From NCBI GenBank assembly GCA_003222675.1, contig QHWT01000071.1, positions 62,001 through 126,000 of the forward strand: a stretch of DNA of 64,000 nucleotides, given 5' to 3'. Shown in pieces: positions 1 to 64,000 of the stretch. Source of the DNA: Acidobacteriota bacterium. Its GTDB lineage: Bacteria; Acidobacteriota; Vicinamibacteria; Vicinamibacterales; 2-12-FULL-66-21. The notes beneath the pieces are model-generated. The model ran no database searches, was not told the origin of the DNA, and worked only from the letters and a program-made list of their open reading frames with translations. Position 1 is the first letter of the stretch; every line of letters starts with the position of its first letter. Both the position numbers and the translations under genes were made by a program.

Positions 1-15
1 GCGGAGAGACTTCAA

Positions 16-909
16 GTGACGCGTGCCGGCGCAGGCGCTGCGGCCACGGTCTGTCTTGGCGCAGCCGTGGCGCTGCACGCGGCGCAGGACGCACGATATC
101 CTTCGCCTGCCATCGATCGTCCCGAGCTTCTCTACGTGCGATCGGGTGACACGATCAAGCGGCTCGCGCTCGATTACGACGCGTTCGCGGCGGACGTGTA
201 CTGGATCCGCGCCCTGCAGCATTTCGGCGGCGAGCGGACCGCGCCGCCCGATCACGTGCGTGACTACGCGCTCCTCTACCCACTGCTCGATTTGACGACG
301 ACGCTCGATCCGTACTTCAGCATCGCGTATCGCTTCGGCGCGATTTACCTTGGCGAGCCGTATCCCGGCGGGCCGGGGCGCGCGGATCTTGCGATGACGC
401 TGCTGCGGAAGGGGCTCGCGGCACAGCCGCAGAAGTGGCAGTACATGCAGGATATCGGCTTCGTCTACTACTGGCATTTGCAGGACTACAAGTCCGCGGC
501 GACATGGTTCCAGCGCGCCTCGGAGATCCAGGGGGCTCCATCCTGGCTGCGGCCGCTGGCCGCTGTGACGCTGGCCGAAGGCGGGCATCGGAGCGCGTCG
601 CGCGCGCTCTTCGGGCAGCTTGCCGAATCCGAGGAGCCGTGGCTGCGCGACGCGGCCCGGTTGCGGCTCCGGCAGCTCGATGCGATGGACGTCATCGACG
701 CGCTCCAGGCGCGCGTGGCGCTGTATCAGCGCGAGCACCCCGGCGAGCCCGTCACGTGGCAGAAGCTCGTCGCCGCTCGTCTCGTGCCGAGCGTACCGGT
801 GGATTCCGCCGGCGTGCCTTTCATCATCGAGGCCACCGGACGCGTGACGGTGGCGCGGGAATCGCCGCTCTTTCCGCTCCCCGGGCAGAAACCGGACAAC
901 TCGTCGTGA
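16..909 (+). CDS. Secreted/anchored TPR-like protein upstream of prepilin peptidase
   Basis: 297 residues from a GTG preceded by GGAGAG seven bases upstream, so this start is credible, although the frame is open to the window edge. Residues 5-23 are a hydrophobic Ala-rich segment that looks like a signal peptide or anchor. The body is helical with TPR-like stretches around residues 90-190, where Tyr/Trp-rich motifs cover the region YMQDIGFVYYWHLQDYKSA, but no exact family can be named. Its stop overlaps the pilD start by one base, so the two are translationally coupled and it probably works in pilus or secretion assembly. The function is inferred from context only. Confidence 0.7.
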   Translation: MTRAGAGAAATVCLGAAVALHAAQDARYPSPAIDRPELLYVRSGDTIKRLALDYDAFAADVYWIRALQHFGGERTAPPDHVRDYALLYPLLDLTTTLDPYFSIAYRFGAIYLGEPYPGGPGRADLAMTLLRKGLAAQPQKWQYMQDIGFVYYWHLQDYKSAATWFQRASEIQGAPSWLRPLAAVTLAEGGHRSASRALFGQLAESEEPWLRDAARLRLRQLDAMDVIDALQARVALYQREHPGEPVTWQKLVAARLVPSVPVDSAGVPFIIEATGRVTVARESPLFPLPGQKPDNSS

Positions 910-1685
910 TGGACGTGCCGGTCGGCTTTGTGTTCGCCGTGCTCATCGCGACCGGGCTCATCGTCGGCAGCTTTCTCAACGTCTGCATCTACCGCATTCC
1001 GCGCAAGCGATCGATCGTGTGGCCGGCCTCGCGCTGCGCGTCCTGCGAACGTCCGCTCGCGTGGTTCGAAAACCTGCCCGTGCTCAGCTACGCCGCGCTA
1101 CGGGGGCGCTGCCGCACGTGCGGCACGCGCATCTCGATCCGATATCCGATTGTGGAGCTCGTGACGGCCGCCGCCTTCGCACTCGATTTCCTGGCGTTCG
1201 GGCTCACGCCGCTTTTTGCCGTGCGGGTGTTGTTCGCCTGCGCGATGATCGTGCTGTTCGCGATCGATCTGGAGCATCAGCTGCTGCCGAACGTGATCAC
1301 CGTGCCCGGCAGCCTCATCGGCTTTCTCGCGAGCCTCTTTCTTCCGCCGGGGCCGGCGATGTCGCTTGCGGGGATCGCGGCCGGCGGAGGATTGTTGTGG
1401 CTGATTATCGAGGTGTGGCTCCGGCTTCGCGGCGTCGAGGCGATGGGCTTCGGCGATGTGAAGATGCTGGCAATGATCGGCGCGTTTCTCGGGCTCAAGC
1501 TGGCGATCCTGACGTTCATCCTGTCGTCGCTCATGGGCGGGGTGATCGGCCTCTTCGTGATCGCGACGCGCCGCGGCGGGATGGCGACTGCGCTGCCGTA
1601 TGGGACGATGCTCGCCGTCGCGGCGTTCATCGCGAGCGTCGCGGGAGAGCGGCTCATTGATTGGTATGTGCATCTGTATCTGTAG
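909..1685 (+). CDS. pilD: Prepilin peptidase / N-methyltransferase (A24 family)
   Basis: 258 residues. This is a polytopic inner-membrane aspartic protease that cleaves type IV prepilin leaders after Gly and methylates the new N-terminal residue. The cytoplasmic zinc-binding loop has two CxxC pairs (C43/C46 and C68/C71). The two catalytic aspartates are D120 (FAIDLEH) and D183 in the GFGDVK motif. The start chosen is the ATG that overlaps the upstream stop by one base. An in-frame upstream extension to 435 is open but runs through the TPR gene in another frame and has no signature. Its substrates are probably the four prepilin-like proteins encoded 1.5-4 kb downstream. Confidence 0.95.
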   Translation: MDVPVGFVFAVLIATGLIVGSFLNVCIYRIPRKRSIVWPASRCASCERPLAWFENLPVLSYAALRGRCRTCGTRISIRYPIVELVTAAAFALDFLAFGLTPLFAVRVLFACAMIVLFAIDLEHQLLPNVITVPGSLIGFLASLFLPPGPAMSLAGIAAGGGLLWLIIEVWLRLRGVEAMGFGDVKMLAMIGAFLGLKLAILTFILSSLMGGVIGLFVIATRRGGMATALPYGTMLAVAAFIASVAGERLIDWYVHLYL

Positions 1686-1695
1686 GCAGGAGGCA

Positions 1696-1730
1696 GACTC
1701 CTGACTTCTGACTCCTGACTTCTGACTACT
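1696..1730 (+). repeat. Tandem heptamer array (GACTNCT)
   Basis: Five exact 7-base units, GACTCCT and GACTTCT alternating and then GACTACT, fill the 52-base gap between pilD and the kinase gene. The ten bases before it also read as two 7-mers (AGGCAGG, AGGCAGA). The array ends eight bases before the kinase ATG and replaces any recognisable Shine-Dalgarno. Confidence 0.8.
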
Positions 1731-1737
1731 CGTCCTT

Positions 1738-3006
1738 ATGACTCGTAGCGGCTACTTGCTCCTCGGCCTCACGGCGATCGTCGGCATGCTGGCGGCGGTG
1801 CTGGCGTTCGCCGTGCTGCGGTTGTTTGCCGCCGCGCGCGCGGCGGCGAAAGCGGAGAAGACCGAAGGGACGGAGACGGCCTTCATGGCCGCGGCCATGG
1901 AAGACGCGGTGCAGCGCCTGCGCGACCAGGAGCGCGCGATGAAGGCGCGCGCGGAAGCATCCGAGCGGTTGAGCAGCGAGATCATCGCGAGCATGACGTC
2001 GGGGCTGCTCGTCGTCAGCGAGGATCGTCACGTGCGCTCGCTGAATCCCGCGGGACGCAAGATGCTGGCCCTTCCCGAAGCGGACTGGTCGGGTGAATTC
2101 CGGGAGGTGCTCGTCGGCGCGGCACCACTTGCCGATGTCGTCGAAGAATGCCTCACATCCGCGCGTCCAATCGTGCGGCGCACGATCGCGCTCAAAGGAG
2201 CCGGCGCGGCGCATCTTGGCGTGACCGCATCGCCCATTCGCGACGAAACGGGGCGCGCGCACGGCGCGATGTGTCTCTTCAGCGATCTGAGTGAAATCGT
2301 CGAGCTCGAAGATCAGCTGCGCCTGAAAGACAGCCTCGCGCGCCTTGGCGAGCTGACGGCGGGCATCGCGCACGAATTCCGGAACGGCCTCGCGACGATC
2401 CACGGATACGCGCGGCTGCTGGACCTCGAGCGGCTGCCTGCCGACTTCCGTCCGTACGTGCAGGGCATTCGCGACGAGACCGAGGCGCTCGGCCAGGTCG
2501 TCACGAACTTTCTGAACTTCGCGCGGCCAACCGAGCTGGCGCTGGCGCCGGTGGACATGGCCGCGATCGCGGACCGTGCGGCGGAGGAAATCCGCGGCGA
2601 GGCGCGCTCACGCGGCGGCGACGTGAACGTGCGCGGCGAGTTCGTCCCCGTCGATGGTGATGAAGTGCTCCTGCGCCAGGCCTTCAGCAACTTGTGCCGC
2701 AACGCGCTCGAAGCGTGCGCCGACGCGCGAATCAAGCCGCACATCACAATCGAGGGAGTCCGCGACGAGGCGCAGGGCGTGCTGCGCGTCAGCGTGATCG
2801 ACAACGGCCCGGGCATCAACGAGACAATCGCGCCGCGGATGTTCCGCCCGTTCGTCACCACCAAGGCCCGCGGCACCGGTCTCGGACTCGCCCTCGTTCA
2901 GAAGATCATCGTCACGCACAACGGGCGCGTGGCCGCGCAGCCCGAGACGGGTGGCGGCGCGCGCTTCGTGGTCACGCTGCCGCTCCGCGACCCGACGCTT
3001 CCATAA
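1738..3006 (+). CDS. PilS/NtrB-like sensor histidine kinase
   Basis: 422 residues. One N-terminal membrane segment (about 6-28) is followed by a coiled stretch (45-80), a PAS-like domain (about 80-190) and a complete HisKA-HATPase core. The phosphoacceptor is H212 in AHEFRNGLATIHGYARLL. The N box is at N322 (NLCRNALEA), G1 is DNGPGI from D355, and G2 is GTGLGL at 379-384. This is the domain order of NtrB/PilS kinases whose partners are sigma-54 activators. The NtrC-type regulator at 11198 has no kinase beside it and is the obvious partner. The gene follows pilD and precedes the minor pilins. Confidence 0.88.
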   Translation: MTRSGYLLLGLTAIVGMLAAVLAFAVLRLFAAARAAAKAEKTEGTETAFMAAAMEDAVQRLRDQERAMKARAEASERLSSEIIASMTSGLLVVSEDRHVRSLNPAGRKMLALPEADWSGEFREVLVGAAPLADVVEECLTSARPIVRRTIALKGAGAAHLGVTASPIRDETGRAHGAMCLFSDLSEIVELEDQLRLKDSLARLGELTAGIAHEFRNGLATIHGYARLLDLERLPADFRPYVQGIRDETEALGQVVTNFLNFARPTELALAPVDMAAIADRAAEEIRGEARSRGGDVNVRGEFVPVDGDEVLLRQAFSNLCRNALEACADARIKPHITIEGVRDEAQGVLRVSVIDNGPGINETIAPRMFRPFVTTKARGTGLGLALVQKIIVTHNGRVAAQPETGGGARFVVTLPLRDPTLP

Positions 3007-3025
3007 TTGTTACGAACCGTAACAA
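3007..3025. promoter_or_regulatory. Perfect palindrome, candidate activator (enhancer) site
   Basis: TTGTTACG, three bases (AAC), then CGTAACAA: an 8-bp perfect inverted repeat centred at 3016. It begins one base after the kinase stop and lies about 130 bases upstream of the -12 element of the sigma-54 promoter at 3135, the usual distance for an NtrC-family enhancer. Binding by the regulator encoded at 11198 is inference. Confidence 0.45.
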
Positions 3026-3027
3026 AA

Positions 3028-3044
3028 GCGGGCATCCAGCCCGC
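3028..3044 (+). terminator. Hairpin after kinase gene
   Basis: GCGGGC, loop ATCCA, GCCCGC: a perfect 6-bp stem 22 bases after the kinase stop. It has no T-tract, so it is a weak terminator candidate or part of the regulatory region. Confidence 0.25.
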
Positions 3045-3134
3045 ATACGGCCCTGTAATCGGCCGTTCGGCGCGACAGGTAAGCCTCCACAATCAAATAA
3101 GTTAGCTGGTTCCGGACAACCGCTGGTCCGGCTG

Positions 3135-3150
3135 TGGCAACGCCATTGCT
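3135..3150 (+). promoter_or_regulatory. Sigma-54 (-24/-12) promoter of the minor-pilin operon
   Basis: TGGCAACGCCATTGCT matches the RpoN consensus TGGCACG-N4-TTGCW with exact GG-to-GC spacing. The predicted transcription start is near 3161, just before the first pilin gene. It sits between a PilS-like kinase and pilins, with an NtrC-class activator in the same locus. Confidence 0.75.
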
Positions 3151-3162
3151 CAGATTGAAGGC

Positions 3163-3714
3163 ATGCGGCGGATGTTGAACCACGACGCGCGCGGGTTTTC
3201 ACTCATCGAGCTGGTGCTGACGTTGGCAATAGCTGCAACCCTGGCGGCTATCGCGGTGCCTGCGTTCAGCTCCGTGAGCGATTCTACAAAGCTTTCCAAT
3301 GCCGCCCAGCAGGTGGAGCGCGAGTTGCAAAAGGCGCGAATGAAAGCGGTCGCGAACAACACACCGCTTCGATTCCGCACCAACTGTCCGTCCACAGGCT
3401 ATTTCCGGATCGTGGAGCTGCTCGGCACGAGCGCCGATACGCCCACGACGCGGTGTGACGCGGCGACCTATACATGGCCCGCCGCCGACACCGACTTGTC
3501 GACGACACCGAATTTCGACGGACCGGTGCGGCAGATGTTGAACAGCGCAACGGTCACCACAGCCTCGATCGAATTCCGTCCCGACGGCACGGCGTGGGAT
3601 ACGTCGAGCGGTACGGCCACCGCGATCACCTCATCGATCACGATCACGGTGACGCGCAGCGGCAAAACGAAAGCGATTACGGTGAATAACCTTGGCAAAG
3701 TCTTACTCCAGTGA
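3163..3714 (+). CDS. Minor pilin, FimT/GspH type
   Basis: 183 residues. A type III (prepilin) leader ends in Gly, followed by FSLIELVLTLAIAATLAAIA with Glu at +5, the signature cut by PilD. The rest is a GspH/FimT-like globular domain rich in Thr and Ser with two Cys. Minor pilins of this type prime assembly and cap the pilus tip. Two starts are possible: ATG 3163, or ATG 3172, which gives an 8-residue leader and fits better if transcription starts near 3161. The gene overlaps the next pilin by 23 bases, showing a tight operon. Confidence 0.85.
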   Translation: MRRMLNHDARGFSLIELVLTLAIAATLAAIAVPAFSSVSDSTKLSNAAQQVERELQKARMKAVANNTPLRFRTNCPSTGYFRIVELLGTSADTPTTRCDAATYTWPAADTDLSTTPNFDGPVRQMLNSATVTTASIEFRPDGTAWDTSSGTATAITSSITITVTRSGKTKAITVNNLGKVLLQ

Positions 3715-4288
3715 ACGGGGCTTCAGCCTTGCGGAAGTAGCCGTCGCGACCGGCATGCTGGCGGTCGTGTCGCTCGGCGTCGCGCAGATGTTCGCGCTGT
3801 CGACCGAGAAGAATCTTGCCGCGAAGCACCAGGTGTCGACCACAACGATGGCGACGCAGAAGATGGAGCAGTTGCGCGGGTTGACGTTCTCTTACGACGG
3901 CGGCGGGCTCGGGTTGCCTGTCACCGACACGACAACGAACCTGACGCTGTGCACTCCCGACACGACCGGCCACGGCCTCGACCCGTCACCAGCGACGCCG
4001 ACCGCGAATGCGTCGCTCGAATCGAACACCCGGGGATACGTCGACTTTCTCGACGGGCGCGGCACCTGCGTCTCCGCGAGCGGAGGCACCACGGCGCCGT
4101 CGGGCTCGGTGTATACGCGCCGCTGGGCGATTCAGCCGCTGCCGACCAACCCGAACAACTCGCTGGTCTTGACGGTCCTCGTCACGCCGACTGCCAAGGA
4201 AAGCCGCCGGACTATTTCATCGGACGGCCGCACGCGGCTCGTCGAGGACGCGATGCTCATCAGCGTGCGCACGAGGAAGGCACCATGA
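3692..4288 (+). CDS. pilV: Minor pilin, PilV-like
   Basis: 198 residues starting at a TTG inside the previous gene. The leader MAKSYSSERG is followed by FSLAEVAVATGMLAV, a clear prepilin cleavage site with Glu+5. No ATG or GTG in frame would keep the leader. The C-terminal part is a typical poorly conserved PilV-like domain with Cys pairs. The order FimT-PilV-PilW-PilX-PilY1 is the conserved minor-pilin cassette that forms the priming complex. The gene ends with a four-base ATGA overlap with pilW. Confidence 0.82.
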   Translation: MAKSYSSERGFSLAEVAVATGMLAVVSLGVAQMFALSTEKNLAAKHQVSTTTMATQKMEQLRGLTFSYDGGGLGLPVTDTTTNLTLCTPDTTGHGLDPSPATPTANASLESNTRGYVDFLDGRGTCVSASGGTTAPSGSVYTRRWAIQPLPTNPNNSLVLTVLVTPTAKESRRTISSDGRTRLVEDAMLISVRTRKAP

Positions 4289-5364
4289 CGCGCGAACACG
4301 GCTACTCGCTGATCGAGGTGCTCGTGTCGATGGCGATCATGATGGTCATCACCGGCGCGATCTTTCAGCTGGTGAACCCGTCGCAGTCCACCGCGCAAAT
4401 CCAGCCGGAAGTACAGGACATGCAACAGCGGATGCGTGTCGGGGCCGACACGCTCTTCAAGGATCTCGTCATGGCCGGCGCCGGCCCCTACCAGGGCGCG
4501 GTGACCGGCTCGTTGATGGGATTCTTTGCCCCGATCATTCCACGACGCACGGGCAAGACGTCGCCGGACTCGTACACCGCCGCATTCGACGACCGCCTCA
4601 CGATCACGTACGTGCCGAACACGTACTCGCAGACCTCGATTACCGATCCCATGCCGTCGCCATCAGCCGAACTCAAGGTTGCCAATCAGGCGAACTGCCC
4701 CGCCGGGCAGGAGCTCTGTGGCTTCCACGAAGGCGACGAGGTCATCATTTTTGACTCGAGCGGCCACTTCGATACGTTCACGATCACCCAGGTGCAGGAC
4801 TCAGCCGGTCACCTGCAGCATCGCGGGCAGGACTTCAGCTACGGGTATCAGCCCGGCGCCTCGATCACGCAGGTGAAGTCGCACACGTATTATTTCGACT
4901 CAACCAATCGTCAGCTCCGCGATTACGACGGTGACGATGGCGACTACCCGGTCGTCGACAACGTAGTCGGCTTGAAATTCGAGTACTTCGGCGACCCCAG
5001 TCCACCGACCGTCCCGAAGCCTCCGTCAGGTGTCGCGAACTGTCTTTACGATTCGCTCGGGAACTACACCGCCAGCAGCATGACCACGCTGACGACGGGT
5101 GGCGGATCTCTTTCGCCGCTGCCCGTTTCGATGTTCGCGGACGGTCCATGGTGCGGCGGCGGCTCGAACCAGTTCGACGCCGATCTCTACCGCGTGCGGA
5201 AGGTCAAGGTGACGCTCCGGATCCAGACGCCGCTCGCGGCGTTGCGCGGCCGCGATAGCACGCTCTTCGCGAATCCCGGCACCAGCGTGTCCGGTCAGAA
5301 GTTCATTCCAGACCTCGTGACGTCGTTCGAGATTGCGCCGCGCAACATGAATCTGGGCCGCTGA
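4285..5364 (+). CDS. pilW: Minor pilin, PilW-like
   Basis: 359 residues from the ATG at 4285, which has a GAGGAAGG ribosome site four bases upstream and overlaps the pilV stop (ATGA). The leader MTREHG is followed by YSLIEVLVSMAIMMVITGAI, a prepilin motif with Tyr at +1 and Glu at +5. The length matches PilW. The large C-terminal domain has four Cys. It is expected in the tip complex with PilV, PilX and PilY1. The open frame extends upstream to 3949 but lacks pilin features there. Confidence 0.85.
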   Translation: MTREHGYSLIEVLVSMAIMMVITGAIFQLVNPSQSTAQIQPEVQDMQQRMRVGADTLFKDLVMAGAGPYQGAVTGSLMGFFAPIIPRRTGKTSPDSYTAAFDDRLTITYVPNTYSQTSITDPMPSPSAELKVANQANCPAGQELCGFHEGDEVIIFDSSGHFDTFTITQVQDSAGHLQHRGQDFSYGYQPGASITQVKSHTYYFDSTNRQLRDYDGDDGDYPVVDNVVGLKFEYFGDPSPPTVPKPPSGVANCLYDSLGNYTASSMTTLTTGGGSLSPLPVSMFADGPWCGGGSNQFDADLYRVRKVKVTLRIQTPLAALRGRDSTLFANPGTSVSGQKFIPDLVTSFEIAPRNMNLGR

Positions 5365-5366
5365 TC

Positions 5367-6170
5367 ATGACTCACCAACCTGCGACGATCGATCGGCTCA
5401 AGCGCGAAGAAGGTACAGCCCTCATCATTGCCCTGATGGCGACGATGCTGCTCACTGCGCTCGGGATGACGCTCGTGCTCACGAGCAACACCGAGACGAT
5501 GATCTCGGGCAACTACCGCAACAGCCAGGAGGCGCTGTACGCCGCAGATGCAGCGGTCGAGCGCGTCATGCAGGATCTGCTGCTCATCCCGCGCTGGAAC
5601 GACATCCTCACGGGCAACTCGACGATCACTCCGGCATGTGCCGGCGTCTCGACGTTCACGCCGGTATCGTCGACGCTCTCGGGTTTCATCGACAGCACGA
5701 CGACGCCGACGATTCCGGACAGCGGTCAGTCGATCAATCTGCTGAACGCCACGTGCACGCTGCAGAAGAGCACTGACACGCTGAACCTGTGGGGAGCGAA
5801 CAATCCCGCGTGGCGGCTATTCGCGTACGGCCGCATGCAGTCCATGCTGCCGAACAACACTATCGACAGTCAGATGTATATGGCGGTGTGGGTTGCTGAC
5901 GATCCGGCGGACAACGACGGGAATCCCTCGACCGACGCGAATGGAACGCTCACGCTACATGCGGAAGCCTACGGACCCTCGGGAACGCGGAAGGTGATTG
6001 AAGTCACGGTGGCGAAGACGTCTGGCACGGAAATCGAGCGCGGTCAGATCGCACAGCGCGGGCAGGACGAACTCAATCAGCGCGCCCGCAAGGCGGCCGT
6101 GCAGACGCCCGGCAAAGCGCTGTCCAACATGCAGATGGGTGTCCGCCCGGGCGGAATGGTGGTGCAGTGA
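5367..6170 (+). CDS. pilX: Minor pilin, PilX-like
   Basis: 267 residues starting three bases after pilW. The N-terminus has EEGTALIIALMATMLLTALG followed by NTETMISGNYRNSQEALYAADAA, the PilX N-terminal signature, where the cleavage-site Gly is followed by Thr-Ala rather than Phe. Family members start the mature protein in the same way. The C-terminal tail (about 215-267) is charged and Gln-rich. The stop overlaps the pilY1 start (TGATG), so the genes are coupled. Confidence 0.83.
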   Translation: MTHQPATIDRLKREEGTALIIALMATMLLTALGMTLVLTSNTETMISGNYRNSQEALYAADAAVERVMQDLLLIPRWNDILTGNSTITPACAGVSTFTPVSSTLSGFIDSTTTPTIPDSGQSINLLNATCTLQKSTDTLNLWGANNPAWRLFAYGRMQSMLPNNTIDSQMYMAVWVADDPADNDGNPSTDANGTLTLHAEAYGPSGTRKVIEVTVAKTSGTEIERGQIAQRGQDELNQRARKAAVQTPGKALSNMQMGVRPGGMVVQ

Positions 6171-9100
6171 TGCGACGCTTGCGGCATTTCTTGACTCCGC
6201 TCGGTGGGGCCTCTCTAGATTCCCTACCTCCCGCCTTCGCTCCAGCGTTTCGACGGAGCTACGGCGCGGCAGGCCGCTGCGCGCCCGCGGCCACCTTCGG
6301 CGACTTCGCTCCGCCGCGGGCTCGCGGCCGCAGGCGCGTGCGCGCGGCGAAAGGGATTCTCTCGGTCCTGGCAGTCCTGTGCTGGACGGTCAGCGCCTCG
6401 GCGCAGCTCGATCCGCTGACGATCCTGCGCCGCGTTCCGCCAACCGTCATCGTCGTGTTCGACACGTCGCTCGAAATGCTGACCGACGGCGCCGACACCT
6501 TCTACGATCCCGGATTCTATTCCTCCACCGCGGATCCAACAGTGATGAACGCGTTCGCGGCGGCGTCGCCGCCGATCGGAGCCGCGAAGACCTACCGTCG
6601 CGTCTTCCGGAATTTCCACTACGCGGTATCGCCCGGCAAGTACCAGGCCGATCGCATCGCGCCCGTCGCGGCGACGTGGGATCCGTCGAATGCGCTGACA
6701 TCCAACGCGGTCGCCGATACGACAACGTACTTCGCGAACACGCGGTGGCAGGTCGCGCGCAACGGCCTCGCGCAGGCGCTGACGGAAACGAATACCTCCG
6801 CCGCGCGCTGGGGTCTGCTGCGTCTGCGCCAGAAGAGTCCCGCGTGGCGCTCGACTCCGGGGGGCACGGCCGCGGGCGGCAGCGACTGCGACAAGCCGGT
6901 CACCATCCTGACAGACCCGACGCAGGCGCTCTACGGCGACACGACCCCCTGCAACGCAGGAGGCCTCGGCAAGTACGCGACCTACGCGCCGCTCCTCGGC
7001 GCCGGCGCCGCAGCAGATGCGGGATATGCGCAGTCCACCGCGCCGAGCGGCACTGTCGTCGTGACGCCGGGCGCGAACAACGCGACCGCGATGTACAACG
7101 TCGTCGCGGCGCAGGCCGGTAACCCCTCGGGAATCATTCCCGCGAGCGTGGGCGGTCGGACAGGGACGACCGACTACGCCGATCGTCCGCTGAGCTATGC
7201 GCTGGACGACGCGAAGGCTGCGGTGATGTCGGCAATGACGGGAGACTCCGCGGCAAACCGCACCTGCCGGAACTACATAATCGTGCTGGTGACGGGCGGA
7301 CAGGATTCCGGCGACGCGACGTACGTCGGCGCGAACAACGCCGCGACACGCGCGACCCAGTTTCTGACGATCACGTCGTCCGGCACGACGCGCAGCGTGC
7401 CGATTCACGTCATCGGCATCAAGGTCAAGGCTGCCGAGGAGGCGCAGCTGCAAAGCATCGCAACCAACAGCCGCGGCGTGTATCACAACGTCACGACGGA
7501 ATCGGAAGTGACGCGCTGGGTGAACTACGCCGTGCAATCCGGCTACGCCCGCCAGGCCGACATCGATGCGGGGAACCCGAGCGAGTACGTGACGGTCAGC
7601 CCGATTGTCGGCACCGTCAATCTGACCGCCGGCAAGGACTCGGCGGGCGCGGCGCTGCCGAACGATGTGGTGCACATCGGCGGCGTGTCGACGAATGCGA
7701 TCGTGCCTCAGCGCAGCAACGTGCTGATTTCCGCCGGCTTCGAGATGCCCGGCTTCTACGGCCGGTTGCGCGCGTTCCGGACCTACAAGCCGGTCACCGA
7801 CGCCACCAAGTCGAGCGGCTACAAGTTCGTCAACGACGGCACGAAGCTCTGGCCGGATCTCGACAGCCGGCCGTCGCTGGCGGGCCAGGCGCGGACCCCG
7901 TCGAGCGCGTCCAGCCGGAATGTCTACACGTACATCCCGAATGGTGCCGGCGGCGGGTCGATCGTGGCCTTCACGACGACGAACGCGTCGACGCTGGCGC
8001 CGGCCATGAACCTCACCGCGACCGCCGCAACGACCTTGATCGACTACGTGCGGCAGCAGCCTCTTGGCGCACCGATCGGATCGACACCCGCGCTCATGGA
8101 TCCTCCCTCGCTGGATCCGCCGCCGGACAACGATTACGGACGCGCGGGCTCGACCGGCACCTTCGCGGGCGATCACGAGAACCGCCGCAGCATCCTCTTC
8201 GTTGGCCTGAACGACGGCATGATGCACGCGATCGACGCGCGCACGGGCTATGAAGTGTGGGCTTTCATTCCCTACAACCTGCTGCCGAAGCTGCGGACTC
8301 TGTACGATGGTCAGTCGGTGGAGCAGTTCGAGTACTTCGTCGACAGTTCACCGAAGCTCGCCGAAGTCAAAATCAGCGGGGTGTGGCATTCTCTGCTCCT
8401 CTTCGGGCAGGGTCCCGGCGGGATCTTCTACCAGTGCTTCGACGTCAGTGAAGCGGGTATGGGCGTGGCTCCGGACAAGGACACGCTGAGCGACGTGAAC
8501 AACCTGCTGCAGAAGTTCGATTCGCCCGACGAGTCGATCGTGTTCAGGTGGGCGTTCCCGAATTACGGACATTTCGATCCGGCGATTAAGCAGACGTTCA
8601 CACTGAGCGACGGCACCCCGGGTAACAAGCTTGTTCTCTGGGGCGATCTGAGCGCGAGCGCCACCTATGCGGAGAAGACCGTCGGGTATACCTGGTCCGA
8701 TCCTGCGGTCGGCCCGCTCGACTCCACGCGCTCGGTGAACGGCGTCGTCGTCGGCTCGGGATATTTCCCCGACATCGAGTCAGCCATCACCAACCGTGGC
8801 GTATCGGGGCCAAAGGCAGGCACCACGATGTTCGTGCTCAACGCGGACACGGGAGTGTTGGTGGGGAATTCGACGGGCGCGACGTGCGGCACCGTCAGTG
8901 GCACGAGCGGCAGCGGCACCGGGTGTCTGTCGGTCGGTGACGTCAGCAACGCGCGCAAGAACGCGCTGCACGCGGACCCGACGGCGGCCGGCGATTATGG
9001 ATCGCCCGTAGTCAACAAGGCCTACATCGGCGACATCGATGGCAAGTACTGGAAGTTCGGCTTCGACAGCACGGGCGCGCTGACCGCGAACCTGATGGTC

Positions 9101-9727
9101 GACACCGGTGTGCCGATTTACGCATCGTCCGCGCTGTTGTTCGTGGGCAGCACCGACGTCTACATGTTCTTTGCGACGGGCAGCGACTCGCTCCCGACGT
9201 CGACGTCGGGAGGAACGGGCACGTTCAGGCTGTACGGTCTGAAGGACAATTCGCCCGCGTCGGGAGCGACGACCAAGTTCACGATCGATCTGGCGAGCGT
9301 CACGCAGTCCGGCGGGCTGGCGAACGGCGAGCGGCCGTCGACATCTCCGACGGTCGCAGGTGACATCGTTTTCTACACGTCGACGACCGAAGTCGCCGCA
9401 ACGCCCTGCGTCGACTTCACGGCGAATCTGTATGCCGTGACCTACTCGGGCAGCGCCGCATACGATGCGAACAATAACGGGCGGCTGGACAACAACGAGA
9501 GCAACATCGTCAGGACGGCCACGGGCCGGGCGACCGCGCCCTTCATCGTCGACCAGCATCTGTATTTCGCGACGTCGGCCGGAAGCGGCGGTGCCGGCAG
9601 CGGCAACGGTGGCAGCACCGGCGATCGCAACGGCGCGAAGATCGAGGCGTTCGGGGATCCTGAAGACTTCAACAACGGCGTGGGCCAGGTCGGCGTGCGC
9701 ATTCTCTCGTGGCGGGAAATCAGGTAG
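6170..9727 (+). CDS. pilY1: PilY1-like type IV pilus tip adhesin
   Basis: 1185 residues. A secretion signal (KGILSVLAVLCWTVSASAQ) is followed by a von Willebrand A-like region (about 85-430, with the strand VIVVFDTS) and a C-terminal PilY1 beta-propeller (about 600-1185, with motifs such as FVGLNDGMMHAID and KVLYVGDIDGKYWKF-like strands). PilY1 caps the pilus and mediates adhesion. The signal peptide starts only at residue 61. Residues 1-60 are Arg/Pro-rich and encoded by a repeat-like segment. Translation could instead start at GTG 6338. ATG 6170 was chosen because it overlaps the pilX stop. Confidence 0.85.
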   Translation: MRRLRHFLTPLGGASLDSLPPAFAPAFRRSYGAAGRCAPAATFGDFAPPRARGRRRVRAAKGILSVLAVLCWTVSASAQLDPLTILRRVPPTVIVVFDTSLEMLTDGADTFYDPGFYSSTADPTVMNAFAAASPPIGAAKTYRRVFRNFHYAVSPGKYQADRIAPVAATWDPSNALTSNAVADTTTYFANTRWQVARNGLAQALTETNTSAARWGLLRLRQKSPAWRSTPGGTAAGGSDCDKPVTILTDPTQALYGDTTPCNAGGLGKYATYAPLLGAGAAADAGYAQSTAPSGTVVVTPGANNATAMYNVVAAQAGNPSGIIPASVGGRTGTTDYADRPLSYALDDAKAAVMSAMTGDSAANRTCRNYIIVLVTGGQDSGDATYVGANNAATRATQFLTITSSGTTRSVPIHVIGIKVKAAEEAQLQSIATNSRGVYHNVTTESEVTRWVNYAVQSGYARQADIDAGNPSEYVTVSPIVGTVNLTAGKDSAGAALPNDVVHIGGVSTNAIVPQRSNVLISAGFEMPGFYGRLRAFRTYKPVTDATKSSGYKFVNDGTKLWPDLDSRPSLAGQARTPSSASSRNVYTYIPNGAGGGSIVAFTTTNASTLAPAMNLTATAATTLIDYVRQQPLGAPIGSTPALMDPPSLDPPPDNDYGRAGSTGTFAGDHENRRSILFVGLNDGMMHAIDARTGYEVWAFIPYNLLPKLRTLYDGQSVEQFEYFVDSSPKLAEVKISGVWHSLLLFGQGPGGIFYQCFDVSEAGMGVAPDKDTLSDVNNLLQKFDSPDESIVFRWAFPNYGHFDPAIKQTFTLSDGTPGNKLVLWGDLSASATYAEKTVGYTWSDPAVGPLDSTRSVNGVVVGSGYFPDIESAITNRGVSGPKAGTTMFVLNADTGVLVGNSTGATCGTVSGTSGSGTGCLSVGDVSNARKNALHADPTAAGDYGSPVVNKAYIGDIDGKYWKFGFDSTGALTANLMVDTGVPIYASSALLFVGSTDVYMFFATGSDSLPTSTSGGTGTFRLYGLKDNSPASGATTKFTIDLASVTQSGGLANGERPSTSPTVAGDIVFYTSTTEVAATPCVDFTANLYAVTYSGSAAYDANNNGRLDNNESNIVRTATGRATAPFIVDQHLYFATSAGSGGAGSGNGGSTGDRNGAKIEAFGDPEDFNNGVGQVGVRILSWREIR
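6233..6265 (+). repeat. Imperfect palindrome within the pilY1 5' end
   Basis: GCCTTCGCTCC and GGAGCTACGGC form an 11-base imperfect inverted repeat (9 of 11 paired) around an 11-base loop. A related word (CCGCCGTAGCCTTGGCGGA) occurs at 36441-36459. It belongs to the segment that separates the overlap start from the signal peptide. Confidence 0.4.
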
Positions 9728-10617
9728 TGGCTCAGGCAAGCGTCTGCGCGTCCTGCGGTTCGAAATTCAGCGCGGAACGCGACCGGTGCCCGCGCTGCCG
9801 TGCGCTCGTCAAGGTCGTCGATCACGTTGGGGTGGCGGCGCGGAGCCGTCGCCTGCAGAAGATTGGTGGCAGCCTGCTGTCGGTCGCCCTCGTCGCGCTG
9901 ACAGCCGTCTGGCTCCTCGCGCCGAAGAAGGAGCCGACGGCGGCGACTCCTGGGGGCCAAGATCCGCTTGCCGCACGGCGCCCGGCCGTCTCCGCACGTC
10001 CCGCCGAGGCGCCGGCGCCCGCCGAGCGCCCGTACATGGATCCAAGCGGTCGCGCGCACGAGTCGTACGCGGCGGGCGACTACGAAGCGGCGCTCAAGCA
10101 GCTGCAGCAGGCGATCGAGAAGAACCCGCGGGACGCCGAGTCGCTCAGCAACCTTGGGCAGATCCTGGTGCGGCTCGGACGTCCACAAGAGGCGCTGCCC
10201 TATTTCGACAGGGCGATCGCGTTGAACGGCGATCGATGGGCCTACGTGTTCAATCGCGCGCGTGCCGCGAGGCTGCTCGAGCGGTGGCCCGAGAGCATCG
10301 AGGGTTACCGTCGCGCGCAGGCGTTATTCCCCAATGATTACGTGACGACCTACAACCTCGCGCTGACGCTGCACAAAGCGGGCAACGAAGAGGCCGCCGT
10401 CACCGAGTACCAAAAGGCCATAGCGCTCGCGCCGGAAGACGGCGGGTTCCGGCGCGCGCTGGGTATCAGTCTCGAGAAGCTGAACCGGCCCGCCGATGCT
10501 GCCGCGGCCTACACCGAGTACCTCAAACTGTCCCCGAACGCGCCCGATGCCGATAAGGTCCGGCAGCGCATCGCCCTGTTGACGTCTGGTAAACTGACCT
10601 CTGAGAGTTCCTCATGA
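9727..10617 (+). CDS. Zinc-ribbon / TPR membrane protein
   Basis: 296 residues. An N-terminal double-Cys zinc ribbon (C7/C10 and C21/C24) is followed by one membrane segment (about 46-66), a Pro/Ala-rich linker and at least four TPR units (about 100-285, for example AGDYEAALKQLQQAIEKNP and LGRPQEALPYFDRAIALNG). The start taken is GTG 9727, which overlaps the pilY1 stop; GTG 9709 is also in frame. It is cotranscribed with pilY1 and probably a scaffold for pilus assembly, but the precise role is unknown. The last four bases overlap the next gene. Confidence 0.72.
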   Translation: MAQASVCASCGSKFSAERDRCPRCRALVKVVDHVGVAARSRRLQKIGGSLLSVALVALTAVWLLAPKKEPTAATPGGQDPLAARRPAVSARPAEAPAPAERPYMDPSGRAHESYAAGDYEAALKQLQQAIEKNPRDAESLSNLGQILVRLGRPQEALPYFDRAIALNGDRWAYVFNRARAARLLERWPESIEGYRRAQALFPNDYVTTYNLALTLHKAGNEEAAVTEYQKAIALAPEDGGFRRALGISLEKLNRPADAAAAYTEYLKLSPNAPDADKVRQRIALLTSGKLTSESSS

Positions 10618-11183
10618 AGCGCATGTTTTCGGTCTCTATCATGCTCATGTTCGTGGCCGGCACTGTTCCGGCGCGCGCGCAGTCGCTCGCAGACGTTGCC
10701 AAGAAGGAAGCCGATCGCCGCAAGGCTGCGGGCACGGCGCCGAAGGCGGCTCCCAAGAGGGTCTACACGAACGACGATCTGAAGCCCGCCCCCTCGCCGT
10801 CGCCGGGCTCGATTACGACGCCCGCCGCGTCCGACGCCAAGGACGCGTCGAAGGAGAAGGATGCGGCCCAGAAAGATGCGGCGAAAAAGCCCGAGGAAGA
10901 AAAAGGGGAAGAGTACTGGCGCGGGCGCATGTCTCAGGCGCGTGAAGCGCTCCGGCGAAACGAGATGTTCCGCGAGGCGCTCCAGACCCGCATCAACTCC
11001 CTGACGAGCGACTTTTCCGCGCGCGACGATCCGTACCAGCGCGCGCAGCTTGCGGACGATCGCCAGAAAGCCGTGGCCGAGATGGCGCGAGTGACGCAGG
11101 AGATCGACGCGCTCAAGAAGCAGATCGCGGATATCGAAGAAGAAGCGCGACAGGCCGGCGTCCCGCCGGGCTGGCTCCGCTGA
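10614..11183 (+). CDS. Secreted Lys/Ala-rich coiled-coil protein
   Basis: 189 residues. A signal peptide (about 1-22, ending ARAQ) is followed by a low-complexity Lys/Ala/Pro segment (30-100) and a C-terminal coiled coil (about 105-180) with regular heptads such as AEMARVTQEIDALKKQIADI. I do not recognise a named family. It starts with an ATGA overlap on the TPR gene and is followed 14 bases later by the sigma-54 activator, so it is the fixed last structural gene of the pilus operon. A periplasmic structural or tethering role would fit but is inference. Confidence 0.65.
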   Translation: MKRMFSVSIMLMFVAGTVPARAQSLADVAKKEADRRKAAGTAPKAAPKRVYTNDDLKPAPSPSPGSITTPAASDAKDASKEKDAAQKDAAKKPEEEKGEEYWRGRMSQAREALRRNEMFREALQTRINSLTSDFSARDDPYQRAQLADDRQKAVAEMARVTQEIDALKKQIADIEEEARQAGVPPGWLR

Positions 11184-11197
11184 ACGCAATCGTTCGC

Positions 11198-12586
11198 GTG
11201 CCTGCTCCCGCCCAGATTCTTATCGTCGAAGACAAGGATTCGCTGCGGACGATGCTTCGGCACGCACTCGAGCGGCAGGGCCATGCCGTGCTCGAAGCTG
11301 CGGACCAGCCCGCCGCGATGCGCCTCTTACAGCAGGCGCTTCCCGCCGTCGTCTTGTCCGATCTCCGCCTCCCTGAAGGTGACGGCTTCGGTGTGCTGCG
11401 CGCCGCCAAGGAGATCGACGCGGACATCCCGGTCATCGTCATGACGGCCTACGGCAGCATCGAGGACGCCGTCGCGGCGATGAAGGAAGGCGCCATGGAC
11501 TTCCTCGCGAAGCCCATCGATCCCGATCACCTGCTGCTGCTCGTCTCCCGCGCGCTGGAGCAGCGACGCATCGTCACCGAGAACTTGCTGATGAAGGAGG
11601 AGCTCGCCGTGCGGCGCGGCGCGCCGCAGCTCGTGGGTGAGGATCCGTCGCTCCGGAAGGTGTTCGCGTCGATGCAGCGCGCCGCGGCCACGGATACAAC
11701 GGTCCTGCTCGAAGGCGAAAGCGGCACCGGAAAGGAGCTCTTCGCGCGATCGCTGCACGCGCTCAGTCCTCGCACGGACCAGCCGTTTGTCGCCATCAAC
11801 TGCGCGGCAATTCCCGAAACGCTTCTCGAGACGGAGCTTTTCGGCCACGAGAAAGGGGCGTTTACGGGCGCGGTTGCCCGCAAGCCAGGCAAGTTCGAGG
11901 TGGCGCATCGAGGCACGCTGTTCCTCGACGAGATTGGCGATCTGCCGCTCTCGCTGCAGGCGAAGATCCTGCGCGCGCTCGAAGAGAAGCGCTTCGAGCG
12001 CGTGGGCGGGACGGCCTCAGTCCAGGTCGACGTGCGGCTCGTGGCGGCGACCAACAAAGGCCTGCGCGCGGCGGTGGCGGCGCGCCGCTTCCGTGAAGAT
12101 CTCTACTTTCGCTTGTCGGTGTTCCCGATCACAGTACCGCCGCTCAGGGAGCGTCCCGGCGATATCCCGACGCTGGCGCGATTCTTCGTCGATCGCTTCT
12201 GTCGCGATCTGAAGAAAAAACCGCTGGTGCTCTCGCCCGCGGCGCTGGAGCACCTGCAGAAGTATCGCTGGCCGGGAAACGTGCGCGAACTGCAGAACTG
12301 CATCGAACGCGCCGTCATCCTCGCCGATGGCGACACGATCCTGCCGCGGCATTTGAATCTGTCGTTTGCCGAGCCGCCGGTCGACGAGGCAGTGTCGCCG
12401 TGGTCGCAGATCGATCTCTCCGGCAGCCTCGCGGAAGTCACGCGCCGGGTTACGGCGGAAGTCGAACGACGCAAGATCGAAGAGATCCTCCGCGAAGCGG
12501 GCAACAACAAAGGACGGGCCGCGGAACTGCTGCAGGTGAGCTACAAGACGCTGCTGGTCAAGCTGAAAGAGCACGGGATCGAGTAG
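11198..12586 (+). CDS. NtrC/PilR-type sigma-54 response regulator
   Basis: 462 residues from GTG 11198. The receiver domain has acidic pocket ED at 11-12 and phosphoacceptor D55 (LSDLRLPEGDG). The AAA+ domain has Walker A GESGTGKE (173-180), the sigma-54 contact loop GAFTGA (220-225) and Walker B LFLDEIG (241-247). A Fis-type helix-turn-helix is at about 420-460 (NNKGRAAELLQVSYKTLLVKL). It activates RpoN promoters. The likely kinase partner is encoded at 1738 and the likely target is the promoter at 3135. Confidence 0.92.
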   Translation: MPAPAQILIVEDKDSLRTMLRHALERQGHAVLEAADQPAAMRLLQQALPAVVLSDLRLPEGDGFGVLRAAKEIDADIPVIVMTAYGSIEDAVAAMKEGAMDFLAKPIDPDHLLLLVSRALEQRRIVTENLLMKEELAVRRGAPQLVGEDPSLRKVFASMQRAAATDTTVLLEGESGTGKELFARSLHALSPRTDQPFVAINCAAIPETLLETELFGHEKGAFTGAVARKPGKFEVAHRGTLFLDEIGDLPLSLQAKILRALEEKRFERVGGTASVQVDVRLVAATNKGLRAAVAARRFREDLYFRLSVFPITVPPLRERPGDIPTLARFFVDRFCRDLKKKPLVLSPAALEHLQKYRWPGNVRELQNCIERAVILADGDTILPRHLNLSFAEPPVDEAVSPWSQIDLSGSLAEVTRRVTAEVERRKIEEILREAGNNKGRAAELLQVSYKTLLVKLKEHGIE

Positions 12587-12600
12587 CACGCGTCGGGATG

Positions 12601-12663
12601 CGGGGTGCGGGGTGCGGGGTGCGGGGTGCGGGGTGCGGGCTGCGGGGTGCGGGGTGCGGGGTG
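12601..12663 (+). repeat. Tandem heptamer array (CGGGGTG x9)
   Basis: Nine consecutive 7-base units, eight identical CGGGGTG and one CGGGCTG, begin 14 bases after the regulator stop. The same word is the left arm of the array inside rimO at 63393. It is followed 37 bases later by a copy of the CTTCCGCC palindrome. Confidence 0.9.
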
Positions 12664-12700
12664 CGAAGGCACCAGCTCGTTGTGCGCGTCGCGCTCGTGG

Positions 12701-12721
12701 CTTCCGCCTTTGAGGCGGAAG
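12701..12721. repeat. CTTCCGCC-type palindrome, single copy
   Basis: CTTCCGCCTT, then TGAGGCGGAAG: the 20-bp dispersed palindrome with one extra base at the centre. It lies between two converging genes and could act as a bidirectional terminator hairpin, though no T-tract follows. Confidence 0.7.
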
Positions 12722-12728
12722 ATCGCTG

Positions 12729-13835
12729 CTAGGCCGCCGTTAGGCCGAGATTTTCCAGCGCCCGCAGGATCTCCTCCTCGGTTACGTCGCTCACGACCTC
12801 ACAGGTACCAATCGATCGCGGCAGGACGAAGTGCAGCTTGCCCGCCACAATCTTCTTATCGCGTCCGATGGCTTCCATCGTTTGCGACAGCGAGAGATCG
12901 GTGACGGCCGGCAGCGGGCCCATCTGCGTAATCAAGGCGGCGAGCGCCGATCGATCGTCCTCGAGCATGGTGCCGCGCGTCACGGCGATGTCGGCCGCCA
13001 GCAGCATTCCGTACGCGACCGCTTCACCGTGACGGAAGCGGCGGTAGCGCGTCACCGCTTCGAGCGCATGGCCAGCAGTGTGGCCGAAGTTCAGCGTCCG
13101 GCGAAGGCCTGTTTCCCGCTCGTCCTGCTCGACGACGGACGCTTTGATCGCGCATGAGTCGGCGATCACCGGCACCAGCGACGCCGGGTCGCGCGCGAAG
13201 AGCGCCGCCATGGAGGCCGACACGCGATCGAAGAGCGGCCGGCTTGCAATCACGCCGTACTTGATCACCTCGTAGAGTCCCGCGCGGAATTCGCGCCGCG
13301 GCAGCGTCGCGAGCAGTTCCGGATCGATGGCGACCATCGCCGGCGCATGAAATGCCCCGATCAGGTTCTTGCCCATCGAGTGATTGACGCCGACCTTGCC
13401 GCCGATGGCGCTATCGACCTGCGCCAGCAACGTCGTCGGTACCTGGACCACGGGGATTCCGCGAAGATAGGTGGCCGCGGCGAAGCCGCCAATGTCGCCA
13501 ACGACACCGCCGCCGACCGCGACGATCGCACTCGCCCGATCGGCGCGCGCGCGCAGCAGCGCATCGTAGATGCGCGAGACCGTCTGCAGCTGCTTGAATC
13601 GCTCCCCGTCCGGAATCAGGATCGGCTCCTCGCCGGAGACGTCGGCGAACGCCGATGAATGGAAGCGCCAGACGGTCGGGTTCGAGACGATGAATCGACG
13701 CTGCGGCAGCCGCACTTCGTCGAGGAGCGCGGGCAACCGCGCCGCCGTCGCGACGGCGATCTGCACGGGGTACGTGCCGGTGCGGCTCCCGACGTCGATC
13801 CGCACGGGGGCCACGTCTGGAACGGATGGGGACAT
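12729..13835 (-). CDS. aroB: 3-dehydroquinate synthase
   Basis: 368 residues. It converts DAHP to 3-dehydroquinate, step two of the shikimate pathway, in the cytoplasm using NAD and a divalent metal. Visible family motifs are GGGVVGDIGGFAAATYLRG, the QVPTTLLAQVDSAIGGKVGVNH block and the metal-binding NFGHTAGHALE. The length is normal. The start chosen is the ATG at 13835. The frame continues to 13889, but that stretch is encoded by palindromic repeats. A perfect 10-bp hairpin lies directly upstream of this ATG and no ribosome site is visible, so the start is uncertain. Confidence 0.92.
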   Translation of the reverse strand: MSPSVPDVAPVRIDVGSRTGTYPVQIAVATAARLPALLDEVRLPQRRFIVSNPTVWRFHSSAFADVSGEEPILIPDGERFKQLQTVSRIYDALLRARADRASAIVAVGGGVVGDIGGFAAATYLRGIPVVQVPTTLLAQVDSAIGGKVGVNHSMGKNLIGAFHAPAMVAIDPELLATLPRREFRAGLYEVIKYGVIASRPLFDRVSASMAALFARDPASLVPVIADSCAIKASVVEQDERETGLRRTLNFGHTAGHALEAVTRYRRFRHGEAVAYGMLLAADIAVTRGTMLEDDRSALAALITQMGPLPAVTDLSLSQTMEAIGRDKKIVAGKLHFVLPRSIGTCEVVSDVTEEEILRALENLGLTAA

Positions 13836-13836
13836 G

Positions 13837-13918
13837 CCGCGGCCGCAACAGCGGCCGCGGACTCTAGTAACGAAGCTCCGCCTCTCCATTCGTTGGTTTG
13901 AGGCGGAGCTTCGTTACT
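13837..13918. repeat. Two stacked palindromes in the aroB-nadB divergent region
   Basis: 13837-13860 is CCGCGGCCGC, loop AACA, GCGGCCGCGG (perfect 10-bp stem). 13866-13884 and 13900-13918 form a perfect 19-bp inverted repeat around a 15-base loop, whose core GCTCCGCC resembles the CTTCCGCC family. Any promoters for aroB and nadB must overlap or flank these. Confidence 0.85.
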
Positions 13919-13948
13919 GGATGGTAGGATAACAGGATCGGCGAGCGC

Positions 13949-15517
13949 GTGGATCTGCACGGCGATTACTTGATCATCGGCAGCGGCATCGCGGCGCTTC
14001 GCGCGGCGGCGTCGCTGGGCGGCGCGGGCGACGTCCTTATCCTCACGAAGGGCGGTCGGCGCGAGGGGAATACCGGGTACGCGCAGGGGGGCATCGCCGC
14101 CGCGATGGGCGCGGACGACAGTCCCGCGCGTCACCTTGCCGACACGATGGCCGCCGGTGACGGGCTGTGCAACGAGCGTGCGGTTGCCGTGCTCGTGGAA
14201 GAAGGCCCCCGGTACGTGCGCGAGCTGATCGATTGGGGGGCGGAGTTCGATCGTGCCGCTGACGGATCGCCGGCACTCGCCATCGAGGGGGCGCACAGCG
14301 TCCGCCGCGTGCTGCACGCACGCGACGCGACGGGACGCGAGATCGGACGCGTGTTGTGGACCCGCGTGTCGCCGATGTCGAACGTCCGTGTGCTCGAGTA
14401 CGCGCGCGCGGTCAGCGTGATCGTCGAGGATGGCCGCTGCGTTGGCGTCAGGTTTTTACAGGAAGACGGCGGGCTCGCCGTCGCGCGGGCACCTTGCACG
14501 CTGCTCGCGACGGGAGGCGCGGGACAGGTTTACCGGGAGACGACGAATCCACCGGTCGCGACCGGCGATGGCGTGGCGGTCGCGTATCTGGCGGGCGCCG
14601 CGATCATGGACATGGAGTTCGTCCAGTTCCACCCGACGGCGCTGGACGTCGCGGGGCAGCCGCGCTTCCTCTTATCGGAAGCGTTGCGCGGAGAAGGCGC
14701 GCGGCTCGTGAACGCGGACGGCGAGCCGTTCATGCTGCGATACGATCCCGCGGGGGATCTCGCCCCCCGCGATCGCGTCTCGCGCGGTATCGCGCGCGAG
14801 GCTCAGCGCACGGGAAAGCCGGTGTATCTGACGCTCGCGCATCTGCATCCGGCGTTCGTGCGCGAGCGCTTTCCGTTGATCTCGGCGGCGTGCCGGCAGG
14901 CCGGCCTCGATCTCGCGACCGATCGAATTCCGATCGGTCCCGCCGCGCATTACGTCATGGGAGGCGTCATCACGGACCTCGACGGCCGAACGACGATCAC
15001 GGGGCTGCTCGCCGCGGGAGAAGCGGCGTGCACCGGCGTGCACGGCGCGAACCGCCTCGCGAGCAATTCGCTGCTCGAAGGGCTCGTGTTCGGTGCGCGC
15101 GCGGGCGCCGCAATGCGGCGCTGGACGGAGCAGCCGATCGACCCAGTCAGCCTCCGTGGCTTCGACGATGGCGCAACACATAAAAAGAGGGGACAGCCCG
15201 CTTTTTTTGCGAACAAAGGGGACGGCCTGGCGGCGGCGGCAGTGCAGGACCTCATGTGGCGGAATGTGGGCCTGTTCCGCGATGCGGATGGCTTGAAGGC
15301 CGGGAACGCGCTGGCCGAGCGGCTCGATGACGGCGAGTCGCTGGCAGCTCTCGCGCCGCAGGACTGGCAGGCCGCCAGCCTGCTGACCGTCGGACTCTTG
15401 ATCGCGCGCGCCGCGCTCCGCCGGGAGGAGAGCCGCGGCGGCCACTTCCGCCTCGATTTTCCGGAACGTGACGACCGGCGATGGCGGCGCCGCACCATGG
15501 AAAGACGTGGGGAGTAA
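13949..15517 (+). CDS. nadB: L-aspartate oxidase
   Basis: 522 residues from GTG. This FAD flavoprotein oxidises L-aspartate to iminoaspartate, the first step of de novo NAD synthesis. It has the Rossmann motif GSGIAALRAA (11-20), the NTGYAQGGIAAA block, the substrate-loop HPTAL and HGANRLASNSLLEGLVFG. About 16 extra residues (near 410-426, Lys/Gly-rich with FFANKG) interrupt the junction between the oxidase core and the C-terminal helical domain. They are encoded by a repeat with a T7 run. No nadA or nadC is adjacent. The last 36 bases overlap an upstream extension of the proS frame. Confidence 0.92.
   Translation: MDLHGDYLIIGSGIAALRAAASLGGAGDVLILTKGGRREGNTGYAQGGIAAAMGADDSPARHLADTMAAGDGLCNERAVAVLVEEGPRYVRELIDWGAEFDRAADGSPALAIEGAHSVRRVLHARDATGREIGRVLWTRVSPMSNVRVLEYARAVSVIVEDGRCVGVRFLQEDGGLAVARAPCTLLATGGAGQVYRETTNPPVATGDGVAVAYLAGAAIMDMEFVQFHPTALDVAGQPRFLLSEALRGEGARLVNADGEPFMLRYDPAGDLAPRDRVSRGIAREAQRTGKPVYLTLAHLHPAFVRERFPLISAACRQAGLDLATDRIPIGPAAHYVMGGVITDLDGRTTITGLLAAGEAACTGVHGANRLASNSLLEGLVFGARAGAAMRRWTEQPIDPVSLRGFDDGATHKKRGQPAFFANKGDGLAAAAVQDLMWRNVGLFRDADGLKAGNALAERLDDGESLAALAPQDWQAASLLTVGLLIARAALRREESRGGHFRLDFPERDDRRWRRRTMERRGE
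15180..15226 (+). repeat. In-frame repeat insertion within nadB
   Basis: Two imperfect copies of AGGGGACAGCC (15188-15198 and 15217-15227, the second with G for A) flank a T-rich core with a run of seven T. The base composition is unlike the surrounding gene. The reading frame is preserved. Confidence 0.6.
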
Positions 15518-15552
15518 GCGGCCCCGGAGAACGAAAGGCGCGCCACAACACT

Positions 15553-17010
15553 ATGGCCGACAAGGTGGACACCAAGGGCAGCGTGACCGAGATCACGCCC
15601 CAGTCAGAGAATTTTTCCCAGTGGTACCTCGACGTGGTGCGCCGCGCGGAGCTCGCGGATTACACCGAGGTCAAAGGCTGCATGGCCATCAGGCCGTACG
15701 GCTATGCGATCTGGGAGCTGATTCAACAGGCGTTCGATCGCCGCTTCAAGGCGACCGGCCACGTCAACGCGTACTTCCCGCTGTTCATTCCTGCCAGCCT
15801 GCTGATGAAGGAGAAGGAGCACGTGAAAGGCTTCGCGCCGCAGGTCGCGTGGGTCACCAAGGGAGGCGACGAGGAGCTCGCCGAGCCGCTCGTCGTGCGG
15901 CCCACATCGGAAGCGATCATCGGCACGCTGTACGCGAAGTGGATCCAGTCGTGGCGCGATCTTCCCGTGCTCATCAACCAGTGGGCCAACGTCGTGCGCT
16001 GGGAAAAGGTCACGCGGCCGTTCCTGCGGACGACGGAATTCCTGTGGCAGGAGGGGCACACGGCGCACGAGACCGCCGAGGAAGCGCAGGAAGAAACGCT
16101 GAAGATCCTGGCGCTCTACAAGGAGTGCGCTGAAACGGAGCTCGGTATGCCTGTCATCGACGGGCAGAAGAGCGAGAGCGAGAAGTTCGCCGGCGCGTCG
16201 CGGACGTATTCGATCGAGGCGCTGATGGGCGACGGCCGCGCGCTGCAGGCGGGAACGTCGCACAACCTCGGACAGAACTTCGCGAAGGCGTTCGGCATCC
16301 AGTTCCAGGGACGCGACAAGACGCTGCAGCACGCGTGGACCACCTCGTGGGGCGTGTCGACGCGGCTCATCGGCGGCGTGATCATGACGCACGGCGACGA
16401 CAACGGGTTGATCCTGCCGCCCCGCATCGCGCCGTACCAGGTCGTCATCGTGCCGATCCCGCGCGGCAACTGGCAGGAGACGGTGCTGCCGAAGGCGCGC
16501 GAGATCCGCGACACGCTGCAGGCGGCCGGCGTGCGCGTGATGCTCGACGATCGCGACTCGTACACGCCCGGATGGAAATTCGCGGAGTGGGAACTGCGCG
16601 GCGTGCCGATCAGGATCGAGATCGGCCCGAAGGACATCGAGAAGTCTGCCGTGATGGTCGCGCGTCGCGACACACGCGAGAAGCACTCGATGCCGGTGGA
16701 CGGCCTCGCGCCGGCGATCGTCTCGCGGCTCGAAGAAATCCAGCGGGCGCTCGTCGCGCGCGCGCGCACGTTCCGCGAGGAGCACACCACGCGCGTCACG
16801 AGTTACGACGAGTTCAAGAGCGTCATGGAAGGGCGCCCCGGCTTCGTCATTGCCGGCTGGTGCGGCAGCGAGGAGTGCGAGGGCCAGATCAAGGCCGACA
16901 CGCAGGCGACGCTGCGCAATATCCCATTCGGCGGCGCGCACACGACCGGGACGTGCGTGAAGTGCGGCAAGCCCTCGCCCGCCGAGGCCTGGTTCGCCAA
17001 GGCGTACTGA
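15553..17010 (+). CDS. proS: Prolyl-tRNA synthetase, archaeal/eukaryal-type (no editing insertion)
   Basis: 485 residues. It charges tRNA-Pro in the cytoplasm. The class II motifs are clear: the FPLFIPASLL region, motif 2 with EFLWQEGHTAHE, and motif 3 in SWGVSTRLIGGVIMTHGDD. The C-terminal domain ends in a Cys-rich zinc-binding segment (CGSEECEGQ... CVKCGKPSP) and a terminal Tyr, as in the archaeal-type enzyme. The bacterial INS editing domain is absent. The start is ATG 15553, where similarity to the family begins; the frame is open upstream into nadB. It is probably cotranscribed with nadB. Confidence 0.95.
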   Translation: MADKVDTKGSVTEITPQSENFSQWYLDVVRRAELADYTEVKGCMAIRPYGYAIWELIQQAFDRRFKATGHVNAYFPLFIPASLLMKEKEHVKGFAPQVAWVTKGGDEELAEPLVVRPTSEAIIGTLYAKWIQSWRDLPVLINQWANVVRWEKVTRPFLRTTEFLWQEGHTAHETAEEAQEETLKILALYKECAETELGMPVIDGQKSESEKFAGASRTYSIEALMGDGRALQAGTSHNLGQNFAKAFGIQFQGRDKTLQHAWTTSWGVSTRLIGGVIMTHGDDNGLILPPRIAPYQVVIVPIPRGNWQETVLPKAREIRDTLQAAGVRVMLDDRDSYTPGWKFAEWELRGVPIRIEIGPKDIEKSAVMVARRDTREKHSMPVDGLAPAIVSRLEEIQRALVARARTFREEHTTRVTSYDEFKSVMEGRPGFVIAGWCGSEECEGQIKADTQATLRNIPFGGAHTTGTCVKCGKPSPAEAWFAKAY

Positions 17011-17044
17011 CGCGCGTTCAATGCTCGGCACTCGCGGCTCAACG

Positions 17045-17165
17045 CTCAGGGCGGCGGACCTGAAGGTCCGCCCTACATTACCGGTGGCTGCACTCAGGGC
17101 GGCGGACCTGAAGGTCCGCCCTACATACCCGTGGCTGCGCCGTAGGCCGGGTCTTTAGACCCGGC
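17045..17165. repeat. Tandem pair of GGCGGACC palindromes plus GCCGGGTC palindrome
   Basis: GGCGGACCTGAAGGTCCGCC occurs at 17053-17072 and 17101-17120 within two direct copies of about 47 bases, both followed by CTACAT. GCCGGGTCTTTAGACCCGGC follows at 17146-17165. These are perfect 20-bp palindromes with TGAA or TTTA centres, in the gap after proS. Confidence 0.88.
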
Positions 17166-17167
17166 GC

Positions 17168-17195
17168 CATGAGCCATGAGTCATAAGCCATGAGC
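17168..17195 (+). repeat. Tandem heptamer array containing a start codon (CATGAGC)
   Basis: Four 7-base units: CATGAGC, CATGAGT, CATAAGC, CATGAGC. The ATG of the next gene (17190) is inside the last unit. No Shine-Dalgarno precedes it. Confidence 0.8.
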
Positions 17196-18956
17196 CGATC
17201 TCTTCGTCGTCCCGCGCGTGCGCGAGAGAAGAGCCGCCTCCGCGGCTCGTCGCGCTTGGTGCGGACGATCCTCGGCGTCGCGGCGGTGGCACTGGCGATT
17301 GCCGCATATCTCAACGCGCTCGACAATCCGTTCGTGTACGACGACACGGACACGGTGCTGTTGAACCGATCGCTCGTCGATCTGTCGAACATCCGCTTCA
17401 TCCTGCTCTACAGCCTGTTCAGGCCCATCGTGAACGTGTCGTATGCCGTCGACCGTGCGATCTGGGGCTACACGTCGTTCGGGTTCCATGTGACCAATGT
17501 CGCGCTGCACGCGGTTGCGGTCGGATTGTTCTTCGGCTGGTGCACACGCGCGTTTGCGGATGCGTATCGCGCAGACCCGACCCTTCAGCCAGAATGGCCG
17601 GCGTTCTTCGCAGCGGCGACCTTCGCCGTGCACCCGATGCTGACGGAAGGGGCGGGCTACATCTCGGGGCGCTCCGAGGTGCTCTGCTCGATTGGCTTTC
17701 TCGGATGCCTGATCCTGGCGCGGCGCGCGATCCGGACGGGCGCCCTCCTGCCGGCGGCCGGCGCAGTGATTGCCGCCGTGTTCGCGCTCGCGTCCAAGGA
17801 AACAGCCATCGCCGTGCCGGTCGTTCTCCTGGCGTACGACGCGTGGGTCTTGTCACCCTCCGAATCAGGCGGCGGTGACGCGCAGGACGGTTGGAGGCGT
17901 CGCCTCTGGCGCGTGTACGTGTCCGCATTCGTGGTGCTCGCCGTCGGCGCAGTGATTCGGCTGCGGACGCTCGTGTCGGCCGGCGCGTTGATCGGGCGCG
18001 GCCCGATCGACAACCTGCTGACGCAAGCGATCGTCGTCTGGCGCTACATCGGCCTGCTCGTGTTACCGGTCGGCCAGACGATCATGCACGACGCGCGGTT
18101 CGTCACATCGATTCTCGATCCCGCGGCGCTCCTCGCGCTTGCCGGTCTCGCCGCACTCGTGGCATTCGCGCTTCGTATGCGCGCGCGCGATCCTCTGGTG
18201 ACCGTCGGGGCGGTATGGTTTCTCGCCGCGCTCGCGCCGTCGTCCAGCATCCTTCCGCTGCGCGAAGGGATGGCGGAGCACCGCGTGTATCTGGCGAGCA
18301 GCGGATTCTTTCTGGCGATTGCGGCGCTCTTCGCGCGGCTGCTCGCTACGCGCGCGAGCACGCGGCTGGCCGCGAGTTGCGTGCTCATCGTGTGCGTGTT
18401 CCTGACCGCGCAGCGCAACCGCGTCTGGTCCGACGCGACGACGCTCTGGGCGGAGGCGGCTGAGGCCGCGCCCGCGACGTGGGAACCGCACTATGCCTAT
18501 GCGGATGCGCTGCGCGAGGCGGGGCAGTGCGATCGCGCGATTGCGGAATACCGCGTCGTCCTGAATTTGCGTCCGCGTCACCGAGAGGCTGTCACGAACA
18601 TGGGGATTTGCCTCGCGCAGTCGGGTGACGCCGCGGGCGCGGAACGCGCGTTCCGGACCGCGCTCGACATCGATCCCTCATGGCCGCGCGGCTATACGAA
18701 CCTCGCGGCGCTCGCAATCACGCGCGGGGAGCACGAGCAGGCGCGCGACCTGTACCGGGAAGCGATTGCGCGCGACGCGAAGAACGTTCTCGCGCGGATG
18801 CAGCTCGCCAGGCTGTACGAATCCGTCTTTCACGAGTACGGCCGGGCCGCCGAGATGTGCGAGCAGGTGCTCGGCATCGAGCCGGCGACCAGCGGCGCTG
18901 CCGAGTGCGCGGATCGCAATCGCCGGCGCGCCGCCGCCGGCCCTGAGGGGAAGTAG
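17190..18956 (+). CDS. TMTC-like multispanning membrane protein with TPR tail
   Basis: 588 residues. Residues 25-410 carry about ten hydrophobic segments and, early in the protein, a VYDDTD acidic motif and FRPIVNVSYAVDRAIWG, as in GT-C/TMTC-like proteins that use lipid-linked sugars. Residues 430-570 form three or four TPR units. It may transfer sugar to proteins or glycans at the membrane and it heads the glycan locus. The acceptor is unknown. Translation starts within a heptamer array without a ribosome site. GTG of the next gene lies two bases after its stop. Confidence 0.7.
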   Translation: MSRSLRRPARAREKSRLRGSSRLVRTILGVAAVALAIAAYLNALDNPFVYDDTDTVLLNRSLVDLSNIRFILLYSLFRPIVNVSYAVDRAIWGYTSFGFHVTNVALHAVAVGLFFGWCTRAFADAYRADPTLQPEWPAFFAAATFAVHPMLTEGAGYISGRSEVLCSIGFLGCLILARRAIRTGALLPAAGAVIAAVFALASKETAIAVPVVLLAYDAWVLSPSESGGGDAQDGWRRRLWRVYVSAFVVLAVGAVIRLRTLVSAGALIGRGPIDNLLTQAIVVWRYIGLLVLPVGQTIMHDARFVTSILDPAALLALAGLAALVAFALRMRARDPLVTVGAVWFLAALAPSSSILPLREGMAEHRVYLASSGFFLAIAALFARLLATRASTRLAASCVLIVCVFLTAQRNRVWSDATTLWAEAAEAAPATWEPHYAYADALREAGQCDRAIAEYRVVLNLRPRHREAVTNMGICLAQSGDAAGAERAFRTALDIDPSWPRGYTNLAALAITRGEHEQARDLYREAIARDAKNVLARMQLARLYESVFHEYGRAAEMCEQVLGIEPATSGAAECADRNRRRAAAGPEGK

Positions 18957-18957
18957 C

Positions 18958-21330
18958 GTGGCGCGCTGGCGCGTGCTGCATGCGATCCACGACTTCCTGC
19001 CGCGGCACCGCGCCGGTTCGGAGATCTACGCCTACGATCTCGCGTCTGCGCTCGCCGCTCGGCACGACGTCTGGGTGCTGAGCGCGGAGTACGATCCGTC
19101 AGCGAACCACGGCGCGCTGCGGTGGCGAACGGAAGGGACGCTGCCGGTCATCGAGATTGTCAATAACTGGGAATTCCGCAGCTTCGACGAGAGCTATGCG
19201 TCGGCGCGGCTGAACGATCGCATCACGCACGTCCTTGACGCGGTCCGCCCCGACATCGTGCATGTTCACAACCTGCTGAACCTGTCGCTGGACCTCCCGC
19301 GACTGGCGCGCGGGCGCGGCGTTCCCACCGTCGCCACGCTTCACGACTACACGATGGTCTGCATCTCCGGCGGGCAACGGGTTCACCGCGCGGAGCAGCA
19401 CGTGTGCGATACGATCGATGCCGATCGGTGTGCGCGCTGTTTCGGCGAATCGCCGTTCGGTCCACAGTTGACGGCGGGTCGCATCGCCGCGGTGACACGC
19501 GGGAGGCCGCTGCTGAAGGTCGCCGCCGCAGCGCGGCGGCGGGTGCCGGCGCTCGCGACCTCCCTTGGAAATCGCGCGGCGCGCGGATCAATCGAACCGT
19601 CTGACGTCCGCCGCCGGCTTGCCTACGTGCGCCATGTCTTCGACACCATCGATCTGTTCGTTGCGCCATCCGCGTCGCTGGCAGGAGAGTACATCCGGCT
19701 CGGCGTGCCGGCCGACCGTATGATTGTTTCGGAGAACGGCTGTGGTGCGCACGTCGAGCACAGCCCGCGAGACCGCGACGCGGTCCTCAGCATCGGCTAC
19801 GTTGGTTCACTCGTCTGGCACAAGGGGATCCACGTGCTGCTCCAGGCGGCGCGCGGCCTTGGCGGACCTTTCCGAATCACGATCCATGGCGATACCACCG
19901 TCTCGCCTGAGTACACCCGCGACCTCGAGCGTCTCGCGTCGGGCCTTCCCGTCACATTCGCCGGTCCGTTCGATCGCGCCGACGTTAATAAGATTTATGG
20001 CGCGATGGACGTACTGGTCGTGCCATCGCTCTGGCCCGAGAACGCGCCTGTCGTTCTCCAGGAGGCATTCCTCAACGATGTGACCGTCGTCGCCGCCGCC
20101 GTGGGCGGCATTCCGGAGACGGTACGCGACGGAGAGAATGGGCGATTGTTCGACCCTCGATCGCCGGGCACGCTCGGCGCGATCCTGCAATCGTTCATCG
20201 ACGATCCTTCCAGGCGTATGCGGCTCGCGCCTGGCGCGACGCCCGTCAAGACGATCGCGGCTGACGCGATCGACTGGGAAGCACGGTATGCGGGCGTGCT
20301 CGCGGCGGCGCGAAGTCAGAACGCGGTCAGACCGGGGTCAGACCAGGGTCAGACCCCGAAATCGATTGCGCCACGGAGGAAGGACCGCGCTATCAGCGTT
20401 CGGCCGGCGGTGTCGATCGTGACGCTCACGCGAAACGGCATGCGCACATTGCCGCGCTGGATCACCGCGATCGAGGCCCAGACCGCGACAGAGACACGTG
20501 AAGTCATTGCCGCAGATTCCGCGTCGACCGACGGCACGCGCGAGTTTCTCGAGTCGTCCGGCGTGCGCGTTCTCGGCGTAGACCCGCGGAGCTTCAACCA
20601 TGGCGAGACGCGCAACTATGCCGTCGAACACGCCCGCGGCGATCTGATCGTCCTGATCGTCCAGGACGCGGTGCCGATCGGCACGGAATGGCTTCAGGCG
20701 CTCGTCGCGCCGGTGGCCGCTGACGCTTCGGTCGCGGGGGCATTTGCGAGGCAGGTGCCCGCCGGCGACTCCAGCGCGCTGACGCGCTGGAGCCTCGAGC
20801 GCTGGCTGGCCTGCGGTCTCGAACCGCGCCGTAGCGACCCGTTGTCGCGTCGCGAATTCGACGCGCTCGCGCCGTTGGCGCGCTACGAACGCTGCATCTT
20901 CGACAACGTCTGCTCGTGCATCCGTCGGTCGGCATGGCAGCGTCACCGCTTTCGTGCGGCGCCCATCGCGGAGGACCTCGAATGGGCACGCGACGTCCTG
21001 CTCGATGGATGGAGCATCCTGTACGTGCCGGACGCCGTGGTGGAGCACTCGCACGATCGCGATCCGATGTACGAGTTGCGGCGGACCTATCTCGTGCATC
21101 GGCGCCTGCAGGAACTGTTTGGCCTCTCCACGGTGCCGACCGCGCAGTCGCTGATCGGCGCAATCGCGCGCACGGTGCCGGCGCACCTGCGCGTCACGCG
21201 GTTCGAGCGTCAGCCAGCGGCAGCGTGGGCGCGGGCGGCCGCGCTCGGGATTGTGTGGCCCGCCGGACAATACTTCGGCGCGCGCGCGGCGCGCGTCGGC
21301 CGGCCGGCGCCGCGATTCAGGGACGTGTGA
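18958..21330 (+). CDS. Two-domain glycosyltransferase (GT4-GT2 fusion)
   Basis: 790 residues from GTG, with GAGGGGAAG as a strong ribosome site. Residues 1-450 are a GT-B (GT4) enzyme: the HAIHDFLPRHRAGSEIYAYD start, VRPDIVHVHN, a Cys-rich insert near 140-160, and the donor motif PENAPVVLQEAF with VGGIPETVRDGENG. Residues 478-790 are a GT-A (GT2) domain with SIVTLTRNGMRTLPRW and the SASTDGT motif. The linker (456-467) is encoded by a triple GGTCAGACC repeat. It would add two sugars in succession to a surface glycan. The upstream open frame to 18625 is not part of it. Confidence 0.82.
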   Translation: MARWRVLHAIHDFLPRHRAGSEIYAYDLASALAARHDVWVLSAEYDPSANHGALRWRTEGTLPVIEIVNNWEFRSFDESYASARLNDRITHVLDAVRPDIVHVHNLLNLSLDLPRLARGRGVPTVATLHDYTMVCISGGQRVHRAEQHVCDTIDADRCARCFGESPFGPQLTAGRIAAVTRGRPLLKVAAAARRRVPALATSLGNRAARGSIEPSDVRRRLAYVRHVFDTIDLFVAPSASLAGEYIRLGVPADRMIVSENGCGAHVEHSPRDRDAVLSIGYVGSLVWHKGIHVLLQAARGLGGPFRITIHGDTTVSPEYTRDLERLASGLPVTFAGPFDRADVNKIYGAMDVLVVPSLWPENAPVVLQEAFLNDVTVVAAAVGGIPETVRDGENGRLFDPRSPGTLGAILQSFIDDPSRRMRLAPGATPVKTIAADAIDWEARYAGVLAAARSQNAVRPGSDQGQTPKSIAPRRKDRAISVRPAVSIVTLTRNGMRTLPRWITAIEAQTATETREVIAADSASTDGTREFLESSGVRVLGVDPRSFNHGETRNYAVEHARGDLIVLIVQDAVPIGTEWLQALVAPVAADASVAGAFARQVPAGDSSALTRWSLERWLACGLEPRRSDPLSRREFDALAPLARYERCIFDNVCSCIRRSAWQRHRFRAAPIAEDLEWARDVLLDGWSILYVPDAVVEHSHDRDPMYELRRTYLVHRRLQELFGLSTVPTAQSLIGAIARTVPAHLRVTRFERQPAAAWARAAALGIVWPAGQYFGARAARVGRPAPRFRDV
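20325..20358 (+). repeat. GGTCAGACC triple repeat in a domain linker
   Basis: Three near-contiguous GGTCAGACC palindromic words; the last is extended to GGGTCAGACCCC. They lie exactly at the GT4-GT2 junction and are translated as the linker. Single members of the family occur at 31352 and 49727. Confidence 0.8.
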
Positions 21331-23612
21331 TGCGCGTTCTCCAGATCGTGCACGGCCTGCCTCCCGCGTCCAGCGGCGGCACCGAAACCTACGTGATGGA
21401 TCTCGCCGACGCGCTTGCACGGCGGCCAGATGTGCACGTGACGGTTCTGGCGCGCGAAGCAGACGCACAGCGCCCGGAGCTCGGCCTGCGTCACGAGCAT
21501 CGAGGTGCGGTCGACGTCGAATTCGTCAACAACACGTTCGCCGCGTGCGAGACGTTCGAGGAGACGTATCGCCATCCCGCGCTGTGCGCGGCTCTGGCTC
21601 GTGTCGTCGACGCTGTGAATCCCGACATCGTGCATCTCCAGCACTTGACGTGCCTGTCGACCGATCTCGTGGCCGAGTTGCGGTCGCGAGGTCTCCCGAC
21701 CGTCATGACGCTGAACGACTACTGGCCGATCTGTCATCGCGGCCAGTTGATCGATCTTGACGCCGCGCGCTGCGACGGACCCGGCGAGCATGGCTGCGCG
21801 AGCTGTATCCCCGCGGGTGTGATCGCGCCAGCGGGCATGTGGCGCGTGGCGCGGCGAATGCGCGAGCTGCCGGTGCCAATCGTGAGGAGCGTGCCCGCGG
21901 CCATCGAGCGGCTCGCGGCGGCAGCATTTCCCGCAGACACGCGGCAGCTCTCCAAGGCGCGCGCGGACCACATGCGCGCAGTGCTTGGCGCGGTGGACCT
22001 GCTGCTCGCGCCGTCCGCCACCCTGCGTGAACAGTACGTTCGATTCGGCGTGGCGCCGGAGCGCCTGGAACTATGCGATCAGGGCATTGAGACTGGGCGG
22101 ATCATTCGGGCTCGATCCGACCGCGGTGGTCCGCTGCGAGTCATCTTCGCGGGCAGCCTCATTCTGTCGAAGGCGCCGCACCTGCTGCTCGATGCCATTG
22201 AACAGCTGCCGCCGGGCGCCGTCGTCGTCGACTTTCTCGGGAGCGTTGCGCCGTATCACGGCGACCGCCGTTACGCGGCGGCACTGCATCACCGCCTCGG
22301 GCATCCGGCCATTCGTCGGTCCGGTCCGATCGCGCACGAGCGCGTGCCCGCGGCGCTGGCAGACGCCGACGTGCTGGTGGTGCCGTCGACCTGGATTGAA
22401 AATGCGCCGTTCATCATTCGCGAGGCGTTTGCCTCGGGACTTCCGGTGATTGCCTCGCGTCTCGGCGGAATGGCGGAAATGGTGCGCGACGGCAGGGATG
22501 GACTGCTTTTCGAAACCGGCAACGCCTCGTCGCTCGCCGCGGCACTGCAGCGTCTCATCGATGAGCCATCGTTGCTCGGGCGATTACGCGGCGGGATCCG
22601 GCCGGTGTTCACGATCGACGAAGACGCCGCACGGCTTCACGCGCGCTATGCGTCGCTCGCCGCATCGCGTGGGCCGGGGCGCGCGGCGGCTGTGCCGGCC
22701 GCCTCGTCAGCATCGGCGCGCGCCATTACGGCCCTCGTGCTGGACTACCGGACACCCGCGGAGACGTTTCTCGCCGCCCGCTCGATCGAAACGTCAATCG
22801 ATGCGCATGCCGAAACCTTGATTGTCGCGAATGGTGCCCGCGACAAAGGCGCGCGCCGGCTCCGATCGGCGCTGCCTCGCGCGGACGTGATCGAATCGGA
22901 CGCGAATCTCGGGTTCTCCGGCGGGTGCAACGTCGGCATCCGGCACGCGCTGGCGCGCGGCGCCGAAGCGGTGCTGCTGCTCAACAGCGACGCGGTGCTG
23001 CATCCGTTCGCGCTCCGCGAATTGTCGAACGTTCTATGGAGCGACGAGCATCTCGGCATCGCGGCGGCGGTGACCGTGTCGCGCGAAGAGCCGCAAATCA
23101 TTGCCAGCGCGGGCATGCGCTATGACCCGCGGACTGGACGCATGCGTCATCTGGCGGCGGGCCGGCGCTTCGCTTCCCTCGGAACCGATCTGGTGCGCCG
23201 CGTGGACGGGGCCAGCGGATGTGCCCTGCTGATCAAGCGCGCCGTGTTCGACTGTATCGGCCTGCTCGACGAGGCGTACTTCTTCTCGTTCGAGGACCTC
23301 GAGTTCTGCCTTCGCGCGCGCGCCGCAGGCTTCGATACCGTCTCGGTTTCGAGCGCCATCGTGTACCACGAAGGCGCCCGCACGATCGGTGTGAGATCGC
23401 CGAGACGGGTCTATTACGGCGTGCGCAACCACCTGCGTCTGGCGCAGCAGGTCGCGCCGCTCGGGCCAGCCGCCCGCCTGGCGCGCAGCGCCCTCATCGT
23501 GGGTCTCAGCACAGCGTACGTGGTGCTCTCGCCCGAAGTCCCGATGGCCGCGGGACTGGTCGCCATGATGCGCGGTACGTTCGACCACGCTCGTGGCCGC
23601 TACGGCGCCTGA
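21330..23612 (+). CDS. Two-domain glycosyltransferase (GT4-GT2 fusion)
   Basis: 760 residues; its ATG overlaps the previous stop by one base. Residues 1-440 are GT4 (VHGLPPASSGGTETYVMDLA, NPDIVHLQHL, and ENAPFIIREAFASGLPVIAS in the donor site). Residues 462-760 are GT2 of the rhamnosyltransferase-like type, with ANLGFSGGCNVGI, LLLNSDAVLHP as DxD equivalent, and DEAYFFSFEDLEFCLR. The N-terminal domain is a paralogue of the preceding protein, including the Cys-rich insert, and the domain order is the same, which suggests tandem duplication. The product is probably a polysaccharide chain exported by the ABC transporter at 26958. Confidence 0.82.
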   Translation: MRVLQIVHGLPPASSGGTETYVMDLADALARRPDVHVTVLAREADAQRPELGLRHEHRGAVDVEFVNNTFAACETFEETYRHPALCAALARVVDAVNPDIVHLQHLTCLSTDLVAELRSRGLPTVMTLNDYWPICHRGQLIDLDAARCDGPGEHGCASCIPAGVIAPAGMWRVARRMRELPVPIVRSVPAAIERLAAAAFPADTRQLSKARADHMRAVLGAVDLLLAPSATLREQYVRFGVAPERLELCDQGIETGRIIRARSDRGGPLRVIFAGSLILSKAPHLLLDAIEQLPPGAVVVDFLGSVAPYHGDRRYAAALHHRLGHPAIRRSGPIAHERVPAALADADVLVVPSTWIENAPFIIREAFASGLPVIASRLGGMAEMVRDGRDGLLFETGNASSLAAALQRLIDEPSLLGRLRGGIRPVFTIDEDAARLHARYASLAASRGPGRAAAVPAASSASARAITALVLDYRTPAETFLAARSIETSIDAHAETLIVANGARDKGARRLRSALPRADVIESDANLGFSGGCNVGIRHALARGAEAVLLLNSDAVLHPFALRELSNVLWSDEHLGIAAAVTVSREEPQIIASAGMRYDPRTGRMRHLAAGRRFASLGTDLVRRVDGASGCALLIKRAVFDCIGLLDEAYFFSFEDLEFCLRARAAGFDTVSVSSAIVYHEGARTIGVRSPRRVYYGVRNHLRLAQQVAPLGPAARLARSALIVGLSTAYVVLSPEVPMAAGLVAMMRGTFDHARGRYGA

Positions 23613-23977
23613 TCTCGTCCGCCTCGGCTCGATCCGCGCGCGCCGCGCACTTCGGCATCGAGCAGCGCAACCTCCTCGACCAGATGCTCGATCTGTTGTC
23701 GCTGACGCGAAATCACGACTGAGAAATAGAGCGACACAACGAACACCGCAAGAATGACGGCCAGCAGCAACAGCGCCGGTGGATAGTAGATCCCGAGCCA
23801 CTTCGCTGCCAGATCGAGGCTGTTGCGCCAGATCGCAAGCGCCAGCAGCACGAGGGAACCGACGATCCACGCAAACGCGTATTCCTCGCGCAGTCGCTCT
23901 TCGCGGACGAGCGCAATGACCGTGATGAGCAGGCCCGCGCTGACCGCCACCGCGATGATCTGGACGAGGCCCGTCAT
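23600..23977 (-). CDS. DUF2304 small membrane protein
   Basis: 125 residues with three hydrophobic segments (about 3-22, 34-50, 65-90) and a charged C-terminal tail (SRQRQQIEHLVEEVALLDAEV), the pattern of DUF2304 proteins that accompany GT2 dolichol-phosphate-mannose-synthase-like enzymes. The start overlaps the stop of the upstream GT gene (ATGA), so it is translated with it. The 3' end overlaps the converging glycosyltransferase by 13 bases. It may anchor or regulate the GT2 partner; this is inferred from neighbourhood. Confidence 0.75.
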   Translation of the reverse strand: MTGLVQIIAVAVSAGLLITVIALVREERLREEYAFAWIVGSLVLLALAIWRNSLDLAAKWLGIYYPPALLLLAVILAVFVVSLYFSVVISRQRQQIEHLVEEVALLDAEVRGARGSSRGGRDQAP

Positions 23978-25758
23978 TGTCGCGGTACTCGATCCGGACG
24001 GAGCGTCAACGCGATGAACGCGAATGCGGTCCGCGCGAACGCCACCGCCGCGCGCGCCGGCGTCAGCGTCGTGCGTCCCGCCAGACGCTCGCGTGCGTGC
24101 ACCGCCACTTCACGGACCACCAGGCCGTGCCGCGCGAGCAGCAGGTGAATCTCCGGTTCCGGGTAGCCTCCGGGGTGGCAGTCGCCAAGCAGCTGCGCCG
24201 CCCGCGGACCGAAGATCCACAGGCCTGATGTCGGGTCGGTGATCCGCTGTCTCGCGATGGCGCTGAGGCACACCGCAAGGAGTCGCTGCGTCATACGACG
24301 CGCCGTTGCGCGATGCGTGCCTCGCAGAAAACGCGAGCCTGCAACGGCGTCCGCCTGACCCGCGACGATCGGCTTCAGCAGCCGTGCGAGATCGCGGGCC
24401 CGGTGCTGCCCGTCGCCGTCGACGCGCGCGACGATCTGAAATCCATGACGGCGCGACCACCGGACTCCCGCGCGCAGCGCGCCCCCGACACCGAGACGCT
24501 GGGGAAGCGTCAGCCACTCGACGCCAAGCGCCGGCAGGATGTCAGCCGTCGCGTCCGTGGACGCATCGTTGATGATCAACACGCGCGCATCCGGGAAGCC
24601 GGCGCGGAGGTCCGCGACGACGCGCGGCAGGTTCGCGGCCTCGTTGTAGGCGGGAACGAGGACCAGCACGCGCGCGTTGGCCGCGGCGGACGGCGCGGTC
24701 GTGCGCGGACGGCGCATGCTGTGCGCAGGATCCCGTTCGATGCGGATCAGACGCCGCGCCAGCCACACGAGAATGGCCCAGGCCCACACGAGATCGCGCA
24801 GCATGTGCGCGATTGGAAACAGCAGCGTTGCGCGGTCGCCCGTGAGCCGCCAGGCGCGAATTCCCGCGAGTGCCCGTTCCGCGGCGAGAAGTCCGATCAC
24901 GACGGCTCCCGCAATGCCGAACGGAACGGCGACAAACGAGAGAAGTGCCATCGCAAGTGCCGCGAGCGTCAGCGGGCCGTGCAGCATCATGATGGACCGT
25001 GAGACGGCATCGCCGGTCGCGCGGTGCGGATGGATCCGTACCACGTCGAGGCGTCCGTACCCGACGCCGAACTGCTGCGCGCAATAGCCCGCGAACGAGT
25101 TGCGCCAGAAATGCTCGGCCGTGGCATCTCGGCAGAACGCCAGCCCGTACCCGCGTCCGACGAGTCGATAACTGAGGTCGTTGTCGTAGCCGTACCCGAG
25201 CGTTTCATCAAAGAGGCCGACCTGGTGCAGCGCGCTGGCCCGGTAGGCGGTGTTGCCCGTGCAGACATGGTCCGTACGCTCGGGAAGCCGCGCATAGCGC
25301 AGGTCGAGATCGCGTCCGGCCATGCGCGACCAGAAGCGGGCGGAGGTGGGCACCACGTAGCGTCCCTGCGCGGCCGCAACGGCCGGATCGTCGAGCGCGC
25401 GAAGCAACATGTCGAGCCACTCTGGCCGGACGACGACATCCTGATCGACTTGGCAGATGAGGGAATGACTCGCTTCCAGAATGCCAGCATTCATCGCGGC
25501 CGCTGCGCCCCGTCGCGGGCCGTCAATGATCCTGACTTCCGCCTGAAGGCGGAAGCCACGAGAACTACTCTCGAATCTTGTGGCTTCCGCCTTCAGGCGG
25601 AAGGATTCTGCAATCCGTCGCGATCCATCCGTGCTGCCGTCGTCGACAACAATGATCTCTGCCGTACGGCCGCGTGCTTCACGCGAAATCGCCGACAACA
25701 CCCGCCGCAGATAGCGGCGTCCGTTCAGCACCGGGACGACGAAGCTGACGCCGCTCAT
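23974..25758 (-). CDS. Two-domain GT2-GT2 glycosyltransferase
   Basis: 594 residues from the ATG at 25758, which overlaps the upstream stop (ATGA). Residues 1-240 are a GT2 domain (SFVVPVLNGRRYLRR, VVDDGSTDGS, VDQDVVVRPEW). Two or three membrane helices lie around 255-335. Residues 358-594 are a second GT2 domain like dolichyl-phosphate sugar synthases (VLVPAYNEAANLPRVV, INDASTDAT, RVDGDGQH). Residues 52-74 are extra: they are encoded by an inverted pair of CTTCCGCC palindromes inserted between the nucleotide-binding strand and the next helix. The frame is intact. Confidence 0.83.
   Translation of the reverse strand: MSGVSFVVPVLNGRRYLRRVLSAISREARGRTAEIIVVDDGSTDGSRRIAESFRLKAEATRFESSSRGFRLQAEVRIIDGPRRGAAAAMNAGILEASHSLICQVDQDVVVRPEWLDMLLRALDDPAVAAAQGRYVVPTSARFWSRMAGRDLDLRYARLPERTDHVCTGNTAYRASALHQVGLFDETLGYGYDNDLSYRLVGRGYGLAFCRDATAEHFWRNSFAGYCAQQFGVGYGRLDVVRIHPHRATGDAVSRSIMMLHGPLTLAALAMALLSFVAVPFGIAGAVVIGLLAAERALAGIRAWRLTGDRATLLFPIAHMLRDLVWAWAILVWLARRLIRIERDPAHSMRRPRTTAPSAAANARVLVLVPAYNEAANLPRVVADLRAGFPDARVLIINDASTDATADILPALGVEWLTLPQRLGVGGALRAGVRWSRRHGFQIVARVDGDGQHRARDLARLLKPIVAGQADAVAGSRFLRGTHRATARRMTQRLLAVCLSAIARQRITDPTSGLWIFGPRAAQLLGDCHPGGYPEPEIHLLLARHGLVVREVAVHARERLAGRTTLTPARAAVAFARTAFAFIALTLRPDRVPRQ
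25536..25603. repeat. Inverted pair of CTTCCGCC palindromes inside a GT gene
   Basis: CTTCCGCCTGAAGGCGGAAG at 25536-25555 and its opposite-orientation partner CTTCCGCCTTCAGGCGGAAG at 25584-25603, both with CCAC-type flanks facing inward. The 68-base unit is read in frame on the minus strand; it gives the peptide words FRLKAEATR and GFRLQAE. Confidence 0.95.
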
Positions 25759-26933
25759 GCCGCACACCCCGCGACTTCTCGATAGACCTCCTCCAGCCGC
25801 GCGCAGACCACATCAGTTCCGAAACGCTGTCGCGCGCGCGCCGCGGCGGTCGCGACGCGCGCGCGCCACAGAGCGGGGCTGCGCAGGATCGCCGCGATGG
25901 CATCCGCCAGGGTGATCGCATCGCCGACCGGCACGATGTGGCCGCCGCCGAGCTGTCCGATCACCTCGCCGCACCCGCTGTCGCTCGAAACGACAACGGG
26001 CGTTCCACACAGGAGGGCCTCCACGGGCACCAGACCGAAGACTTCATCGCGCGACGGATACACTACGACGTCGGCCGCGGCGAGCGCGCCGAGTCGATCG
26101 CGTCCACGCAGGAGGCCCACGCGAATGAAACGATCGCGAAGGCCTGCATCACGTGCGAGTGCCACGATGGCGGCACTGCTTCCCATGTCGTTGCCGGCCA
26201 CGACCAGACGGGCCGAGGGATCGTTCATTCGCGCGAATGCGCGGACCAGCACGTCGACACCTTTGCGGGGTGTGAGCGTGCCGAGATACAGCACGACGGG
26301 GCCGTCACCGAGCGCGTGCGCCGCGCGAAACGCGCGCGGCTCGGGCGCGATCGCGAATTCATGTTCGTCGATCGGGTTCGGAACGAGCCGTACACGCGAC
26401 GCCGGAACGCCCGCGGACTGCAGTTGGCGATCCTCCGCCCGGCTGACGGCGAGCACGCGTGCCGCATGCGGTACGACGCGGCTGCCGATCGTGAGATCGA
26501 ACGCGAGCTTTGCCAGGCGCCGGCGCTCGATGCGGAGCGCGGTGCCGTTCGGCGAGAGCAGATACGGCACGCCCGCGCGTCGAAGCGCCGAGGCCGCAAC
26601 GGCGCCCGGCAGGTGATGGCACGCGTGGAGATGCGCGACGTCGAACTGCGCCGCGGACCTGCGCAGGAAACCCGAGAGTCCGACGGGCGTGAAGAACTGA
26701 TAGCGATACGCGAGTCGATTCGAGAGATTACGAAAGACGTGTACGCTTACACCGTCGTAATCCCGTCGCGCGTGCGGGGGGACACGGTGGTCGGCGTCGG
26801 CCACGTCAGTCGTGCAGACGGTCACCTGATGGCCGCGGCGCGCGAGGCCCCGGGCGAGCGCGGATGCGAGGCGAGGAATGCCGCCGTAGCCCCAGGCGTC
26901 CTCGTAGTACGGCACCACGTGAAGGATGCGCAC
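25755..26933 (-). CDS. GT4 family glycosyltransferase
   Basis: 392 residues from GTG 26933. GT-B fold: an N-terminal domain with WGYGGIPRLASALARGLARRG and a donor domain with GTLTPRKGVDVLVRAFA, YPSRDEVFGLVPVEALLCG (E-x7-E type) and VVSSDSGCGEVIG. It is probably a retaining transferase acting on the same surface glycan. It is the first gene of a three-gene minus-strand unit (GT4, GT2-GT2, DUF2304) and shares a 24-base divergent gap with the ABC permease gene. Confidence 0.87.
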   Translation of the reverse strand: MRILHVVPYYEDAWGYGGIPRLASALARGLARRGHQVTVCTTDVADADHRVPPHARRDYDGVSVHVFRNLSNRLAYRYQFFTPVGLSGFLRRSAAQFDVAHLHACHHLPGAVAASALRRAGVPYLLSPNGTALRIERRRLAKLAFDLTIGSRVVPHAARVLAVSRAEDRQLQSAGVPASRVRLVPNPIDEHEFAIAPEPRAFRAAHALGDGPVVLYLGTLTPRKGVDVLVRAFARMNDPSARLVVAGNDMGSSAAIVALARDAGLRDRFIRVGLLRGRDRLGALAAADVVVYPSRDEVFGLVPVEALLCGTPVVVSSDSGCGEVIGQLGGGHIVPVGDAITLADAIAAILRSPALWRARVATAAARARQRFGTDVVCARLEEVYREVAGCAA

Positions 26934-26957
26934 AGTGCCGTATAGTATGGAGCATCC

Positions 26958-27749
26958 ATGTTCCCGCTGTCGCCTGCACGGACGCGGCGCGAGCCGTCAC
27001 AGTGGCGCGACCTGGTGTGGACGCTGGTCCGCACGGATTTCAAGACGCGCTATCACGGCACGATCGGCGGCTTTCTCTGGGCGCTGCTCAAGCCGCTGTC
27101 GATGTTTCTCGTCCTGCTCGCCGTGTTCTCCTACGTCTTCGCGAGCACGCCGCAATACAAGCTCGATCTGATAATCGGTTTGTTCCTGTACGAGTTCTTC
27201 CAGGAGTCGACGAAGACCGGGCTGCTGTCGCTTCGGGCGAAGGGCTATCTCCTCACGAAGGCGCGTTTCCCAAGCTGGGTGCTGGTGGTGTCGTCAGCGT
27301 CGAACGCGGTGATCACGCTTGGTCTCTTCTCGATGGTCCTGGTGGTGTTCCTCGCGATCAGCGGCCGCGCGCCGTCGCCCGCGATGCTCGGCTTGTTTGT
27401 GGTCTACCAGGCGCATTTCCTCGCCATTGTGACCGGGTTTTCACTCGCGGCCAGCGTGCTGTTCATGCGCTATCGGGATCTCAACCAGGTCTGGGAGGTC
27501 ATCACGCAGGCAGGCTTTTTCGTCGCACCGATCATTTATCCGATTGGGGTGTTGCCGGAGCGGCTGCACATTCTCTTGTATCTCTGGCCGCCGACCCCGA
27601 TCGTTCTGTTTTCGCGGAGTGTGCTCGTCGATGGCCACGCGCCGTCCGCGCTCGCGCACCTCCTGCTGACCCTGGAAGCCTCCGCTATCCTTGCCGTGGG
27701 GGCGCTGATCTACCGCTGGCGTGCGCCCCGCGTCGCGGAGGAGCTCTGA
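26958..27749 (+). CDS. wzm: ABC-2 type polysaccharide/polyol phosphate export permease
   Basis: 263 residues with six hydrophobic spans, the ABC2_membrane pattern of Wzm/TagG/KpsM: a cytoplasmic N-terminus (RDLVWTLVRTDFKTRYHGTIGG), then FLWALLKPLSMFLVL and the late motif APIIYPIGVLPERL. It moves lipid-linked glycan across the inner membrane with the ATPase encoded next. A GGAG ribosome site lies five bases before the ATG, and TATAGT at 26940-26945 is a possible -10. The stop overlaps the wzt start (TGATG). Confidence 0.88.
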   Translation: MFPLSPARTRREPSQWRDLVWTLVRTDFKTRYHGTIGGFLWALLKPLSMFLVLLAVFSYVFASTPQYKLDLIIGLFLYEFFQESTKTGLLSLRAKGYLLTKARFPSWVLVVSSASNAVITLGLFSMVLVVFLAISGRAPSPAMLGLFVVYQAHFLAIVTGFSLAASVLFMRYRDLNQVWEVITQAGFFVAPIIYPIGVLPERLHILLYLWPPTPIVLFSRSVLVDGHAPSALAHLLLTLEASAILAVGALIYRWRAPRVAEEL

Positions 27750-28516
27750 TGCGGCACGTCGTGCTCGAAGCACGGAACGTCGCGAAGTCGTTCGCGATTC
27801 CGTCGGTGCGGCGCGACACGGTGCGGGCGCACGCGCTGGATCTGTTCCGGAGGCGCGAGACCGAGCAGCTTCACGTCCTGTCCGACGCGACCTTCACACT
27901 GACGGCGGGTGAGAGCCTCGGTCTCATGGGCCGCAATGGCAGCGGGAAGAGCACGCTGATGAAGATCGTCTCGGGGATCTACGCCGCCGATTCCGGCCAC
28001 GTGATCGCGCGCGCCCCTATCACGCCGATCCTGGAGCTGGGCATTGGATGGAATCCTGATCTCGACGCGATCGACAATATCGAGCTGCTCGGAACGATCA
28101 TGGGCCTCTCGCTGCGCGAGCTGCGCCACGCGACGGCGGAGATCCTCGAGTTCGCCGGCCTCGAGCGGTTCGCGCGCCTCGAGCTGCGGCACTATTCGAG
28201 CGGCATGGCCGCGCGGCTCGCATATGCCGTCGCGTTCCGCGCGGTCCGCGAGGTCTTGATCCTCGACGAAATCTTCGCGGTCGGCGACGCCGAGTTCAAG
28301 GAGCGCTGCCAGGCCCGCTACCGCGAGCTGCATGGCGAGGGTCACGCGATGCTGCTCGTCAGCCACGAGCCACGCACCATCGCGGCATTCTGCGATCGGG
28401 CGCTGCTGCTCGAAGAGGGGCGTGTGATCATGGACGGGCCGGCCACGGACGTTGCCGCCGCGTACCTCGAACTGCTCACCGACGAGTCCGCGCGTCGCGC
28501 GACCGTCGCCGGCTAG
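27749..28516 (+). CDS. wzt: ABC transporter ATPase for polysaccharide export
   Basis: 255 residues. Walker A is GRNGSGKST (61-69). The signature is the variant YSSGMAARLAYAVA typical of Wzt/TagH rather than LSGGQ. Walker B is VLILDEIFAVGD, with the H-loop in LVSHEP. It couples ATP hydrolysis to export with the preceding permease. It has no C-terminal carbohydrate-binding extension, so glycan recognition must be of the short-form (KpsT/TagH-like) type. The frame is open upstream over the permease gene but is not coding there. Confidence 0.9.
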   Translation: MRHVVLEARNVAKSFAIPSVRRDTVRAHALDLFRRRETEQLHVLSDATFTLTAGESLGLMGRNGSGKSTLMKIVSGIYAADSGHVIARAPITPILELGIGWNPDLDAIDNIELLGTIMGLSLRELRHATAEILEFAGLERFARLELRHYSSGMAARLAYAVAFRAVREVLILDEIFAVGDAEFKERCQARYRELHGEGHAMLLVSHEPRTIAAFCDRALLLEEGRVIMDGPATDVAAAYLELLTDESARRATVAG

Positions 28517-28518
28517 CC

Positions 28519-29517
28519 GTGCCCAGGGTCTCCGTTCTCGTCCCCTGCTTCAATCACGGCGCGTTTCTCGATGACGCTGTCGACAGCGTCTTTGCGCAGA
28601 CCTTCGCCGATTTCGAGATCATCATCGTTGACGATGGATCGACCGATGAGGGCACGCGGCGGAAGCTGGAGTCGTATGAGCGGCCGAAGACGCGCGTGCT
28701 GCGGACGCGCAACCGCGGGCTGCCGGCGGCGCGCAATGCTGCCGCGGCCGCCGCCGCCGGCGACGTGTTCTGCGCGCTGGACGCGGACGATCGCCTCGAG
28801 CCCACATGGCTGGCGAAGGGCATCGCCGCGCTCGACGGCGACGCGTCGATCGCATTCGTATCGCACTGGCTCGAAACCTTCGGCGACGAGCACTGGATCT
28901 GGCGTCCCGAGCGGTGCGATCTGCCGGCCATGCTCGCGCGAAACGCGGTCAACGGCGCGGCGCTGGTGAGACGCGCCGCGTTCGAGGCAGTGGGCGGATA
29001 CGACGAGCGGATGCGCAACGGCTGCGAGGACTGGGATTTCTGGCTGCGGCTGATCGAGCGCGGTTTCAAAGGGACGATTCTTCCCGAGGTCCTCTTTCAC
29101 TACCGCCGGACGGCGGGATCGATGAGCCGGGTGATGCTCGGCGAATCCGAATATCGCGCGCCGCTCCAGGCGCTGTTCGATCGCCATGCCGCCAGCTATC
29201 GCGCGCATGTCATCGACGTGCTCGTCGCCAAGGAGATGGAGTCGCTCGCGCTGTTGCGCGAGATGCACGGCCTGGAGCGCGACCATCTGGTCGGGACGCT
29301 GCCGGCACTGGCGCGCGCCCACGAGGAGTTGGCGTCTGCCGAGAGCGCGTCCGCGCGCGCGCGTCCGCGCGTCGCCGACCGCGAAGAGCTCGATCGGCTC
29401 AGGCACGAGACCGCGGAACTTCGTCGCGAAGTCGCCGACATCCGGCGATCGTGGAGCTGGCGTCTGACCGCCCCGCTCAGGGCCATCGTCGGTCGCATGC
29501 GGGGAAAGCACCGATGA
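28519..29517 (+). CDS. GT2 glycosyltransferase with coiled-coil tail
   Basis: 332 residues from GTG two bases after wzt. GT-A fold with VSVLVPCFNHGAFLDDAVDS, IIVDDGSTDEGT, the DxD-like ALDADD and a late NGCEDWDFWLRL acceptor motif. The C-terminal 60 residues (about 270-325) are a charged coiled coil ending in SWSWRLTAPLRA, a short basic-hydrophobic tail seen in many O-antigen glycosyltransferases. It overlaps the next gene by four bases (ATGA). Confidence 0.87.
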   Translation: MPRVSVLVPCFNHGAFLDDAVDSVFAQTFADFEIIIVDDGSTDEGTRRKLESYERPKTRVLRTRNRGLPAARNAAAAAAAGDVFCALDADDRLEPTWLAKGIAALDGDASIAFVSHWLETFGDEHWIWRPERCDLPAMLARNAVNGAALVRRAAFEAVGGYDERMRNGCEDWDFWLRLIERGFKGTILPEVLFHYRRTAGSMSRVMLGESEYRAPLQALFDRHAASYRAHVIDVLVAKEMESLALLREMHGLERDHLVGTLPALARAHEELASAESASARARPRVADREELDRLRHETAELRREVADIRRSWSWRLTAPLRAIVGRMRGKHR

Positions 29518-31790
29518 TGGATGCTCACTGGTCCGTCATCCGCGAAGGATCGCTCGTGCTCGTTGTCGAGCAGGGATATGAAATCCTTCCCGGCGCGGCG
29601 CGTCTCCTGGATGACGCGCTCGAGCCTGGTGTGCGCGCGAGCGCGGGCGCCGTGCGCATCGAAAGCCAGGACGGCGTGCACGGCGCGCGATGGGAGCCAT
29701 GTGGTCGCACCGCCGTCGACGTGCTCGCGGATCCGCGATCGGTTCCGGCCGTCTGGGCCGTGCGGGACGAGACCTTCGCATCTCTCGCGATCGATTGCGA
29801 GCTGCCGGGCCTCGCGCTCGCGGACGCGTGGCTTCAGCTCGTCGCTGCCGGTCCCGTCGTCGTGCTCGACGCCAGCGTCGCGCGCCGCGATGCCGCACTC
29901 GCGACGCGGTGGGAGCGCCTCACGGCAGCCGCCGATTACCCGCGGGTATTCGAACGCTTTCTGCGCAAACATCGCGCGCTCGTCGACGCGCACATGCGCG
30001 ATGTGTTGATCGCGCGGGAAGTGGCGTTCGGCACCCTGCGCGAACGCCATCAGGCGCTGCTCGTGCGTCGCGACGTGGCGCTGGCCGAGCTCGATCGCGT
30101 GCGCGCAGCCACCGCGCACCATCGCGCGTTCCTGTCGCACCATCGCCTCGACGCGCTCGAATGGGGCAGCTTCGATCAGCCGGATCCGATCGCGCGCGAT
30201 TGGGGCTACGCGCGGGGAGGTCCGGTCGACCGGCGCTATATCCGCGCGTTCGTGGGCCGGCACTCGTCCGATGTTCGCGGTCGCGTTCTCGAGATCCAGG
30301 AGGACGACCTCACGAAGCTCTTCGGCGGCGGACGCGTCGAACACGCGGATGTCCTTGACGTCGATGCCGGGAATCCGCGCGCCAGCATCATCGCCGATCT
30401 GCGATCGGCACCGCAGCTTCCAGGCGATACCTACGATTGCATCATCCTGACGCAGACCGCGCACGTGATCGACGATCCGGATGCCGTGCTTCGCGAGTGT
30501 CAGCGCCTGCTCAAACCGGGTGGGATCCTCCTCGCCACGTTCCCGTGCGTCAGCAGGGTGTGCCTCGAGTACGGAGTACGTGGCGACTTCTGGCGCGTGA
30601 CGCCCGCCGGCGCGCGCGTCCTCGCCGAGCGCGCGTTTGGATGCGCTGTGGACGTCGACATGTTCGGCAATGTGAAGACGACCATCGCATTTCTGCACGG
30701 GCTGGGAGAAGCAGAGCTCAGTGACGCGGATTACGACGTCACGGATCCGTACAATCCGATGCTTGTGGGAGTGCGAGCGAGGAAACTTCCGCCTGAAGGC
30801 GGAAGCCGCGGGATTGGAAGGGGCGGCACCGACGAGATTGGGAGGAGGGGAAGCCACAAGATTCCCATTCCCGTAGCTTCCGCCTTCAGGCGGAAGTCAG
30901 CCACACGGGGTCTTGTGCTCCTCTATCACCGCATCGAGACCGCGGCCCACGATCCCTTCGACTTGTCGGTGCTGCCGGAATTGTTCGAGCAGCACCTCGA
31001 GGTCATCGCGGAACGATGCACGGTTGTCGATCTGCATCGGCTGCTGACGGCCGTACCCGAGGATCTTCCTGCGCGCCCCGTCGCGGTGACGTTCGACGAT
31101 GGCTACTACTCGCATCTGACGGACGTGCTCCCGATCCTGGAGCGATCGAATGTGCCGGCGACGTTCTTCATCACGTCGGCGGGCCTCGATCGCGACGTCG
31201 AGTACTGGTGGGACACGCTGGAGCGCGTCAACCCGGGGCACCTGCACGCGCTGCACGATCAGTGTGTCCGCGCGTCGCTCACGGACCGCGAACGCCTGCT
31301 GGCCCCCTACAGCTTGGGTCCTACCGCGCGAGTGCCCACTGCGTCTGGACGGGGGTCAGACCCCGGTCGTTCGGTTACACACAGCGCGCGGCGGCCGCTT
31401 CGGGCCGAGGAAGTGCGGCGCCTTGCCGCGGGACGCGGCGTCACGATCGGCGCGCACTCGGTGAACCACCTGCTACTGACGGCACAGGTGGACGAGGTAC
31501 GCAAACGTGAGATGTCGGAGTGCCGGCGCGCGCTCGAAGCGCTGACCGAAAGGCCCGTGACGCTGTTCGCGTATCCCTACGGCGCGGTGGACGAGCCGAC
31601 AGCCCGTGCGGCGCGCGAGCAGTTCGACTTCGCGATCGACTGCACACCCGCAACGGTCGAAGTATCGTTCGATGTGGCGCGCGTGCCGCGGGTCGATGTG
31701 AAGGAGTGGACGCGCGAGGATCTGGCGGCACGTCTCGACGCGCTCTTCGCGCCTGCGCCGAGCGACGCGCGTGTCAGCTTCTTGCCATGA
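29514..31790 (+). CDS. SAM methyltransferase - polysaccharide deacetylase fusion
   Basis: 758 residues. Residues 1-160 are unrecognised. Residues 245-400 resemble a class I (type 11) methyltransferase (YDCIILTQTAHVIDDPDAVL, then LLKPGGILLATFP). Residues 462-758 are a NodB-type deacetylase with TFDDGYYSHL (metal-binding DD), IGAHSVNH and AYPYGAVDE. The two domains are joined by residues 425-461, encoded by an inverted pair of CTTCCGCC palindromes, and residues 611-618 are encoded by a GGGGTCAGACCCC palindrome within the deacetylase. It would methylate a glycan end and remove acetyl groups. Two ATGs (29514, 29517) are possible starts. Confidence 0.78.
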   Translation: MMDAHWSVIREGSLVLVVEQGYEILPGAARLLDDALEPGVRASAGAVRIESQDGVHGARWEPCGRTAVDVLADPRSVPAVWAVRDETFASLAIDCELPGLALADAWLQLVAAGPVVVLDASVARRDAALATRWERLTAAADYPRVFERFLRKHRALVDAHMRDVLIAREVAFGTLRERHQALLVRRDVALAELDRVRAATAHHRAFLSHHRLDALEWGSFDQPDPIARDWGYARGGPVDRRYIRAFVGRHSSDVRGRVLEIQEDDLTKLFGGGRVEHADVLDVDAGNPRASIIADLRSAPQLPGDTYDCIILTQTAHVIDDPDAVLRECQRLLKPGGILLATFPCVSRVCLEYGVRGDFWRVTPAGARVLAERAFGCAVDVDMFGNVKTTIAFLHGLGEAELSDADYDVTDPYNPMLVGVRARKLPPEGGSRGIGRGGTDEIGRRGSHKIPIPVASAFRRKSATRGLVLLYHRIETAAHDPFDLSVLPELFEQHLEVIAERCTVVDLHRLLTAVPEDLPARPVAVTFDDGYYSHLTDVLPILERSNVPATFFITSAGLDRDVEYWWDTLERVNPGHLHALHDQCVRASLTDRERLLAPYSLGPTARVPTASGRGSDPGRSVTHSARRPLRAEEVRRLAAGRGVTIGAHSVNHLLLTAQVDEVRKREMSECRRALEALTERPVTLFAYPYGAVDEPTARAAREQFDFAIDCTPATVEVSFDVARVPRVDVKEWTREDLAARLDALFAPAPSDARVSFLP
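30786..30896. repeat. Inverted pair of CTTCCGCC palindromes at a domain junction
   Basis: CTTCCGCCTGAAGGCGGAAG at 30786-30805 and CTTCCGCCTTCAGGCGGAAG at 30877-30896, 71 bases apart, both read in frame. The spacer encodes a Gly/Arg-rich linker. Confidence 0.95.
31348..31368. repeat. GGGGTCAGACCCC palindrome inside the deacetylase
   Basis: GGGGTCAGACCCC (31352-31364) with GAC/GTC flanks that extend the palindrome. It is in frame, in a surface-loop region of the deacetylase domain. Confidence 0.8.
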
Positions 31791-32802
31791 GATCGGCCGT
31801 CGCCTCGGGCCACCGCGTGAGCGCGCGCTTGACCGCCGCGTGACGGCGCGTCAGCCCGTCGCGCCGAACGATCGCGCGAAACGCGGCGGCCACGTGCTCG
31901 CGCCACCACGCATCCCCGCTCCGCGACGAGACGTCGTACGCGGCGGCAAGGGGTTCGAGACAGGTGGCATCGCCGATCTCTTCGATCGCCGCGAGGAACG
32001 CGACGGGAAGCCGCTCGGGCTCGAGCAGGCTGTCGCGCAGGTCGTAGAGGGCCAACGTGCTGCCGCGCGCGGCGAGCGCCTGGTGTACGGCGCCGCGCAC
32101 GGTTCGCCATTCGGCGCGCCGGCCGGCATCCGTCTCATGCGCTTCCCGCGACCGAATCGCGTCGACCACGTGCTGCAGCTCGATGAGACGCGCCGCGGGC
32201 GCGACGATCGAGACGGCGCGCTTCAGCACTGAAGGGGACGGGGGCAGTCGCCCCTCGACCGCGTCGCGCCAGACCAGCGCCGGAAGGCCCGGCTGCTCCG
32301 GGGGAAACGTGAGCCGCTCGCGCACGACGATGTTCGGATCGTTGGCGAGCGTCTGCCGCATCGGCTCGAGGACGGATGCCGGCAGATCGCGCATGGCATC
32401 GAGGGCGTCCGTCCTGGTGTCGCCGCCCCGTGCGTGATCGAGCGCCACCGTGACCAGCGCGTCGAGCGCATTCCGCGCGACAGCGGGCTCGGCCGCGCCA
32501 AGGAACGCGCGCAGGACGCCGATCGTGGCGCTGATGATCTCTGGCGATGAGGAGGGGTCGTCGAGCGACGCGCGAGCAAGGGGAACCGCGCGGGGATCGC
32601 CCGACGCCTCGAGCGCGCGCAGCATGCCCGCGCGCGCCCGAGCCGTGCTCGCTTTCGGATAATCCTGCAGCAGATGTTCGACCGCGCGCGGGCCGATGAC
32701 TGCCAGGCGCGCCACCGCCGCCTCACGACGCACATCGTCAGGTCCACCGAGCGCATCGATCAGCTGGCGGATCTCGGCGGAGGACGAAGGGCGGATGGGC
32801 AT
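31774..32802 (-). CDS. HEAT-repeat protein
   Basis: 342 residues made of repeating helix pairs about 30-35 residues long (for example REAAVARLAVIGPRAVEHLL and ARAGMLRALEASGDPRAVPLA), the HEAT/armadillo pattern used for protein binding. No enzyme motif and no signal peptide are seen. It overlaps the converging deacetylase gene by 17 bases. Its 5' end abuts an octamer array with no visible ribosome site. The partner is unknown; other HEAT proteins act as lyase-like or scaffold factors, so no function is claimed. Confidence 0.7.
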   Translation of the reverse strand: MPIRPSSSAEIRQLIDALGGPDDVRREAAVARLAVIGPRAVEHLLQDYPKASTARARAGMLRALEASGDPRAVPLARASLDDPSSSPEIISATIGVLRAFLGAAEPAVARNALDALVTVALDHARGGDTRTDALDAMRDLPASVLEPMRQTLANDPNIVVRERLTFPPEQPGLPALVWRDAVEGRLPPSPSVLKRAVSIVAPAARLIELQHVVDAIRSREAHETDAGRRAEWRTVRGAVHQALAARGSTLALYDLRDSLLEPERLPVAFLAAIEEIGDATCLEPLAAAYDVSSRSGDAWWREHVAAAFRAIVRRDGLTRRHAAVKRALTRWPEATADLMARS

Positions 32803-32810
32803 GGAGGGAT

Positions 32811-32902
32811 TTGGTGATCTGGTGATTTATTGAATTGGTGATTTCCTGATTCGAAGGTCGGTGATCTTAGATCACCAAATCACCGGATCACCAAATCACC
32901 GA
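32811..32902. repeat. Two-armed octamer array (TTGGTGAT / ATCACCAA)
   Basis: Left arm 32811-32850: five 8-base units (TTGGTGAT, CTGGTGAT, TTATTGAA, TTGGTGAT, TTCCTGAT). Right arm 32871-32902: four units of the complementary word (ATCACCAA, ATCACCGG, ATCACCAA, ATCACCGA). The right arm encodes the last codons and stop of the lipoprotein gene. Confidence 0.85.
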
Positions 32903-33271
32903 ATTGCCCTTTGTCACCTGGATGGTGATGGCGTCGGTGGCTGTTCCACCCTTGCCGTCCGTCACGGTAATCGCGACTGGCACCGGGCCTTCCTGCATCG
33001 GCGCCGTCCACTGCGTCTCGGCTCCTGACGGATTCGCCAGCGTGCCGCCAGGCGTTGTCCATGCGTACGAGACTTTATCGCCGTCGGGATCCGCGGCGAC
33101 CGCGCGCACGGTCGCAGCCTTCCCGAGCTGCACGCTGCAGGGTTCACAGCGCGCGTGTACAGACGGCGGGTGATTCTGTTGCGCAGCAGCTGGCGAAGGC
33201 GCCGAGGCAGGGGGACGGGGATGACATGCACTGGCCGCGAGCGCGAGTGCGAGCGCCGCGACAGATCTCAT
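32888..33271 (-). CDS. Small lipoprotein with PKD-like domain
   Basis: 127 residues from ATG 33271. A signal peptide runs to AASAC, a weak lipobox with Cys at residue 17. After a Pro/Ala/Ser linker there is one PKD/Ig-like beta domain: PPSVHARCEPC, VRAVAADPDGDKVSYAWTTPGGTL and the closing strand VPVAITVTDGKGGTATDAITIQV. Two further Cys (CEPC) could form a disulfide. The frame is open to 33322, but that stretch is the CTTCCGCC palindrome; the palindrome's GGCGGAAGG lies just before the ATG and may serve as ribosome site. The last residues (SVIW) come from the octamer array. Confidence 0.68.
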   Translation of the reverse strand: MRSVAALALALAASACHPRPPASAPSPAAAQQNHPPSVHARCEPCSVQLGKAATVRAVAADPDGDKVSYAWTTPGGTLANPSGAETQWTAPMQEGPVPVAITVTDGKGGTATDAITIQVTKGNSVIW

Positions 33272-33274
33272 GAC

Positions 33275-33294
33275 CTTCCGCCTGAAGGCGGAAG
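33275..33294. repeat. CTTCCGCC palindrome before the lipoprotein start
   Basis: CTTCCGCCTGAAGGCGGAAG, perfect 20-bp palindrome, four bases upstream of the lipoprotein ATG and 24 bases downstream of the end of tatC. Confidence 0.92.
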
Positions 33295-33318
33295 CCACGG
33301 GAGACGGGTGCCACATCT

Positions 33319-34119
33319 TCAAAGCGCTTCGGCCGGACGTTTCTTGCCGAAGATGAACGCGATCGCGATGCTGATGATGTAGAGCCCCAGCATCGGGACG
33401 GCCATGATGACCTGCGACATCATGTCGGTCCCCGGGCTGATGACCGCCGCGATGATGAAGATGATGAGGAACGCGTACTTGAAATAGCGCAGCAGGAATC
33501 CGCCGGTCACCACGCCCATGCGCGCCAGGAAGAACACGAGCGTCGGCATCTCGAAGATCGCGCCGAAGCCAAGGAGCATCTTGGTGTACAGCGAGAACGC
33601 TTCGTCAACCTTCGGCATGAACATCATGTATTCGGTGCTGAAGCTGATGAAGAACTTCCACGTCCACGGGAACGCAACGTAGTGCGCGAACAATCCTCCC
33701 GTTACGAAGAAAACGGTCGAGAGGAACACGAAGGGAATCGCGAACCGCTTTTCGTGCGTGTAGAGGCCCGGCGAGATGAACTTCCAGATCTGCCAGAGGA
33801 CCAGCGGCGACGCGATGAAGATCCCCGCGATGAAGCCGATCTTCACGTACAGCATGAACGGCTCGGCGCCGGCGGTGTAAATCAGCTTGTTCCCGCCGGG
33901 CAGCATGTTCTGCATCGGCTTCATGATGAAGTCGAAGACGCGCTGAATGAAGATGAACGCGACGAGACAGCCGCCGAGGATCGAGAGGCAGATGTAGATC
34001 AGGCGCTTCCGGAGCTCGTCGAGGTGCTCCAGGAACGACATCTTTCCGCCGGATTCATCGGGATCGGGAGGCTCCGGATCGTGTGCGGCGGCGGCGCCGG
34101 GAAAGGGAACGAGCGCCAT
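33319..34119 (-). CDS. tatC: Sec-independent translocase subunit TatC
   Basis: 266 residues, six membrane spans. TatC is the receptor for twin-arginine signal peptides. Diagnostic motifs are MSFLEHLDELRKRLI at the first span and FALPFV-like FAIPFVFLSTVFFVTGGLF with FISPGLYTHEKR before it. The N-terminal 25 residues are an Asp/Pro-rich extension, so translation could also begin at the internal ATG before SFLEHL. It lies seven bases downstream of tatA in one transcript. Confidence 0.94.
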   Translation of the reverse strand: MALVPFPGAAAAHDPEPPDPDESGGKMSFLEHLDELRKRLIYICLSILGGCLVAFIFIQRVFDFIMKPMQNMLPGGNKLIYTAGAEPFMLYVKIGFIAGIFIASPLVLWQIWKFISPGLYTHEKRFAIPFVFLSTVFFVTGGLFAHYVAFPWTWKFFISFSTEYMMFMPKVDEAFSLYTKMLLGFGAIFEMPTLVFFLARMGVVTGGFLLRYFKYAFLIIFIIAAVISPGTDMMSQVIMAVPMLGLYIISIAIAFIFGKKRPAEAL

Positions 34120-34126
34120 TCGGGCG

Positions 34127-34417
34127 TTACGCGCTGCCGTTCTGTCGCGGCTCGCCGGGGTGCTGATTGTCGGAGGCCGGTTCGGACTGGCTCGGGGTGC
34201 GAACCGTGTGCGGATCGGGCGCCCGCTGCGTGGAGCGCTGGTCCTCGAGCCGGATCTCCTCGTCGAGCGTGTTCTTCAGCTCGTTGGAGGCGCGCTTGAA
34301 TTCTGCCAGGCTCTTGCCGAGCGATTTGCCCAGTTCCGGCAGCTTGCGCGGGCCGAAAATGATCAGCGCGATCGTAAAAATGATGATCAGTTCGGGGACG
34401 CCGACAGAGCCAAACAT
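34127..34417 (-). CDS. tatA: Twin-arginine translocase subunit TatA/TatB
   Basis: 96 residues: one N-terminal span ([15 protein letters not shown]), the [21 protein letters not shown] hinge and amphipathic helix, and a polar tail. It forms the Tat pore or the TatB receptor part; the sequence does not separate the two. Only one such gene is here, so it may be bifunctional. The start is ATG 34417; GTG 34432 is in frame. TATAAT (minus strand, 34424-34429) directly upstream could be a -10 box giving a nearly leaderless mRNA, but it is also the codons of the longer form. Confidence 0.88.
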
Positions 34418-34515
34418 TCCCGGATTATACACCTCTGGCCGGTGCCGTAATACTGCCAGGGCCTATGGCCGGATCTCGTTGCGGCGCCTGCACTTGGTCT
34501 GTTACGATGGGATCT

Positions 34516-36141
34516 ATGCGTACTCCCCGGTTTTTGCCCGTGATGCTGCTGGCCGTCCTCTTGTCGGCCGTGGCGGGTGGCTTTTTCGGTAGCACCGCGC
34601 TCGCCACGCAGGACGAGGTGGCACAGCAATACAAGATCTTCACGTCCGCACTGTCGGCGATCGAGCGGGAGTACGTCGAGGAGGTGCCCTCCGACAGACT
34701 CGTTTACGGCGCGATTGATGGCATGCTGAAAACGCTCGATCCGCATTCGAGCTTCTTCGATCCCAAGCAGTACGCGCAGATGCGCGAGCGGCAGGAAGGG
34801 CGCTATTACGGGCTGGGCATTTCGATCCAGGTGATCGACGGCGACATCACCGTGATGTCGGTGTTCGAAGGATCGCCCGCGTATCGTGCCGGGCTGCGCC
34901 GCGGCGACGTCATCGCGCGCATCGAAGGGGAAGACACGAAGGGCTGGCTGAGCGAACAGGCCGTCAAGAAGCTGAAAGGGCCGAAAGGCACCAAGGTCAA
35001 GATCTCGATCCGCCGCCCAGGCTACGAGAAGCTGATCGACATGGACGCCGAGCGCGATGAAGTGAACATCACGACCGTGCGCGGCGCGTTCATGATCGAT
35101 GCGCAGACGGGCTACATCAAGCTCGGTGATTTCTCCGAGACCTCCGACCGCGAAGTCGGCGACGCGCTCGACAAGCTGCAGGCGCAGGGGATGAAGCGGC
35201 TCGTGTTCGATCTGCGCGACAACCCGGGAGGTCCGCTGGAACAGGCGATCCGCATCGCCAACCGGTTCCTGCCGCGCGGCGACATGGTCGTTTACACGCG
35301 CGGCCGGGTGGCCAACGCGGACCAGGACTATCGCGGCACCGATAAGCCAGATTACACGGGGCCGATGATGGTGCTGGTCAGCCGCCAGAGCGCGAGCGCG
35401 TCCGAGATCGTCACCGGCGCGCTGCAGGATCACGATCGCGCGCTCGTCGTCGGTGAGACGACATTCGGGAAGGCATTGGTGCAGTCGGTCTATCGGATCA
35501 GCGAGGGGGCCGGCCTCGCGCTGACGACCGGCCGGTACTTCACGCCGAGCGGCCGGATGATTCAACGTCCGTGGGACACGGCCTTCGACGAGTACCTCAC
35601 GTACACGCTGCGCGAGCAGACCCCGGAACGCGAGCACGCCGCGTCGGCGCTGAAATACACGGATGCCGGGCGCAAGGTGTACAGCGGTGGCGGCATCGAT
35701 CCGGACAAGTTCTTCGCGGGACCCGTGCAGGGCTACAGTCCCACGCGGTTCGGCCGATCGCTCATCGCGCGCTCGGCGTTCGCGAACTTCGCCGAGAGCT
35801 TCGTGGCTGAAGGAGACACCCGCATGGGTAGCGCCTCCGAGGGGAAAACGCGCATGGCACGCGGGTTCACCGTCACCGACACGATGGTCGCCGACTTCAA
35901 GAAGTCGCTGCAGAAAGAGAAGGTCAAGATCGACGAAGCAGCGTTCCAGAAGGACATCGATTTCATCAAGGCGATGATCCATTACGAAATCGACGTCGCG
36001 CTCTTCGGCATCTCGGAGGCGCAGAAGAACCTGATTGCGAAGGATCCGCAGGCGCAGTTCGCGTTGACGCAATTCCCCGACGCCGTGAAGCTGACCGAGC
36101 TCGCGAGGAACCGCGTGACCTCGCGAGGAGGGAATCATTAG
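34516..36141 (+). CDS. C-terminal processing (S41) peptidase
   Basis: 541 residues. A signal anchor (about 5-30) is followed by a helical N-terminal region (DEVAQQYKIFTSALSAIEREYV, LDPHSSFF), a PDZ domain (about 95-180, YYGLGISIQ... SPAYRAGLRRGDVI) and the S41 core: DLRDNPGG, serine in SRQSASASEIV and lysine in TTFGKALVQS. The C-terminal extension (about 400-541) is helical. It is a periplasmic protease of the CtpA/Prc family, which trims or degrades C-termini of envelope proteins. ATG 34507 is an alternative start. It is divergent from tatA with a 98-base gap. Confidence 0.9.
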   Translation: MRTPRFLPVMLLAVLLSAVAGGFFGSTALATQDEVAQQYKIFTSALSAIEREYVEEVPSDRLVYGAIDGMLKTLDPHSSFFDPKQYAQMRERQEGRYYGLGISIQVIDGDITVMSVFEGSPAYRAGLRRGDVIARIEGEDTKGWLSEQAVKKLKGPKGTKVKISIRRPGYEKLIDMDAERDEVNITTVRGAFMIDAQTGYIKLGDFSETSDREVGDALDKLQAQGMKRLVFDLRDNPGGPLEQAIRIANRFLPRGDMVVYTRGRVANADQDYRGTDKPDYTGPMMVLVSRQSASASEIVTGALQDHDRALVVGETTFGKALVQSVYRISEGAGLALTTGRYFTPSGRMIQRPWDTAFDEYLTYTLREQTPEREHAASALKYTDAGRKVYSGGGIDPDKFFAGPVQGYSPTRFGRSLIARSAFANFAESFVAEGDTRMGSASEGKTRMARGFTVTDTMVADFKKSLQKEKVKIDEAAFQKDIDFIKAMIHYEIDVALFGISEAQKNLIAKDPQAQFALTQFPDAVKLTELARNRVTSRGGNH

Positions 36142-36155
36142 GGCATTCGGCCCTA
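36139..36155 (+). terminator. Hairpin at S41 stop codon
   Basis: TAGGGC, loop ATTCG, GCCCTA: a perfect 6-bp stem that includes the stop codon. No T-tract follows, so a terminator role is weak; it may be another dispersed palindrome. Confidence 0.35.
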
Positions 36156-36190
36156 CATTTAGTGGCGGTAGTTTGCTGTTGCCCTAGGTA

Positions 36191-36402
36191 TGGGGGCTTG
36201 TTAGACTGAGCGCCGTTCACCCGGCCCCAGGGGCCATCCTGCTTTGTGCAGGGTGTGGGCTGTCGGGACCAACGGCTGTTGTCGGTCATCGTTTCTCAGA
36301 AAACCTGTATCCCGTGCGCGGGCCCATGCGGGCTCGCCGAAGCGCCCCCAGCCGCTTCCCGGTCGTGCTTTGTCTGCATGGCCGGCAGCGGCTTTTTTGT
36401 TT
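36191..36402 (+). ncRNA. Candidate structured small RNA upstream of smc
   Basis: A 383-base gap with no gene holds a strongly folded segment. TGGGGGC (36191-36197) can pair with GCCCCCA (36344-36350) to close a domain. Inside are perfect hairpins CCTGC/GCAGG (36238-36252), GACC/GGTC (36267-36287) and GCCC/GGGC. It ends at an intrinsic terminator (36350-36402). TTGCCC and TTAGAC at 16-base spacing just upstream are a possible promoter. A size near 190 bases would suit a 6S-like RNA, but I cannot match any family, and the tmRNA, RNase P and SRP cores are absent. Confidence 0.4.
36350..36402 (+). terminator. Rho-independent terminator
   Basis: AGCCGC (36350-36355) pairs with GCGGCT (36388-36393) with an inner CCGG/CCGG stem, followed by TTTTTTGTTTT. 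It has the classical form and lies 120 bases before smc. Confidence 0.75.
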
Positions 36403-36407
36403 TGTAG

Positions 36408-36508
36408 GGCGGGCCTTCCGCCTTCGCGCGTAGCGCTTCGGCGGACCGCCGTAGCCTTGGCGGAGGCTGGTTGGACCCGCCGGGCGATGCCGGGTCTGAA
36501 GACCCGCC
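36408..36508. repeat. Cluster of palindromes before smc
   Basis: Several short inverted repeats: GGGCGGGCCTTCCGCC-type words, GCGTAGCGCTTCGGCGGA and CCGCCGTAGCCTTGGCGGA variants, and CGGGTCTGAAGACCCG (36491-36506), a member of the GGGTC-TTTA/TGAA-GACCC family, ending 18 bases before the smc ATG. Confidence 0.7.
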
Positions 36509-36524
36509 AAGGATCATTTCTAAT

Positions 36525-39500
36525 ATGCGCCTCCAGCGTCTCGAGATTTCCGGCTTCAAGAGCTTCCCGGATCGATCCGAACTTGCGTTCGACCACGGCG
36601 TCACCGCCATCGTCGGCCCGAACGGCTGCGGGAAGAGCAACGTGGTCGATGCGATCACGTGGGTCCTCGGCGAGCAGAGCGCAAAGACGCTGCGCGGCGA
36701 GCACATGCAGGACGTGATCTTCGCAGGAAGCGATGCGCGCAAGGCAACCGCCGCGGCTGAAGTCCGGATTCGGCTGGGAGGGGTCGCGTCGCGCGTGCCC
36801 GGCAGCGGCAAGGTGCGGCCGCAGGACCACGCGCTTTCGACGGGGGAGCCGGCGCGACCGCTGTCCGGTGGTGAAGCCGTGGTCGCAGCGGCCGCGGGCG
36901 AGCTGCTCGGCGCGGGAGAGACCGTTGCGCTCCTCGACGAACCGCCGCTGATCGTGCGCGATGTCGAGGTCTCGCGGCGGCTGTATCGCTCCGGGGAGAG
37001 CGAGTACCTGATTGACGGCGAGGTCGTGCGGCTCAAGGACGTGCAGGACCTGCTGATGGATTCCGGTCTCGGCGTGCGCGCCTACGCCGTCATCGAGCAG
37101 GGAAAGATCGGGCAGATCCTCAGCGCGCGTCCCACGGATCGCCGTCAGCTGATCGAGGAAGCGGCGGGCGTGACGAAATACAAGAGCCGCCGCCGCGCCG
37201 CGGAACTGAAGCTGGAGGCGGCGCAGCAGAATCTCACGCGGGTCGACGACATTATCTTCGAGGTTGAGAAGCAGCGCGGCACGCTGAAGCGACAGGCCGC
37301 GAAGGCCCGCCGCTACAAGCGGCTGCGCGAAGAGCTGCGGCGCTGGGAGAAGGTGCAGTTCGCCAACCGCTATCGCGTGCTCGGCCAGACGATAGAAGCC
37401 GCGCGCGCCCGCCTTGGCGACGCGCGTGCGCGCGAGACCGCGGCGGCTGCGCGCCTCGCCGAAGTCGAAACGGTGCTGGAGCGGCTGCGCCTCGAGTTGA
37501 CCGAAGCGGATGCGCGCGCCACAGCCGCGCGCGAGGCGGCGCATGCGCGCGAGCTGTCGATCGGCCGGTTGCAGCAGCAGGTCGCGTTCGACAAGCAGCA
37601 GGTGGAATCGCTGGCGGCCGCTGCGACCGCCCTTGCCGCGGAGGTCGGGACGCTCGACGCGCGCCGCGAGCCGGCGCGCGAAGAACTGGAGACCCGGAAG
37701 GGCGCGGCAGCGCGTGCCGCCGAGGAGCGCCAGCAGGCGGCGGATGCGCTCGCCATGCAGGACGAGGCGTACGACGCGGCGCATCGCAACATTGAAGGCC
37801 TCGAAGGGGATGTCGAAGCGGCGCGAAGCGAGGTGTATGCCGCGGTGAATGCCGCCACCGCCCTGCGACACGCCGTCGAGCACGCCGAGGCGGCGCGCGC
37901 GCGAATCGGCGAGCAGCTGGCGAAGCTCGATATCGAGCGACACGACCTCGAGGTCGAGGCCGAGCGGGCGGCCGACGAACGTGCCAGCGCCGAAGCCGCG
38001 CTCCGCCGCGCGCGCGAAGCGATGGAAACGCTGCACGTCGATCGGGCCGCGCGCGAGTCGGAGCTCGCCGTGGCACGCAGCAGCCGCGACACCCTCGCCC
38101 GCGAGCTGCGGACGCGCGAGCACGAGCTCGCCGGCGGCCGCGCCCGACTGCAGTCACTCGAGGAGCTCGACGCAGCGCGGGCGGAGTACGGCGAAGGTGC
38201 GCGCGCGATTCTTGCCGAATCCGGCGACGCGGTGCCCAACCTGGGTTCGGTGGCGGACTACCTCGAAGTCGATCAGGCTTACGAGCGCGCTGTCGAAGCG
38301 TGCCTGAGTGACCTGCTGCAGCACGTGGTCGTTCGGACGCGCGCCGAAGCGGATGCCGCGCTCGCGCTCGTGAAGGACCGAAACACCGGCAGGGTCGGAT
38401 TCATCATCATTGAGTCGCCGGCGCTGATGGATGGCTCACCGGCGCCCGCCGGCCGGCCACCCGCGACGCCGCCGCGGCTCGATCGCGCTGTGCCGGTCTC
38501 TGCGATCGCACGTATCACCGGGCCGGCGGCGGACACGATCCGCGCTGCGGTTGCGGACGCGTGGGTCGTCGACAGCCGCGAGGATGCGTACGGCGCGTCG
38601 CAGCGGACGAACGGTCCTGTCGCGACGCTCGAGGGTGACGTGTTCCGCGGCGCGCATCGAGTCGAAGGCGGTGTGCGTGCTGAAGCTCGCAGCATCCTGA
38701 CGACCAAGCGCGAGATCAAGGAACTGCGCGAGCGCGCCGAGCAGGAACAGGCCCTGCTGGGACGCATGCGCGAAGAAGTTGCGAATCTCGACATGGCGAT
38801 CGCTGCGGCCGAGTCCGCGATCATGTTCCTGCAGCAGGAACTGCACCGCCAGGAGAAGGCCGTCGTCGGCTTCGACCTGCAGGTGTCCACGGCCGGCGAT
38901 GCGTCCGATCGCGTCGCGCGCAAGCAGGAACAGATCGGCATCGAGCGCCGGACGGCGGAGGAGGAGCTGCGCTCGCAGGAGCGCCGGCACGAAGAGGCGC
39001 GCGAATCGATCGAGCGCATTCAGGCAGAACAGCGGGCCGCCGACGAACAACTCTCCGCGGCGCAGCGGCGCTTGTTCGAAGCGCGCGAGGCCGCCGAGAC
39101 TGAGGCTCGCCGCACGTCCGAGGCGAAGGCCGCGCACGCCGCGCTCGTCGAGCGCACCAGCGCGTTGGCGATGGAGGTTGAGCGGCTCGAAGAGGCGGCA
39201 CGCGAGCTCGAGGAGCGAGTCGCGACACGGACCGCCGAACTGGCGCGTAACGTCTCGCGCCGCCAGGAACTCCACGACACAATCGAACGATCGGAACGTC
39301 AGCTCGACGAGGACGTGCGTACGTTCGACGAGTTGCGCGAGCACGTGAGAGCCGCCGACGAAGCGTCGCAGGCGCTGCGATCGGAATTCGAATCGCAGGA
39401 ATCGACGATTCGCGACGCGCGCAAGTCGCTGGAGGGGGTCCGCGATGAAGCGAGTCAGCTCGAGGTCGAGCGCGCGACCGCGGAGTCGGACCTCGCGCAC

Positions 39501-40370
39501 CTCGCATCCTCCTGCGCCGACAGCGTGCAGGCCACGCTGGACGAGGTCGCTGCGGAAGTGGACCAGATGGAACGCGACGGGCTCCTGGCAAGCCCGAAGG
39601 CCGTCGAGGACGCGCCCGAACCGGCGGAGATCGAGCCCGAACTCGCGGCGGAGGCCGGCATCAGCCGGCCCGATTCGGATGAGCGAGCCGCCGAGGTCGC
39701 GTCATCCGCTGCCGCCTCGAGCCGCACGCTGACGCCGGATGAAATGGTGGCGGATCTGCGCGCCAAAATCGAGCGGATGGGCGCCGTCAACATGATGGCC
39801 ATCGATCAGTTCGACGACCTCGAGTCCCGTCACACGTTCCTGACCGCGCAGCGCAAGGACCTCGTCGACTCCATCGCGGCCACGAACGAGGCGATCAAGA
39901 AGATCGACAAGACCACGCGCGAGCGCTTCCAGGACGCGTTCACCGAGATCAATCGATACTTCGAGGGGACGTTCACCACGCTGTTCGGCGGCGGGCGCGC
40001 CGGCCTTGTCCTGCTCGACGAGAACGATGCGCTCGAAAGCGGGATCGACATCATCGCGCAGCCTCCCGGCAAACGCCTCCAGAGCGTGCAGCTCCTCTCG
40101 GGCGGCGAGAAGGCGCTCACCGCGATGGCATTGATGTTCGCGATCTTCAAGTACCGTCCGAGTCCGTTCTGTCTCCTCGACGAGATCGACGCGCCGCTCG
40201 ACGACGCGAACATCGGTCGGTTCGTGGACATGCTCCAGGGGATGCAGGAGCACACGCAGTTCATCCTCATCACGCACAATCGCAAGACGATGGAGATCGC
40301 CGATCGGCTCTATGGCGTGACGATGGAGGAGCCGGGCGTGTCGAAGCTGATTTCGGTGCAACTGAATTAG
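36525..40370 (+). CDS. smc: Chromosome segregation ATPase SMC
   Basis: 1281 residues. The N-terminal head has FKSF and Walker A GPNGCGKSN (31-39) and the YRSGESEYLIDG block. Two long coiled coils (about 210-545 and 700-1090) flank a hinge (about 560-690, VPNLGSVADYLEVD). The C-terminal head has LFGGGRAGL, signature QLLSGGEKALTA and Walker B FCLLDEIDAPLDD. It organises and segregates the chromosome with ScpA/ScpB. Between V80 and R151 of the head there are about 48 residues more than in the B. subtilis protein. An Ala/Glu-rich insert (about 1010-1070) interrupts the second coil. The start has AAGGA 11 bases upstream. Confidence 0.95.
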   Translation: MRLQRLEISGFKSFPDRSELAFDHGVTAIVGPNGCGKSNVVDAITWVLGEQSAKTLRGEHMQDVIFAGSDARKATAAAEVRIRLGGVASRVPGSGKVRPQDHALSTGEPARPLSGGEAVVAAAAGELLGAGETVALLDEPPLIVRDVEVSRRLYRSGESEYLIDGEVVRLKDVQDLLMDSGLGVRAYAVIEQGKIGQILSARPTDRRQLIEEAAGVTKYKSRRRAAELKLEAAQQNLTRVDDIIFEVEKQRGTLKRQAAKARRYKRLREELRRWEKVQFANRYRVLGQTIEAARARLGDARARETAAAARLAEVETVLERLRLELTEADARATAAREAAHARELSIGRLQQQVAFDKQQVESLAAAATALAAEVGTLDARREPAREELETRKGAAARAAEERQQAADALAMQDEAYDAAHRNIEGLEGDVEAARSEVYAAVNAATALRHAVEHAEAARARIGEQLAKLDIERHDLEVEAERAADERASAEAALRRAREAMETLHVDRAARESELAVARSSRDTLARELRTREHELAGGRARLQSLEELDAARAEYGEGARAILAESGDAVPNLGSVADYLEVDQAYERAVEACLSDLLQHVVVRTRAEADAALALVKDRNTGRVGFIIIESPALMDGSPAPAGRPPATPPRLDRAVPVSAIARITGPAADTIRAAVADAWVVDSREDAYGASQRTNGPVATLEGDVFRGAHRVEGGVRAEARSILTTKREIKELRERAEQEQALLGRMREEVANLDMAIAAAESAIMFLQQELHRQEKAVVGFDLQVSTAGDASDRVARKQEQIGIERRTAEEELRSQERRHEEARESIERIQAEQRAADEQLSAAQRRLFEAREAAETEARRTSEAKAAHAALVERTSALAMEVERLEEAARELEERVATRTAELARNVSRRQELHDTIERSERQLDEDVRTFDELREHVRAADEASQALRSEFESQESTIRDARKSLEGVRDEASQLEVERATAESDLAHLASSCADSVQATLDEVAAEVDQMERDGLLASPKAVEDAPEPAEIEPELAAEAGISRPDSDERAAEVASSAAASSRTLTPDEMVADLRAKIERMGAVNMMAIDQFDDLESRHTFLTAQRKDLVDSIAATNEAIKKIDKTTRERFQDAFTEINRYFEGTFTTLFGGGRAGLVLLDENDALESGIDIIAQPPGKRLQSVQLLSGGEKALTAMALMFAIFKYRPSPFCLLDEIDAPLDDANIGRFVDMLQGMQEHTQFILITHNRKTMEIADRLYGVTMEEPGVSKLISVQLN

Positions 40371-40552
40371 GCCGTTATGCGGCGTCTCACGAGAGTGTCG
40401 GTTTCGTTGCCGCATAACGGCGGCGCGCACGGCGCGCCCGCGACCCTTCGACAGGCTCAGGGTCGCCCTGAGCAAGGTCGAAGGGCGACGAGCGGAGCGG
40501 GGCGAAGGGGCCCCCGCAAGCGAGGAGCCGGGGTCCGGGGCGGAGCCCCGGA
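40371..40552. repeat. Three stacked palindromes between smc and the M48 gene
   Basis: (1) GCCGTTATGCGGC (40371-40383) with perfect inverse at 40409-40421. (2) CCCTTCGAC/GTCGAAGGG (40444-40485) enclosing GCTCAGGG/CCCTGAGC with a 3-base loop. (3) TCCGGGGC, GGA, GCCCCGGA (40534-40552). No T-tracts follow. They fill the whole gap. Confidence 0.88.
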
Positions 40553-40561
40553 TCAAAAGAA

Positions 40562-41680
40562 GTGAACGAGGATCGCGCGTCACGGTACCACCGCCTGCGA
40601 CGGCGCGCGGTGATCGCGTCGACGATCACCGGCGCCGCATGGCTGATCGTGCTGATCGTCACCGGCGGATCGGCGGCGCTGGCGCGCACGGTGTCGGCGG
40701 CCGCGGCGGCGTGGTCGTCACCTATCGGCCGCGCCGCCGCGATCGTGCTCTTCGTGGCACTCGTCGTCGCGGGCTACGAAGCCGTCACGCTCCCGTTCAC
40801 CTATTTCCGTTTTCGCCTCGAACACAAGTACGGCCTTTCATCGGAGCCGCTTCGGACGTGGGTTTCCGATCATCTGAAGGCGTTCGCGCTCGGGCTCGCC
40901 ATGACCGCGGGTGCGGCAGGCATCGTGTTTCTCGCGATCGCGCTGTCGGGGCCCTGGTGGTGGCTGAGCGCTGGGGGACTTTTCGCCCTCGCCGGCATGG
41001 CGCTCGCCAACCTCGCTCCGATCGTCCTGATGCCGCTGTTCTACCGCTTCAAGCCGCTGGAGCGGGATGAGCTGCGCGACCGGCTGCTCACGCTGTCGGA
41101 CCGCGCCGGCGTAAAAGTCCTGGGCGCCTTCGAATGGGGGCTGGGGGCGAAGACCTCGCGGGCCAACGCGGCGCTCGTCGGCCTCGGGCGCACCCGCCGC
41201 ATCCTCGTCTCCGACACGCTCCTCAACGATTATTCGGACGACGAGATCGAAGTCATTCTGGCGCACGAAATCGCGCACCACGTCTATTACGACATCTGGT
41301 CGAGCCTCGCGATTGAAAGCGCGGTGCTCGCGGTGTCGCTCCTCGCCGCCGACGTGGCGGTGCGAACGCTCGGCGCAACGTTCGGGATCGACGGACCGTC
41401 GGATCTCGCTGCGCTGCCCCTGATGGCGGTCGCGAGCGCGCTGGTGTCGCTGCTCCTCAGGCCGATCGGCAACGCCTGGTCCCGCCACAACGAGCGCCGC
41501 GCCGATCGGTTTGCGCTTGCGCTCACGCGCCGTCCCAACGCGTTCATCTCGGCGATGCGCCGCCTCGGCGCGCAGAACCTCGCAGAGGAGCGCCCGTCGT
41601 CCGCCGTCTTCTGGTTCTTCCACACGCATCCGACGATCGACGAACGTGTTGCCGTCGCAAAGCAGTTCCCGGCGCCGTAG
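40562..41680 (+). CDS. M48 family zinc metalloprotease (Ste24/HtpX-like)
   Basis: 372 residues from GTG. Five or six membrane segments are spread along the protein. The catalytic zinc motif HEIAHH starts at H235 (H235, E236, H239), with the third ligand likely in NERRADRFAL. The N-terminal layout (PFTYFRFRLEHKYGLSSEPLRTWVSDHLKA) is that of CAAX-protease-like Ste24 rather than HtpX. It likely degrades misfolded membrane proteins. A stacked-palindrome block separates it from smc, so it probably has its own promoter, which I cannot see. Confidence 0.88.
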   Translation: MNEDRASRYHRLRRRAVIASTITGAAWLIVLIVTGGSAALARTVSAAAAAWSSPIGRAAAIVLFVALVVAGYEAVTLPFTYFRFRLEHKYGLSSEPLRTWVSDHLKAFALGLAMTAGAAGIVFLAIALSGPWWWLSAGGLFALAGMALANLAPIVLMPLFYRFKPLERDELRDRLLTLSDRAGVKVLGAFEWGLGAKTSRANAALVGLGRTRRILVSDTLLNDYSDDEIEVILAHEIAHHVYYDIWSSLAIESAVLAVSLLAADVAVRTLGATFGIDGPSDLAALPLMAVASALVSLLLRPIGNAWSRHNERRADRFALALTRRPNAFISAMRRLGAQNLAEERPSSAVFWFFHTHPTIDERVAVAKQFPAP

Positions 41681-41698
41681 GGTTTGGTGATCAGGTGG

Positions 41699-41791
41699 CT
41701 TCCGCCTTCAGGTGGAAGGAAGCATCGTTGCTGTGACAGCTCCACCGCGATTGCAACGACGCAGCCGACCATCTTCGCCTGAAGGCGGAAG
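41699..41791. repeat. Inverted pair of CTTCCGCC palindromes (degenerate)
   Basis: CTTCCGCCTTCAGGTGGAAG (41699-41718, one mismatch) and CTTCGCCTGAAGGCGGAAG (41773-41791, one base missing) in opposite orientation, 54 bases apart, between the M48 and M14 genes. Confidence 0.8.
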
Positions 41792-41824
41792 CCACAGGGT
41801 TCTTCAGTAGAATCAACGGCGTCC

Positions 41825-44485
41825 ATGCGAACAGCCGCTGCGCTCATTCTCCTTCTGACATTCGGCATCTCCGCGTCTCCCATCGCACAGTCGCGATCGT
41901 CAGTGCTGACGCCGGCGTCGGTATTCGGCTTTGAACCAGGAGCCGACTACAAGCTGGCAACGTACGATCAGTCCATTGAGTATTTCAGGAGGCTGGCAGC
42001 ATCCAGCAAGTACATCCGCCTCGTCGACGCCGGAAAGACGTCGCAGGGACGGACGATGTACTTCGCGTTGATTTCCACACCCGACAACCTTGGGCGGATC
42101 GACCGCTACCGGGAGATCTGGCAGCGGCTCGCGCATCCACAAGGCCTGACCGATGCGCAGGCCGAGCAGCTTGCACGTGACGGCAAAGCCCTCGTCCATA
42201 TCGACGGCGGGCTGCACGCGACGGAAGTCGCGGGCCCGCAGCACGCACCGCTGCTCGCATATGACCTGCTGAGCACAGCGAACCAGGCCGCGACGAAGGC
42301 GCTCCTCGACAACGTCGTCGTGATGCTCTGGCCGACGATCAATCCCGACGGCCAGCAGATGGTCGCGGAGTGGTACACGAAGAACGTCGGGACGCCGTAC
42401 GAGCTCTCGGGCCTGCCGCAGCTCTATCAGGAATATGTCGGCCACGACAACAACCGCGACGCGTACATGCTGAACATGATCGAGTCGCGCGTCATCGAGC
42501 ACACATGGCGTCAGTGGGAACCGCAGATCATTTACGTCCATCATCAGTCCGGGCCGTTTCCAACGCGCATCTGGCTGCCCCCGTTCTCCGAGCCGGTCGG
42601 GATCGATGCGCCGTTCCTCATGTCGCGGGAAGTGAACATGATCGGCATGGCGATCGCGAAAGGGCTCGAAGAGCGAGGGCAGGTCGGCGCCACGCACATG
42701 GGCACCGCGTTCGACGCGTGGTACCCGGGCTATATCGACTACGCGCCGAACTTCAAGAACATCGCGGCGTTCTGGACGGAAACCGCGCTCTATCAATACG
42801 CCACGCCGCACGACTACACCATCGACGACTTTCCACCGGATATGCGCGACCTGCGTCCACGCAGCCTCTACGCGAGCCCGTGGCCGCCGGGGCGGTGGCG
42901 CCTGCGCGATGCGGTTGATTACATGGAGACCGCGTCGTACTCGGTCATCGAGTACGCGTCGAAGTACAAGGATTCGCTGCTGCTCAATCGTTACAAGGCG
43001 GGACGCGATCAGATTGCCCGCGGGAGACGCGAGCCGCCGTTTGCGTACTTGGTTCCGCAGGAGCAGCGCGATCCCGTCGCCGCGGTCGAGCTGCTTCGCC
43101 GGCTTGCGTTCGGCGGGGTGCGCGTGTCCCAGTTGACCGCCGCCGTCACCGTTGAAGACGTCACGTGGCCGGCCGGCACCTGGGTGGTGCCGACCGATCA
43201 GGAGTTTGCCGCGCTCGCGCGCGAGGTCCTCGACGTCCAGAAATATCCGGACCTTCGGCAATATCCGGGCGGACCGCCCGAGCGTCCGTACGACGCCGCG
43301 GGATGGACGCTGCCGCTGCAGATGGGCGTGACGGTGGTCGCGTCGAAGACGCCGCTGACCGAAGAGATGCGCGCCCGGCTGAAGCTCCTCGGCCCGATGC
43401 CCGATCTCAAAGTGAAGCCCTCCGCTTACAGCGCGGCGACGAGCGATGCGGCGCCGTTCGACAGCGTGCCAGGCGCCGGCTTCGATCAAAGTGCATCCGC
43501 CGCCGCGATCGTTCCGCCCGCGGGACGCGTCAGCGGAACTGGAACCTCGCTGACGTTCGATCCCGCGCAGAACAACGCGTATCGCGCGATCAATCGCGCG
43601 TGGAAGCTCGGCGGACAGGTGACGCTTTCAAACGGCCGCTACGGCGTGATCGGGCTGACTCCCGCCCAGGAGACAGAGCTGGTCACGTCGCTGGCACTCG
43701 TTGCGGAACGCGCATGGAGCGGCAGCATGGACGAGGGCTGGACACGCTGGGTGCTCGAGCAGTACGGCTTCGAGTACGTCATGCTGCGGCCGGCGGATTT
43801 CAAGGCGCCGCTCGGCGACAAGCTCGATGTCGTGATCCTGGCAGACGACGCGCGACTGCCGATCGAAGGGACGGCCAGCAGCCCTTCGACGCTTCGAGAG
43901 CCGCAGGGTCGCCCCGAGTCAGATGGAGCGGCGACGGGCGCAGGGCAGGTGGGACGTGGAGGTGGCCGCGGTGCCATCCGTCCAGAGTACGCGGACCGAT
44001 TGTCCGCGGCTGACCTCGCCTCGCTCGAGCAGTTCATTCGTGGCGGCGGAACGCTCGTCTGCTTGAACACAGCGAGCAACTTTGCGATTCAGCAATTCAA
44101 GCTGCCCGTGAAGAACATCGTCGCGGGGCTTCCCTCCGACGACTTCTTTCTTCACGGGACGATCGTCGGCGTCACCATCGACCAGCATTCGGAAATCATG
44201 CTCGGGATGCCCTTTGCCGACAACAGCCCGGTGTTCGAAACATTGGCCGGGTTCAAGGGACGCGTCCTGGCGAAGTACCAGGATTCCGGGTCGCCGCTGC
44301 TCTCCGGGTACCTGATTGGCGAGAAGTACATGAACGGCAAGGCGGCGGCACTCGATGTCGATCTCGACGCTGGCCACGTCGTTCTCCTCGGGTTTCGTCC
44401 CGAGTGGCGCGGCCAGCCTTTCGGCACATTCAAGGTGCTCTTCAACGCGGCAATCAGCGCTGTCGCCGGGAGGGCCGTGCCGTGA
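41825..44485 (+). CDS. Secreted M14-family zinc carboxypeptidase
   Basis: 886 residues. Signal peptide 1-22. Peptidase M14 domain about 35-330, with zinc ligands H131 and E134 (GGLHATEVAG) and H239 or H240 (IIYVHHQSG), and the substrate Arg region NNRDAYM. The C-terminal half (about 400-886) has a glutamine-amidotransferase-like fold outline (VVILADDARLP, LEQFIRGGGTLVCLN, VVLLGFRPEWRGQPFGTFKVL) found in other large M14 proteins. Residues about 687-700 are encoded by a CCCTTCGAC repeat remnant and lead into a Gly-rich loop. It probably digests peptides in the periplasm or outside. Confidence 0.86.
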   Translation: MRTAAALILLLTFGISASPIAQSRSSVLTPASVFGFEPGADYKLATYDQSIEYFRRLAASSKYIRLVDAGKTSQGRTMYFALISTPDNLGRIDRYREIWQRLAHPQGLTDAQAEQLARDGKALVHIDGGLHATEVAGPQHAPLLAYDLLSTANQAATKALLDNVVVMLWPTINPDGQQMVAEWYTKNVGTPYELSGLPQLYQEYVGHDNNRDAYMLNMIESRVIEHTWRQWEPQIIYVHHQSGPFPTRIWLPPFSEPVGIDAPFLMSREVNMIGMAIAKGLEERGQVGATHMGTAFDAWYPGYIDYAPNFKNIAAFWTETALYQYATPHDYTIDDFPPDMRDLRPRSLYASPWPPGRWRLRDAVDYMETASYSVIEYASKYKDSLLLNRYKAGRDQIARGRREPPFAYLVPQEQRDPVAAVELLRRLAFGGVRVSQLTAAVTVEDVTWPAGTWVVPTDQEFAALAREVLDVQKYPDLRQYPGGPPERPYDAAGWTLPLQMGVTVVASKTPLTEEMRARLKLLGPMPDLKVKPSAYSAATSDAAPFDSVPGAGFDQSASAAAIVPPAGRVSGTGTSLTFDPAQNNAYRAINRAWKLGGQVTLSNGRYGVIGLTPAQETELVTSLALVAERAWSGSMDEGWTRWVLEQYGFEYVMLRPADFKAPLGDKLDVVILADDARLPIEGTASSPSTLREPQGRPESDGAATGAGQVGRGGGRGAIRPEYADRLSAADLASLEQFIRGGGTLVCLNTASNFAIQQFKLPVKNIVAGLPSDDFFLHGTIVGVTIDQHSEIMLGMPFADNSPVFETLAGFKGRVLAKYQDSGSPLLSGYLIGEKYMNGKAAALDVDLDAGHVVLLGFRPEWRGQPFGTFKVLFNAAISAVAGRAVP
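43882..43919 (+). repeat. CCCTTCGAC-type repeat in the M14 gene
   Basis: CCCTTCGAC, then CAGGGTCGCCC and GAG, share order and spacing with the palindrome at 40444-40473. Here the inverse arm is degraded. It is in frame and encodes SPSTLREPQGRPES. Confidence 0.55.
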
Positions 44486-44522
44486 CATTTCGCCGCGACA
44501 GAAGAACTGTAGCCCTGCGGAT

Positions 44523-44554
44523 TTGGTGATTTCTGGATTGGGTAATCTGGTGAT
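44523..44554 (+). repeat. Octamer array (TTGGTGAT family)
   Basis: Four 8-base units: TTGGTGAT, TTCTGGAT, TGGGTAAT, CTGGTGAT, the same word as the array at 32811. It lies 37 bases after the M14 stop. Confidence 0.75.
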
Positions 44555-44612
44555 TGTGCTTCGCACGCGCTCCCGCGCGTGCGTCTAGAGACCCGGCGCG
44601 ACCTCGCCGCTG

Positions 44613-44630
44613 ACGGGTCTAAAGACCCGT
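44613..44630. repeat. GGGTCTAAAGACCC palindrome
   Basis: ACGGGTCTAAAGACCCGT, an 18-bp perfect palindrome of the family also at 17146, 36491 and 51865. The remainder of the 280-base gap (44486-44765) holds only the octamers and the SDR promoter. Confidence 0.8.
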
Positions 44631-44706
44631 CCTCCGGGTACGCTTCACGATCATCGTTCGCGTGAGTCCCAAAAACCCACGCAATAATTAACCTGCGCGA
44701 TAACCA

Positions 44707-44760
44707 TTGACGCCGGCGCCGCCGGTCTCCATAATCGCGGCCCCGGTCAGTCAAGGAGGT
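44707..44760 (+). promoter_or_regulatory. Sigma-70-type promoter and strong ribosome site for the SDR gene
   Basis: TTGACG (44707-44712), 17 bases, CATAAT (44730-44735); the expected start is near 44742. AAGGAGGT (44753-44760) lies five bases before the ATG, a perfect anti-16S match and the strongest expression signal in the window. Confidence 0.72.
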
Positions 44761-44765
44761 CCGTA

Positions 44766-45677
44766 ATGTCCAGACCCGTCGCGTTGGTGACAGGGTGCAG
44801 CAGTGGATTCGGCCGACTCCTGGTGGAGCCGCTCGCGCGCGCGGGATACCTGGTGTACGCGACCATGCGCGACGTCGATCGGCGCAACGCGCTTGCGGCA
44901 GCCGAGCTGACGGAGCTGCGGACTCGCCAGCAGCTCGACGTGCAGGTCGCGCCGCTGGACGTGACGTCGGACAGCGGAGTCGACCAGGCTGTCCGGATGA
45001 TCGAGCGACAGGCGGGACGCGTCGACGTCCTCGTGAACAACGCCGGCTGCATGACCGGCGGCATCACCGAAGCCTTCTCGGTGAAGGAGTTCGAGCAGCA
45101 GTTCCAGACGAACGTGATCGGATTGTTCAGAGTCACGCGCGCCGTGCTGCCGATGATGCGCCGGCAGCATTCGGGCCTGCTCGTGCACGTGTCGGCGGCG
45201 CTCGGTCGCATTGCCCCGCCGTTCTTTGCGGCGTATAGCGCGAGCAAGGGGGCCGTCGACGCAATCGGTGAGTCGCTGCGCTACGAGCTCGCGCCGCTGG
45301 GGATCGACTCCGTGATTGTGGAACCGTCGGTCTTTCACACGCGGCTTTTCAGCAGCGCGCATCGGCCGGCGGACGGCATGCGGGCGATCGAATACGGTGC
45401 GACCGCCGCCATCTCCGGACAGCTCTTTGCCGCGTTCGACCAGATGTTCGAGACGCAGCCGGACGAAACGGATCCCCAGCACGTGGTCGAGGCCATTCTG
45501 GACCTGATCGCAATGCGGCCAGGGGAGCGCCCGCTGCGCACCGTCGTGGGCCGCGCGGATTTCGGCGCCGCAAAGGTCAACGAGCTGACCGCGTCGATCG
45601 GACGCGAGATGCTGGCGGCGGTTGGCCTGCAGCATCTCGAGAACGTATCCACCGCCCGCGCCGCGGCCATGGTCTGA
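44766..45677 (+). CDS. Short-chain dehydrogenase/reductase (classical SDR)
   Basis: 303 residues. NAD(P)-binding TGCSSGFG (9-16), NNAG in VDVLVNNAGCMTGG, and catalytic S143, Y157 and K161 (YSASK) at normal spacing. It is a single-domain cytoplasmic oxidoreductase. Cofactor preference and substrate cannot be read with confidence; RD after the second strand (ATMRDVDRR) leans to NADP. The gene stands alone with its own good promoter and an AAGGAGGT site, so it is likely well expressed. Confidence 0.9.
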   Translation: MSRPVALVTGCSSGFGRLLVEPLARAGYLVYATMRDVDRRNALAAAELTELRTRQQLDVQVAPLDVTSDSGVDQAVRMIERQAGRVDVLVNNAGCMTGGITEAFSVKEFEQQFQTNVIGLFRVTRAVLPMMRRQHSGLLVHVSAALGRIAPPFFAAYSASKGAVDAIGESLRYELAPLGIDSVIVEPSVFHTRLFSSAHRPADGMRAIEYGATAAISGQLFAAFDQMFETQPDETDPQHVVEAILDLIAMRPGERPLRTVVGRADFGAAKVNELTASIGREMLAAVGLQHLENVSTARAAAMV

Positions 45678-45755
45678 AGGCGCCTGACAGCCTGCTCGAG
45701 GAGTGTCGACGGCGAGATCCAGGCGCTGAGCATTGACGCGCGTGCTCTCCCGGTC

Positions 45756-47204
45756 TTACGCGCGGCCGAAATCAATGAACCCGCGCCCCGGGTCCGTGCT
45801 GAGCAGCCGGGCCCGCAGCCGGTCGCCGACATCGAGCCCTTCGGCACCGCGCTCGAGGCGACCCTCGATGGGCATTTTGCACAGCCGCACCCACGTACCC
45901 TTCGGGCCCGCGCCGGTGACGACCGCGTCGAATATCTCACCGATCCGGTCCGACAGGAACAGCGCCGCCGCCGCCTTCTTCGTCAGGCGCTCGACCTTGT
46001 TGGCGGCGTCTTCCTGCCGGGTGCAGTGTTCAGCGAGCCGCGTCAGCTCCGTCAATTGGTACGGCGCCCTGGTCTGCGCGATCGCGGCTTTCAACAGACG
46101 CTGCGTGACGAGATCCGGGAAGCGCCGGTTCGGCGCCGTTGAATGTGTGTAGCTGGCCGCGGCGAGCGCGAAATGACTGCTCGACTCGGTTGCGCGCTCG
46201 GCGACGTACTCGCCGCGGCCGAGCAGCTTGATCACGCTGAGTGACAGATCGGCGTAGTCGTCCGGCGCCGTCGCGCGCTCGGTTTTCAGGAACTGCTGCA
46301 GCGCGCGCGCGTTCGGGGCTGGCGGCAGCGAACCACCGTGCCGCGCCGCGAGCTCGACGATCCGCGGCCATCGTTCGGGCGAACGCACGACGCGTCGAAT
46401 CGACGAGAGGCCCTTGGCGCCGAGGAACCGCGCCGTGACGCCGTTGGCCGCAACCATGAAGTTCTCGATCAGCTCCTTGGCGCGATTTGCTGTCTCGGTC
46501 CGCAGCTCGCGGACGCCGCGGTCGTCGACGACGGGCCGCAGCTCGGAACGATCGAAATCGAGCGCTCCTTCTTCATCCCGTTGCGCCTGAAGCCGCGTCG
46601 CAATCTCGTCCTGCAGCCGCAGCTGTTGGTCGAGACCATCGACGCGCCCGAAGGCAGCGAGCGCCGGTCCTGAGCCATCGAGCCAGGCGGCGACGGCCGA
46701 ATAGGTGAGCTGCGCGTGGTTGTGGACGAGCGCGCGGTAGACGTCCGAGTCGACGAGCGTGCCGGTCCCGTCCACGACCATCTCGATGACGATCGCGGCG
46801 CGATCCTCGCCCTCGTTGAGCGACGTGCGATCAGTCGAAAGCTCGAGCGGCAGCATCGGAAAGACGACGGCGGGGGTATAGACCGAGGTCGTGTTCGCGC
46901 CTGCATGCGCATCGACTGGCGTATCCTTCGGGACCAGCGCGTCGACGTCCGCGATCGCGACGAGCACGCGCGTCGGCGACGCGCCATCGTCAGCGCAGGC
47001 TTCGAGCTGATCGAGATCGCGCGAGTCGTCGTTGTCGATCGACGACCACGGCAACGACCGCAGGTCGCGGATCGAGCTGGCGGCCGGTGCGCCAACGTGC
47101 GCGATCTGTTCTCGCGCCGCGGCCGAAAAATCCGGCTCCAGCCCGTGGGCGCGCATGGCCTCACGCGCGATCCGCTCGAGCTCGTGCTTCTGCGAACCGT
47201 TCAT
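45756..47204 (-). CDS. RNB-domain exoribonuclease (RNase II/R-like, short form)
   Basis: 482 residues. The catalytic RNB domain has the acidic block SSIDNDDSRDLDQLE (Asp ligands for Mg), AIADVDALVP, and late motifs TAPNRRFPDLVTQRLL and ASYTHSTAPN. It lacks the N-terminal cold-shock domains of RNase R. A C-terminal S1-like barrel is likely at about 395-480 (GEIFDAVVTGAGPKGTWVRL, GDRLRARLL). It degrades RNA 3' to 5'. It diverges from a secreted-protein gene with an extended -10 promoter between them. Confidence 0.86.
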   Translation of the reverse strand: MNGSQKHELERIAREAMRAHGLEPDFSAAAREQIAHVGAPAASSIRDLRSLPWSSIDNDDSRDLDQLEACADDGASPTRVLVAIADVDALVPKDTPVDAHAGANTTSVYTPAVVFPMLPLELSTDRTSLNEGEDRAAIVIEMVVDGTGTLVDSDVYRALVHNHAQLTYSAVAAWLDGSGPALAAFGRVDGLDQQLRLQDEIATRLQAQRDEEGALDFDRSELRPVVDDRGVRELRTETANRAKELIENFMVAANGVTARFLGAKGLSSIRRVVRSPERWPRIVELAARHGGSLPPAPNARALQQFLKTERATAPDDYADLSLSVIKLLGRGEYVAERATESSSHFALAAASYTHSTAPNRRFPDLVTQRLLKAAIAQTRAPYQLTELTRLAEHCTRQEDAANKVERLTKKAAAALFLSDRIGEIFDAVVTGAGPKGTWVRLCKMPIEGRLERGAEGLDVGDRLRARLLSTDPGRGFIDFGRA

Positions 47205-47214
47205 CGGGTCAGCT

Positions 47215-47223
47215 ATGATACCA
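47215..47223 (-). promoter_or_regulatory. Extended -10 promoter for the RNB nuclease
   Basis: Read on the minus strand, TGGTATCAT fits TGnTATnnT. It lies 11 bases before the start codon. The overlapping plus-strand TATGAT could serve the divergent gene. Confidence 0.4.
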
Positions 47224-47239
47224 GTGCGCCCTCCGCCAC

Positions 47240-47983
47240 ATGCGAATCGCGAACGTCGTGCTTCTGCTCGTCGCCACGATGACCTCGCTCATCGCGCAGG
47301 ACACCGTGATCTTTCGCGACGATGCGGCCGCATCGTTGTTCCGGACCAGCCGCATGAACATGAGTGGACGCGAGGCGACGATTCGCGAGCTGCTCGCCCT
47401 GCATATGACCGGCAGGATCCGCATCGCGACGCCCGATGGTGCGGCGGAGAGCGGCACGACCGACATCAAGGTGCTCCTGCCCGACCGCTACCTGCGCGTG
47501 GACTCCACGCCGGGCGCGACGCGGTACTCCGGCTTCGACCGGGACATCTTGCTGAGCGCGATCAAAGCCGGCGACAGCACGTCGACCGTACCCGACGCGC
47601 TTCGCGCAGCCGCTCTGCAGTCGGAACGGCGCCGCCTCGCATATCTGATGATTGGCGCGACGACATACGTGAGCGCCGATCTCTCGCCCGTGATTTATTC
47701 CGCGGGCTATGGCGCCGACGTGCGGGTGGTCGAAGCAATCGACGCCAACCGGAGCTTCCTGCTGCGCCTGGTGTTCGGCGAGTCGATGCTCCCGACGCGT
47801 CTCGAATATCCTGGCGGGACGATGACGTTCGCGGATCGTCGCGTTGCGGACGGGCTGCAGATGCCGTTCCGCATCACGAGCACGGGCGGCAACGGCCGCC
47901 TCGTGGACGAGATCACGTTCGAGACGGTCCGGGTCAATGGCGATCTCTCCAGCCGCGACTTCAAGATCACCGTGGCGCAGTGA
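47240..47983 (+). CDS. Secreted protein of unknown function (LolA-like outline)
   Basis: 247 residues. A signal peptide (1-19, ending LIAQ) is followed by a mostly beta-rich domain with alternating strands (ELLALHMTGRIRIATPDG, DIKVLLPDRYLRVDST, MTFADRRVADGLQMPFRI). This resembles the outer-membrane lipoprotein-sorting (LolA/LolB-like) fold, but I see no diagnostic residues. No lipobox. The last 17 bases overlap the converging regulator gene. The function is not known. Confidence 0.7.
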   Translation: MRIANVVLLLVATMTSLIAQDTVIFRDDAAASLFRTSRMNMSGREATIRELLALHMTGRIRIATPDGAAESGTTDIKVLLPDRYLRVDSTPGATRYSGFDRDILLSAIKAGDSTSTVPDALRAAALQSERRRLAYLMIGATTYVSADLSPVIYSAGYGADVRVVEAIDANRSFLLRLVFGESMLPTRLEYPGGTMTFADRRVADGLQMPFRITSTGGNGRLVDEITFETVRVNGDLSSRDFKITVAQ

Positions 47984-50126
47984 CCGGCGGCGCCAGTTTC
48001 TGCCGCACATCCCGGAGCCATTCGAGCGCGACGATCGCGCGATCGGGCGTCGCGCGTTCCTGTCGGATGAGGACGCGCCCATCAGCCGCGATGCCCAGCG
48101 CGCGCGCGTCGGTTTCGGCGAACACCACCTCCGGCGCTGCCGATGTCGCTTCGCGCTCGGGCATGAACCGCGCGCGCATCAGGCGTGCGCCTTCGCGGAA
48201 GTAGATCCACGGCCCGTCGTGACTCCACACGGGCTGCTGCCCGCCATCCCTCGAGACCTGCACGCGGCGTCCATCGGCGAGACGCCGCGCGAACACGTCC
48301 CAGCGGCCGGATTCGTCCGTCGCGTAGGCAAGCCACTTGCCGTCGCGCGAGAACGACGGCGACATTTCGTCGAACGGACCGTCACTAACGAGGCGCGGAT
48401 CACCGCCGCCTGCGCCCACGACGCCTATCGCCAGGCGACCCGACGGGAGCGTCATCGTGACCGCGACGCGATCGTCACCCGAGGCGGCCGCCGGGAACAC
48501 GTGATTTGGCGGGGCGCTCAGCACCTGTGACGTGGCGTGCTCGTCGATCGTGCGCGCGACGAGGCGGAAGGGGCCACCCGTGCGCGACGCAAAGAACACT
48601 CGACGCCCGTCGGCGGACCACACGGGTGAGACGTTCGTGCCGCCAAACGTAACGCGGGTCAGCGCGTCCGTATCGAGGCGCGCGATCCAGACATCCGATC
48701 CGCTGCCATCCGCGATGACGCCTGCCGCGCGCGTCCCGTCGGGCGAGAGCGCGATCGAGGACAGACGCGTCAGCGAGGTGAGCGCGCGATCCGGATCACC
48801 CTGCCAGCTGACGCGGGGTTGTGATGCCGGCGCGCTCTCGGCGACGAGCGTGCCGCTGGCGCTCACGGCGAACTGCGCCACGCCCTCCGCGGACGCAAGG
48901 TCGCCGACGACGGTGTCGGTTCCGCCCGTCAGCGCAAGGACGCGGTCATCGAACGTGACGCTCTGCACGTCGTGAGGGCTCGTCAGCAGGAGGTAGCCGC
49001 GGCCGGCGGCGACGCCGCGCGCAACGCCGCTGCGCAGCACGCGGAAGATCGCGGAAGGGGGCGATAGAATCGCGAGCTGTCCTGGTGTCGCCGCTTCCGG
49101 CGAAGACGCGATGGTGAAGATCACGTTGCGACCGTCCGGCAGCCACGCTGGCCACAGGTGGCGCACCTCGCCGCGATCGACGCGCGGCGTCGTGATGCGC
49201 GTCACGTCGCCGCCCTGGTCGGACAGAATCGAGAGGCCGCCGGCCGGCAGGCCGGCAAAGATGATGCGGCCGTCCGCATTCCATGCCGCGCCGCCGGGCG
49301 CGGGCGCATCCGCGATCGCGGTCGGCGCGCCGCCCGCGATGGCAATCTTCTTCAGCTTTCCCTCGGCAAAGAATCCGAGCCACCGGCCGTCAGGAGAGAA
49401 AAACGGCGCCATCGCACCGTCAGTGCCGCCGAGCCGCGTCGCGTCGAGCCGGTCGAGCGGCCGGACATACAGCGCGCAGACTCCTGTCGCTCGATCACAG
49501 GCGGACCAGGCGATTGTGCGGCCGTCCGGGGAGATGTCGATCGCGGGAGCCCGCCGATCGAAGGCTGTTCCGGCGGACGGGAGCATTTCGAACCGTGCCG
49601 CGGGCGGAGCCGCAGGCTGCGGCTGCTGCGCGATCTGCCACAGCGCGGCGACCGCGAGCACGGCGCAGACCGAGGCGACGCTCCACGGCAGCAGCTCCCG
49701 CGCGATCGATGGGTAAACCACCGACTGGGGTCTGACCCCAGTCGCCGGCTCAGGGATTTTCTCGATCGTCAGGTCAGCGGACGTGACGGGCGCGACGAAC
49801 CGGTAACCGCGCCGATGCACCGTCTGGACGTAGCGAGGGGCCTGCGGATCGTCACCGAGCGCCTGCCGCAGAAAACTAACAGCCTCGGCGAGCGACGTGT
49901 CGGTGACGAAGGCGTCCTTCCAGACGCGATCCAGGAGGTCCTGTCGCGGGACGACCTCCGCCGGACGGGCGAGCAGCAGCGCGAGCACCCCGATGACACG
50001 GGGCGGCAGCGGAATCTCCGTCCCGCCGCGCGAGAGAATGCCGTTGCGCGCGTCGAAGGCGAACGGGCCGAATGTGACCATCGACGCCTGCGTCCGCTCG
50101 AGGGCCTGGCCGGCCTCGGGTCCCAT
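47967..50126 (-). CDS. Winged-helix DNA-binding / beta-propeller transmembrane regulator
   Basis: 719 residues from ATG 50126 (the frame is open to 50192). Residues 15-105 are an OmpR-type winged helix (FGPFAFDARNGILSRGG, LLARPAEVVPRQDLLDRVW, VQTVHRRGYRFV). One membrane segment follows (about 144-164) and then a large TolB/PD40-type beta-propeller (about 190-715, with repeated SPDGRW and WSADGRRVFF words). It is probably a membrane one-component regulator with the propeller outside. Residues about 128-135 are encoded by an in-frame GGGGTCTGACCCC palindrome in the linker before the membrane segment. Confidence 0.8.
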   Translation of the reverse strand: MGPEAGQALERTQASMVTFGPFAFDARNGILSRGGTEIPLPPRVIGVLALLLARPAEVVPRQDLLDRVWKDAFVTDTSLAEAVSFLRQALGDDPQAPRYVQTVHRRGYRFVAPVTSADLTIEKIPEPATGVRPQSVVYPSIARELLPWSVASVCAVLAVAALWQIAQQPQPAAPPAARFEMLPSAGTAFDRRAPAIDISPDGRTIAWSACDRATGVCALYVRPLDRLDATRLGGTDGAMAPFFSPDGRWLGFFAEGKLKKIAIAGGAPTAIADAPAPGGAAWNADGRIIFAGLPAGGLSILSDQGGDVTRITTPRVDRGEVRHLWPAWLPDGRNVIFTIASSPEAATPGQLAILSPPSAIFRVLRSGVARGVAAGRGYLLLTSPHDVQSVTFDDRVLALTGGTDTVVGDLASAEGVAQFAVSASGTLVAESAPASQPRVSWQGDPDRALTSLTRLSSIALSPDGTRAAGVIADGSGSDVWIARLDTDALTRVTFGGTNVSPVWSADGRRVFFASRTGGPFRLVARTIDEHATSQVLSAPPNHVFPAAASGDDRVAVTMTLPSGRLAIGVVGAGGGDPRLVSDGPFDEMSPSFSRDGKWLAYATDESGRWDVFARRLADGRRVQVSRDGGQQPVWSHDGPWIYFREGARLMRARFMPEREATSAAPEVVFAETDARALGIAADGRVLIRQERATPDRAIVALEWLRDVRQKLAPPVTAPR
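49722..49744. repeat. GGGGTCTGACCCC palindrome in a regulator linker
   Basis: CGACTGGGGT, CTG, ACCCCAGTCG: a perfect 10-bp stem with a 3-base centre. It is in frame in the juxtamembrane linker of the winged-helix regulator. Confidence 0.85.
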
Positions 50127-50213
50127 GGGGCGGGATCGTAGCAAATCGACGCGCGGCCGTGCTTCGTCGAACGAAGAGGTCAGGAAAGCCACCGAAGAAC
50201 TTCTAAAAAAGCG

Positions 50214-50237
50214 CTCCGTGACTCTGTGGCTCTGAGT
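50214..50237 (+). repeat. Octamer array (CTCYGTGR)
   Basis: Three 8-base units, CTCCGTGA, CTCTGTGG, CTCTGAGT, in the divergent gap between the regulator and the permease. The rest of this gap shows no clear promoter. Confidence 0.55.
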
Positions 50238-50345
50238 AGCGAGTCCGTGACCTCTGCTGACGGTGTTGAGGAAAACTTCAGGGTTTCTTCGACACGTTCA
50301 GGCCCCGCTTCAGGACATCGGCGCCGCCGGTCGGTACGGTGCCAT

Positions 50346-51857
50346 ATGTCCATCTTCGCCACGAAATCCATCGAACAGATAGAAGCGGAACAGATCGGCC
50401 CGGGAGAGGGGACGTTGAAGCGCGTGCTCGGACCCGCGCAGCTCGTCTCGCTCGGGGTCGGCGCGATCATCGGCACCGGTATTTTCGTCCTCACCGGACA
50501 GGCCGCCGCCGCGAACGCCGGGCCGGCCATCGTGCTCTCGATGGTGATCGCGGGGTTGACCAGCGTGCTCGCCGCGCTCTGTTATTCCGAGTTCGCCGCC
50601 AGTGTTCCGGTCGCCGGTTCCGCGTACACGTACGCCTACGCGACGCTCGGGGAGTTTGTCGCCTGGGTCATCGGCTGGGACCTGATCCTGGAGTACGCCC
50701 TGGGCGCAGCCACTGTCGCGGTGGGGTGGTCCGGCAACCTCGTCACGCTGCTGCACCAGCTCGGCGTGACCTTTCCCGCGGCGATCAGCGCAGCCCCCGG
50801 TACGATCGTCAAGGTGGCTGGCGGCGATCCGATCACCGCCGTCTTCAACGTTCCGGCAGTGCTGATCACGATCGCGGTCACGCTTCTTCTGATCATCGGC
50901 GTGAGCGAGTCGGCCACCGTCAATGCCGTCATCGTCGTCATCAAGCTCGCTGTCGTCCTGATCGTGATTGGCGCCGGCGCGCTGTTCATCGATCCGGCCA
51001 ACTGGCATCCGTTCATTCCGCCGAATACCGGCACATTCGGCGAGTACGGGTGGAGCGGCGTGCTGCGCGGCGCTGGGGTGATCTTCTTCGCGTATATCGG
51101 ATTCGATGCGGTCTCCACGTCCGCGCAGGAGGCTCGCAATCCGCAACGCGACATGCCGCGCGGCATCCTGGGATCGCTGGCGATCTGCACGGTCCTTTTC
51201 GTGCTCGTCTCGGGTGTGATGGTCGGCATCGTGCCCTACCGGCAGATGCTGAACGAACCGGCGCCGCTGGTCATCGCGATCGATGCGGCGGCGCAGCGCG
51301 CGGTCGGAAGCGTCTGGGAAGGCCCGCTCGACGTCGTGAAGGTGCTCGTGACCGTCGGAGCGCTGGCCGCACTGAGCTCCGTGATGGTCGTGATGATGCT
51401 GGCGCAGCCGCGCATCTTCCTCGCGATGTCGAGGGACGGCCTGCTCCCCGAATGGGCGGGGCGCGTTCATCCCCGCTTCAAGACACCGCATCGTTCGACG
51501 ATCGTCACCGGCATCGCCGTCGCGCTCGCGTCCGGGCTCACGCCAATTGGCACGCTCGGCACTCTCGTGAGCATCGGCACGCTCATGGCATTCGTGATCG
51601 TCTCGATCGGCGTGATCGTACTCCGCCGCACCCGGCCGGATCTGCCGCGTCCCTTCAGGATGCCGATGGTGCCGCTGCTGCCGGCGCTTTCGGCGCTGGT
51701 TGCCTTGGTGCTGATGCTCGGGCTGCCGCGCGCAACATGGGAGCGGCTCGTGCTGTGGATGGTGCTGGGGCTGTTGTTTTATGGAGTGTATGGGTACCGC
51801 AAGAGCCGGCTCAGGGCCCAAGGCGCCGGATCTGAAGACCCGGCCTACCTACACTGA
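50346..51857 (+). CDS. APC-family amino acid permease (cationic amino acid transporter type)
   Basis: 503 residues, about 12-13 membrane spans. It shows the APC signature LGVGAIIGTGIFVLTG in span 1, EFAASVPVAGSAYTYAYATLGE in span 3 and FFAYIGFDAVSTSAQEARNP. It imports amino acids by proton or exchange coupling; the CAT/YfnA-like pattern suggests basic or branched substrates, but this is not provable. The start is ATG 50346, where the conserved N-terminus begins; the frame is open to 50226. The last 11 residues (after AQ) are encoded by a GGGTC-type palindrome. Confidence 0.9.
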   Translation: MSIFATKSIEQIEAEQIGPGEGTLKRVLGPAQLVSLGVGAIIGTGIFVLTGQAAAANAGPAIVLSMVIAGLTSVLAALCYSEFAASVPVAGSAYTYAYATLGEFVAWVIGWDLILEYALGAATVAVGWSGNLVTLLHQLGVTFPAAISAAPGTIVKVAGGDPITAVFNVPAVLITIAVTLLLIIGVSESATVNAVIVVIKLAVVLIVIGAGALFIDPANWHPFIPPNTGTFGEYGWSGVLRGAGVIFFAYIGFDAVSTSAQEARNPQRDMPRGILGSLAICTVLFVLVSGVMVGIVPYRQMLNEPAPLVIAIDAAAQRAVGSVWEGPLDVVKVLVTVGALAALSSVMVVMMLAQPRIFLAMSRDGLLPEWAGRVHPRFKTPHRSTIVTGIAVALASGLTPIGTLGTLVSIGTLMAFVIVSIGVIVLRRTRPDLPRPFRMPMVPLLPALSALVALVLMLGLPRATWERLVLWMVLGLLFYGVYGYRKSRLRAQGAGSEDPAYLH

Positions 51858-51884
51858 CGTGTAAGGCGGGTCTTTAGACCCGGT
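51825..51884. repeat. Inverted pair of GGGTC palindromes at the permease 3' end
   Basis: GCCGGATCTGAAGACCCGGC (51825-51844) and GGCGGGTCTTTAGACCCGGT (51865-51884), in opposite orientation (TGAA and TTTA centres) with inward CCTACA / TGTAAGG flanks. The first copy supplies coding sequence up to 14 bases from the permease stop. Confidence 0.85.
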
Positions 51885-51920
51885 GCGTGCGCGTTCCTGT
51901 GTCGAAGCCCGCGACATGAG

Positions 51921-52280
51921 TCATCGAACGACCAGCTGCCCTTTCATGTTCTTGCAGCCATCGTCCTGCGAGAGGTTGCAGTAATAGGTGAAGGTGCCCG
52001 ACTGATCCGCGCGGAACTCGAACGTGACGGACTGCCCGATGCCCGCGCGCTTCGAGATGCGATAGCCGTCCACGGTGAAGCTGTGGGCGATGTCTTCCGC
52101 CGTGAAGTTGATTTTCACGAGATCGTTGCGATGGACCTCGATTGTCGACGGCTGGAAGGCGTTGTGGGACCCAACGACCTTGAATTCCCGCGTGGTCCCC
52201 TGCTCCTGCGCCGCCGCGGCAACCAGGCAGACCACAGCCGCCGAAAGCGTGGCGAATACCGTCCACTGACGACGTGCCAT
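51921..52280 (-). CDS. Secreted cupredoxin-like protein
   Basis: 119 residues from ATG 52280, with AAGGGGGG just upstream as ribosome site. Signal peptide about 1-24. A single cupredoxin domain shows FKVVGSHNAFQPSTIEVHRND, AHSFTVDGY with copper ligand H66, and a C-terminal loop YYCNLSQDDGCKNMKG. Ligand candidates are C101, C109 and M112. The usual His of the C-x-H-x-M loop is absent and a second Cys stands near its place, so the site differs from plastocyanin-like proteins and from canonical CuA. It may carry electrons or copper in the periplasm. Confidence 0.8.
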   Translation of the reverse strand: MARRQWTVFATLSAAVVCLVAAAAQEQGTTREFKVVGSHNAFQPSTIEVHRNDLVKINFTAEDIAHSFTVDGYRISKRAGIGQSVTFEFRADQSGTFTYYCNLSQDDGCKNMKGQLVVR

Positions 52281-52464
52281 GGGTCCCCCCTTAGGTTCAG
52301 ACCACAGAAACACACTGAAGAACACGGACAGATACGATTCGCGTTCCATTACGATTTTTGCGTTTGGTTCTGTATTGCTGTTCCGTGTACGTCCGTGTCC
52401 TTCCGTGGTCTATTGTCCCGCTGCTGTTTAGACGGCGTCCAGTGGTAAAAGGTCGCCAGCCCGT
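52281..52464. other. Gap with degenerate CACGGA-type inverted words
   Basis: GACCACAG...AACACGGAC at the left and its approximate complement GTCCGTGTCCTTCCGTGGTC at 52396-52415 frame an AT-richer core. There is no ORF, and no clear pnp terminator. The phrase TGCGTTTGGTT recurs near 63950. Confidence 0.5.
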
Positions 52465-54678
52465 CTATTCTCTCGACGCCGGCTCGCGATCGCGGCGGTG
52501 ATGATCGCCCTGCCGCGGCCCGCGATGACGGTCGCCCCGCGGGCGCTCCCCGCCATGTCCCTCGCCCCCACCACCTTGCGGTATTTCGGCACCTTCGGGC
52601 GGCGCGAGCAGGGCCTTGCGACTGAGCCGAATCTTGCCGGACGGATCGATGTTGATGACCTTCACCATCACCTGATCCCCTTCTTTCATCTCGTCGCGCA
52701 CGTCCTTGACGCGGTAGTGCGCGATTTCCGAGACGTGCAGAAGGCCGTCGAGGCCCGGCATGATCTCGACGAAGGCGCCGAAATCGGTGATCCGCTGCAC
52801 CTTGCCCAGATAGGTCTTGTTCAGTTCCGGCGTGGCGGTCAGTTCCTGGATGATTCCGATCGCTTTCTGTGCCGAGGCTTCGTCCACCGACGCCACGTTC
52901 ACGCGGCCATCGTCCTCCACGTCGATCTTCACGCCGGTGCGCTCGATGATGCTGCGGATCATCTTGCCTCCCGGCCCGATGACGTCGCGGATCTTGTCGA
53001 CCGGGATCCGGATCGTGACGATGCGCGGCGCGTACGTCGAGACGTTGTCGCGCGCGCTGCCGAGCGTGCCGCGCATCTTCTCGAGGATGAACATGCGGCC
53101 CGTGTACGCCTGCTCGAGCGCCTTGCGCATGATGTCCATCGTGATCCCCGACACTTTGATGTCCATCTGCAGCGCGGTGATGCCGCTTGTCGAGCCGGCG
53201 ACCTTGAAGTCCATATCGCCGTAGTGATCTTCGGCGCCGGCGATGTCCGAGAGGATCGCGTACTTGCCGGTCTGCTCGTCCATGATCAGGCCCATGGCGA
53301 TGCCGGACACCGGCGCCTTCAAGGGGACGCCGGCATCCATCATCGCGAGCGACCCGCCGCAGACCGATGCCATCGACGAGGAGCCGTTCGACTCGAGGAT
53401 GTCGGAGACGACGCGAACCGTATAGGGGAAGCTCTCTTCGGCCGGAATCATCGCAGCAAGCGCGCGCTCGGCGAGCGCGCCGTGGCCGATCTCGCGGCGG
53501 CCGGGTCCGCGCAGAAACGCCACTTCGCCGACCGAGAACGGCGGGAAATTGTAGTGGAGCATGAAGCGCTTCCACGTTTCGCCGTCGACGGTCTCGACCT
53601 TCTGCTGATCTTCGGCGGTGCCCAGCGTTGCGGTGACGAGCGCCTGCGTCTCGCCCCGCTGGAAGACGGCGGAGCCATGCGTGCGCGGCAGCACGCCAAC
53701 GTCGATGCTGATCGGCCGAATCTCGTCGAAGCGGCGGCCGTCGAGACGGCCGCCGCGCTCGAGCGCTTCGTCGCGCATGACCTTTTCCTTCAGCTCCTTG
53801 AAGATTGCCTTGGCTTCGGTGCGCCGCTCGACTTCACCTTCGGGAATGGTCCCCACGAGGTCGGCGAGCACCTGGTCGACCGTCTCGTAGTTTTCGAGCT
53901 TGTCCTTGATCCGCATCGCCTCGGCGAGCGGCATGTACACCCTCTCTTCGACCTCGCGATAGAAGTCGTGGCTGATTTCCTTCTTCGCCACTTCGATCTT
54001 CTTCTTGCCGCCGTCGCGGGCGAGCGCGTCGATGGCCGCCACGATCTCGCTGATTGCGGTGTGCGCGTGCTCGAACGCCTGCACGACCTCCTCTTCGGAG
54101 ACTTCTTTCGCGCCCGCTTCGACCATCACGATCGCGTCCTTCGTACCTGCGACGACGAGATCGAGACGCGACTGCTTCCGCTGTTCGAATGTCGGATTGA
54201 TGACGTAGTCGCTCCCGACGAGGCCCACGCGAACGCCGGCGATGGTCTTCGTGAAGGGAATGGCCGAGAGCGCAAGCGCGGCCGACGCGCCGGTGATCGC
54301 GAGCACGTCGGAATCGTTATCCGCGTCAGCCGAGAGCAGCAACGAGATGATCTGCGTTTCGTGCCGCCAGCCGTTCGGGAAGAGCGGCCGGATTGGACGA
54401 TCGATCAATCGGCTCGTGAGGACTTCCTTTTCGCTGGGTTTGCCTTCGCGCTTGAAGAAACCGCCGGGGATGCGACCGGATGCGTAGGTGTACTCGCGGT
54501 AGTCGACGGTCAGCGGGAGGAAGTCGATGCCTTCCCGCGGAGTGGCGGCCGCGCATGCGGTCACCAGGACGACGGTGTCGCCGGAGCGGACGAGGACGGA
54601 CCCGTCCGCCTGTTTGGCGAGGCGCCCCGTCTCGAGCGAGATGGTACGTCCGCCAACCGAAATGTTACGTGTGTGCAT
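52465..54678 (-). CDS. pnp: Polyribonucleotide nucleotidyltransferase
   Basis: 737 residues. This phosphorolytic 3'-5' exoribonuclease is a core RNA-degradation enzyme. Two RNase PH domains (about 1-215 and 310-540) carry SGDTVVLVTA, FKREGKPSEKE and the catalytic-domain GRREIGHGALAERAL and DIAGAEDHYGDMDFKVAG. A KH domain (about 550-610, IGPGGKMIRSI) and an S1 domain (about 620-690, DFGAFVEIMPGLDGLLHVSE) follow. A basic Gly/His/Arg tail (about 700-737) may bind RNA. It is cotranscribed after rpsO, the usual order. Confidence 0.97.
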   Translation of the reverse strand: MHTRNISVGGRTISLETGRLAKQADGSVLVRSGDTVVLVTACAAATPREGIDFLPLTVDYREYTYASGRIPGGFFKREGKPSEKEVLTSRLIDRPIRPLFPNGWRHETQIISLLLSADADNDSDVLAITGASAALALSAIPFTKTIAGVRVGLVGSDYVINPTFEQRKQSRLDLVVAGTKDAIVMVEAGAKEVSEEEVVQAFEHAHTAISEIVAAIDALARDGGKKKIEVAKKEISHDFYREVEERVYMPLAEAMRIKDKLENYETVDQVLADLVGTIPEGEVERRTEAKAIFKELKEKVMRDEALERGGRLDGRRFDEIRPISIDVGVLPRTHGSAVFQRGETQALVTATLGTAEDQQKVETVDGETWKRFMLHYNFPPFSVGEVAFLRGPGRREIGHGALAERALAAMIPAEESFPYTVRVVSDILESNGSSSMASVCGGSLAMMDAGVPLKAPVSGIAMGLIMDEQTGKYAILSDIAGAEDHYGDMDFKVAGSTSGITALQMDIKVSGITMDIMRKALEQAYTGRMFILEKMRGTLGSARDNVSTYAPRIVTIRIPVDKIRDVIGPGGKMIRSIIERTGVKIDVEDDGRVNVASVDEASAQKAIGIIQELTATPELNKTYLGKVQRITDFGAFVEIMPGLDGLLHVSEIAHYRVKDVRDEMKEGDQVMVKVINIDPSGKIRLSRKALLAPPEGAEIPQGGGGEGHGGERPRGDRHRGPRQGDHHRRDREPASRE

Positions 54679-54712
54679 AGTGAATCTCTCTGTGAGCTGC
54701 GCCAGCTTCTCT

Positions 54713-54782
54713 TTGGGCTTTGGGCTTCGGGCTCCACGGCTTCAGGGGCTCCGGGCGTTCCCGAGGCCTGAAGCCTGAAGGC
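54713..54782. repeat. Heptamer array between rpsO and pnp (TTGGGCT)
   Basis: TTGGGCT, TTGGGCT, TCGGGCT (54713-54733) and, 35 bases later and on the same 7-base grid, TGAAGCC, TGAAGGC (54769-54782). In pnp orientation the words read AGCCCAA and GGCTTCA. Confidence 0.7.
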
Positions 54783-54785
54783 GAT

Positions 54786-55052
54786 TTACTTCCGGATTCC
54801 GAGGCGCTTGATCAGATCCGCATAGCGGTCGGTGTCCTTACGCTTCAGGTAATCCAGCAGGCGGCGCCGCTGGCCGACGAGCTTCAACAGCCCGCGGCGG
54901 GAGTGATGATCCTTCGCATGCGCCTTGAAATGGTCGGTGAGGTAATTTATTCGCTCACTGAGGAGGGCGACCTGGACTTCGGGGGAACCCGTGTCGCCGT
55001 CGTGCGTTCGATAGCTGCCGATAACTTCGGTCTTGCGGTCCTTGGTCAGCAC
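54786..55052 (-). CDS. rpsO: 30S ribosomal protein S15
   Basis: 88 residues from GTG, with GGAGG four bases upstream. The canonical S15 helical bundle contains [23 protein letters not shown], the [23 protein letters not shown] motif (16S rRNA binding) and a basic C-terminus. It binds the central domain of 16S rRNA. The gene stands between truB and pnp as in most bacteria. A 101-base leader separates it from truB. Confidence 0.98.
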
Positions 55053-55153
55053 TTGTCCTCCACGTACGGCCCAGAACCCTCGGCGAGTCGTTCACCGCAC
55101 CAGGCCGCCGTTGCGCCACCGCCGGTGGCTGTATTTAGAGACGAATCAGTATT

Positions 55154-56071
55154 TTACACCAACACCGTGAGGGGCTGCAAAGACGCGTCGGGGCGTCGTG
55201 CGGCGACGGCGAGCAACGTACCCGAGGAGTCGAACAGGCCCACGTGGCCGGCGTCGCCCGCCGCGGTCGTCACATCCGTCACCACGTGCTGGGGTCCGAT
55301 GGTGTTCCCATGCGCCGCCCGGCGGGCACCCTCGTCCGACAAGGTGACGCGCGAGAGATGGCCGAGCAGCTCGCTCATCGAAATGATCTGCTCACGGGCG
55401 CCCTCCGGCGCGGTTGCGACGAGCTCGAGCGAGACCGCGCGATCGAGGCCGAATCGTCCTGCACGCGTACGCCGCAACGTCTCGAGATGGGCGCCGCATC
55501 CGAGCGCCTTCCCGAGGTCATGGGCAAGAGAGCGGACGTAGAAGCCGGCAGAACACACGATCCTGATGCGCACCAACGACGCGTCCGCTTGTTGGATGAC
55601 GTCGAGCGCTGAAACAGAAACCTCGACGGGCGTCAACTCCACGGGCTGGTCCTTCCGCGCGTGCTCGTACGCGGGCCGGCCGCTGACTTTCTTGGCGGAG
55701 AAGGGCGGGGGCGTCTGCAGAAACGTCCCGCGGAACCGCTCGAGGACGCGATCCAGAAAAGGGGGACACTCACAGTTCGTCCCATTTTCGAGAAGAACTG
55801 TGAGTGTCCCCCTTTCGGATAGCGACTGGGCGTCGTATGTCGGCGTCGAAACGCCGAGCCGCACGTCCGCGATGTACTCCTTCTCATCGGTGACGAGGAA
55901 CTGGGAGAGGCGCGTTGCACGGCCGACGAGGAGGACGAGGACACCGGTCGCCAGCGGATCGAGCGTTCCCGTGTGCCCGATGCGCGATTCGCCGAACGCC
56001 CGGCGCGCGAGCGCGACAATGTCGTGCGAGGTCGGCCCTGAGGGCTTGTCGACGATCAGCGCACCATTCAT
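55154..56071 (-). CDS. truB: tRNA pseudouridine-55 synthase
   Basis: 305 residues from ATG 56071 (MNGALIVDKPSGPTSHD). It makes pseudouridine 55 in the tRNA T-loop; catalytic D38 is in GHTGTLDPLATG. Other motifs are RLGVSTPTYD, QTPPPFSAKKVSGRPAYEHAR and CSAGFYVRSLAHDLG. The C-terminal part is a small PUA-like domain. Residues about 85-105 are encoded by a 21-bp perfect inverted repeat with a 16-base loop, inserted in frame in a loop that is variable in the family. The frame is open upstream into a heptamer array, which is not coding. Confidence 0.95.
   Translation of the reverse strand: MNGALIVDKPSGPTSHDIVALARRAFGESRIGHTGTLDPLATGVLVLLVGRATRLSQFLVTDEKEYIADVRLGVSTPTYDAQSLSERGTLTVLLENGTNCECPPFLDRVLERFRGTFLQTPPPFSAKKVSGRPAYEHARKDQPVELTPVEVSVSALDVIQQADASLVRIRIVCSAGFYVRSLAHDLGKALGCGAHLETLRRTRAGRFGLDRAVSLELVATAPEGAREQIISMSELLGHLSRVTLSDEGARRAAHGNTIGPQHVVTDVTTAAGDAGHVGLFDSSGTLLAVAARRPDASLQPLTVLV
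55758..55815. repeat. 21-bp perfect inverted repeat within truB
   Basis: Arms 55758-55778 and 55795-55815 are perfectly complementary (outer word AAAGGGGGACACTC, inner word ACAGTTC); the loop is 16 bases. It is transcribed and translated on the minus strand without frame loss. Confidence 0.95.
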
Positions 56072-56076
56072 CAAGA

Positions 56077-56152
56077 AGCTTCCAGCTTCCAGCCTCCAGC
56101 TTCCAGCTTTAGCTGCCAGCTTCCGGCTGGCAGCTGGTAGCTGGCGGCTACC
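56077..56152. repeat. Two-armed heptamer array between nrnA and truB (AGCTTCC)
   Basis: Left arm: AGCTTCC, AGCTTCC, AGCCTCC, AGCTTCC, AGCTTTA, a six-base unit, AGCTTCC (56077-56124). Right arm, same family inverted: GGCTGGC, AGCTGGT, AGCTGGC, GGCTACC (56125-56152). It fills the gap completely and contains the nrnA stop codon. Confidence 0.88.
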
Positions 56153-57167
56153 CGTTTGGCCGTGTCTGAATACCGAGCTCGATCGCGTCCACGATCTCTT
56201 TGAGCAGGCCGTCACGCACCCCGTCGAGCGGTCCCTTCACGGTGAAGCCCGCGGCGTTCTTGTGCCCGCCGCCGCCGTGACGGCTTGCCACGGTCCGCAC
56301 GTCGACATCGTACTTCGATCGGAGACTGACGCGGATGTCGCCATCGGCGCCGAGCTTGAAGAAGGCGACCGCCTGGATCTCGCGCGCCGTGAGCGGCAGG
56401 TTGATGAGTCCTTCGGTGTCGTTATAGGTTGTGCCGGTGGCGTTGAGGATGTCGTCGTTGAGATACAGCACCGCGAGGCGTCCCTCGTCGAGAAGATCCA
56501 TCTCGTCGAGCAGCGCGCCAATCAGCTTCAGCTTCCCGAAGCTATTGCTGTCGAACACGCGGCGCGCCATCGCCGCGGGGTACACGCCTGCCTCGACGGC
56601 CTGCCGGCAGATGTCGAACGTGCGCGGCGTGATGTTGGAGTGATGAAACGATCCGGTGTCGGTCAGGATCGCCAGATACACGTGCGTCGCGATCTCGACG
56701 GTCAGCGGGATCCCGAGCTTCTGGACCAGCTCGAACACCAGCTCACCGCACGCCGCGGCGGACTCGTCCAGCCAGTTGAGCGAGCCGTAGTTCGTGTTGC
56801 CCTGATGATGATCGATGTTGATGGTGAAGCGTCCCTCGAGCCCGAGCACGCCCGTGCGCGCGAGGTCCCCCGACTCCATCACGATCAACGCGTCCGCGTC
56901 GATCTCGACGACCTCGCGGGCGATCTCGATGTGGTCGACGCCGGGGAATTCCATGTAGTGCTCGGGCGCCGGATCGGCATTGACGATCCGCACTTCCTTG
57001 CCGAGCGCGACGAGCGCGTATGCCATCGCAAGCTGGGAGCCGATCGAATCGCCGTCGGGCCGCGCGTGTGACGTGATCAGGAACCGCCGCCTCGCGTGGA
57101 TTGCGTCGCAGATTTCGTCGACCACCGCCTTACTGGTCGCCGGGGTCATCATCTCCGATCGGTTCAT
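56148..57167 (-). CDS. nrnA: DHH-family oligoribonuclease / pAp phosphatase
   Basis: 339 residues. It is a manganese-dependent phosphoesterase that degrades short RNA oligomers and dephosphorylates pAp. DHH domain: SHARPDGDSIGSQLA, ADALIVMESGD, INIDHHQGNTNYG. DHHA1 domain: GGGGHKNAAGF near 315. The start has AAGG nine bases upstream. It overlaps the end of rbfA by 38 bases, so the two are coupled. Its stop codon lies inside a heptamer array. Confidence 0.93.
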   Translation of the reverse strand: MNRSEMMTPATSKAVVDEICDAIHARRRFLITSHARPDGDSIGSQLAMAYALVALGKEVRIVNADPAPEHYMEFPGVDHIEIAREVVEIDADALIVMESGDLARTGVLGLEGRFTINIDHHQGNTNYGSLNWLDESAAACGELVFELVQKLGIPLTVEIATHVYLAILTDTGSFHHSNITPRTFDICRQAVEAGVYPAAMARRVFDSNSFGKLKLIGALLDEMDLLDEGRLAVLYLNDDILNATGTTYNDTEGLINLPLTAREIQAVAFFKLGADGDIRVSLRSKYDVDVRTVASRHGGGGHKNAAGFTVKGPLDGVRDGLLKEIVDAIELGIQTRPNG

Positions 57168-57513
57168 GCCGCTCTGCCTTCAAGTCCCGCAGGATCTGCT
57201 CGATGCGATCGTTCCGGGCGATCGACTCGTCGTAGAAGAACTCCAGTTCCGGCACGCGCCGGAGGCGGATGCGCTGGCCGAGGTGACGCCGCAGAAACGG
57301 CGCCGCACGCCGCAAGGCGCGCGCCGTCTCGCGCTGCGCGTTCTCGTCGCCGAGCGACGTGTAGTAGACGCGCGCAAGCTGAAGGTCCGGGGTGACCTGC
57401 ACGCGGGTCAGGGTCAGGAAGCCGACGCCGGGGTCGTGCACCTCGCGCGCGATCAGCAGCGCAAGCTCGGTGCGGATCTGATCGCCGACACGGTCTGGGC
57501 GGGAAGAAGCCAT
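57130..57513 (-). CDS. rbfA: Ribosome-binding factor A
   Basis: 127 residues from ATG 57513. KH-like fold with RPDRVGDQIRTELALLI, DPGVGFLTLTRVQVTPDLQLARVYYT and RVPELEFFYDES. It binds the 30S subunit during 16S maturation and cold adaptation. No Shine-Dalgarno precedes the start; the upstream sequence is a two-armed heptamer array. The frame continues through the array to 57591, but that is not conserved coding sequence. Translation may depend on coupling with infB, which ends 101 bases upstream. Confidence 0.93.
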   Translation of the reverse strand: MASSRPDRVGDQIRTELALLIAREVHDPGVGFLTLTRVQVTPDLQLARVYYTSLGDENAQRETARALRRAAPFLRRHLGQRIRLRRVPELEFFYDESIARNDRIEQILRDLKAERHEPIGDDDPGDQ

Positions 57514-57520
57514 GTCTGAC

Positions 57521-57604
57521 AATGCTAAATGCTGAATGCCGAATGCGGACTGCTGAGCCGAGGAGAGCGCGCTCGCTTCAGCATTGAGCATTCAACATTC
57601 AGCA
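57521..57604. repeat. Two-armed heptamer array between infB and rbfA (AATGCTG)
   Basis: Left arm 57521-57555: AATGCTA, AATGCTG, AATGCCG, AATGCGG, ACTGCTG. Right arm 57577-57604: TTCAGCA, TTGAGCA, TTCAACA, TTCAGCA, the complement of the left word. It occupies nearly the whole gap and can fold into one long imperfect hairpin in the mRNA. Confidence 0.9.
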
Positions 57605-57614
57605 TCGACAAATG

Positions 57615-60428
57615 TCACACCGTCGCCGCCACGCGTTCCACGACGAAGGCCTCGATGACGTCGCCCATCTTGATATCGTTGTATTTCTCGAAGCCGATGC
57701 CGCACTCGAAGCCCGCCTTCACCTCGGACACATCGTCCTTGAAGCGGCGAAGCGAGCCGATCTTGCCTTCGTGCACGACGACGTTGTCGCGGAGGAGGCG
57801 CGCCTGGGTATCGCCCGACCGCGTGATCCTGCCGTCGGTGACCATGCAGCCGGCAATCGTCCCGAACTTCGGCACCTTGAACGTTTCGCGGACCTCGGCG
57901 CTGCCGATGCGCACTTCGCGCAGCGTCGGCTCGAGCAGCCCCGTCATGGCCTTCTTCATCTCGTCGACGACGTTGTAGATGACCGAATGGAGGCGGATGT
58001 CGACCTTGTCGCGCTCGGCGACGTCGCCGGCGTTGCGGTCGGGCCGCACGTTGAAGCCGATGATGATGGCGTTCGACGCGGCCGCCAGCAGCACGTCCGA
58101 CTCGTTGATCGCGCCCACGCCGCTGTGAATGATGCGCATCTTGACGCGCTCGTCGCTCAGCTTGGTCAGCGTATCGGCCAGCACCTCGGCCGAGCCCTGC
58201 ACGTCCGCCTTGATGATGATGGGCAGCTCCTTGATGCCGCCTTCGGAGATCTGCTGCTGCAGCGATTCGAGCGTGAGACGGCCGCCCTTCGCGCCGAGCG
58301 CTTTGTCCTTGGCCTGCATCTGACGGTACTGCGCGATCTGTCGCGCCTTGGCCGCATCCGAGAGCGCCTGAAAGGCGTCGCCCGGCTGTGGCAGCCCGCC
58401 GAGGCCCAGCACTTCCACCGGTGTCGCGGGCGGCGCGGTCTTGATGGACTTGCCCCGGTCGTCGATTAGCGCGCGCACCTTGCCGACGATCGTACCGGCG
58501 ATGAGCGTATCGCCCACGCGCAACGTGCCGTCCTGCACCAGGATCGTGGCCACCGGGCCGCGTCCCTTGTCCAGTTTCGCTTCGAGCACCGTGCCCGACG
58601 CGTTGCGTTTCGGGTTCGCCTTGAGCTCGCTCATCTCCGTGACGAGCAGCACCATCTCGAGCAGCGCCGGGATATTCTCGCGCTTCTTCGCCGAGACCGG
58701 CACCGTGACGGTCTGGCCGCCCCAGTCTTCCGGCACGAGCCCGAGATCCGACAGCTCCTTCTTCACGCGATCCGGGTTCGCGTTCGCCTTGTCGATCTTG
58801 TTGATCGCCACGAGAATCGGCACGCCCGCCGCGCGCGCGTGATCGATCGCTTCCTTCGTCTGCGGCATCACGCCATCGTCGGCAGCGACGACGAGGACGA
58901 CGACGTCGGTGACGCGGGCGCCGCGCGCACGCATCATCGTGAACGCTTCGTGACCCGGCGTGTCGAGGAACACGACGTTGCGATCGCCGACCTGCACGGC
59001 ATACGCGCCGATGTGCTGCGTGATGCCACCCGCTTCGCGCTCCGCCACGCGCGTCTCGCGTATGGCATCGAGCAGCGTCGTCTTGCCGTGGTCGACGTGA
59101 CCCATGACGGTGACGACAGGTCCGCGCGTGACGAGATCCTCGGCCCGCGATTCCTCCGCCTCGACCTGCAGCAGCTCCTCTTCGAACGACTGCATCTTCA
59201 CGTCGGCGCCGAACTCGCGCGCGATCATCGAGGCGGTCTCGGTGTCGACCGTGCTGTTGATGGTCATCATCATCCGCTTGTCCATCAGCTTCTTCAGCAC
59301 GTCCTTTGCTTTCACGTCGAGCTTCGTCGCGAGATCAGAGACAGTCATGCCTTCAGCCAGAGTGATGGTGCGGGTGACCGGTGGAGGCGCAGTGGCCGCA
59401 GCGGGTCCGACCGGCATGCGCGCGACCTGATCGCGACGCGGTGCGGCGGGCCTTGGCCCCGAGGGCCTCGGTGGCGGCGGGCGATAGCCCGGCATCGGGG
59501 GACGCGGCGGCTGGTTCGGCCGCACGGGCTGCGAGGGCAGCGGACGCGGTCCACCCATCGGCGTCTGCGGACGTGACGGCAACGGTCCGCCCGGACGCGG
59601 ACCTTGCGGACGCGCGGGTGTGCCCGGCCCGGGACCCGGCTTCGCGCCCGGCGGACGGCTCAGGTTTCCAGTCGCCGCAGGCGGCGGCGTCGCCGGCTGC
59701 GGTGGACGCACGAGTACGGGACGGCGCGGGGGTGCCGGCGGTGCCTGGCCTGTTCTTGGATCTTCAACGCGGAGCCGCAGCGTCGGCGGCACCAGGCGGC
59801 CTGTCGACGGCGGCGTCAGCGGACGCGCAGGCGCCGGCCCGGCGGCCGGTACCGGCGCGGGCGCCGGTCCGACGGGAGGCGCTTCGATCCGTGCCGCGGC
59901 GGCCGGAATCTCCTGCGCCGGCGGCGCAACCGGCGCGGGCGCCGGGGGTGGCTCGACGGGACGAGCTTCAGCCGCTGGCGCGATTACGAGCTCCGGTTCG
60001 GGCGCCGAAGGAACGGTGACCGGTTCCGGTTCGACCGCGATTGGCGACGAGGGTACGATCGGTTCCGCCGTCAGGGGTGCAGGCGCAGGTGTCGGCTCGG
60101 CAGGAGGCGCCGCCGGTTTGGCCGTCTTCACCAGGCGTGGGGCGGGCATCGCGGGCGGCGACGGCTTCGGCGGCTCCGGCGCGCGGCCGGCGGGTTTTTT
60201 CGCTCCACCACGCGCGGGTGCCGGCGCGTCGGCAAACGACGCGTTCGACGGCACCTTGATACCGCGCTGCCGCGCGAGGCGGCCGACGAACTCCCGCGCA
60301 ACGACCTCTTCGATCGTGCTCGACGCGCTCTTCACCTCGATGCCGTGATCGCGCTTCAGCAGCGCGATGACTTCCTGGCTCGTGGTGTCGAGCAGCTCCG
60401 CGACTTTATAGATCCGGACTGTTGCCAA
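57615..60428 (-). CDS. infB: Translation initiation factor IF-2
   Basis: 937 residues from TTG, with AGAGGT six bases upstream. Its GTPase delivers initiator fMet-tRNA to the 30S subunit. N-terminal IF2_N helical domain (1-60, [21 protein letters not shown]), then about 270 residues of Pro/Ala-rich disordered sequence, a second IF2_N region (about 360-410), G domain with GHVDHGKT (G1), DTPGHEAF (G3) and NKID (G4), then beta-barrel and C-terminal fMet-binding domains. The Pro-rich linker is long but the core is standard. It follows nusA, with a palindrome pair in the gap. Confidence 0.97.
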
Positions 60429-60451
60429 AAACTACCTCTTGATCACTTGTC

Positions 60452-60529
60452 CTTCCGCCTGAAGGCGGAAGCCACGCACCATCGAAAATGGAAGGCCCCC
60501 GTGTCGTGGCTTCCGCCTTTAGGCGGAAG
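60452..60529. repeat. Inverted pair of CTTCCGCC palindromes between nusA and infB
   Basis: CTTCCGCCTGAAGGCGGAAG (60452-60471) and CTTCCGCCTTTAGGCGGAAG (60510-60529), opposite orientation, GCCAC / GTGGC flanks facing inward, 38 bases apart. Confidence 0.95.
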
Positions 60530-60534
60530 ATTAA

Positions 60535-61740
<1,206 letters not shown>

Positions 61741-61742
61741 AT

Positions 61743-61850
61743 CAGTTACCAGTTTCCGGTTACCGGTCTCCAGTTACCAGTAACCAGTCACGAGTTGCCT
61801 GTGCCTTCGTTGCCTGCACTGGAAACAGGAGACTGGCTACTGGCAACTTA
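61743..61850. repeat. Two-armed heptamer array between rimP and nusA (CAGTTAC)
   Basis: Left arm 61743-61798, eight units: CAGTTAC, CAGTTTC, CGGTTAC, CGGTCTC, CAGTTAC, CAGTAAC, CAGTCAC, GAGTTGC. Right arm 61816-61850, five units of the inverted word: GCACTGG, AAACAGG, AGACTGG, CTACTGG, CAACTTA; the last contains the rimP stop codon. It begins two bases before the nusA ATG and fills the gap. Confidence 0.92.
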
Positions 61851-62384
61851 GAATTCAACGTCCAGTTGCCCGCGCTTGATCTTCGCGAGCGGCACCCGGT
61901 GCGTCTTGCGTCCTTCTTCGAGGAGCACGCTGCCTTCCTCGACGCCCTTGATGCGTCCGGCGAACGCCGACTGCCGTCCGATCGGCTCCGACGTCACGAG
62001 CTTTGCGAGCCGCCCCTCGAAGCGCCGATAGTCACCCTCGTGCCTGAGCGGTCGATCGAGACCGGGTGACGACACTTCGAGCGTGTACGTTTCGTCCAGC
62101 TCCTGCTGCCCGAACTCGTCCTCCACGTCGAGCAGCGCGCTCAAATCGTGGCTGACCCGCTGGCACTCTTCGATACCGACACTGTCTTCGGGGGCTTCGA
62201 TCGCGCCGGTCGCGGGACGATCGATGACGACGCGCAGAACCATTCCAATCGGCTCGCGCCGCAGCTGCACGTCGAAGATTTCCAGGCCGTGGCTGCGCGC
62301 CACGCGCTCGGCCGCGTCGCGAAGTCTGGCAAACTGCTCAGGTCGCGCCGTAACGATTACCCTTGAAAAACAAAAAGTGGGCAC
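61848..62384 (-). CDS. rimP: Ribosome maturation factor RimP
   Basis: 178 residues as the longest frame. It is needed for 30S assembly. The N-terminal domain has RVARSHGLEIFDVQLRRE and LRVVIDRP, and the junction YTLEVSSPGLDRPLRHEGDYRRFEG is the family hallmark; a C-terminal SH3-like barrel follows. The GTG at 62384 lies inside an intrinsic-terminator stem, so the true start is probably later; CAAGGG at about 62360-62365 points to a start near 62351-62357, where only rare codons exist. It heads the nusA-infB unit. Confidence 0.9.
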   Translation of the reverse strand: MPTFCFSRVIVTARPEQFARLRDAAERVARSHGLEIFDVQLRREPIGMVLRVVIDRPATGAIEAPEDSVGIEECQRVSHDLSALLDVEDEFGQQELDETYTLEVSSPGLDRPLRHEGDYRRFEGRLAKLVTSEPIGRQSAFAGRIKGVEEGSVLLEEGRKTHRVPLAKIKRGQLDVEF

Positions 62385-62393
62385 CGGCCCACT
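62366..62393 (-). terminator. Intrinsic terminator / possible attenuator before rimP
   Basis: On the minus strand AGTGGGC, loop CGGT, GCCCACT is followed by TTTTTGTTTTT. It is 40 bases after the rimO stop and overlaps the longest rimP frame. It may end the rimO transcript or attenuate the rimP-nusA-infB transcript. Confidence 0.82.
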
Positions 62394-62421
62394 AGGAAAA
62401 ACCTCGCAAACGGCACTAATC

Positions 62422-62430
62422 AGTATAGCA
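62422..62430 (-). promoter_or_regulatory. Extended -10 promoter for the rimP-nusA-infB unit
   Basis: Minus-strand TGCTATACT matches TGnTATAnT. It starts a few bases after the rimO stop, so the transcript would begin near 62415 and read through the terminator hairpin at 62366-62393. The -35 is poor, as usual for extended -10 promoters. Confidence 0.5.
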
Positions 62431-62432
62431 GA

Positions 62433-63893
62433 TCACACCGGTGTCGCTAGAAGGTCGTAGCCCTGCGCGCCGACGATCCGCGCTTTGATGAGACTGCCAC
62501 CAACCAAGCTCGACGGGTCGCAATCGGTCAAGTAGACGACGGGGTCGATGTCGGGCGCTTGTCCTTCCAGCCGTCCCTGCAGCACCAGCTCATGTTCGGC
62601 GGACGGACCATCGATGAGCACGGCCGTTTCGGTACCGATTCTCGACAGCTGAGCCGCCGCGACGAGCCGCTGCTGGCGCTTCATGATCCGTTCGCGCCGG
62701 TTCTGCTTCGCCGCCGCCGGCAGGTCGTCCTTCAGCGCGAACGCGCGCGTCCCTTCTTCGTGCGAATAGGTGAACACGCCGAGATGGTCGAAGCGCGTGT
62801 CTTCCACGAACGCTTCGAGCTCAGCGAACTCCTGCTCCGTTTCCCCGGGAAATCCGACGATGAATGTCGTCCTCAATGTGACGCCGGGGACACGCGCGCG
62901 GATCCGGGCGAGCAGCTTGTCGTACATCTTGCGGTTTCCCGGACGGCGCATCCGCTTCAACACGTCGGCTGACGCGTGCTGCAGCGGCAGATCGACGTAG
63001 CGACAGACCTTCTCGCATTCCGCCATCGCATCGAGCACATCATCCGTGATCGTCGTGGGATAGAGATACAGGAGCCGAATCCATTGCAGGCCGGCGATGC
63101 GGTTCAAATCGCGCAGCAGGCGCGCGAGCGCGCCACGGTCGCCGCGATCGATGCCGTAGAACGTCGTGTCCTGAGAGATCAGCAGCAGTTCCTTCACGCC
63201 CCGTTCGGCCAGCGCGCGCGCCTCGCGCACGATCGAGTCCGCCGTCCGGCTGCGATATTCGCCGCGCAATGTCGGGATGATGCAGAACGCGCACGTGTAG
63301 TCGCAGCCTTCTGCGACTTTCACGTATGCGAAATGCCGTGGCGTCGTCTGCAGGCGCGGTGTGTCGGCGTCGTAGATGTAGGTGGGTACGACGCGGCGTG
63401 CGGGGTGCGGGGTGCGGGGTGTGCGCGGTGCGGCGTGCGGGATCCGGGTTGCTGGGTGCTTCCTAAAGAAGGTGACCGGTGCGGGGGGTTGCCCCGAATT
63501 CGCGCCCCGCGTCCCGTATTCCGCGCCCCGCACCCCGGATCCCGCGCCCCGCGCATCGATTGCCTCAAGTATCTGCGGCACTTCGCCCGTCCCCAGCAGC
63601 GCGTCGATCTCGGGGATCTCTTTCTTGAGCTCCTCTCGATAACGTTCGGCGAGGCAGCCGGTGACGACGAGGCGGGTGCATCGGCCGTCACGCTTTCGCC
63701 CCGCCATCTCGAGGATCGCGTCGATCGATTCCTGCTTTGCATTGTCGATGAACGCGCAGGTGTTGACGACGAGCACCTCGGCCTCGTCGGCGCTGGGGGT
63801 GATCTCGTGGCCTGCCTGCTGCGCAATGCCGAGCATGACCTCGCCGTCAACGAGATTCTTCGGACAACCGAGGGATACAAAACCGATTTTCAA
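62433..63893 (-). CDS. rimO: Ribosomal protein S12 methylthiotransferase
   Basis: 486 residues from TTG, with AAAGG seven bases upstream. This radical-SAM enzyme adds methylthio to Asp of S12. The N-terminal UPF0004 domain has Cys ligands in SLGCPKN, VVNTCAFID and VVTGCLAER. The radical-SAM CxxxCxxC is in GCDYTCAFCIIP, and a TRAM domain lies at the C-terminus. Between the two iron-sulfur domains, residues about 113-167 are encoded by a two-armed GCGGGGT heptamer array and give a Gly/Arg- then Pro/His-rich linker. Without it the length would be about 430, the family norm. Confidence 0.93.
   Translation of the reverse strand: MKIGFVSLGCPKNLVDGEVMLGIAQQAGHEITPSADEAEVLVVNTCAFIDNAKQESIDAILEMAGRKRDGRCTRLVVTGCLAERYREELKKEIPEIDALLGTGEVPQILEAIDARGAGSGVRGAEYGTRGANSGQPPAPVTFFRKHPATRIPHAAPRTPRTPHPARRVVPTYIYDADTPRLQTTPRHFAYVKVAEGCDYTCAFCIIPTLRGEYRSRTADSIVREARALAERGVKELLLISQDTTFYGIDRGDRGALARLLRDLNRIAGLQWIRLLYLYPTTITDDVLDAMAECEKVCRYVDLPLQHASADVLKRMRRPGNRKMYDKLLARIRARVPGVTLRTTFIVGFPGETEQEFAELEAFVEDTRFDHLGVFTYSHEEGTRAFALKDDLPAAAKQNRRERIMKRQQRLVAAAQLSRIGTETAVLIDGPSAEHELVLQGRLEGQAPDIDPVVYLTDCDPSSLVGGSLIKARIVGAQGYDLLATPV
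63393..63556. repeat. Two-armed heptamer array inside rimO (GCGGGGT)
   Basis: Left arm 63393-63457: GCGGCGT, GCGGGGT three times, a two-base slip, GCGCGGT, GCGGCGT, GCGGGAT, CCGGGTT, GCTGGGT. Right arm 63501-63556, inverted family: CGCGCCC, CGCGTCC, CGTATTC, CGCGCCC, CGCACCC, CGGATCC, CGCGCCC, CGCGCAT. The core between them is 43 bases. All is in frame with rimO. Confidence 0.92.
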
Positions 63894-64000
63894 AGTGATG
63901 CCTTTTATTTACTCAGCGGCCACGGAGGTTCAATTGAACAAGAAAAATGCGTTTGGTTTCTGCAGTCTCGATGGTCTCAGAGTGAGTGTCACGGATAGAG
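63894..64000. other. Gap at the window edge
   Basis: I see no supported gene. A TTG at 63937 with GGAGG upstream opens a frame to the window edge, but the encoded residues resemble nothing. The phrase TGCGTTTGGTT is shared with the gap at 52281-52464. Confidence 0.3.

Follow-up and report, generated by a model that had tools for sequence, protein, structure and literature searches.

The genes for the minor pilins and the PilY1-like tip protein of an acidobacterial type IV pilus appear to be switched on via a σ54 promoter and an upstream site at a fixed distance from it, an arrangement kept across the order Vicinamibacterales. In the window analyzed here (i.e., the whole 64-kb stretch of DNA), the region controlling these genes is, very likely, a dedicated σ54 circuit. 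In the model proposed, the kinase encoded upstream of the operon would phosphorylate the NtrC-type regulator encoded at the operon's end; the phosphorylated regulator would bind a palindrome near -145, loop to the σ54 polymerase at 3135-3150 and open the promoter. Transcription would then run from near 3161 through the minor pilin genes, pilY1, two more genes and the regulator gene, and translation, with only about 2 nt ahead of the first codon, would start in a near-leaderless manner. The promoter, the palindrome, their spacing, the gene order and the coupling of recognition helix and palindrome are borne out by comparison of related genomes. Regulation is little studied in the phylum Acidobacteriota, and this locus would represent a self-contained, naturally replicated σ54 circuit, in which site and reader appear to co-change while the promoter geometry is constant.

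Organization and conservation of the minor pilin operon

All genes of the locus are encoded on the plus strand. Upstream lie a gene for a PilD-like prepilin peptidase (909..1685; Pfam A24_N_bact and Peptidase_A24) and a gene for an NtrB-like sensor kinase (1738..3006), with one N-terminal hydrophobic stretch and, according to Pfam, PAS, HisKA and HATPase domains. The operon begins with a GspH/FimU-like minor pilin gene (3163..3714; Pfam GspH and N_methyl), for which comparison with the nearest relative, G011, favors the ATG at 3163. The second minor pilin (3692..4288), with no Pfam match, is PilV-like by its sequence, including the prepilin motif ERGFSLAEV; the third (4285..5364; Pfam N_methyl), whose gene shares an ATGA overlap with the one before, is PilW-like and is followed by a PilX-like minor pilin (5367..6170; Pfam PilX_N). 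The next gene (6167..9727) encodes a PilY1-like tip protein, so assigned because it matches PilY1 of solved structure (3hx6; E 2.9e-11); Pfam gave no match. A TPR protein (9709..10617; Pfam TPR families) and a small protein with no Pfam match (10614..11183; an open reading frame with an ATGA overlap) precede an NtrC-type response regulator (11198..12586), in which Pfam identified a receiver domain, a σ54 activator AAA+ domain and a C-terminal Fis-type helix-turn-helix (HTH), and in whose sequence the GAFTGA motif can be read. Because adjacent genes between 3163 and 12586 overlap or are at most 14 nt apart, the regulator gene should be the final gene of the operon. Kinase and NtrC-type activator genes do lie on either side of the pilin genes, as stated in the first-pass annotation. 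Directly 3' of the regulator gene, a G-rich unit (GCGGGGTGC and variants) is repeated about eight times in tandem (12599-12665).

An orthologous kinase was found in 84 of 193 genomes of the class; the genomes in this and the following counts are related and not independent, and MAG assemblies among them may be broken or mixed. Wherever kinase and regulator genes share one fetched contig stretch, kinase, pilin block and regulator are co-directional, with an interval between kinase and regulator of usually 2.6-8.6 kb (8 kb in the window). The regulator start overlaps the preceding open reading frame or lies at most 53 nt from it in 41 of 45 loci. The order of kinase, pilin operon and NtrC-type regulator is conserved among the sequences compared. 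With its gene adjoining the last operon gene, the regulator is expected to activate its own expression, which would amount to positive autoregulation.

A predicted σ54 promoter precedes the first pilin gene

The sequence at 3135-3150 of the plus strand, TGGCAACGCCATTGCT, contains GG-N10-GC in a TGGCA/TTGCW context and has the correct σ54 geometry, with -24/-12 elements that read TGGCA-N6-TTGCT. While this exact pattern occurs once in the 64-kb window, a relaxed -24/-12 pattern with up to two mismatches gave 28 matches as compared to 32.6 expected, and a relaxed match by itself is not significant in 64 kb. What places the 3135-3150 site above chance is its conservation among orthologous regions, as a strong -24/-12 site (score of at least 11 within 350 bp downstream of the kinase, using a matrix that is our own approximation of the published σ54 consensus) was found 3' of the orthologous kinase in 54 of the 80 loci scored, versus 3.1 expected from dinucleotide-preserving shuffles. 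The -24/-12 spacing described in the first-pass annotation is confirmed by these data, but 12 bases rather than 13 separate position 3150 from the ATG at 3163. A gene encoding σ54 is present in the genome (PF00309 match, E 1.3e-15). A known RNA element, such as a riboswitch, upstream of the first pilin gene was also considered and rejected, as an Rfam search of this region gave no credible match.

A palindrome at a fixed distance from the promoter

The proposed upstream activator site at 3007..3025 (no strand), centered near -145, is the palindrome TTGTTACGAACCGTAACAA, which can be written as TTGTTACG-AAC-CGTAACAA. Nowhere else in the window does a site of this kind occur with three or fewer mismatches, nor elsewhere in the 7.16-Mb genome with zero or one. 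The distance from its start to the T of TGGCA is exactly 128 bp, in agreement with the approximately 130 bases initially reported. In 11 of 80 orthologous regions the palindrome is matched at 11 or more of 14 positions, whereas 0.15 would be expected from dinucleotide-preserving shuffles, and this conservation places the palindrome above chance. When all oriented loci (538 kb) were scanned, 15 palindromes that match at 11 or more of 14 positions were identified, every one of them followed by a strong -24/-12 site. In 14 of these 15 loci the distance from palindrome to -24 element is 125-129 bp, within the range for NtrC-type upstream activator sites of about 80-200 bp, the exception being L149 with 52 bp. 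In an order-wide search of 162 genomes at up to one mismatch, the palindrome was found once each in 11 genomes, while a reversed control pattern had matches in 10 of the same 162 genomes; the number of occurrences is thus ordinary, but their location is not, since 8 of the 11 are at the kinase-pilin locus. A search with a simple consensus for an IHF-like site between palindrome and promoter yielded a possible site in at most 1 of 16 loci.

In the window the palindrome touches the kinase stop codon, and it can fold as an RNA hairpin; on the minus strand, a T-rich tail follows a neighboring hairpin. These features could suggest that the palindrome serves as a terminator or forms an RNA hairpin past the kinase stop, that the -24/-12 match is incidental and that transcription of the operon comes chiefly from run-on out of the kinase gene. 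A plus-strand terminator was not found here, however, and palindromes near the kinase range in position from -32 (inside the gene) to +28 relative to the kinase stop, while in G052, G126, G132 and G142 palindrome and promoter are displaced together to 2.5-4.3 kb downstream of the kinase, again 5' of a prepilin gene. By the sequences compared, the palindrome tracks the promoter, not the kinase stop; with the distance to the promoter fixed at 125-129 bp, a terminator role is unlikely, and the run-on explanation as a whole is highly improbable, even though run-on from the kinase gene may add some expression to that from the σ54 promoter. In one cluster (L108, from G126) the promoter region is duplicated, with copies about 154 and 3853 nt past the kinase stop; the first copy has a damaged palindrome half and altered spacing, and the second is intact.

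The flanking regulator is the probable reader of the palindrome

The recognition-helix pattern [ST][YHF]KT was found in 12 of the 13 palindrome genomes with a readable helix, compared to 4 of 66 other genomes. Across the whole regulator, mutual information with the palindrome peaks at column 451, a Thr in the recognition helix (0.319; next highest, 0.236). Common descent applies to all columns alike and should not by itself pick out this residue. Because Thr451 is the best predictor among all regulator residues, the regulator encoded at 11198 probably binds the palindrome and is, on this covariation, probably its reader. In G085, the palindrome is degenerate and the regulator helix is different. 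In a phylogeny that excluded the HTH, the palindrome label, set against the genomes with a second dyad (see below), needs 5 changes, at least 3 of which are forced by well-supported branches. Several further NtrC-type regulators are encoded in the genome, including a PilR-like one beside pilA, and any of these might instead read the palindrome. We regard this as improbable, as the part that best tracks the palindrome is the recognition helix of the flanking regulator, and the genome, pilA region included, has no other such palindrome.

In the same region of the genomes without the palindrome, the top de novo dyad was GCAG-N3-CTGC, found in 11 loci compared to 0.45 expected; perfect copies were present in 11 of 47 loci compared to 0.0 expected, although this claim is weaker because the dyad was searched for after it had been seen by eye and because the helices of its presumed readers vary. 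The dyad mostly starts 85-133 bp before the -24 site. GCAG-N3-CTGC was observed upstream in L118, L130, L143, L145-L147, L160, L162, L163, L168, L171 and L173, the genomes of which have no TTGTTAC palindrome, and its positions apparently step by roughly one helical turn.

A predicted start close to the first codon

From σ54 geometry, the transcription start is predicted at 3161 (plus strand), 12 nt past the -12 C and 2 nt before the ATG, which would give a leader of about 2 nt. With the start placed in the same way in 43 loci, the first in-frame ATG is 1-6 nt past the predicted start in 32, the commonest distance being 2 nt; this recurrence across the order suggests that the mRNA should be nearly leaderless, an unusual feature on which the first-pass annotation did not comment. 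Loci of the palindrome type have more variable predicted leaders (2-17 nt) than other loci.

The window gene has a second in-frame ATG at 3172, with which the leader would be 11 nt and the gene would not be near-leaderless. This codon would give a shorter, typical prepilin leader (MLNHDARG), and leaders of 9-17 nt are predicted in several palindrome-type relatives. In G011, however, GGCATGCGGCGGAT is kept while the counterpart of the second ATG is ATC, so that the first ATG alone remains, and 38 of the 43 loci offer a single in-frame ATG, which is 1-6 nt from the predicted start in 30 of them. A true start at ATG 3172 is therefore considered unlikely, though not negligibly so, and ATG 3163 is preferred.

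Short leaders are no general trait of σ54 promoters in this genome, since the pilA gene at C60:50332, despite its strong -24/-12 site, has a GGAGGAG-containing leader of about 79 nt. That leaderless σ54 genes form a wider set across the source genome (G000) was also rejected, as TGGC-N7-TTGC-N11-16-ATG gave 18 matches there, with no enrichment over the 14 of the reversed control. We give about even chances to the combined proposal that near-leaderless σ54 promoters, with an ATG usually 13-18 nt past the -12 C, occur at this locus order-wide and that the upstream site and the regulator reading it have changed in concert, the site between two unrelated dyads. If true, translation of pilus-tip genes would need a route free of a Shine-Dalgarno sequence. 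No report of a conserved leaderless σ54 promoter was found in the open-access literature, by a search that was far from complete.

A separate PilSR-like system beside pilA

Approximately 12-19 kb upstream of the window, the genome encodes the end of pilB, pilT, pilC, a PilS-like kinase, a PilR-like regulator and three pilA-like genes (L240:1-8348, corresponding to G000:C60 about 42.5-50.8 kb). The names PilS and PilR are based here on gene order and domain matches, and in NCBIfam neither protein matches above cut-off. Of the pilA genes, the third combines a -24/-12 site (TGGCATTGCCGTTGCT) with a long leader, and the second has a weaker -24/-12 site. Past pilA, at L240:8436-16242, three consecutive paralogous large membrane proteins are encoded; the third open reading frame continues in frame into prepilin-like sequence, which a real fusion or a start-codon artefact may explain.

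Because the genome has this other PilSR-like pair beside pilA, the pair in the window would represent a second system, dedicated to minor pilins. It also departs from PilS-PilR in that its kinase has one hydrophobic stretch, its regulator is encoded 8 kb away and a different pair is found at pilA. The first-pass annotation had proposed a PilSR system with minor pilins and PilY1 as target instead of pilA; comparison supports the promoter by its conservation, the upstream site by its fixed spacing and the flanking regulator as its reader by residue 451, but the pair is probably not a retargeted PilSR, as the genome has its own PilSR-like pair. Minor pilins and PilY1 may thus be served by a two-component system of their own beside PilSR, with pilus tip and shaft controlled apart.

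Comparison with known systems

The principle of NtrC-type or two-component control of pilin and pilY1 operons is already known. AlgR, a regulator of this kind of operon, is not an NtrC-type σ54 activator. In Pseudomonas aeruginosa, FimS-AlgR controls the minor pilin operon fimU-pilVWXY1E with negative feedback from its products (PMC5979040), which resembles the window in that a minor-pilin/PilY1 operon is under two-component control apart from the major pilin, but that operon is without a comparable cis arrangement. By analogy with FimS and PilS, the signal for the window kinase is possibly the stock of minor pilins. In Myxococcus xanthus, the NtrC-like regulator HsfA binds the pilY1.1 and pilY1.3 promoters (PMC9109919), and HsfBA, like the pair proposed for the window, is a two-component system with an NtrC-like regulator that acts at operons with minor pilins and PilY1. 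However, the hsfBA genes are located apart from the pilY1 loci and control a broad regulon, whereas in the window the two genes bracket the operon, and the genome has one copy of the site.

PilR activates pilA with σ54 (PMC6058289), and Nps-Npa activates pilE in commensal Neisseria (PMC6528607). Both systems share with the circuit proposed for the window a kinase, an NtrC-type regulator, an upstream activator site, a σ54 promoter and pilin genes, but their target is the major pilin, and PilS has six membrane segments as compared to one hydrophobic stretch in the window kinase. Start-site maps of Bradyrhizobium and Leptospira include leaderless mRNAs (PMC4842269, PMC5243855), which, like the prediction for the window, start at or a few nt from the start codon; the leaderless genes of Bradyrhizobium have an extended -10 motif (PMC4842269), while the window promoter is of the -24/-12 type and conserved at one locus. 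Relative to these systems, what appears to be new is that kinase and regulator genes flank the operon, with the regulator gene at its end, that the geometry stays fixed while the dyad is switched, and that the predicted start leaves almost no leader.
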